Assembly (NCBI GenBank): GCA_002709695.1
Contig: PAQF01000070.1
Span: 1-32,080, forward strand
Direction of reading: 5' to 3'
Length of the DNA stretch: 32,080 nucleotides
From: Candidatus Poribacteria bacterium
GTDB lineage: Bacteria; Poribacteria; WGA-4E; UBA9662
Positions 1 through 32,080 of the stretch are shown in pieces. How positions within the stretch are numbered: position 1 is the first letter of the stretch; each line of letters starts with the position of its first letter. The notes below the pieces were generated by a model, which saw only the letters and a program-made list of their open reading frames with translations, was not told where the DNA came from and made no database searches. The position numbers and the translations under genes are program-made.

Positions 1-72
1 AGTTGTCTCACTTTCTTTCAGACCATAACATATATTTACAGGATTTCCTGAGACTTATTAACCACATTTTTA

Positions 73-110
73 TCACAGGAAACTATGCAGGTCACAGGAA
101 ACTATGCAGG
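73..110. repeat. Perfect 19-bp tandem duplication
   Basis: The 19-base unit TCACAGGAAACTATGCAGG occurs twice back to back, at 73-91 and 92-110, with no mismatch. The unit length is not a multiple of three, so a duplication like this would break a reading frame. The rest of bases 1-278 holds no gene I can support: the only open frame there is about 60 codons, spans the repeat and resembles nothing I know. Confidence 0.9.
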
Positions 111-278
111 GTCTCATCTTTCGATAGATTGCACAATACCAATATTTGCTGGGCAAACACCTTTCTTTATCAATTTTACTTCTAGGCTCAGGCATTTTTT
201 GTCAATGTGAGATTGGGTAGTTAACACCCAGCGGAAACACGCATAAAAGCATGTCTTGATACACTTTTACCTCTGCAC

Positions 279-1103
279 CTAAAAATTATGATGATTTGCT
301 GGCATTTGACCAGGAACAGCATATCCAGGTGGCCATTCCTTACTGCCAACCATTGCTTCAAACTCCTCCTGGCCACCACATAACCAATAATACATCTCCG
401 CTGCATCATACCAATTGCGATGTTGCTGCTGAACAGACGGAATATCAAACTGGCCAGACGGTCGATGATCGAAATCAGGCTCCAGTATCCAGTCACGTGT
501 GGGTGGACTAGTTCTCCAATATTTGTACTTTAGCATATTACGTATCCCTGTAGCTGTAGAAAACCCACGTCGATGCCAAATAGAGTACACTGTGATGTAG
601 ATCGAGCCCGCTGGAGCACTCGTTAGTACAGAACCACGGATCGAACCATAATGTCCCATCCAACTCCCCAGAGAAAAAAGAAAATGTGAACCTGGGAGAA
701 CTTCCGTGGGCCCTAATTCCACTGGCGTGTCCTGTGGATAATAGAAGACCTGCACGTGATTCAATTCGCAACCGTAACGTGCTCCACCGTCTCGATGCCA
801 GGCTTGCACCGGTAGTGGACAGTTAGCCCGATGATTAGGTAATTTAACAGGTAACCTGAAGTTGGCTCCTAAAAGAGATCTGATTACTCCAATGACCTGA
901 GAATTGAGGAGAACATTGTCAATAAACCAATCTTTTTTCAGCAACGTTCTATGCAAGCCTTTTCCGTATTGATCAATAAACTGAGTTGTTCGTTGATTGA
1001 TTTCATCAGGAACAACATCTTCCAGCATCAGGTATCCATCTCGGCAGAAGGAGAACACCTGTGAGTCGTTAAGGGTAGGTTGACACTCATGTGCCTTTTT
1101 CAT
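279..1103 (-). CDS. Phytanoyl-CoA dioxygenase (PhyH) family protein
   Basis: This is a predicted non-haem Fe(II)/2-oxoglutarate oxygenase of 274 residues, the usual PhyH size. An N-terminal segment with R-D-G-Y-L-M-L-E-D-V (about 21-30) matches the family's opening. The iron site is visible as W-H-R-D-G (His103, Asp105) with a distal His at 177 (I-W-H-R-R-G); Arg188 could bind 2-oxoglutarate. The core strand V-L-P-G-S-H (about 135-140) is also typical. There is no signal peptide, so the protein is probably cytoplasmic. The start is ATG with AAAGG about 11 bases upstream. It is transcribed away from the M14 peptidase gene across a 412-base divergent spacer. The substrate cannot be told; bacterial PhyH proteins act on many small molecules, and the CoA-ester activity in the family name should not be assumed. 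Confidence 0.9.
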   Translation of the reverse strand: MKKAHECQPTLNDSQVFSFCRDGYLMLEDVVPDEINQRTTQFIDQYGKGLHRTLLKKDWFIDNVLLNSQVIGVIRSLLGANFRLPVKLPNHRANCPLPVQAWHRDGGARYGCELNHVQVFYYPQDTPVELGPTEVLPGSHFLFSLGSWMGHYGSIRGSVLTSAPAGSIYITVYSIWHRRGFSTATGIRNMLKYKYWRTSPPTRDWILEPDFDHRPSGQFDIPSVQQQHRNWYDAAEMYYWLCGGQEEFEAMVGSKEWPPGYAVPGQMPANHHNF

Positions 1104-1343
1104 TCTTAAACATACCTTTCATAAATTTGGTAAGACACTAGCTAACTGAAATTGGTCCAAGAATTCTTTAACCTCATTCCCATATTAAATAGAGAGTCAA
1201 ATTCCAACACTAATATTCGTCATAAGAAATAGCATTAAATCAAATTTGTTCCTATTATACAACAAGAATTCGATACATATTATGCTGAGGTTTCCCAATC
1301 ATTTCACCTGTTGCTATTATCTTCGTACTATCTATCACATTCA

Positions 1344-1358
1344 ATTACAATTTGTAAT
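1344..1358. promoter_or_regulatory. 15-bp palindrome in divergent spacer, possible operator
   Basis: ATTACAA-T-TTGTAAT is a perfect inverted repeat with 7-base arms. It lies in the 412-base spacer (1104-1515) between the divergent PhyH and M14 peptidase genes, where a shared regulator might bind. The spacer otherwise shows no gene I can support and no clear -35/-10 pair. In AT-rich DNA such a palindrome can occur by chance, so the regulatory role is only a guess. Confidence 0.3.
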
Positions 1359-1515
1359 CCTAGTCTCAGGCTCTTTACCCTAATGCTGAAATTATGTTAT
1401 ATTCACCTCAGCCATATCGGCAAGAAAAAACATATGATCATATTGGGAAACATGGCTTTCAGCATTTTCCATCCAGCTTCCGTGAAGGGAATCTTACTAC
1501 AGTTTTAAGTTAACC

Positions 1516-2250
1516 ATGCCAGATTACAATTGTGTGATCAAACGGATTCACGCTTTAAATTCTCTTTATACCAAATTTGAGAAGCTAGGTTCAGCCGCGG
1601 GGTGGCCGATATACGGCATTACGATTTCAAAAAATGACACGCTTCCGAAAATAATGATTCTTGGGGGTATTCATGGAGATGAACCTGCTGGTGTTGAAGC
1701 CTGCCTGACCTTCTGTAACTTAAATCATCAAAATTGGCTTAGCACTTTTCAATTCCACATCATCCCATGCCTAAACCCTTATGGTTATATTCACAATACT
1801 CGCAATAATAAACAGGACATCGACATAAACTGGGCTTTTTCCTCAAAAAACCTCCCGGAAATTCAAGCTTTGTGCAAATTCATAAATGATCAAAAATATA
1901 AGGCCATAATAAGCCTGCATGAAGACTGGGAAAGCTACGGTTACTATATGTATGAATACCGAAAAGGTATTGCCGCAATTGGTCAACGTATCCTGAAGAA
2001 AGTAGCTGAAGTTTGTCCCATCAATCTTGATAGAGAAATCGATGGCGTTTCTGCTACAAATGGGCTGGTCGATGAACTGGATCTAGAGAAAAGAACACAG
2101 ATACGTGGCCTAGGAATACCAATTGCGTTGTTTCAATACCATACTGACCGGTTTGTGACAACAGAAACCCCAACATCACTAAGTATGAGCTGTCGTATTG
2201 AAGCACAAGTTACCGCCATCCAGGCAATGATTAAAAATCATGTAAGTTAA
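1516..2250 (+). CDS. M14-family zinc carboxypeptidase / succinylglutamate desuccinylase-like protein
   Basis: A compact 244-residue zinc hydrolase of the M14 superfamily. The zinc-binding H-G-D-E is at 53-56 (His53, Glu56) and the third zinc His is probably His135 in S-L-H-E-D. The substrate-contacting N-T-R (94-96), the D-I-D-I-N-W segment (101-106) and the catalytic Glu217 in T-E-T-P are all present, so the active site looks complete. The length is close to the bare catalytic domain, with no propeptide or signal peptide, which suggests a cytoplasmic enzyme that trims small peptides or N-acyl amino acids. It could also be an aspartoacylase-type deacylase. ATG is the likely start, but no good Shine-Dalgarno sequence lies close upstream. 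Confidence 0.88.
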   Translation: MPDYNCVIKRIHALNSLYTKFEKLGSAAGWPIYGITISKNDTLPKIMILGGIHGDEPAGVEACLTFCNLNHQNWLSTFQFHIIPCLNPYGYIHNTRNNKQDIDINWAFSSKNLPEIQALCKFINDQKYKAIISLHEDWESYGYYMYEYRKGIAAIGQRILKKVAEVCPINLDREIDGVSATNGLVDELDLEKRTQIRGLGIPIALFQYHTDRFVTTETPTSLSMSCRIEAQVTAIQAMIKNHVS

Positions 2251-2321
2251 GACTGTAAGCAACTCAGTACTACGTAAAAATGCAGTGACATTGATATAAT
2301 TAATGGTTCTAAAAAGTCGGA

Positions 2322-4256
2322 CTAATTTGGAAATACACGATACATTGGAATGTCGAAGATAACACCGATTAAACTAAAAATACAACCACTCAAATAGTCT
2401 CCCAACAACAAACCAATAAAAAAGGGCATAGATCGGCGGTAAGCGCGAATTCCACCATATTGAAGTACTATTTTTTTGAGGCACCAAGAAACACACATCG
2501 GTGTCCAAATCAGATCTATAATAAAACTATGCCCAACAGCAAAGCCAATCGGATGGATTGGCCACCAAAGAAAGTTTGTACGCAGAAACATCAGCAGGAA
2601 GGTTGCTAGCATTCCTCCACTAATATAAGGAAGGCTGGCAAGCCCACTATCAGCTGGATAGTCTAACCATGCACGCAATTGGCGATATGGCATGAGTCCC
2701 ATATCTGTTCGCCACTGATTTACATATGGAGTCCCCGCACCTTTTATGTAGTACATCCTCAAAATATTCCAATAAGCAGCGACAATTCCAATTACCATTG
2801 CAAGTATAATCAGGTAAAACATAGATTTCATCCTAACCTTCCCAACGTGGGCAATCCGAAGGCCTTCCAATTGGTGTGGCATCACAGCACAACGATAGTC
2901 TAAGTTAAACCACTGTAAATAAGACAAAATCGTCAAATCTCTTGGGTTTAACAACCTAGATCCAGCCAAATGAACCATCAATTGTGGAGGATTGATCCAA
3001 GGGCCAAAATTCCAGATCACACCACCTTCTGAGCGTATTCGTGTGAGTCCAATCATATACAACAAAAATAATAGGATGAATATCGTAGCGATGATAGTAT
3101 TTAGACCAGCAAAACTGCAAAAAGCAACTAAAGCAATAATTCCCAAGATTAAACCCAACCAAGCATATCGCAGGTGAATTGGTTCATCTGAGGCCTTTCC
3201 TGACCAAGCAAAGCTGAGAGTTTGGAACAAATGCTTTCGACCAATCCATAATGACAAAAGGGCTAATCCAATCCATGCCCCCACCCCTTGCTCAGCAATG
3301 GCTGGGTAGCGGCCCGATGGTCCCCATACTGAACCACCCCCAGTACTAATTGCTGCTGCTAATACTTGTTGACCCTTTCGAAAAAGAAAGAAAAACCAAC
3401 AGCTGAATGAGATATCAAGTGGAATAAAATAGGTTAATCCAATGACACAAGGATGAAAAGCAATAGGAAATCCAGCAACTGCATTCCATGGTCTCTCGCT
3501 GAATAAATGACTTATATCAAATGGCTTAACTTTGATATAAGGCAATTGGGGATAATAATACTGAAACGTGTTATTTGTCTGTATAAGGCTAGCAATTACT
3601 AAACCAAACCACAGGTAGCGATTTTTTAAGTAATCGCTGAAACGTCGTTCCCGCAGGCTCATCTCCACTGGCAGTGTGGTAATAGGAAATGAAAGTTGTT
3701 CATGTTCTAACCAACGTTTCCGTAACAAAAGATTCACACAAAGCATAATCCATAACAAAACAAAGGTAAATGAACTCCATACTAGTACAGGTATCACCCA
3801 CGCTTTAAGATGATCTGAGTGATACAGGGTCGATTCTCCAAGATAAAGGTGTTGAATCGCGTCTCTACTTTGTGGTACAAACCAATTTGGTATTTCAGGG
3901 TAGAAGTCGTGCCACCCATTCTCAGGGGTCGCATACCAAAATGGGTTGCAAAGCGCAGTAACCAAAAAACCAAACATCCCAATTCCGTTTATGCTCATCC
4001 CAATGTTGAGCATAACGAAGATTACCAACATTTCAGCACCAGACAAGGCATGTTCAGGCACTATTTTTTCTAATAGGACATTGGCCACAACCAGCAAAAA
4101 CAACACAAAAACAGCACCGATTAAGAGGGAGGTCGAGGTGATTTCAGTTACCCCTGACACCATCTCAGAATTTGTGATCCAGAATGAACTTATTGGAATA
4201 AGCAAGGCACCAATAAAAATTGAGCGTTTGGTTGCTTTTTGGTAGCTGGTTGTCAT
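2322..4256 (-). CDS. DUF6785/DUF6784-type polytopic membrane protein
   Basis: A protein of about 644 residues with a dozen or so hydrophobic segments spread along its length, so an inner-membrane protein. Two sequence marks fit the DUF6784/DUF6785 family as I remember it: N-P-F-W-Y-A-T-P-E-N near residues 107-116, and R-K-R-W-L-E-H-E-Q-L-S-F-P followed by L-P-V-E-M near 182-202 (numbered from the upstream TTG). The family is uncharacterised and distantly resembles OPT oligopeptide transporters, so transport is plausible but unproved. I place the start at the ATG at 4256; an in-frame TTG at 4265 would add three residues. Neither has a clear Shine-Dalgarno sequence. It is convergent with the M14 gene and divergent from the LDH2-type gene. 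Confidence 0.82.
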   Translation of the reverse strand: MTTSYQKATKRSIFIGALLIPISSFWITNSEMVSGVTEITSTSLLIGAVFVLFLLVVANVLLEKIVPEHALSGAEMLVIFVMLNIGMSINGIGMFGFLVTALCNPFWYATPENGWHDFYPEIPNWFVPQSRDAIQHLYLGESTLYHSDHLKAWVIPVLVWSSFTFVLLWIMLCVNLLLRKRWLEHEQLSFPITTLPVEMSLRERRFSDYLKNRYLWFGLVIASLIQTNNTFQYYYPQLPYIKVKPFDISHLFSERPWNAVAGFPIAFHPCVIGLTYFIPLDISFSCWFFFLFRKGQQVLAAAISTGGGSVWGPSGRYPAIAEQGVGAWIGLALLSLWIGRKHLFQTLSFAWSGKASDEPIHLRYAWLGLILGIIALVAFCSFAGLNTIIATIFILLFLLYMIGLTRIRSEGGVIWNFGPWINPPQLMVHLAGSRLLNPRDLTILSYLQWFNLDYRCAVMPHQLEGLRIAHVGKVRMKSMFYLIILAMVIGIVAAYWNILRMYYIKGAGTPYVNQWRTDMGLMPYRQLRAWLDYPADSGLASLPYISGGMLATFLLMFLRTNFLWWPIHPIGFAVGHSFIIDLIWTPMCVSWCLKKIVLQYGGIRAYRRSMPFFIGLLLGDYLSGCIFSLIGVIFDIPMYRVFPN

Positions 4257-4944
4257 CTTACCCAATTCAAAGTATCAATTTTAATATCATGCCACAAACA
4301 CACAATAAACATCTTAATAATTGGTATCCCCGCTGGGGGGTCATATTATGATACATAAGGATAGCAAATTCCATAGTATAGATCCTGACAACTTTAAGTT
4401 TACAATCATATTGGGAATTATAAAACTAAAGTTCAAATATATCTAAAGACAATAGCTAGATATCCATCGATGTAACTTCAATGTAAAAACTACATTCACC
4501 AACGAAAACTAAATGGACATTTCTTGTTTATATTATCAAGAGTATTATGTGATTATAGTATCGGACAAAAGCGATTTTGGAAGCCTTGTGCATCGGGTTC
4601 TAGAATCGTGATATGGCAAAATAACATCCTGAATGATTTCTACGGAAAAATAAAAATCCAAAAATGGAGCAAGGAGCCCTTTGCACAAAACTAAACACGT
4701 TCAATAAAGTAACATAAACACATTAAATACTTCAGATAATCTACGCACCCAACAATCAAAAGTTATTGGTATAGGTTGAAAATTCATGATAGAATCCCGA
4801 AGTCTGTTCACCTCCAAATGAATTCGAATTCCCTTTTCATTATACTTACTTGCAAATAATAATAAAAACACATTAGACTTCATTCCTATAAAAATGTCAG
4901 TTCCCTTAAGCTCAAAGATTGGAAGGAAAACATAGGAAGATTTT
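4257..4944. other. 688-base divergent spacer, no gene seen
   Basis: The spacer lies between the DUF6785-type gene (-) and the LDH2-type gene (+) and must hold promoters for both. I see only short weak hairpins, such as CCCC-GCT-GGGG at 4328-4338, which has no T-run. No convincing promoter, RNA gene or gene relic is visible. The only certain signal is the ribosome binding site AGGAAG at 4934-4939 for the downstream gene. Confidence 0.5.
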
Positions 4945-5994
4945 ATGCCTACATTCACTAAAGAAAAAATTATTAACATCTGTACAAGCATCATCGAAGC
5001 CGCAGGAGTTTCCCACCAGAATGCTAATCTAATTGCGGATTTGCTGGCCGAAGCCAACATCACTGGACATGACTCCCACGGCATCATTCGTATTCCCCAG
5101 TACCTTGCAGCAATAGAAGACAATGACATCCTTACTAATGCTAATGTTGACATCCTGCGTGAAACCCCCCTCACGGCTATTATTGATGGAAATTGGGGGT
5201 TTGGTCAAATCACGATGAATCGAGCAGTAGAGATTGGGCTTGAGAAAGCCAGCAAAAGTGGCTTGGCCGCTATCACTGTTCGCAACGCCAACCATATTGG
5301 ACGTCTCGGCAGTTACGTTGACCTCATCGCCCGTCAGCGCATGGTCGGCCTACTTTTCGTCAACGCTATTGGCACACCTGCATATCGTATGGCACCTTGG
5401 GGAGGCACAGAACCACGTCTTGTTACTGATCCTCTAGCATTCGGAATTCCCTCACCATATGCTGATCCCATTGTCATTGACATGACTACCACTGTGGTCG
5501 CCGAAGGCAAAGTGCGCATCAAACGAAATCGTGGTGAAAAAGCACCTGATGGGTGGCTTCTCAATTCTGAAGGTAAACCTACCAACGATCCCAACGTCCT
5601 TTATGGCCTCCCTTTAGGAAGCATCCTTCCACTAGGAGGTACTACAGCAGGCCACAAAGGATACGGCCTCAACATCGCTATTGAGCTTCTCGCGGGAATT
5701 CTGAGTGGCGCTGGGTGTATCGGAAAGGATGAGCGCCTTAGTAATGGAGCGCTTCTTATCATAATCGGTATTGAACAGTTTCTACCCATCGAAGAATTTT
5801 ACCAAGAGTCCGAAATCTTTATCAAACATGTCAAATCTTCACCAGTCGCCGAAGGATTCGATGAAATTCTCCTGCCTGGAGAGATCGAATCCAAAGTAAA
5901 ACGTGAACGCACTCAGGAAGGCATCTTTGTTGAAGATGAAACTTGGGATCAAATTCTAGAGTGGGGCCTCAAACTCGGAGTCGAATTAGACTGA
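4945..5994 (+). CDS. LDH2/MDH2-family NAD(P)-dependent oxidoreductase
   Basis: A 349-residue cytoplasmic dehydrogenase of the malate/L-lactate dehydrogenase type 2 family (YlbC/AllD/YiaK-like), at the usual family length. Hallmarks are the N-terminal H-D-S-H-G-I-I-R (42-49), N-A-N-H-I-G-R-L-G (114-122, with the likely catalytic His117), P-W-G-G-T-E-P (151-157) before D-P-L-A-F-G-I-P, and G-H-K-G-Y-G-L (236-242). The family reduces or oxidises 2-oxo/2-hydroxy acids such as malate, ureidoglycolate, sulfolactate or 2,3-diketogulonate; the sequence does not choose between them. A strong AGGAAG sits 5 bases before ATG. Two PhyH genes follow on the same strand after a 292-base gap, so co-transcription is possible but not clear. 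That gap (5995-6286) shows no gene I trust. Confidence 0.92.
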   Translation: MPTFTKEKIINICTSIIEAAGVSHQNANLIADLLAEANITGHDSHGIIRIPQYLAAIEDNDILTNANVDILRETPLTAIIDGNWGFGQITMNRAVEIGLEKASKSGLAAITVRNANHIGRLGSYVDLIARQRMVGLLFVNAIGTPAYRMAPWGGTEPRLVTDPLAFGIPSPYADPIVIDMTTTVVAEGKVRIKRNRGEKAPDGWLLNSEGKPTNDPNVLYGLPLGSILPLGGTTAGHKGYGLNIAIELLAGILSGAGCIGKDERLSNGALLIIIGIEQFLPIEEFYQESEIFIKHVKSSPVAEGFDEILLPGEIESKVKRERTQEGIFVEDETWDQILEWGLKLGVELD

Positions 5995-6286
5995 AAACCT
6001 AAAGAGAGACCTACCAACTCGAAATTGAGGCATTCATTATTAGTTCATGTCAACCTGAAAACCCAGTGTTTAATCTGGAAAATTCAATTCAGAATCAAAA
6101 AAGCAAACCCAATCTTATGCTACAATCCTGAGATCATTCAATTAGGTTTAACTTGGAAATTTCATAAGGACGTTAATCGAGATTTCAAACCGGTTATCTT
6201 GTTTGATTTCCAAATAATAACAAACTAGCTTTGGAATAATTTAAGCCTAATTCCTAAACTTAACAATATATGGAAAAGGAAAAATT

Positions 6287-7033
6287 TTGTCCGATTTACA
6301 GCAAAACAAATTTGAAATCGAGGTTTATGGCTACACCATCGTTGAAGATGTGCTAACTGAGAGTGTAGCTGTGGAGATGCGAGACGTTCTTACCTATTTA
6401 AACCAACAACATGGTACTGACCACCGACACCGTGGCACAGCACGTCATGTCGCTAACCTTCCTACTTACGATCCAATCTTCTTCCAAATTATTGACCATC
6501 AAAAGATTTTACCATTAATCGAGTGTTTCATGGGTTCTGATATAATCTTGGGAAGTCTGAATGCTCGCATTGTTAGACCAAACGACCCTGAACAACATTT
6601 ACACGGTGACATACCTCAACCTTTAATAAAGAAATCAGCGGAGTTCCCTGTAATGATGAATACTGTGTGGATGCTAGACGAATTCACACCAGAAATCGGT
6701 GCAACTCGAATTGTGCCTGGCTCCCACAAAAGCGGTTACGCACAGACACCAGAAGGAATGAAAATTAAAAATGTTCAGGCAGCGACCGCACCAATAGGGA
6801 GTGTGCTGATTTTTAATGGGCAATGTTGGCATGGTGGTGGGGCAAACACCAGTGATAGAGACAGACACGCCTTATTTGGTCACTATCGCAACGGAAGTTG
6901 GATGAGATTTCAATGCGACCCCCATCACCGATTTAAACCCGAATGGCTAAACTTACTAACCGAGCGACAAAAAAAACTGTTACGAATGGAAAATGGCCTT
7001 GAGAGCAAAATTGCAGCGGACTTCTATGAATAG
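6287..7033 (+). CDS. Phytanoyl-CoA dioxygenase (PhyH) family protein
   Basis: A 248-residue Fe(II)/2-oxoglutarate oxygenase. The facial triad is intact: L-H-G-D (His106, Asp108) and W-H-G-G-G-A-N (His182), with Arg191/Arg193 as candidates for binding 2-oxoglutarate. The family strand R-I-V-P-G-S-H lies at 141-147, and the early G-Y-T-I-V-E-D-V segment at 15-22 is typical. The start is TTG: AAGGA at 6276-6280 lies 6 bases upstream, and no in-frame ATG exists before the conserved N-terminal segment. There is no signal peptide. It shares little with the next gene beyond the family motifs, so the pair looks like two old paralogues with different substrates and not a recent duplication. Confidence 0.9.
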   Translation: MSDLQQNKFEIEVYGYTIVEDVLTESVAVEMRDVLTYLNQQHGTDHRHRGTARHVANLPTYDPIFFQIIDHQKILPLIECFMGSDIILGSLNARIVRPNDPEQHLHGDIPQPLIKKSAEFPVMMNTVWMLDEFTPEIGATRIVPGSHKSGYAQTPEGMKIKNVQAATAPIGSVLIFNGQCWHGGGANTSDRDRHALFGHYRNGSWMRFQCDPHHRFKPEWLNLLTERQKKLLRMENGLESKIAADFYE

Positions 7034-7054
7034 GGCTGAATTTCCTGATTGAGA

Positions 7055-7088
7055 TTGGTCTTACTGTAACAAAGACAAATTAGACCAA
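7055..7088. repeat. Inverted repeat downstream of PhyH gene
   Basis: TTGGTCT at 7055-7061 is mirrored by AGACCAA at 7082-7088, with a 20-base loop. It lies just after the stop of the upstream PhyH gene. No T-run follows, so it is not a standard intrinsic terminator; it may slow transcript decay or mean nothing. Confidence 0.3.
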
Positions 7089-7215
7089 GTTATCGAACAA
7101 CTCAAAACCGATTAAAATTAACTCTAACTTTTCATTTTAAATCACATATTTATTATATAGAGATAAAACCTGGAAATTTTGATGAAATGTCTAATTGATT
7201 CTATGGACAATACCA

Positions 7216-8070
7216 ATGGAAAATAGCCAAATGATTAATGCAGACTCAAATGATGTAGAAATACAACAGTATTTATTCGATCTGCAAGGGTATTTAGTGA
7301 TTGAGGATGTGTTGTCTTCAAAAGAAGTCTCAGAACTCAACCAACTGGTTGAGAAACAAACTTTACGAGAGCAAAAGGAGGTATTAGCTGAATGGGATTT
7401 CACAGAGGATTTAAAATTTGGCGTTGCTGCCGGAACTGGGCCAGAAGGCTCCGGTTTTTTGGATTGGGGCCAACCATTTTGTGACCTGTTGGATCATCCT
7501 CAGATTATGCCCGTCCTGCGATTACGATTAAGTGACTACTTTCGGTTGGACCGTATCTTTGGCATAAAATGCGAAAATGGAGCACCGATGTTGCCTCTCC
7601 ACGCAGATTACGGTGCATCTGCTCCAAATACTTTACACCCAGCTGGAGAATATTACCATTTCCCAAATAGTGTCATTCACGACGGATTCGTTGTCGTTGT
7701 TTGGAATTTATCAGACACAGGGCCGGATTATGGTGGGTTTTGTTGTATTCCTGGTAGTCACAAGAGTAACTTCAGATTACCGCAAAAAATATCTAATGCA
7801 CCTAACCACGCATCATGCGTGGTTATCCCTGAAGTGTCAGCAGGATCAGTTCTTATGTTCACTGAGTCACTGACACATGGAACGGCAGCTTGGAGAGGGA
7901 AACACCAACGTAGGTCTCTACTGTATAAATATTGTCAATCACAAGTCATCTGGTCACCAACACGAGTACAACCTCCTACAAATATTGAACTGACTCCACG
8001 TCAGAAGATTCTCTTCCTAGAACCAGGAGATCCACACCGTTTCTTTCCATCACTTTTTAATTTGGAATAG
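7216..8070 (+). CDS. Phytanoyl-CoA dioxygenase (PhyH) family protein
   Basis: A predicted Fe(II)/2-oxoglutarate oxygenase of 284 residues. The opening G-Y-L-V-I-E-D-V is at 25-32. The iron site reads L-H-A-D (His129, Asp131) with the distal His221 in L-T-H-G-T-A-A-W; Arg232/Arg233 follow as candidates for binding 2-oxoglutarate. C-I-P-G-S-H at 177-182 is the usual core strand. The start is uncertain: an in-frame TTG at 7195 and ATGs at 7216 and 7231 all lack a clear Shine-Dalgarno sequence, and I chose the first ATG. The S-L-T-H-G-T-A-A-W form resembles bacterial PhyH proteins of unknown substrate. It may be co-transcribed with the PhyH gene upstream. Confidence 0.88.
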   Translation: MENSQMINADSNDVEIQQYLFDLQGYLVIEDVLSSKEVSELNQLVEKQTLREQKEVLAEWDFTEDLKFGVAAGTGPEGSGFLDWGQPFCDLLDHPQIMPVLRLRLSDYFRLDRIFGIKCENGAPMLPLHADYGASAPNTLHPAGEYYHFPNSVIHDGFVVVVWNLSDTGPDYGGFCCIPGSHKSNFRLPQKISNAPNHASCVVIPEVSAGSVLMFTESLTHGTAAWRGKHQRRSLLYKYCQSQVIWSPTRVQPPTNIELTPRQKILFLEPGDPHRFFPSLFNLE

Positions 8071-8403
8071 AGATAGTGTGAAATTATTTAGGTATTTTGA
8101 AAAAAATCATTGAAGGATGTAGATCTAACCGGAAATTGGTTCACAGTTTTCGACATACAGACAAAACAACTCCTCGAGTTACTCCCACCTACTAGTTTGT
8201 CAATGTGCTTTATACGCTTTTACTGAATTTGTTAGGTGTTATGGATATATGGAATTACCACAACCTCATTTAGAAAAAATTAATCCGCGGGAAAACCTTA
8301 ACAAGAACTGAATAACAGTTTATTAGTATCCGCGAGTTTTTCGTGAATTCTTGGAACTTTAAGTGTAATTTAATCTGATTTTTTGCTTTCGACAGGAGAT
8401 ATA
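8071..8403. other. 333-base spacer, no gene seen
   Basis: The spacer separates the second PhyH gene of the pair from the sulfatase. It holds no reading frame I can support. TCCGCG occurs twice in the same orientation, near 8284 and 8331, which may be chance. The ribosome binding site AGGAGAT at 8394-8400 belongs to the sulfatase. A promoter for the sulfatase is expected here but none is obvious. Confidence 0.4.
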
Positions 8404-10095
8404 ATGGCTAATCCAAATGTACTTGTGATTTTGACCGACGACCAAGGGTGGGGTGATTTGAGTATTCATGGCAATACCAACTTAGATACACCCAATGTTG
8501 ATTCAATAGCACAGGACGGTGTTTTGTTCAATCGGTTTTACGTGTGTCCAGTTTGCGCGCCAACTAGGGCTGAGTTCTTAACGGGAAGATACCATTTACG
8601 CGGCCAAGTACATGGAGTTACTGAAGGGGCTGAACGTTTGTGCTTGAGGGAGAAAACTATTGCTGATACCTTCAAAGCTGCTGGTTACTCAACCGGTGCC
8701 TTTGGCAAGTGGCATAATGGAACACAGCACCCTTATCATCCCAATGCTCGCGGTTTTGACGAATTTTTTGGTTTCTGCTCCGGCCATTGGGGACACTATT
8801 TTGATGCTGAAGTAGAACATAATGGTAGATTTACGCGTGGAAAAGGCTATCTACCAGACGAAATCACTGATCGGGCGATAGATTTTATGGCGACCAACGC
8901 AGGTTTAAGTCAGCCGTTCTTTTGTTATCTGCCCTTTAACATTCCCCATACACCATTTCAAGTGCCAAATAGGTTTTACGAAAAATTTCGTAATTCGTCA
9001 ATTGAGATGAAAGCTACAAACCCAGAACATGAAGATGTAGAACGTACACGGTCGGCACTGGCACTGTGTGAAAACATCGATTGGAATGTCGGCCGGTTAT
9101 TGGCAAAATTGGATCAGCTTGGAGTTGCCGAAGACACTATTATCTTCTATTTTGGCGACAATGGCCCCAATGGAGCACGGTGGAATGGTGGTATGAAAGG
9201 AACCAAAGGGTCTACAGATGAAGGAGGTGTACGCGTGCCGGGATTAATGCGTTGGACCAAGCAAATCCAACCAGGTACAGTTATCGAGGAAATCGCTGGA
9301 GGGATTGACTTGTTGCCGACTTTGGCCGATATGGCAGATGTTGAAGTATTAAGTGAAAAACCTCTGGACGGTTGTAGTTTGAAACCGTTGTTAATTAATA
9401 AAACGATGAATTGGTCGGATCGGATGATTTTCACGCATCAACGAAACGCAATAAGTGTTCGTAACCAGCAGTTTCGCTTGGATGCGAAAGGCAAATTGTA
9501 CGATATGCTTACCGATCCTGGTCAGACGAGAGATGTCTCGGATGATTTCCCTGAAATGCAAGATGTACTGACAAAAGCCGTAGATGAATGGTGTGCAGAA
9601 GTATTACCTATACAGGACGATCGACCTTTTTCTGTTGGTTATTGGGAATCCACTCCACTTCCAGCACGAGATGGTGTGCCTCATGGTGGAATTCGGCGAA
9701 GTGCAAAGGCCCCCAACTGCTCGTATTTTACTAACTGGACTAAAACCCGCGAGTCTATAACTTGGGATGTTATTGTTGGTACTGAGGATAATTATGAAGC
9801 TATAGTTTATTATGCCTGTCCTGCTGAAGATATTGGGGCAATTGTAGAGTTAAGCTTCAATGGAAAAACTGTGCGAGGACAAGTTACCGAGCCACATGAT
9901 CCGCCACTGGTAGGTGAAGTTGAAGATCTTTTCCCACGTGGCAGTGAGTCTCTCGTCAAAGATTTTAAGCAGCTCACGTTGGGAACCATCCATATGGTAT
10001 CAGGTCGTGGCACGTTAACATTACGTGCTCTTGATATTCCTGGTTCTCAAGTAATGGATGTAAGAAGGGTGATGTTAATTAAAAAGGAAGAGTGA
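8404..10095 (+). CDS. Arylsulfatase A-like sulfatase with extra C-terminal domain
   Basis: A type I sulfatase of 563 residues that should hydrolyse sulfate esters, probably on a glycan. The metal-binding L-T-D-D-Q-G-W-G-D is at 10-18. The formylglycine motif C-A-P-T-R (51-55) has Cys51 as the residue to be converted, followed by F-L-T-G-R. G-K-W-H (101-104) and F-G-D-N-G-P further on complete the active site. After the catalytic domain, from about residue 430, lies an extra segment with T-W-D-V-I-V and Y-Y-A-C-P near its start and T-E-P-H-D-P-P-L-V-G in its middle, probably a beta-sandwich. No signal peptide precedes the first catalytic strand, which begins by residue 5, so it appears cytoplasmic; most related sulfatases are exported. 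AGGAG lies 5 bases before ATG. The propeller lipoprotein gene follows after 85 bases. Confidence 0.95.
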   Translation: MANPNVLVILTDDQGWGDLSIHGNTNLDTPNVDSIAQDGVLFNRFYVCPVCAPTRAEFLTGRYHLRGQVHGVTEGAERLCLREKTIADTFKAAGYSTGAFGKWHNGTQHPYHPNARGFDEFFGFCSGHWGHYFDAEVEHNGRFTRGKGYLPDEITDRAIDFMATNAGLSQPFFCYLPFNIPHTPFQVPNRFYEKFRNSSIEMKATNPEHEDVERTRSALALCENIDWNVGRLLAKLDQLGVAEDTIIFYFGDNGPNGARWNGGMKGTKGSTDEGGVRVPGLMRWTKQIQPGTVIEEIAGGIDLLPTLADMADVEVLSEKPLDGCSLKPLLINKTMNWSDRMIFTHQRNAISVRNQQFRLDAKGKLYDMLTDPGQTRDVSDDFPEMQDVLTKAVDEWCAEVLPIQDDRPFSVGYWESTPLPARDGVPHGGIRRSAKAPNCSYFTNWTKTRESITWDVIVGTEDNYEAIVYYACPAEDIGAIVELSFNGKTVRGQVTEPHDPPLVGEVEDLFPRGSESLVKDFKQLTLGTIHMVSGRGTLTLRALDIPGSQVMDVRRVMLIKKEE

Positions 10096-10180
10096 AACTT
10101 TAGTGCTTTCTGTGTAAAAATTACATCTGAGTATAAACAATGAATAGTTTACAGGATTGCAAGAGAAAGAGCAGGACATT

Positions 10181-13100
10181 TTGGCTATTGTAATTAGGAC
10201 GCGATCAAATTTAAATAATCTGCTGTTGTTATCATTATTCGTTCTAGTCAGCTGTACTACATTTCTATCGGATAATCAGTCGGATTCACCATTCGAACAC
10301 ATGCATTCCAGAGAGGCCCAGCATGCAGAGTTATCTCTAATTAGTAACCAGGTGAACTGTATTTCCACCGATTCTCAAAACGTATGGATCGCAACAGTTG
10401 CAGGTGTCTCACGCTGGAATGGAGATCTTGAGAAATGGGTTCACTATACTAAGGAAAACGGCTTGGCAAATGATAAAGTAAACGCTGTTGCTGTTGATGG
10501 AAAGTGGGTTTGGTTTGCTACAGATGAAGGAGTGAGCCGCTACGACTTAAAAATGAACACTTTCCAAACTTTCCGAAGTATTGATGGATTAGCGAGTAAT
10601 CAAGTGTCATCCATTGCTATAGATGGAAAATATGTGTGGTTTGGAACTTCTAATGGACTAAACCGCTATGACAAAACCATTGACAGTTGGGCTGTTCGTA
10701 CCCGAAAAGATGGTCTGGCAAGCAAAAAGATTACAACAATAGCCGTTGAATCCGAATATGTGTGGGTTGGCACAGGGAAAGAACCTCGCGATCCTAGAGA
10801 TCGATGGGAAGATCCTGAGTCTAGAGGAGGAGGGGTAAGTCGGTACCATAGAGCCACTGATTCTTGGAATAACTACACGAAATCAGATGGATTGGTAGAT
10901 AATGAAGTTTCTACTATCACGGTGGCTGAAGATAGTGTTTGGTTCGGAACTCAAAATGAAGGTGTCAGTCAATACAATAAAGTTGATCAGACCTTCATTA
11001 AAACATTTACAAAAACTGATTTGCTCAAAAGCAATATGATTACTTCTATTTACGCTGATGGGTTCCAAATATGGTTTGGCACTGCCAATGCAGGAGTACA
11101 TCGTTTCATCAAACCTGCTAATACTTGGATTCATTATACTAAAAATGATGGGTTGGCGAGCAATCATGTAACCTGGATTACAGTACAAGGAAATAGGGTC
11201 TGGTTTGGAAGTAAAGAAGATGGAGCAAGTTACTTTGATAAAGTGAGCGGTAAATGGAAGATATATAGGCAAGCCGATTTTCTTGCAGACAACGATGTTC
11301 GCGATGTAACACAAGATGCAAATGGAAACCTCTGGATGGCAACCATAGCAGGGATTTCTATTTACCGACCTGAGACTAGTAGTTGGGAAGTCATTTCTAG
11401 GGAAGATGGACTGACAACGCCATATATCATGTCGGTGCATGTTGAGGAAAGTAAGACGCCTCTCAAAGAAACAGGAGCCCAACAGATTTGGATTGCTACT
11501 GATCGAGGACTTGGCTCACGAAGTCTCAACGGTGGGGAGTGGACTTTTTATGCGCCTCCCCGATCACAGATTAAGGGTGAATCGTTTGTGAGAGCTTTTG
11601 ATATGGATGAGGGTATTTTATGGCTTGGTACTAGTTCAGGCCCTGCTATGTATGATACAGCTACTCAGACTTGGTCACAACTTGTTACGCCAGAGAGCCA
11701 CCCAGATACACTTGTGTCGTCCGTACACTCACATAATGGAGTAGTCTGGTTTGGCGGGTTGAATGGTATCTGGCGATATTCGGTTGCTGATTCACATATG
11801 CGCCATTATACCGAGGGGTTACCCCATATTTACGTGAATGTGTTATTGGACACAGGGAGTATGCTTTGGGCTGGGACACGTCAGGGCCTTGCTCGATATG
11901 ATGAGTCTCAGGAAAAGTGGATACCTGTGGGATTCAATTCGCAATTACCATGTCCTAACATCACTGCGCTTGCTTTTCAGAACGGAACCCTCTGGGTAGG
12001 CACACCACATGGGATGGGACGGTATGTTATCGCTGAGGAGTCTTGGAGTTCTATACCTAATATTTCATACAATATTCGTGACATCTTTTTTGATACGACT
12101 GGAAAACTCTGGTTAGCAACATCTATTGGCCTAGTCGAATATAGTACTCAAGAAGGAAAGCAAACGCTTCATCAATCTCGCCCTGTACGTAAACCAATGT
12201 TGGAACCTATGGTATCAAACATCGAATTTGACGGCGATTATGTTTGGTTCAGTAATTGGACTTCTTCACCAAATGGTTGTATATTGCGCTATCATCGCCC
12301 CACAGGAATGTGGCGCCGGTTTACGCGAATGGACATTTTACAATCTCCTCAAAAGCAGTCCATGACTCAGGTCCGTTGGATCTACGTGGATGAAGATGCA
12401 GTCTGGTTTACCACTGATTTAGGAGCACTTCGATACAATAAAAGGGACGATACATGGAAGCATTTTACAGTACAAGATGGACTTGCAACTAATGATTTGG
12501 ATAAGATTGATGCTAGTTCACACGGTGTCTGGGTAATTTCAATGATGGGCATCGAACTGAGTCGTTATGATAAAGCAACTAAAACGTGGAATGTAATTGC
12601 TCCCAAAGAACAAGTTCAACTGGAACGGATAAATGCTCTGGCAGTTGATGAATCGGAGGTATGGTTTGGATCGAGCCGAGGGTTGCACCTTTACAACGAA
12701 ATTACAAATGAATGGCGAGACTTGACACCGAGAGATGGACTGGCAGGCAGGGGAGCGGAATGGATAACCATAGACGATGATTTTATCTGGATCGCACGTT
12801 CAGAATGGGATAGAGACAGTAACCGAGCATTATCACGCTACGACAAGAAAGCAAAAAAGTGGCGGACATTTTCAACCACTGATGCACTGGTTGCAGACGA
12901 TATAGTACGAATTATTGCAACAGATGACAATGTATGGATGCTCTACAGGCCTTGGGATGATGAGGGTGTTACTCGATTTAACAAACATACTGGAGAGTGG
13001 ACTACAATTCGGTCTGGTAGAGGTACCACTGAACTTGCTGTTGATAAAGATTATCTGTGGTTAGCTGCACCGAGTGATGGTCTCAAAAGATTTCACTTCG

Positions 13101-14287
13101 CATCCCGTACTTGGACGTCATTTAGAGATCGGAACGGTTTATTGCACAATCATGTAAGCGAACATGCTCTCAAAGTTGATGAGGACTACGTGTGGGTAGG
13201 TACACTTGGTGGATTGTCCCGGTATGACAAACAGGAAGAATCTTGGATTTCCTACACAGCTTTAGAGACTCTAAAAGGGCATGCGATTCGCGCAGTGGAT
13301 ACAGATGAGCGTTTCGTCTGGATAGGTAGCAACAAAGGTCTTTCTCGTTATGATAAAGTCTTGGGAACTTGGAACAACTATCGGCAAGAAGGAGGTCGGC
13401 AGGAAATTCGAACACACGGCGGTCGGTGGGATGATTGGATACCAGACTTCGAAGACACTATATCTGATAATGTAGTGAGTTCTATTGTGGTAGATGCACA
13501 ATATGTTTGGATTGGGACCCATGACGGAGCGAACCGATTCGATAAAATTGCTAATCGTTGGGATCAATATAAAACCGAACATGGCTTACCCGCAAATAAT
13601 GTAACTTCTGTCAGTAGTGATGGTAATAATATTTGGGTGGGCACCAATTTTGGAATTGGAAAATATCCCCGAGCTTCGGATGATTTAAATGCGTGGATTA
13701 GTTATACATCCGGCACTGAAATTCAGCCCTCAGCTGTATCCAAAGAGTTCGCAGAATCACTAGTTACAGATGAAGTCAGATGTGTAGCTGCCAGCAAGAA
13801 AAACGTGTGGGTTGGAACACAAAGGGGAGTGAGCCGATATAATATCGGCAAGGATACTTGGAAGACAATCACAGAGAAAGATGGACTCGCCAGCAATGAA
13901 GTTAGCTGTATCACTATTGACCACATTCGAGTGTGGTTTGGAAGTGACCGAGGTGTAACTGTTTACGATGAAGAAACAGAAAACTGGATTACTTACACAG
14001 ACCACAGTGGACTTGCGAGCAATCAGGTCACTACTATTGGAATTGATGGAATGGGGGTTTGGATTGGCACCTATGACGCAGGAGTAAGTTGGTTCAATAG
14101 AAAGACCAATCATTGGACAACTTACACCAGAGAAGACGGACTTGCCCACAATGGCATTCTCTCTATAGCTGTAGATGATCTTTACATCTGGTTCGGAACT
14201 CATCGTGGATTGAGCCGTCTAGATAAACGTACGAATACCTGGACGACCTTCACAGAACACTATGGTCCGGAAGATATTTTAAGGTAG
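10181..14287 (+). CDS. Giant multi-propeller lipoprotein (about 29 Reg_prop-like repeats)
   Basis: A secreted lipoprotein of about 1368 residues made almost wholly of beta-propeller repeats. The N terminus has two Arg, a hydrophobic run and the lipobox L-V-S-C, so signal peptidase II should cut before Cys and attach lipid. I count about 29 units of roughly 45 residues built on V-W-[FIV]-G-T-x-x-G-[VL]-S-R-Y-D, then W-x-x-Y-T-x-x-D-G-L-A-S-N-x-V. These are the two-component-regulator propeller units usually found in the sensors of hybrid kinases. No membrane segment, kinase or response-regulator domain follows; the protein ends soon after the last blade. Twenty-nine units would make about four seven-bladed propellers. 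I prefer the TTG at 10181, with AGGA 4 bases upstream; an in-frame TTG at 10157 would add eight residues. The next gene begins 14 bases after the stop, so both are probably one operon. The likely role is ligand binding or protein scaffolding at the cell surface or periplasm. Confidence 0.9.
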   Translation: MAIVIRTRSNLNNLLLLSLFVLVSCTTFLSDNQSDSPFEHMHSREAQHAELSLISNQVNCISTDSQNVWIATVAGVSRWNGDLEKWVHYTKENGLANDKVNAVAVDGKWVWFATDEGVSRYDLKMNTFQTFRSIDGLASNQVSSIAIDGKYVWFGTSNGLNRYDKTIDSWAVRTRKDGLASKKITTIAVESEYVWVGTGKEPRDPRDRWEDPESRGGGVSRYHRATDSWNNYTKSDGLVDNEVSTITVAEDSVWFGTQNEGVSQYNKVDQTFIKTFTKTDLLKSNMITSIYADGFQIWFGTANAGVHRFIKPANTWIHYTKNDGLASNHVTWITVQGNRVWFGSKEDGASYFDKVSGKWKIYRQADFLADNDVRDVTQDANGNLWMATIAGISIYRPETSSWEVISREDGLTTPYIMSVHVEESKTPLKETGAQQIWIATDRGLGSRSLNGGEWTFYAPPRSQIKGESFVRAFDMDEGILWLGTSSGPAMYDTATQTWSQLVTPESHPDTLVSSVHSHNGVVWFGGLNGIWRYSVADSHMRHYTEGLPHIYVNVLLDTGSMLWAGTRQGLARYDESQEKWIPVGFNSQLPCPNITALAFQNGTLWVGTPHGMGRYVIAEESWSSIPNISYNIRDIFFDTTGKLWLATSIGLVEYSTQEGKQTLHQSRPVRKPMLEPMVSNIEFDGDYVWFSNWTSSPNGCILRYHRPTGMWRRFTRMDILQSPQKQSMTQVRWIYVDEDAVWFTTDLGALRYNKRDDTWKHFTVQDGLATNDLDKIDASSHGVWVISMMGIELSRYDKATKTWNVIAPKEQVQLERINALAVDESEVWFGSSRGLHLYNEITNEWRDLTPRDGLAGRGAEWITIDDDFIWIARSEWDRDSNRALSRYDKKAKKWRTFSTTDALVADDIVRIIATDDNVWMLYRPWDDEGVTRFNKHTGEWTTIRSGRGTTELAVDKDYLWLAAPSDGLKRFHFASRTWTSFRDRNGLLHNHVSEHALKVDEDYVWVGTLGGLSRYDKQEESWISYTALETLKGHAIRAVDTDERFVWIGSNKGLSRYDKVLGTWNNYRQEGGRQEIRTHGGRWDDWIPDFEDTISDNVVSSIVVDAQYVWIGTHDGANRFDKIANRWDQYKTEHGLPANNVTSVSSDGNNIWVGTNFGIGKYPRASDDLNAWISYTSGTEIQPSAVSKEFAESLVTDEVRCVAASKKNVWVGTQRGVSRYNIGKDTWKTITEKDGLASNEVSCITIDHIRVWFGSDRGVTVYDEETENWITYTDHSGLASNQVTTIGIDGMGVWIGTYDAGVSWFNRKTNHWTTYTREDGLAHNGILSIAVDDLYIWFGTHRGLSRLDKRTNTWTTFTEHYGPEDILR

Positions 14288-14301
14288 CAGAACGGATCGT
14301 A

Positions 14302-16254
14302 ATGAAAACCTATAACTGGAAAAACCTCCTTCCCATCTTTCTTGTGTTCTGGGCTTCCTGTTTTATTACTTTTCGTGCTCAAGCGGAAGATGTATACAGC
14401 TTGCTCGGTAAGCTTTTTCTATCTGGACGTGTTGAATACGATTTTACAAATAGACGCGACTTCCTCTTGGATACCGAAGAAGAATTAGTTCGGCAGAACG
14501 ATTTTGACTTCGACCGTCTATTTCGACGCGGATTTCACAGCGTCATGGTTATTGAAGAAACTGCAGGCAATACTAAAAACATCCTTTCCTTAGGGGATGT
14601 ACCTACCACGTTTACAAAGTTCACTTTTGATTCCGTTGATCTGAGTGGTGTTCGCTGGGAGGTTCGCTCGGAAAAAACTGATTGGACATTCCTAATGGTT
14701 CCAGGTGTGCTCAATGGTATTCCAAATCAAGGAAACTTGGAAGGTTCAGGTATTGGATTGAGAGAAGTTACGAAAATTGGCAGATCCAAGATAGGCATTT
14801 CCTCGTACTTTCGTGAAACACCTGTGTGGGCATTAGATATGGAAACTAACTTCGCAAACTATGGATTAAAAGCTGAATTTGCCATAACTCCTAAGAGTGA
14901 TTTTAAAAAAGATACCAGGTCGCGTTTCGACGTTATGACTACCGTATTTAAAGCCTTTCAAACTGTTGGAGATACAATCTTACAAGCGGAAGCTTTTCGC
15001 GTTGGTCCTGGTTTTGATGCATCTAGGTCAGTCAGTGACAATGATGATGGAGATCGATACACTGATAATACACCGCTAGACCCACCTTCCTTAATTATTC
15101 CTGGAGATCTTGATAAAAATAACAATGGTATCTTTGACTATGAAGATGATATTTTACTTTTCGATATTGATGAAGATTTCTTGGACGAAGTCGACAAAAA
15201 TAATAATGGTATTAGGGACGAAGAGGAAAACGATAAAGATCCCAATTATGAATTTGACGTTGGACTTCGAGGGATACATTTGCTCATGAAACATAAGAAA
15301 AAGCATCAAAATAACTCTATTGATCTTGATATAGGACTCCAATTTGAAGAAAATCTCAGAGAAAAAATAACCGGAAGCCTATCGTCTGCAACTAAGGCAT
15401 TTGCTAACTTAGTTTACAAAACAAAATTGGCAGATCACACATCTATGGTAATTGATAATGAATTGAAGTTAGTGAAGGACAGCATTCCCGACGAGACTTG
15501 GTATTTTGCTGGTTTCCTGAACGAAACTGAGGAACGCCTTTATCGTGAGCAACCAAAGATTAAAGAGTTAGAAAATAGAGGGGATGTTCTATTTTTCAAT
15601 GTAGACAGTCGTATTGAAGTCGAAAAACGACGTAGGGACACGTTGTTGATGCAGAATGATCTGATCAACACTTCCAAAATTACTTGGGAATATTCGGGGA
15701 TTGAGCAAATGGTAACTACAGGTCGTGTGAAATTCCAATATGACTTTGATTTTGATAAGGACAATGAGCATTACGAAGTTGGCATTTTCAAAACTCTGTA
15801 CCGCATACGTCCATCCAAGCCACTCGAAATAAACCCGATGTTCAAGTACACTATCCGCAATGGTTTTCGGATGGCAGAAGATCATTATGAAAATCTTGAA
15901 TTGATAGAAAAACTTGATGGCAAGCAAGTCTCGAAACGCATCCAACTACGTCAGATTGAACAAGCAGATGTACGTGACATGGCTTCTGCTATTATATTAA
16001 AAATTGTCTACCAGTTTACCAAAACTATAAAGATTACTGGAGGAGGACAAGTACTACTCTACAATGATATGCTTGAAGACGAGAACGATTTTTTACGCCA
16101 AGCACTATTGGCTGAAATGGAAAAGAATTTTGTGGCCTACAAAAAACCTCTTTTTCTGCATATCGGTGCACGATATATTGACCAACGGGCCGCCGGAACC
16201 GTTAACGATCGAAATTTCATGGAAACTTTCGTGCGCGTTTTTGGGAAATTTTGA
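14302..16254 (+). CDS. Secreted, probable outer-membrane beta-barrel protein with calcium-loop-like segments
   Basis: I do not recognise a named family. The 650-residue protein starts with a signal peptide (K-rich start, hydrophobic core, A-Q-A before E-D at about 28/29). The body alternates polar and hydrophobic residues as in transmembrane beta strands, and the chain ends in V-R-V-F-G-K-F, a terminal Phe with alternating residues as in outer-membrane proteins recognised by the BAM machinery. Between about 246 and 312 lies an acidic insert with three Asp/Asn-rich loops (D-N-D-D-G-D, D-K-N-N-N-G-I-F-D, D-K-N-N-N-G-I-R-D-E-E) like dockerin, EF-hand or thrombospondin type 3 calcium loops. It starts 14 bases after the propeller gene, so the two proteins probably act together. 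A pore, anchor or receptor partner for the lipoprotein is the simplest reading, but it is inferred. Confidence 0.75.
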   Translation: MKTYNWKNLLPIFLVFWASCFITFRAQAEDVYSLLGKLFLSGRVEYDFTNRRDFLLDTEEELVRQNDFDFDRLFRRGFHSVMVIEETAGNTKNILSLGDVPTTFTKFTFDSVDLSGVRWEVRSEKTDWTFLMVPGVLNGIPNQGNLEGSGIGLREVTKIGRSKIGISSYFRETPVWALDMETNFANYGLKAEFAITPKSDFKKDTRSRFDVMTTVFKAFQTVGDTILQAEAFRVGPGFDASRSVSDNDDGDRYTDNTPLDPPSLIIPGDLDKNNNGIFDYEDDILLFDIDEDFLDEVDKNNNGIRDEEENDKDPNYEFDVGLRGIHLLMKHKKKHQNNSIDLDIGLQFEENLREKITGSLSSATKAFANLVYKTKLADHTSMVIDNELKLVKDSIPDETWYFAGFLNETEERLYREQPKIKELENRGDVLFFNVDSRIEVEKRRRDTLLMQNDLINTSKITWEYSGIEQMVTTGRVKFQYDFDFDKDNEHYEVGIFKTLYRIRPSKPLEINPMFKYTIRNGFRMAEDHYENLELIEKLDGKQVSKRIQLRQIEQADVRDMASAIILKIVYQFTKTIKITGGGQVLLYNDMLEDENDFLRQALLAEMEKNFVAYKKPLFLHIGARYIDQRAAGTVNDRNFMETFVRVFGKF

Positions 16255-16619
16255 TCTTTTGATCTTGGGCGATATACTTGAAGAGTATTGAGCCAAACAG
16301 ATTAACTTGAAAAAAAGAGGTAAGCCAGTAGCTCATTCGTCTTAATATTATTAGATCTAATAAACCTTACTCTTTACCTTGAGATATTAGTCATGTTAAA
16401 ATGCCAGCGCCAATGTAATAGATTGGGAATTATTAGGTTCGTCACTATAAAACAGTTCAATACTGATCAAAATTATCATCATAAATTGGCAGTGATGCAG
16501 ACATCGAAATAGAATTTACTATCTTCGAAACTCATTTTATACTGCTTGTTTTCCAATAACTAAATACTTTAAGCCATTGTTTTGTTTAATTTGGCTAATC
16601 TAATTTAGAGGATAATAAA
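16255..16619. other. 365-base spacer, no gene seen
   Basis: The spacer follows the beta-barrel-like gene. TTTTGATC occurs twice in tandem at its very start, overlapping the stop. ATACT-TGAAG-AGTAT near 16274-16288 is a short hairpin without a T-run, so no good terminator is seen. The ribosome binding site AGAGGA at 16607-16612 serves the next gene. Nothing else is supported. Confidence 0.4.
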
Positions 16620-17420
16620 ATGAACCCAGAAGTTGCACGAGAAACTCGAGAAAAAATGTTGCAAGATGGATACTGTGTTATCCCAGATATTCTGAGCCAA
16701 GATTTTCTGCGAGAACTTCGTCAAGAATCGAATCGCTTAAATGACACCATGGAACATCACCCTGATACTAAGTACCAAGGTACACACCTTGGTATTCGTT
16801 ATGAAGATAATGAAGTGATGTGTAGACTGGCAGAATGGGAACCAGCACGACAAGCCCTAGAAGAAATAGGTTTTGGGGATTTTGTTCATGCTGGAAGTCT
16901 GATAATTTTAACCAAAGAGCCGTTCGCACCTGCTCTCTATTGGCATCAAGACTGGATGCGGTGGGAAGACCCTCTCAGTTGCTCACCTTGGCCTCAAACT
17001 ATTTTTCTCTCCTATTATTTGGAGGATACTGCTATTGAAAATGGTTGTTTCAAAGTCATTCCTGGCACACACCTGAAACGTATTCCATTGCATGATCAAC
17101 TAGTTACCGCGCATGAACAAGGAGCAAGGTTCATCGAAGAAGACCACCCTATTATGTTCAGCGACCATCCAGATCAGGTAGATTTATTGACCAAGGCAGG
17201 AGCTTTGGTACTGGGAGATGCTCGAGTTTTACACGCGGCACGAAAAAACCAAACAGCAGAGCGCAGGAATTTGTTGTTATTGTGGCATAGTCGCCCGGAA
17301 ACGATCCCTGACTATTGGGATAGAGAAATTCCTCCAGCAGTTGCAGAACGAGATCCCGAAGCAACTTATTCAGGATCTCGAATTCCTGGTCAATATCTCC
17401 AACCCAAAATTATTGACTAG
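16620..17420 (+). CDS. Phytanoyl-CoA dioxygenase (PhyH) family protein
   Basis: A 266-residue Fe(II)/2-oxoglutarate oxygenase with all key residues. D-G-Y-C-V-I-P-D (16-23) opens the fold. W-H-Q-D-W (108-112) gives His109 and Asp111, V-L-H-A-A-R-K-N gives distal His205, and Arg215/Arg216 are candidates for binding 2-oxoglutarate. V-I-P-G-T-H at 146-151 is the core strand. The H-Q-D-W form with a following R-W-E-D is seen in PhyH proteins of unknown substrate. There is no signal peptide. A good Shine-Dalgarno sequence (AGAGGA, 7 bases upstream) supports the ATG. A second, unrelated 2OG oxygenase starts 41 bases after the stop, so the two are likely co-transcribed and may act in sequence on one compound. 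Confidence 0.92.
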   Translation: MNPEVARETREKMLQDGYCVIPDILSQDFLRELRQESNRLNDTMEHHPDTKYQGTHLGIRYEDNEVMCRLAEWEPARQALEEIGFGDFVHAGSLIILTKEPFAPALYWHQDWMRWEDPLSCSPWPQTIFLSYYLEDTAIENGCFKVIPGTHLKRIPLHDQLVTAHEQGARFIEEDHPIMFSDHPDQVDLLTKAGALVLGDARVLHAARKNQTAERRNLLLLWHSRPETIPDYWDREIPPAVAERDPEATYSGSRIPGQYLQPKIID

Positions 17421-17461
17421 GACTACACAAGACGAAAATTTAAGAACGGCTTCAGCAATAC

Positions 17462-18289
17462 ATGAAAACGTTAGACACTTGGCCCCATTTCGAGGGTAGC
17501 ATTGAGGATATCTGCCGAGCATTCCCCTCTCCCCTGGCTGCCCTAGCACAAGGTAAAGTACCAGCATTAGTCTTGCGGAATGTATATAAACCATCTCATT
17601 GCAGTTCGCTTATCGAGCGTTTCTACGAAAAAGGACTGCTATATAACCCACACGAACTAGATCATCCTCACCGAGTGGACATAGGCACCAGTTTTGGGAC
17701 ACATCGTTTGGACCGGGAAGTTTTTTTTTCTCACTCAAGTCAAACGTCAAAACTTTTTAGTACGTTGTTTGAGGGATATGACGACCCCATCCAAGCCATG
17801 TACGATACGCTGACACAATTAGCAACAGACAAAGAAGTAAAGACAGCTCGTGAACCGGATGGACAACTCTATGGACCAGCTATCTTTCGAGCGTATTACG
17901 CTGGGCTTGGACACGGCCCTCACTATGATTCAGTAGCCAAGCGAACCAAAGCATTCGATTATCAAGTTTCGCGTTTTGAACATCAATTCTCTGGAGTGCT
18001 TTGTTTTCAAAACTCTGAAGGAACAGGCGAAAATGGTGCTCCTTTCCTATACAATTGTCCTTGGGATGTTGCTGTTCAGGAACAACTCAACAAAGAGAAA
18101 TTTCATCAATATATTGTCAGGGAACAAATTGAGCGTGTCCAAATCGATTTGGAACCAGGAGATCTGTATTTTTTCTTTTCAGAGAATATCCACGAAGTTC
18201 CTCCCGTTATTGGTGAAAGTCCCCGGATTGTGCTCGCCATTTTCTTTGCTATGTCGTTAGACGATGATGAAATCTACGTTTGGGCTTGA
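17462..18289 (+). CDS. 2OG-Fe(II) oxygenase, not of the PhyH type
   Basis: A 275-residue oxygenase with the 2OG-Fe(II) metal site but without PhyH sequence features. G-P-H-Y-D-S-V gives His154 and Asp156; E-N-I-H-E-V gives distal His244; P-R-I-V-L-A-I gives Arg255 for 2-oxoglutarate. The spacing of about 90 residues between the two halves of the site is normal for the superfamily. E-P-G-D-L-Y-F-F (231-238) is the usual strand before the distal His. The N-terminal 130 residues are helical in character and unfamiliar. The ATG is the first in frame and lacks a strong Shine-Dalgarno sequence, consistent with translation following the upstream PhyH gene. A hydroxylase acting on an amino acid or small metabolite is plausible; the substrate is unknown. 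Confidence 0.82.
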   Translation: MKTLDTWPHFEGSIEDICRAFPSPLAALAQGKVPALVLRNVYKPSHCSSLIERFYEKGLLYNPHELDHPHRVDIGTSFGTHRLDREVFFSHSSQTSKLFSTLFEGYDDPIQAMYDTLTQLATDKEVKTAREPDGQLYGPAIFRAYYAGLGHGPHYDSVAKRTKAFDYQVSRFEHQFSGVLCFQNSEGTGENGAPFLYNCPWDVAVQEQLNKEKFHQYIVREQIERVQIDLEPGDLYFFFSENIHEVPPVIGESPRIVLAIFFAMSLDDDEIYVWA

Positions 18290-18383
18290 GGGAGACATCT
18301 CATCAGAAAAAAAAAGAATTTGGCGTAAGTAGCAGGGTGTATAGTAAAACGTAATTGCACAACCTCACCAAGGAATAAATCCA

Positions 18384-18639
18384 ATAAAACAAAAATTAAT
18401 ACTCACAAGCCTCAGTATAGTTCTCACTCACTGCTTTGCGACAATTTTAATATTAACAAACTCATGCAACGCCGATGCCGCATGGCTGTTTGACGAAGGA
18501 ACAGGAAAAACAGCCAAAGATGCTTCACGTAATGGGAATGATGGCAAGTTGACAAACAGGTCTAAGTGGGTTAAAAGCTAATTTAGGCAAACAAACTGGC
18601 TACTGTCTGGAGCAAGGTAAAATTCCCATAATATCTTAG
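18384..18639 (+). pseudogene. Broken LamG-domain secreted protein gene
   Basis: This is the 5' remnant of a LamG gene. AAGGAA at 18370-18375 precedes the codon ATA at 18384, where an ATG would be expected. From there the frame reads a Lys-led hydrophobic signal peptide ending in N-A-D-A, then A-W-L-F-D-E-G-T-G-K and D-A-S-R-N-G-N-D-G-K-L, the standard opening of these LamG domains (compare L-P-F-D-E-G-S-G-K in the gene at 26016). It stops at TAA 18579. In the +1 frame the text continues as N-L-G-K-Q-T-G-Y-C-L-E-Q-G-K, matching the next LamG strand, until TAG at 18637. The start mutation, frameshift and lost 3' two-thirds mark it as dead. The rest of the spacer to 18780 shows nothing else. Confidence 0.8.
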
Positions 18640-18780
18640 TAACAATTCCCATCGTATTTTCCATCCTTTGCTACTCTAATTTTCCGTGGACGGGTCTTGT
18701 TACAAGATGAATCAAGGAAGTTTGACGAATCGAAACGAATTTCAGAAGAACCTAATTTTTGCTAACGAGGAGATTGTTAA

Positions 18781-21636
18781 ATGACTTCTGGTTCAACGTT
18801 AATCCTAGATGGGAATCGCTGGTTGTTGGATATAGATCCTGATAACACAGGAAGAGATCTACTATGGTTCAATAAAGCTACAAATAATGCTAAACCTGCT
18901 AAAGTACCGGGTATTATTCAGGAGATCTTTCCAAGCTACCATGGAGTAGTTTGGTATTGGTGTGAGTTTTCTCCACCAGAGAATCTCCATGTAGAAGGTC
19001 GATATCTACTAAAATTTTGGCAAGTAGATTATTTGGCTGACGTTTGGGTTAATAATCTACACGTGGGGCAACATGAAGGTACAGGAGATCCATTTGTATT
19101 CGACGTAACTGAAGCTATTGAGTCACAGGCTATTAATCGAGTTGCTGTGCGTGTGCTGAACCCCAAAAACGAACCGATAGATGGAATCCGGTTGATGGAA
19201 ACACCAGTTTGGGCTCGTGGAATTCCATGTACACCAGGTCTTGCTCTTAACTATGGTGGCATTACTGATTCTGTTGAGTTACTTATTTGTGCTGTTGTTC
19301 GTGTTGAGGACTTATTCATTAGCCCAAACTGGGAAACAGGAAATATTCATGTTCAAGCTAATCTGCGAAACGCCGGGAAAAAGACAGTTTCAGGCCAAAT
19401 TGTATTTGCCGTTTCTCCAAGTACTGGAGGACAAACCTTAAATACTGTACAAATCAACCAATCTTTACCTCCGGGAGATACTTTAATTGAAACCGAGTTA
19501 ACGGTCGTCTCTCCACACTTGTGGGAACTTAATGATCCATACTTATATCGTGTGACAGTTAAAGCTGGTGTGGAAAACTCTAGGTCGGCAGATGAACAAT
19601 CAGCTCGATTTGGGTTTCGCCATTTTTGTTTTCAGGACGGTTACTTTCGCCTAAACGGTCGGCGGATTTTCGTAAAATGCGCCCAGACAGACGCAAGAGC
19701 TCCAATCGGGCACCTCGTAGCACATGACCCTGATTTCCCTCGACGGGACCTTATTAATTGCAAAGCAACAAGACATAATATGATCCGCGCATTCGGTGGG
19801 CAAATCCCCCGCTATCAAATAGAATTGTGTAACGAGATTGGTCTGTTAGTTTATCAAGAACATGCTGCTGCATGGCGGATGGAACCATCTTCACAATTAG
19901 CTGGCCGTTTCCAACGGTCAGTTCAGGGAATGGTAAAACGCGATCGAAACCATCCAAGTGTTGTAATATGGGGTATTCTAAACGAAACTCATAGGGGGCC
20001 CGTTTATGACCAAGGGGTTAATGTGTTGCCTCTGGTTCGCGAACTTGACGACACACGTATAGTGTTACTTAATAGTGGTGACCACGAATTTTCTGGTACA
20101 GGCAGAGTCATTGCGGATAAGGAACTCAAAGTGTGGGAAAAAACCTTTTACGACATGCATCCTTATAAAACAGTGCCTCACCGTGCAGATGTAATTGCTG
20201 CTTTACGAGGGCTGAATGGAGATGATAAGGAAAAACCTATATTTCATTCGGAGGGTGGGATTGGAAGTGCAATGGACTTAGTGCGGCTAGTTCGCCATTA
20301 TGAACAATTAGGAAAAACCTTATGTGAGGATGCAGTTGTAGCAAGTCAATCGCTTAATAAGTTCATGGGTGATTGGGAACGCTGGGGGTTAGGGGATACT
20401 TTTGCTAATCCCGAAGACTATTTTAGACAATGTTTAGCGTGGATGGCTGATGTCCGAAAGTTAGCGACTAACGCCCTACGCGCCAATCCCAATATGATCG
20501 CTTATAATATTACTGGGCTTGTAGACCCAAGCACAACAGGCGAAGGTATGCTTGCTAGCACTTTTCGTGAATTAAAGCCAGGGATAGTTGATGCTATGTT
20601 CGATGCTTTTGCACCATTGCGTTGGTGTTTGTTTGTTGAACCTGTACAAGTTTATCGCGGGCGGAAGGCACATTTTGAGGCTGTTTTAGCTAACGAGGAT
20701 GTACTTTCACCTGGAGAGTATCCCGTCCGATTCCAAGTGGTAGGACCACGCAATGTCAACGTATTTGATCAAACGATTATAATCAAGATTCATGATTCCA
20801 AGACCAAACGAGAACCGAAATTCGCGTTTTCCGTTTTTGCTGAGGACATATTAATAGACGGAGCATCAGGACAATATCGATTTTTTGCGACTTTTCAGCA
20901 TGGGGCTGCAGCTGCTGGTGGAAATGTGGAATTCTATGTGTCTGATGCTACTGAGATGCCTGATGTTCAAACCGAGATTGTTTTGTGGGGAGATGATGAT
21001 GATCTAGTTAAATGGTTGGAAGCAAATAATATCAAAACAAAGCCGTTTATTTCAGGTTCAAATAATTCACGAGATGTCATTTTGGTAACCAACTACCATG
21101 GATCTAATGAAACTGATGCTTTTAAAGAGTTAACGAGGCATATAGCTTACGGTTCACACGCTATTTTTTTATCACCAGATGTCTTCAATAAAAATAATGA
21201 CCAAACGCATTGGTTGCCACTGAAAAACAAAGGGAAGCAGGTTGATTTACCGGTGTGGTTATATCACAAGGACGACTGGGCTAAAAATCATGCTATCTTT
21301 GAAGGATTACCCACTGGTTGTGTATTAGATCACACTTTTTATCGGGAGATACTGGGTAGTAAGGCTTTTTCAGAACAAGATACACCTTCAGAGGTTGTTG
21401 CAGGAGCTATAAACACCTGTTTGGGATACAGTTCTGGAATCTCGATTGGTGTGTATGATCTTGGTGCCGGAAGGTTTACCATCAACAGCCTACGAGTGCG
21501 TCCAAATCTCGGAAATGATCCTGTAGCGGAACGGTTACTCAGAAATATGTTGAACTATGCAGCGCAACATATTTCTCAAACACCTGTAGTTTTGACAGAT
21601 GATATTGAAAAGCAACTTATAGCAATCAAATACTAA
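18781..21636 (+). CDS. Glycoside hydrolase family 2 (beta-galactosidase/glucuronidase-like)
   Basis: A 951-residue retaining glycosidase. Order of domains: sugar-binding jelly roll (about 1-170), immunoglobulin-like sandwich (about 171-280), TIM barrel (about 281-640), then a C-terminal region. The GH2 acid/base is Glu402 in W-G-I-L-N-E-T, after the N-H-P-S-V-V-I-W strand, and the likely nucleophile is Glu491 in F-H-S-E-G-G, so the enzyme should be active. The last 180 or so residues (V-I-L-V-T-N-Y-H-G-S onward, ending near L-L-R-N-M-L-N-Y-A) look like a Rossmann-like glutamine-amidotransferase-type domain of the sort found in some beta-galactosidases. There is no signal peptide, so it is probably cytoplasmic. 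GAGGAG lies 8 bases before the ATG. It is first in a three-gene operon. The sugar specificity (Gal, GlcA, Man, GlcN) cannot be settled by eye. Confidence 0.93.
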   Translation: MTSGSTLILDGNRWLLDIDPDNTGRDLLWFNKATNNAKPAKVPGIIQEIFPSYHGVVWYWCEFSPPENLHVEGRYLLKFWQVDYLADVWVNNLHVGQHEGTGDPFVFDVTEAIESQAINRVAVRVLNPKNEPIDGIRLMETPVWARGIPCTPGLALNYGGITDSVELLICAVVRVEDLFISPNWETGNIHVQANLRNAGKKTVSGQIVFAVSPSTGGQTLNTVQINQSLPPGDTLIETELTVVSPHLWELNDPYLYRVTVKAGVENSRSADEQSARFGFRHFCFQDGYFRLNGRRIFVKCAQTDARAPIGHLVAHDPDFPRRDLINCKATRHNMIRAFGGQIPRYQIELCNEIGLLVYQEHAAAWRMEPSSQLAGRFQRSVQGMVKRDRNHPSVVIWGILNETHRGPVYDQGVNVLPLVRELDDTRIVLLNSGDHEFSGTGRVIADKELKVWEKTFYDMHPYKTVPHRADVIAALRGLNGDDKEKPIFHSEGGIGSAMDLVRLVRHYEQLGKTLCEDAVVASQSLNKFMGDWERWGLGDTFANPEDYFRQCLAWMADVRKLATNALRANPNMIAYNITGLVDPSTTGEGMLASTFRELKPGIVDAMFDAFAPLRWCLFVEPVQVYRGRKAHFEAVLANEDVLSPGEYPVRFQVVGPRNVNVFDQTIIIKIHDSKTKREPKFAFSVFAEDILIDGASGQYRFFATFQHGAAAAGGNVEFYVSDATEMPDVQTEIVLWGDDDDLVKWLEANNIKTKPFISGSNNSRDVILVTNYHGSNETDAFKELTRHIAYGSHAIFLSPDVFNKNNDQTHWLPLKNKGKQVDLPVWLYHKDDWAKNHAIFEGLPTGCVLDHTFYREILGSKAFSEQDTPSEVVAGAINTCLGYSSGISIGVYDLGAGRFTINSLRVRPNLGNDPVAERLLRNMLNYAAQHISQTPVVLTDDIEKQLIAIKY

Positions 21637-21674
21637 AATTCAGTTATATCTATTATGTTAAGGTGAGTCGGATT

Positions 21675-22736
21675 ATGAAATCAGATTTGATTAAAACTTT
21701 AAATGCAATCGAACATCCTATTTTGGAATTAGAATCTCACGGAGGATCAATATTAGTGTTGCCTGACAGTGGCCGTGTTTTAGGGTTATTCGATAGAAAC
21801 AATGAAAATTTTTATTGGGTTAACCCAGATCTTACTGATAATACAAAAGCAAAGGCTCTCTTCTCATCTGCAGGTTGGAAAAATAGCGGAGGAGACCGAA
21901 CTTGGGTAGCTCCTGAGATTGAATTATTTTTAAAAAATGTTGACAACGAACAAGACATGGTATACGAAGTTCCATCATCCATTGATCCCGGTAATTATAT
22001 GATTCAAGAACAAAACGATGAGAAAATCGTTTTGTCTAATCAGGCGAAAATTATTCTCCATCGCTTGAAGAAAGAGTGTGAAATCCTAGTTACAAAGGAA
22101 CTCCGGTTAATCCCTAATCCATTGCGGTATGATGATGACACGGAAAATCTTTTTGGGTCACTGGGGTATATTGGATATGAGCAAGTTACCATCCTAAAAT
22201 TCGTTTCCCCTTTGGATCCAGAAATTCAAATTGGAATCTGGAACCTTATGCAAGTTCCAGCAGGTGGACTAGCCATAATTCCAACCTTACGACAAAGTTA
22301 TCCACGTGATTATTTTTCGGAAACGGGACCTGACCATTTATCTGTTTCTCCCAAATCGATTCAGTTTGTTATGGATGCCAAAGCACAACATAAAATTGGT
22401 GTAAAGGCAACATCTGTTCTTGGGAGGATGGGATATATACGTTCGATCGATACAACAAGCGAAAGCTTAGTCGTTCGAAACTTCTCTGTCAACCCATCTG
22501 GCCAATATATTGATGTACCATGGGATTGTCCAGATGAGTTTGGGTATGCAATACAATGTTATAATGACGATGGAAATTTGGGCGATTTTGGAGAACTTGA
22601 GTACCACTCCCCCGCCATTGGTGGTAACACAGGAAACGCCACTTACGAAGATAGAAGCCAGGTATGGGCTTTCTTGGGGTGTGTAGAACTAGTGGATGAG
22701 GTCGCTCAGCGTCTACTTGGCTTTGATATCAAATAA
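21675..22736 (+). CDS. DUF4380 / galactose mutarotase-like protein
   Basis: A 353-residue protein whose N-terminal strands (L-E-S-H-G-G-S-I-L-V-L-P, about 19-30) and S-G-G-D-R-T-W-V-A-P-E (71-81) resemble DUF4380 proteins, which share the galactose mutarotase beta-sandwich. It may bind or epimerise a sugar; no catalytic activity is shown for the family as far as I know. There is no signal peptide. I chose the ATG at 21675, with AAGG about 11 bases upstream; the in-frame GTG at 21663 overlaps that ribosome site. The gene begins 38 bases after the GH2 stop and 19 bases before the likely start of the esterase, so it is in the middle of an operon. A role in handling the product of the GH2 enzyme is the natural inference. 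Confidence 0.72.
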   Translation: MKSDLIKTLNAIEHPILELESHGGSILVLPDSGRVLGLFDRNNENFYWVNPDLTDNTKAKALFSSAGWKNSGGDRTWVAPEIELFLKNVDNEQDMVYEVPSSIDPGNYMIQEQNDEKIVLSNQAKIILHRLKKECEILVTKELRLIPNPLRYDDDTENLFGSLGYIGYEQVTILKFVSPLDPEIQIGIWNLMQVPAGGLAIIPTLRQSYPRDYFSETGPDHLSVSPKSIQFVMDAKAQHKIGVKATSVLGRMGYIRSIDTTSESLVVRNFSVNPSGQYIDVPWDCPDEFGYAIQCYNDDGNLGDFGELEYHSPAIGGNTGNATYEDRSQVWAFLGCVELVDEVAQRLLGFDIK

Positions 22737-22755
22737 CCTACTAAGAAATACGATT

Positions 22756-24753
22756 ATGGATCCTTCGCAAAGTTACCTCAAGTTTATCCGTATGTACGCA
22801 CAGAAACTGGTAGCAGAACATACCTTGCCACGGGACAAAGAAGAATGGATTAGAAATCGCAAAGTAATTCGGAAAAACTTACTCAAAGCTGTAGGTGGTT
22901 TCCCAGAAAAACGATGTGATCTAGATCCGGTCGTTGTAGAAAAACTTGATTTTGAAGATTACCACATTGAAAAAATATTGATACAAACTCTCCCTGATGT
23001 ATGGATGACTGGCAATGTTTATGTACCTAATGGTTTAGGTCCATATCCGGCAATGCTATGTGTGCATGGGCATTGGCAAGGAGCCAAGCAGGATCCAGTT
23101 GTACAAGCACGATGTTGTGGCTTGGTTAAACAGGGATTTGTTGTTCTGGCCGTGGATGCATTTGGTGCAGGGGAACGTGGTATTAGTACTTCGCTCGGTG
23201 AATATCACGGAGAGATGACAGCTGCTACGCTTCTGCCGACGGGACAACTTCTTGCAGGTATTCAAATGTACGAAAACAGCCGTTGTGCAGATTATCTCCA
23301 GTCACGTACGGATGTAGACGGAGAGCGTCTCGGTATTACAGGAACAAGCGGAGGTGGTAATCAAACCATGTATGCAGGTGCAATAGAGGAACGTTTTGGC
23401 GTTGTTATCCCAGTTTGCAGTGTCGGTAACTATCAGGCTTATTTAGGAACGGCATGTTGCATGTGTGAGCTGATTCCTGGGGTGTTGACTTTTACTGAAG
23501 AATGGGGAGTTTTGGGATTAATAGCACCACGTGCACTTATGATTATCAATGCAACGCAAGACGCTGTACAATTCTCTGTAGAGGAGGCAAAGAAAAGTGT
23601 GGCAAAAGCAAAGACGATATTTTGCTACTATGGAGTTGAAAGAAATATTCGTCATGTTCCGATAGAGTCGCAGCACGATTATAATAAGCCTATGCGAGAG
23701 GCAATGTATGGTTGGGTTTGTAAACACCTCAAAAAGGAAGGGGATGGTAGCCCAATTGACGAGCCAAACATTGAAACGGTTGCACCTGAGATTCTACGAT
23801 GTTTTGCGGACGATAGTCGTCCAAAATCATACGTTACTATTCCCAAGCTAGCTCGTCGGTTTTCGCGTCAGGCCCTCAAACATCATATTATCCCAAATCA
23901 TAAGAAATCTTGGGAAGAAGAGCGCGATAGTCGACTGGATGTACTCAAAGAGATAGTTGGAATTTATGATGAATTTGTCACGGTGCCGGTACCAATACCA
24001 ATACCTGTTGACCCTTCACAGCAGAACGGGGGCGTTAGATTTGAGCTGGAGCCTGAACCTGGTATACGTTGTCTCCTTGAATGGGATGAAGGTCTAAACC
24101 AAGAAATTGCCTTAACGGTAGGATTTGAAAGTGAAGTCTTTAACACTGAAGAAGCAGCTTATTGTCAGAAATATGGTGTCGATCGGTTGAATTTGACATT
24201 GCGGGCAACAGGATGCTACAGCCCTAAACCAAATCGAATCGGCAACGCAATAGATCATAATACAGGACAATGGGGAGCATGGGTAGGACGCCCACTGGTT
24301 GGGCAATGGGTGAAAGACATCCAGATTGCATTAGCTTGGATAGAAGAGTCTTATAACACATATCCTCAAGTAACACTTGTCACAAGAGAAAATGCATTCA
24401 TTCCGGGCGCAATTGCTGCCGCTTTAGAAAATCGCATTCACCGTGTAGTTGGTTTGGATTGTCCTTTGACCTTACAAGCCAACGACCGTTACGGAATTGG
24501 ATCTCTTGGTGTATTGTTTCCAGGTATGTTGCAAATGGTTGGCGACATCGATCACTTATGTGCCTTGATTTCTCCTAGACCTCTGTGCTTGGTTGCTGGA
24601 AAGAATATGCAGGGCGAACAATTGACGGATACAATCCTAGATAAAACTCTTAAATATGTTTCTGCTATATACGAACTGAATAATTCAGAGGGGCTAAGTA
24701 TCATATCAGCTGAAAACAAAAAGAAATGGCCGCAACAGATATTTGGCACATAA
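22756..24753 (+). CDS. Acetylxylan-esterase-like protein with two alpha/beta-hydrolase domains
   Basis: A 665-residue protein with two hydrolase-like halves. The first (about 60-330) is a complete alpha/beta-hydrolase: V-H-G-H-W oxyanion region (103-107), nucleophile Ser198 in T-G-T-S-G-G-G, Asp269 in T-Q-D-A and His307 in S-Q-H-D-Y. This fits the acetylxylan esterase/dienelactone hydrolase-like group. The second half (about 400-665) keeps the strand pattern and an S-P-R-P-L strand, but its nucleophile elbow position reads T-R-E-N-A-F with no Ser, so it is probably catalytically dead. No signal peptide is seen. I place the start at the ATG at 22756, 19 bases after the DUF4380-like stop; an in-frame ATG at 22696 would overlap that gene by 41 bases. 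It likely removes acetyl or other ester groups from the sugar that the GH2 enzyme cleaves. Confidence 0.85.
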   Translation: MDPSQSYLKFIRMYAQKLVAEHTLPRDKEEWIRNRKVIRKNLLKAVGGFPEKRCDLDPVVVEKLDFEDYHIEKILIQTLPDVWMTGNVYVPNGLGPYPAMLCVHGHWQGAKQDPVVQARCCGLVKQGFVVLAVDAFGAGERGISTSLGEYHGEMTAATLLPTGQLLAGIQMYENSRCADYLQSRTDVDGERLGITGTSGGGNQTMYAGAIEERFGVVIPVCSVGNYQAYLGTACCMCELIPGVLTFTEEWGVLGLIAPRALMIINATQDAVQFSVEEAKKSVAKAKTIFCYYGVERNIRHVPIESQHDYNKPMREAMYGWVCKHLKKEGDGSPIDEPNIETVAPEILRCFADDSRPKSYVTIPKLARRFSRQALKHHIIPNHKKSWEEERDSRLDVLKEIVGIYDEFVTVPVPIPIPVDPSQQNGGVRFELEPEPGIRCLLEWDEGLNQEIALTVGFESEVFNTEEAAYCQKYGVDRLNLTLRATGCYSPKPNRIGNAIDHNTGQWGAWVGRPLVGQWVKDIQIALAWIEESYNTYPQVTLVTRENAFIPGAIAAALENRIHRVVGLDCPLTLQANDRYGIGSLGVLFPGMLQMVGDIDHLCALISPRPLCLVAGKNMQGEQLTDTILDKTLKYVSAIYELNNSEGLSIISAENKKKWPQQIFGT

Positions 24754-24858
24754 TATTCGGATGAACTTTTTAAGTGCTGCACGTGTCTTCCCCGAACAAC
24801 AAAAAATTGTGTGGTGACCGAGCAGACGGTTCGCCTACTAATTCAGTGTAGATTCAGA

Positions 24859-24876
24859 TAGGATTAATTAATCCTA
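24859..24876. repeat. Perfect 18-bp palindrome between convergent genes
   Basis: TAGGATTAATTAATCCTA is its own reverse complement. It lies in the 201-base spacer between the esterase gene (+) and the PhyH gene (-), which converge. The lack of a loop and of a T-run argues against an intrinsic terminator; a protein-binding site is possible. No other feature is seen in 24754-24954. Confidence 0.5.
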
Positions 24877-24954
24877 GCATATTGCGACTGATGGGAGTGA
24901 TTTTTCGTCTTAACTTAAACCACTGCATTAGTGTCTAGGCTTAGAGTCACTGTT

Positions 24955-25755
24955 TTAAGTGAGTTCTACAACGTCTTTTTTGACGATTTCTTTGATATGA
25001 TTGTAGTGGGCGTGGCTCATCAACTCCTTTGTTTCAGGCGACAATCGGTCTTGAAGAATTTCTGGGACAGATGGTTGGTTTTTGAACTGGGGTCGGTAAC
25101 GCAACACCAGCGTGCGGCGCAGTCGATCCGTAGGATTCCATTGTAGTGTACCATGAACTAGCATTTCAGTTATTATTACTGCATCTCCTGCCCTTGGGGT
25201 GATATTGGTTACTCCAGCAGGTAGATCCTCTTGAGTGGAAATGATCCCATTGTTGAATAGCTCCGCAGGGCGCTCAAATGTCGCTTTGTGTGAACCTGGG
25301 ACAACTAACAAACCACCATCACCGGGAAAAACATCATCGAAATAGGGAAAAATCACAAAATCATCGCAAAAAATACGTCCCTCCCGAGTGTCAAAACGCG
25401 TGCTCTGCCAACCATAGTCCTCGCGAGCACAGTGTAGGTGAAACGGTTTGTGCTTGTGACTGTCTACTAGCAATGTACCTCGGCTAAAGGCTGGTCGATC
25501 ATGAGTGAATTCCTTAATAATAGGCCACAAACACGGATGCACAACCAAAGCTTCTAGTGCTTTGTCAAAAGCAAAACCATTGGCGTAATACTTTCCGTCT
25601 TCAGAGCATGAAAAGCCTTCCGGAAGCTGGTCTGCAGGAGTTGTTATGTAACGGTCAACAGCCGCACGGGCAGCCACCAATTCGCTATCACTAAGTACAT
25701 TAGGAATGTGCAAATAGCCATTGATATCAAACAAATAACGCTGTTCGGGGGTCAC
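24955..25755 (-). CDS. PhyH-family oxygenase with a variant iron site
   Basis: A 266-residue protein with the PhyH opening (F-D-I-N-G-Y-L-H-I-P-N-V, 9-20), core strand V-V-P-G-S-H (151-156) and distal site M-L-V-H-G-T-L-Q-W (His201) followed by R-R-T-L-V-L-R-Y. The first metal motif is unusual: H-L-H-C-A-R-E-D (106-113) has His108 but Ala where the acidic residue of H-x-D should be. Either Glu112 or Asp113 substitutes, or iron is bound by His alone with an open site, or the enzyme is inactive. The start is GTG: AGGAG is 7 bases upstream. An ATG lies between them but in another frame that ends after ten codons. The gene is divergent from the LamG gene at 26016. Confidence 0.85.
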   Translation of the reverse strand: MTPEQRYLFDINGYLHIPNVLSDSELVAARAAVDRYITTPADQLPEGFSCSEDGKYYANGFAFDKALEALVVHPCLWPIIKEFTHDRPAFSRGTLLVDSHKHKPFHLHCAREDYGWQSTRFDTREGRIFCDDFVIFPYFDDVFPGDGGLLVVPGSHKATFERPAELFNNGIISTQEDLPAGVTNITPRAGDAVIITEMLVHGTLQWNPTDRLRRTLVLRYRPQFKNQPSVPEILQDRLSPETKELMSHAHYNHIKEIVKKDVVELT

Positions 25756-25809
25756 GCATTACTCCTACCTGAAGTCGACAAATTTCAGCCTTAATCAGAG
25801 GAGATCAGT

Positions 25810-25845
25810 ATGACAGAACTGCTAGCTCTTGTCAAGCAATACTAA
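25810..25845 (+). CDS. Possible 11-codon leader peptide or gene relic
   Basis: AGAGGAG at 25797-25803 lies 6 bases before an ATG that opens an 11-codon frame, M-T-E-L-L-A-L-V-K-Q-Y, closed by TAA. The ribosome site is as good as any in the window. It sits 170 bases upstream of the LamG gene in the divergent spacer 25756-26015. No run of a single amino acid or attenuator hairpin is seen, so it may be the stub of a lost gene and not a regulatory leader. Translation is unproved. Confidence 0.3.
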   Translation: MTELLALVKQY

Positions 25846-26015
25846 GGGTAAAGACCTTAACCACAGAAAAATCTGACACCCATTTTATATATCATATCTG
25901 TTCTTGTGTTTAATGCAAAAGTTTGGTACAGTTTTCTGGAGATTGGAGGAATTCCTGATTTTTTTGAAAGCAGAAAAAATTCTTGATTCAAGATGATTTA
26001 TAGGAGACTAAAAAG

Positions 26016-26798
26016 ATGTTAAGAATAATTTCAAAGTTTGTTTTGATTTTGTTACTAAGTGTAATTAGCATTGTAAGTTTGGAAACTATTGCAGGGGACA
26101 AAAGTTTAATTCTTTATCTTCCTTTTGATGAAGGATCGGGAAAAAAAACTGAAGATAAATCTCAGTACGGTCATCATGCCAAGCTGATTAATAATTGCAA
26201 ATGGGTAAATGGTAAGTTTGGAAAGGCAGTCGAAATCTCAGGTAAAGAAGACACTGAAATTGTAAAGACTGGCGAAGCAGACACTTTAAAAATAAAGGGT
26301 GAAATCACCAAAATGGCTTGGGTGAATGTTATAGCATGGACAGGAAATCTGATGACCGTCATCGGCAAGAACAACCATAACGGCGGCGAACACTCCTCTT
26401 ATGGCTTTGGCCTAACGGGACAAGGAGAAGGAATCCAAGCCTTTTTTGGTACAGGAGATGCGCGACCGACTTTGAACATGCCTGCCGCCTTGGAAAAAGG
26501 GAAATGGCTTCATATAGCGGTAAGTTATGATGGAAAAGAGATGAAAGCCTATCTTAATGGCAAGGAAGTCGGCAAGAAAGCGGACGGGTTCAAATTCACA
26601 GGTACCAATGATGCTCCTGTTCGTATCGGTTGTGCCAAGGATCGTGGAAGGTATGTATTCCATGGTGCGATTGATGAAGTGGTCATATATAGCCGAGCGT
26701 TAACTACGAAAGAAATCAAAGATGTTATGGAGGGTGGACTTCAAGCTGTTTCTGCACGAGAAAAACTCGCATTAACATGGGGAGAAATCAAAAGTTAA
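26016..26798 (+). CDS. Secreted LamG-domain (concanavalin A-like) protein
   Basis: A 260-residue exported protein. Residues 1-26 form a signal peptide ending near T-I-A-G. The rest is one LamG/concanavalin A-like jelly roll: L-P-F-D-E-G-S-G-K opening, V-N-G-K-F-G-K-A-V-E-I, M-A-W-V-N, W-L-H-I-A-V-S-Y-D-G, Y-L-N-G-K-E-V and G-A-I-D-E-V-V-I-Y-S-R-A-L close to the C terminus. Such domains bind carbohydrate or act as adhesion modules. After it comes a short tail ending K-L-A-L-T-W-G-E-I-K-S, a motif shared with the two LamG proteins at the right end. TAGGAG lies 9 bases before ATG. It stands alone on this strand, next to a relic of another secreted protein. Confidence 0.92.
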   Translation: MLRIISKFVLILLLSVISIVSLETIAGDKSLILYLPFDEGSGKKTEDKSQYGHHAKLINNCKWVNGKFGKAVEISGKEDTEIVKTGEADTLKIKGEITKMAWVNVIAWTGNLMTVIGKNNHNGGEHSSYGFGLTGQGEGIQAFFGTGDARPTLNMPAALEKGKWLHIAVSYDGKEMKAYLNGKEVGKKADGFKFTGTNDAPVRIGCAKDRGRYVFHGAIDEVVIYSRALTTKEIKDVMEGGLQAVSAREKLALTWGEIKS

Positions 26799-26936
26799 TG
26801 CAACTAATCACCACAAAGTGTACCTTTTCTAAGACATCATTCCCAAGAGAAACTTAGACAAAAAATGCTTCACTAGCTGTTAAAGACACGTAAACACAGT
26901 TCCACCAACGGTTCTTCTACACATCTTCAGAACAGA

Positions 26937-27370
26937 TACGAATTTTATGGTACATCTCGTGTCCACTCTACACCTCAGCAATTAAAAAGGGTATTAGTTT
27001 GTCAACACCTAACCCAGATGAAGATGTTAGTATCGACGCTAGTTTATACCCTCTTGGTTATTTAACCACAAATGGATTCTGTCAAGAGCCTAGTAGTTAA
27101 CTTACTGTTAACGTTAATGCGTCTGCTGAAGAATGAAGGCGTGAAGTCTTAGAAGATACCGGCGAACCCATTCACGGTTCCACAGTCTCCGGTTAGTCAG
27201 AAGTAAGCCAGAAAAGATATCCAAACCTGCCCAAATCGGAATTTTACATCAAATTGCATTTCTACATTTCGCCAGATACCAAGCTATATATGGTGAGACT
27301 TGACCCTCCTGAAGTTATCATGTGTAAAGACCAAGGAACGTATCGACCAAGTACATTAATCTTGCCTTAA
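26937..27370 (+). pseudogene. Relic of the C-terminal part of a secreted glycosidase-like protein
   Basis: One frame from about 27002 reads a coherent protein text through three stops: D-A-S-L-Y-P-L-G-Y-L-T-T-N-G, stop at 27098, L-T-V-N-V-N-A-S-A-E-E, stop at 27134, R-R-E-V-L-E-D-T-G-E-P-I-H-G, stop at 27194, and on to T-K-L-Y-M-V-R-L before TAA at 27368. From memory this matches a C-terminal domain with T-V-N-V-N-A-S and V-E-V-L-D-x-x-G-x-P-I-x-G that ends uncharacterised glycosidase-like proteins of Poribacteria and Planctomycetes. The part just upstream (E-F-Y-G-T-S-R-V-H-S-T-P, from 26940) fits the same proteins but is in another frame, so there is also a frameshift. The N-terminal part is gone. 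It lies between the LamG and GT-C-like genes. Confidence 0.75.
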
Positions 27371-27395
27371 TTGATTTTTAAGGAAGCTAGAGACC

Positions 27396-28775
27396 ATGAC
27401 ACCTCTATACAAAAGAGTTAATCCTATATTTTTCCAGTTCCTTTTAGTCGCTGGATGTCTGTGGTTGTTTCACTGTGTTGCAGCTTTTATGATTGAACGC
27501 GGCAACATACCTATTCATATAAGTCCAGATACAATTCCCATTTACAAGAGATTAAGTGTGAATTTCAATCATTGGATTGTTCTGCCAATAGGAGTCTTTT
27601 GCATATACTTGTTTTTGGTTCGGTCGGTATTACAATCAACTTCCTCAATACCAGTGCCGATTCTTATCGCTTTATTTATGGGGTTAAAGATGTTGATTGA
27701 TGTCAGTGTTACTATGATCAACGGTGCATTCCTACCACAAGGAATTAACGAATATATTAATGATGTTCAAAATTTTGACAGTGTCGGAGATATTCTTCGC
27801 AATTACGCTTTTAAGGCCAAAATGCTGACTCGACATGCGGGAACACATCCTCCAGGTGCTGTCATGACTCTTTGGATCGCAACACGTTTCTTCACGTACA
27901 GTAACATGGTGAAGGCTTTCCTCATTATCTTTTCTGCCCCGTTTACATTAATACCTATGTACTTACTTGCACGACAACTTCATGATAATAAAATTGCGAC
28001 CTACACTTTGGTTGTGTATCTCGTAACTCCCAATATTGTGATGTATACGGCCACTTGTATGGATGCTTTTTTCTCATTGTTTTTGATAACTAGCACATAT
28101 CTATTTTTTTATTCAGTTGAAAGAAAATCCGCAGTTCTCGCTGTTTTTACGGGTTTGTCGCTTTCTTTATCCATGTTCATGACTTTTGCTACCACTTTTT
28201 TGGGAGTTTACTTTATTAGCTTGACAACTGTAACTTTTTGGGCAAACAGGAAGGATTTCACGAATCATGTGGCTGTTTTGATTATATCTGGAGGGACTTT
28301 TTGCCTTACGTATTTAAGCATGTATTTGGCAGCAGAATACAATATCCTGAAAAATCTGCAGATGGCAATGGAGGTGGATAGTTCTGGCATAGGTACAGGA
28401 TATGAAAGTGCACTCCGCTACTTTCTTGTCAGCGGAACAAATTTATTTGGATTTTTCTCTATGCTTGGTATTACAACTACCACACTGTGGATACGGGAAC
28501 TATGGAATACAAGTCAAAATTTATTGGCCAAAAAGAACTCAATCTTCCTAGTTGCCTATGTTTTGACACTCGTTCCGATGATCTTTTCTACCCTTTACCT
28601 AACAGAGACTGAGCGTATTTGGTTATTCATGGCTCCATTTATTTTGATACCAGCGGCCAAAAACCTCAGAGAATATATCGATGAGAAACAAAGCAACTGG
28701 CTTCTTTATATCATGGTGACAATACTCTTTTTTCAAACGCTAGCTTTTGAGGTCTTTATTGATACAATATGGTGA
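27396..28775 (+). CDS. GT-C-like polytopic membrane glycosyltransferase
   Basis: A 459-residue inner-membrane protein with about ten to twelve hydrophobic helices. It looks like a GT-C-fold glycosyltransferase of the ArnT/PMT (GT39/GT83) kind, which moves a sugar from a lipid carrier to a target on the outer face of the membrane. Support comes from the large loop after the second or third helix, the H-P-P-G motif at 151-154 in G-T-H-P-P-G-A, and the late T-E-T-E-R-I-W segment (about 403-409) before the last helices. The classical D-E or D-D pair of the first loop is not obvious, so the assignment stays general. AGGAAG lies 9 bases before the ATG. The gene is alone on its strand and converges with the M32 gene; the 179-base spacer holds only a weak AT-rich inverted repeat near 28783-28808. 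Confidence 0.7.
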   Translation: MTPLYKRVNPIFFQFLLVAGCLWLFHCVAAFMIERGNIPIHISPDTIPIYKRLSVNFNHWIVLPIGVFCIYLFLVRSVLQSTSSIPVPILIALFMGLKMLIDVSVTMINGAFLPQGINEYINDVQNFDSVGDILRNYAFKAKMLTRHAGTHPPGAVMTLWIATRFFTYSNMVKAFLIIFSAPFTLIPMYLLARQLHDNKIATYTLVVYLVTPNIVMYTATCMDAFFSLFLITSTYLFFYSVERKSAVLAVFTGLSLSLSMFMTFATTFLGVYFISLTTVTFWANRKDFTNHVAVLIISGGTFCLTYLSMYLAAEYNILKNLQMAMEVDSSGIGTGYESALRYFLVSGTNLFGFFSMLGITTTTLWIRELWNTSQNLLAKKNSIFLVAYVLTLVPMIFSTLYLTETERIWLFMAPFILIPAAKNLREYIDEKQSNWLLYIMVTILFFQTLAFEVFIDTIW

Positions 28776-28954
28776 CACTTAAATCATCTGTTGTAAAATC
28801 AGATTATTAGGTCATAAACTGGATCAAACATCCATGCATAACCCGACAGAGACAAGCAGTTATTGATTATGACTACCACGCTAATTCTAAGATCCCATAC
28901 ATTACCTGTCATATTGTACAATCAGTATCCATTTGTGAATCGCTAAAAGGATGA

Positions 28955-30439
28955 TTATAATTCATATAGCCGGCTATATTTGTCCTCCACATAGTTGAGG
29001 AAAGGCTCAGGTGAAGGCACAGATCCTGTTATTTCTTCTATTAACTCTGCAGCACTTGATTGTAAACCTTTTTGATGAATATTCTCTCTTAACCATCCTC
29101 CAATTCCAGACCAATTTCCCGATTCAATTAATGTATCTATATCACCCAATTGTTTAGACATTGTTTTTAGCAATTGAGCCGCATACAGATTGCCTAATGT
29201 GTAAGTCGGAAAATAACCAAATGCTCCCATTGACCAATGAATATCTTGTAAGCAACCATTTGCATCTTTGTCAACTTCAATTCCAAACCAATCTTCAAAC
29301 ATCTGATTCCAAGTTTCTGGGATTTTTTCTACTGGCAATTCTTGATTGAAAATGAGTTTTTCCATTTCATATCTCAACATGATATGAAGATTGTATGTAA
29401 CTTCATCTGCTTCTACACGAATATAATCCAGTTTAACCTCATTAACAAACAAATCTATAGTTTTTGCATCCCAATCTGGAAAATCAGGAAATTCCTCTTT
29501 GAACCAAGGCAAGGCAATTCTCCAAAACGCGGTTGTTCTACCTATCTGGTTTTCCCATAATCTACTTTGTGATTCATGAATTCCTAGGGAAACTGATTGC
29601 CCTCTGGGAGAGAACGAGTGTTCTTTTGGTAACCCTTGTTCATAAAGTCCATGTCCAGATTCATGCATTACAGCGTAGAGACAGGAAAAAGGATCTTTTT
29701 CATCAAATCTAGTAGTAAATCGTGTGTCTCCTGGCCAAATTCCTGAACAGAAAGGATGCGTTGACCGATCCATCCTTCCCGCATCAAAATCAAATCCCAT
29801 TTCTCTCGATACTCTTAAACAAAATTTTTCCTGTCCAACTACACTAAATAGCATCTCTTTTGGTAGTTTTGGCAATTCAACTTCAGAATTGGTAATCTCT
29901 TGTAATAATGGAACAAGCTTAGACCTTAAACCAGCAAATAATGGATCGTAATCGACCACCTTCATACCCATTTCATAATCATCTAACAAAACATCATAAG
30001 GCGTATCTTGAACACCCAAATATTCTATCTTTTGTCTAGTTAAAGAAATCAGTGTTTCCAGATGTGGTGAAAACAAAGAGAAATCTGATTTGGTTCTCGC
30101 TTGTTCCCATGATATTAATGCTTCACTTCGTGCTTTAGTAAATTGAGAAACAAACGTTGAAGGCAACTTAATTGCTTTGTCGTATTGCCTCCTCATCTCT
30201 TTAACATTGGGAACTAAGTCGTTATCGATATTGTGTATCTCTAATTCTGACAATAAATTTGCGAATTCAGGATCGCATAACCTTGAGTGTCTTTCAGCTG
30301 CAAGCCAAGCCATCATCTCTCCACGAGATTCCGCTCCTTTAGCAGGCATAAATGTTTTTTGATCCCACCCTAAATGGCCAAGTAAAGCGGAAAGTCTATA
30401 CAAATCATTTACTCGCTTCATAAATTCAACTGAGCTCAT
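28955..30439 (-). CDS. Carboxypeptidase M32 (thermostable carboxypeptidase 1 type)
   Basis: A 494-residue zinc metallo-carboxypeptidase at the full length of family M32. Zinc is bound by H-E-S-G-H (259-263) and probably by Glu289 in G-I-H-E-S-Q-S-R-L-W-E-N; the family blocks H-P-F (228-230) and D-T-R-F-T-T-R-F (238-245) are intact. G-H-L-G-W-D-Q near residue 21 and the M-P-x-x-G-A-E-S-R-G segment are the usual N-terminal marks. It has no signal peptide and should release C-terminal residues from peptides in the cytoplasm. The ATG has only a distant AGAGG upstream. It is convergent with the GT-C-like gene and not obviously tied to its neighbours; it is an ordinary housekeeping-type peptidase. 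Confidence 0.96.
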   Translation of the reverse strand: MSSVEFMKRVNDLYRLSALLGHLGWDQKTFMPAKGAESRGEMMAWLAAERHSRLCDPEFANLLSELEIHNIDNDLVPNVKEMRRQYDKAIKLPSTFVSQFTKARSEALISWEQARTKSDFSLFSPHLETLISLTRQKIEYLGVQDTPYDVLLDDYEMGMKVVDYDPLFAGLRSKLVPLLQEITNSEVELPKLPKEMLFSVVGQEKFCLRVSREMGFDFDAGRMDRSTHPFCSGIWPGDTRFTTRFDEKDPFSCLYAVMHESGHGLYEQGLPKEHSFSPRGQSVSLGIHESQSRLWENQIGRTTAFWRIALPWFKEEFPDFPDWDAKTIDLFVNEVKLDYIRVEADEVTYNLHIMLRYEMEKLIFNQELPVEKIPETWNQMFEDWFGIEVDKDANGCLQDIHWSMGAFGYFPTYTLGNLYAAQLLKTMSKQLGDIDTLIESGNWSGIGGWLRENIHQKGLQSSAAELIEEITGSVPSPEPFLNYVEDKYSRLYEL

Positions 30440-31013
30440 ATTTATTCTTATTAACCTCTTTAATATTTAATGTGTTCCTATCACTAAAGTTGATAAAAAA
30501 CTATACAAATTTATCCTAAAAAATTTCAGTAACAAGAAGCTCTTCAGATCACTCCAACCTGTAGAGCTTTTTATACCAGAAATTTTAACTGAGTTATTTG
30601 TGCAATGCCAGACGAGTAAACTCCATCAGTATCAATTCTAAAAACATCGACAATTCTCTGGAAGCAGGCAGATAATTAAATGCCCACTTTCCTTTTCAAT
30701 ATCAGGCCTTAGGGGGAAATAGAAGAGGAGAAAAATCAGGAAAGAGAAAAAAACAAAGACCATCTCACACAAACTTCTAAGAAAACTAGGAGTTGGAATG
30801 AAATGGTCTACTAAAGTTCGACTTTATTTTTGTCCTCCCAATGAAGGGAAATGGAATTGCGAGTAACTTAGTTAGGGGCAAAGGTAAGCCATTCATGCCG
30901 CAGGTGACAGATGTAGACCCTTCTAAATCATTTCCAGTCCCTTTATCTCAACTAAGAGGATGTATCAACTTCCTAATGCCAGTACTGATAGCAACAAGTA
31001 TTAAAGACTCCTA
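30440..31013. other. 574-base spacer, no supported gene
   Basis: The spacer lies between the M32 gene and a LamG gene, both on the minus strand. An inverted repeat AAGCTCT (30537-30543) / AGAGCTT (30563-30569) with a 19-base loop is followed by a short T-run on the plus strand, but no plus-strand gene needs a terminator here. Bases 30841-31013 are open in two frames, one on each strand, without a known family or ribosome site. Confidence 0.4.
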
Positions 31014-31778
31014 TCACATTTTTTTCAACGCTCCCCAAGTTGTAGTCAGCCTCTGGCGTGGATCAACGGGAAAAAGTTCGTCATACCCCATGTTCATATG
31101 TTCTTTGACCTCTTTTTGACTTAGTTCGCGGTTCCAAATCCTTACTTCGTCAATCAGACCAAGGAATTCACGTGTACCTTCGTGTGTTTTACCGACCAAA
31201 ACATCGTCTACATCCTTCTCACCAGGTAACACTCCGCCGCCACCACTACCGCCATTTTCTCCATTAATATAATACTGGTGTTGCCCCTTTTCTGTCATTT
31301 GGGCAACGACATGTTGCCACTCATTCAACTTAATTTTATTACTGACGGACCCGCCAGCAGCACTAAAATGCAGAGCTCCACCAGCATCAGAAGTAGTGTA
31401 AAAACTATAGGATCGAGTGGCGTTGCTTTTGGCCAAGATACCTTGCCATCTAGTAGCTGGATCGGTAAACCTTTCTGTCTTAATCCAAGCCATGACAGTA
31501 ACTTGCTCTTCTACACACAGGGTCTTATGATGTGGTACAACAACCCAATCGCTTTTGCCATTGAATTCCAAACATTTCCCAAATTTGCCTTCCACCAACT
31601 TAGGCTTTCCTGCGGTTTCACCATGGTTGCCGTATTTTGAATGATCATCTACCTTCTTGCCATTCAGTTGGTCAAAAGACAGGTAAAGTACCATCGATTT
31701 ATCGGGATCCTCAACTGAGTAGGTAAGAGAACTTACCAACATCAACATAATTACTGCTACAAAAAAAATACGGTTCAT
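31014..31778 (-). CDS. Secreted LamG-domain (concanavalin A-like) protein
   Basis: A 254-residue exported protein with a signal peptide (residues 1 to about 21, ending S-L-T-Y-S) and one LamG jelly roll: L-S-F-D-Q-L-N-G-K, K-F-G-K-C-L-E-F-N-G-K, V-M-A-W-I-K, W-Q-H-V-V-A-Q and F-L-G-L-I-D-E-V-R-I-W-N-R-E-L. A Gly-rich loop, G-E-N-G-G-S-G-G-G-G, lies between two strands. The C-terminal tail ends R-L-T-T-T-W-G-A-L-K-K-M, the motif shared with the other LamG proteins here. I start it at the ATG at 31778; an AGGAGG is strong but 15 bases away, so an unusual ATT start three codons upstream, with ideal 6-base spacing, is possible. The next LamG gene upstream ends 89 bases away on the same strand and is a close paralogue. 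Confidence 0.92.
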   Translation of the reverse strand: MNRIFFVAVIMLMLVSSLTYSVEDPDKSMVLYLSFDQLNGKKVDDHSKYGNHGETAGKPKLVEGKFGKCLEFNGKSDWVVVPHHKTLCVEEQVTVMAWIKTERFTDPATRWQGILAKSNATRSYSFYTTSDAGGALHFSAAGGSVSNKIKLNEWQHVVAQMTEKGQHQYYINGENGGSGGGGVLPGEKDVDDVLVGKTHEGTREFLGLIDEVRIWNRELSQKEVKEHMNMGYDELFPVDPRQRLTTTWGALKKM

Positions 31779-31867
31779 TGTTTTAATTGAATTCCTCCTA
31801 CGAAATGTTTTTTTGTTGTAGGCTAGATTTGCCTGAAATTTCAAACAAACCTAGCTTACTAATCTGC

Positions 31868-32080
31868 TTAATAAGTCTTCAAATTACCCCAAGAGGTAGT
31901 TAGTTTCCCATTTGGTTCAACTGCAACTCTGTTTTTACCAGCATTCATGTGAAACTGGACCTCTTTTTGGCTTAAGGCTCGGTTCCAAATCCTTACCTCA
32001 TCTATAAGCCCAAGGAACTCACGCGTGCCTTCGTGTGTGTTGCCGACCAAAACCTTGGCTGTATCTTTTTTACCCGGCAG
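31868..32080 (-). CDS. LamG-domain protein, C-terminal part (runs off the window)
   Basis: The frame is open to the window edge, so only the last 70 residues are visible. They match the neighbouring LamG protein closely: L-P-G-K-K-D, V-G-N-T-H-E-G-T-R-E-F-L-G-L-I-D-E-V-R-I-W-N-R-A-L-S-Q-K-E-V, and the tail K-L-T-T-S-W-G-N-L-K-T-Y. The two genes are in tandem and their DNA is also very similar across this part, so they come from a duplication. The start, signal peptide and first part of the domain lie outside the window. Confidence 0.88.
   Translation of the reverse strand: MPGKKDTAKVLVGNTHEGTREFLGLIDEVRIWNRALSQKEVQFHMNAGKNRVAVEPNGKLTTSWGNLKTY

Follow-up and report, generated by a model that had tools for sequence, protein, structure and literature searches.

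The window analysed here, 32,080 nucleotides that make up contig C70 of a 5.2 Mb Poribacteria genome (G000), encodes a lipoprotein of 29 propeller blades in which the propeller of two-component sensors is reused as a lipid-anchored module. We put at roughly 60% the probability that this protein is a receptor or scaffold anchored at the outer membrane, in a functional pair with a secreted, probably β-barrel partner, and the co-inherited partner gene is the strongest clue to its function. The lipoprotein frame is open on the forward strand from 10157/10181 to 14287, giving 1368 amino acids from the TTG at 10181, and the partner gene begins 14 bases past the stop codon. The initial annotation of this DNA described the propeller repeats of the lipoprotein, and was silent both on the adjoining co-inherited gene and on the phylum-wide fixed blade number. 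The features of the two genes are as follows.

10181..14287, + strand: 29-blade Reg_prop lipoprotein, 1368 aa, TTG start, in-frame alternative TTG at 10157
10181..10255, + strand: lipoprotein signal peptide and lipobox LVSC, Cys25 codon at 10253-10255, Cys invariant in 39/39 orthologues
10337..11284, + strand: blades u1-u7 (residues 53-368), probable ring 1, the most conserved block (identity 0.91) with nearly fixed spacing
11285..12196, + strand: blades u8-u14 (residues 369-672), probable ring 2, variable, mean column identity 0.73, large length variation
12197..14284, + strand: blades u15-u29 (residues 673-1368), a block of 15 that probably forms two rings (7+8 or 8+7)
14302..16254, + strand: partner gene, 650 aa secreted protein, probable outer-membrane β-barrel, co-occurring with the lipoprotein
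14302..14385, + strand: partner signal peptide, cleavage AQA|ED placed by eye
15028..15258, + strand: partner acidic Asp/Asn-rich, Ca-binding-like stretch (residues 243-319), nearly invariant in 13 diverse homologues
16222..16251, + strand: partner C-terminal strand ending in Phe (39/39), compatible with an outer-membrane insertion signal

Applying a threshold of E <= 1e-30 to both genes, we found the lipoprotein together with its partner in 69 of 85 Poribacteria genomes and neither of them in the other 16. A laxer search of the 16 pair-less genomes recovered partial Reg_prop matches only and no full-length counterpart; one of them (G014) retains a frameshifted and truncated partner remnant at L126:7969-8380, and in another (G069) just the last 61 residues of the partner are left. 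By our own count over families and genera, the pair has been jointly lost at least seven times. Incompleteness of metagenome-assembled genomes could lie behind some joint absences where the pair genes are linked, but a single-contig genome (G046) is among them, so assembly gaps cannot explain every case. In most genomes the two genes stand next to each other, with other neighbours that vary, and both are also kept where they are unlinked (genomes G023, G021, G002, G003, G004, and G035; loci L089/L090, L091, L133/L134, L135/L136, L140/L141, and L142). In G023 a single contig holds both, separated by about 1 Mb, and a short propeller ORF sits beside the partner. In genera g3, g5, and g7 a single partner gene follows three 29-blade homologues in tandem. 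Given this strict co-inheritance, it is very likely that the two proteins act together as a single device of the cell envelope, presumably as a physical complex. Poribacteria are known chiefly through metagenome-assembled genomes, and the pair gives the phylum a two-protein system open to experiment. In the neighbourhoods viewed, no gene for an enzyme, a transporter or a sulfatase was conserved beside the pair. A sulfatase gene does lie upstream of the lipoprotein gene in the window (8383-10095); a functional link to it was rejected, because the remaining neighbourhoods viewed have different genes upstream.

The lipoprotein occurs in 17 of the 22 genera of the phylum. Poribacteria are known for sponge symbionts, and a large lipidated protein might be an adhesin or host-contact protein for sponge association, with the partner as an anchor only; presence in so many genera makes a host-specific role less likely, and we regard this explanation as improbable.

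The partner is probably an outer-membrane β-barrel, as judged from its sequence, in which two marks of such barrels are present, a signal peptide recognised by eye and a C-terminal aromatic residue. Strand periodicity was in slight excess over shuffled sequences (z 1.9, and 0.5 to 1.6 in four relatives), and the structure model was unusable (pLDDT 31). Searches for a known family returned no NCBIfam or PDB match, profile search included, and no significant Pfam match, the best barrel-type Pfam match being SlpA_C at an E of only 0.07. Pfam likewise gave no TonB-dependent transporter domain (plug or TonB receptor) in 13 members of the partner family, and the idea that the partner is a fragment of SprA was rejected when profile comparison found nothing. 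The C-terminal half of the partner is related to a family of about 1110 residues (hhalign probability 98%), which also contains the acidic stretch. Proteins of this larger family (L116:3443-6766, with relatives in L115 and L117-L124) have a lipoprotein-like signal and a C-terminal Phe; matches to them occur in all, or almost all, of the 85 genomes, with two copies in some, and their gene is sometimes found 10-25 kb from the lipoprotein/partner pair.

The N-terminus of the lipoprotein, LAIVIRTRSNLNNLLLLSLFVLVSC, is a lipoprotein signal with a positively charged n-region, a hydrophobic stretch, and the lipobox LVSC at Cys25, which together with the invariance of the Cys is what is expected of an SPase II substrate. 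Lipidation is therefore predicted, as the initial annotation had proposed, and we infer an outer-membrane location. Two further proposals of that annotation, that the protein contains no membrane helix and no kinase, also agree with our results: beyond the signal no helix is visible on inspection of the sequence, and Pfam searched down to E 10 gives neither a kinase nor a Y_Y_Y domain, with just propeller-like or insignificant families besides Reg_prop. A signalling domain hidden in the last 150 residues had been suggested as a point to check; the region consists of blades throughout, and hence there is no hidden C-terminal domain, residues 1321-1368 being blade u29 and a short tail. A pattern-limited scan of species genomes, directed beyond the phylum, returned Poribacteria only. 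Judging by titles, none of the papers in the literature searched that name both Poribacteria and propeller concerns this protein.

The blades are of the four-strand Reg_prop type, run to the C-terminus, and place the protein in the family (PF07494; 130 bits against a Pfam cut-off of 20.4, E 8e-40). A motif scan identified 28 regular blade anchors and an irregular one at residue 918, and an HMM made from the protein's own units again gave 29, so that the earlier estimate of about 29 repeats becomes an exact count. Applied to 39 orthologues that share 58-80% identity with the protein, the unit HMM detected 29 blades in 38; in 20 distant homologues of 31-36% identity it detected 27-29. Trp is conserved in the columns of all 29 blades: depending on the column, it is present in 37-39 of the 39 orthologues and in 14-20 of the 20 distant homologues, and the exceptions among the latter are mostly other aromatics, apart from the u12 column, which is Leu in six. 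Blade-to-blade spacing is near constant in the orthologues except after u8 to u14. The conservation of the Trp columns in both sets of relatives and the near-fixed spacing argue that the 29 repeats are not a product of chance. On the basis of these alignments, blade number is fixed at 29 across most of the phylum. Repeat proteins usually vary their repeat number readily, and a count frozen across a phylum and its distant homologues implies a definite quaternary job.

By sequence as well as by fold, the first match of the lipoprotein is the periplasmic sensor of BT4663 (PDB 4a2l/4a2m; phmmer E 3e-32 against 4a2l), with PorZ also found. Both BT4663 and the lipoprotein are built of Reg_prop blades; in BT4663 two seven-blade rings are joined to a kinase through additional domains and a membrane helix, whereas the lipoprotein consists solely of 29 blades and a lipid anchor. 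The absence of Y_Y_Y and kinase matches at E 10 and the extension of the blades to the C-terminus set it outside the hybrid two-component sensors (HTCS). These results uphold the earlier description in that the protein consists of propellers throughout, is predicted to be lipidated, has no kinase, and is related to the part of two-component sensors that binds ligand. Because the solved structures nearest to it come from the periplasmic part of hybrid two-component systems, the lipoprotein might be a detached sensor module that signals via a separate kinase or regulator. However, no kinase or regulator domain was present among the window proteins scanned or recurred in the neighbourhoods viewed, for which gene starts only were considered; none of four other Reg_prop proteins scanned in G000 is a kinase; and the lipoprotein is lipid-anchored without transmembrane contact. 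We thus consider a detached sensor very improbable. Two further Reg_prop proteins encoded in G000 (L128:2887-7551 and L129:3346-8835) carry C-terminal Ig-like and FlgD_ig domains, and one of the two has a weak match to the CHU_C type IX signal; propellers are thus probably also exported by the type IX secretion system (T9SS).

Conservation is unevenly distributed along the lipoprotein: mean column identity among orthologues is 0.91 in u1-u7 and 0.89 in u22-u29, and lowest, 0.73, in u8-u14, and orthologues differ after blades u8 to u14 by insertions that reach about 90 residues. The structure model, which covers residues 40-1193 and gives no ring coordinates (pLDDT 68, pTM 0.37), has mostly four strands per unit, and its confidence dips at residues 364-370 and 665-679, the ends of u8-u14, among other places. 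Ring limits were taken from conservation, spacing, and these confidence dips, from which we infer that u1-u7 form ring 1 and u8-u14 ring 2, leaving 15 blades that would probably divide as 7+8 or 8+7. The blocks delimited in this way are 7+7+15; the four seven-bladed rings plus one unit to which the initial annotation fitted the count would require u15-u29 to split as 7+7+1, which we consider possible but less probable. A periodicity test on unit-to-unit similarity, intended to read ring size, gave no lag-7 signal; similarity drops with distance and climbs again from lag 21 upwards, owing to the resemblance of u26-u28 to u1-u7.

Under the reading that we prefer, a receptor or scaffold paired with a probable barrel, the lipoprotein would be anchored at the outer membrane with two seven-blade rings followed by 15 blades, probably two more rings. 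The conserved rings (u1-u7 and u15-u29) would hold the architecture and the partner, and the variable ring (u8-u14) would face outward and bind a ligand. The partner might either anchor the lipoprotein or pass the ligand across the outer membrane. The ligand could plausibly be a glycan, as for the homologous sensor rings of BT4663, which bind disaccharides on their entry faces (PMC5121618); with no glycan enzyme conserved beside the pair, this proposal is drawn from homology and we advance it only tentatively. Surface lipoproteins of the SusD type and their SusC channels in polysaccharide utilisation loci follow the same two-gene logic, in that a lipoprotein is encoded beside a probable outer-membrane channel, but the folds are unrelated, the partner has no TonB or plug match, and conserved glycan enzymes are missing near the pair. 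A bolder and more doubtful extension is that an outer-membrane machine not described before, present throughout the phylum, has the pair at its core: an obligate complex of the 29-blade lipoprotein with a new channel family, in which the variable ring would select the substrate and the tandem homologues would give one common channel a choice of specificities.

A different precedent is BamB, the lipoprotein with a single 8-blade propeller ring in the barrel assembly machine. Lipoproteins of its type are lipidated propellers that act with an outer-membrane barrel, as the protein described here probably does; BamB belongs to another propeller family. The lipoprotein could by analogy be a periplasm-facing assembly or structural factor for the partner barrel, as BamB is or as LptE is for LptD, rather than a ligand receptor, and the obligate pairing with a probable barrel as well as an architecture that tolerates no blade gain or loss would suit such a role. 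With 1368 residues and 29 blades, however, it far exceeds the single ring of BamB, and both the faster-evolving u8-u14 with its large insertions and the tandem homologues per one partner fit recognition better. We therefore judge an assembly role unlikely.

The nearest kinase-free relative of the lipoprotein is PorZ (PDB 5m11), a surface protein of the T9SS with two such rings and no kinase (PMC5121618). Stand-alone Reg_prop propellers were thus already known, and the suggestion in the initial annotation of a distinct use of the fold finds no support in that form. PorZ, like the lipoprotein, has propellers without a kinase, and it is located at the cell surface; it differs in having 14 blades in two seven-blade rings, a C-terminal sorting domain, and an essential role in the T9SS, whereas the lipoprotein has 29 blades and a lipobox, ends without a C-terminal domain, and is absent from some genomes in which SprA is retained. 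One could suppose that the lipoprotein is the Poribacterial PorZ equivalent within the type IX machinery, given that it weakly matches the PorZ models (51 bits in Pfam and 84.9 bits, or about 85, in the NCBIfam equivalog NF052228), that PorZ is among its structure matches, and that a SprA-like protein occurs in Poribacteria along with dozens of C-terminal T9SS signals in each genome. The NCBIfam score, however, falls well short of the cut-off of 260, no C-terminal sorting domain was found with Pfam to E 10, the C-terminus being u29 with its tail, and the blade number is 29 rather than 14. All 16 pair-less genomes keep a SprA-like protein, which speaks indirectly against the pair being an essential part of the T9SS. 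An essential T9SS/PorZ role was rejected on this evidence, and equivalence to PorZ, largely refuted by the same 16 genomes, is in our view the least probable of the explanations considered.

The T9SS is often called Bacteroidetes-specific (PMC7463736). In our data SprA was matched in 30 of 30 Poribacteria genomes searched, mostly below the curated cut-off; G000 encodes a SprA-like protein of 2166 aa (L108:3090-9590, on contig C86) and has about 40 Por_Secre_tail matches.

Several other genes in the window were also noted. The gene at 17462-18289 matches the WelO5 family of carrier-protein-independent halogenases (PF22814, E 1.8e-23) and probably encodes an Fe/2-oxoglutarate oxygenase, and four phytanoyl-CoA dioxygenase-like (PhyH) genes are spread over the 32 kb (279-1103, 6287-7033, 16620-17420, and 24955-25755). 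A GH2 gene (18781-21636) is followed by two overlapping frames, a DUF6786 protein (21663-22736) and a glucuronyl-esterase-like hydrolase (22696-24753).
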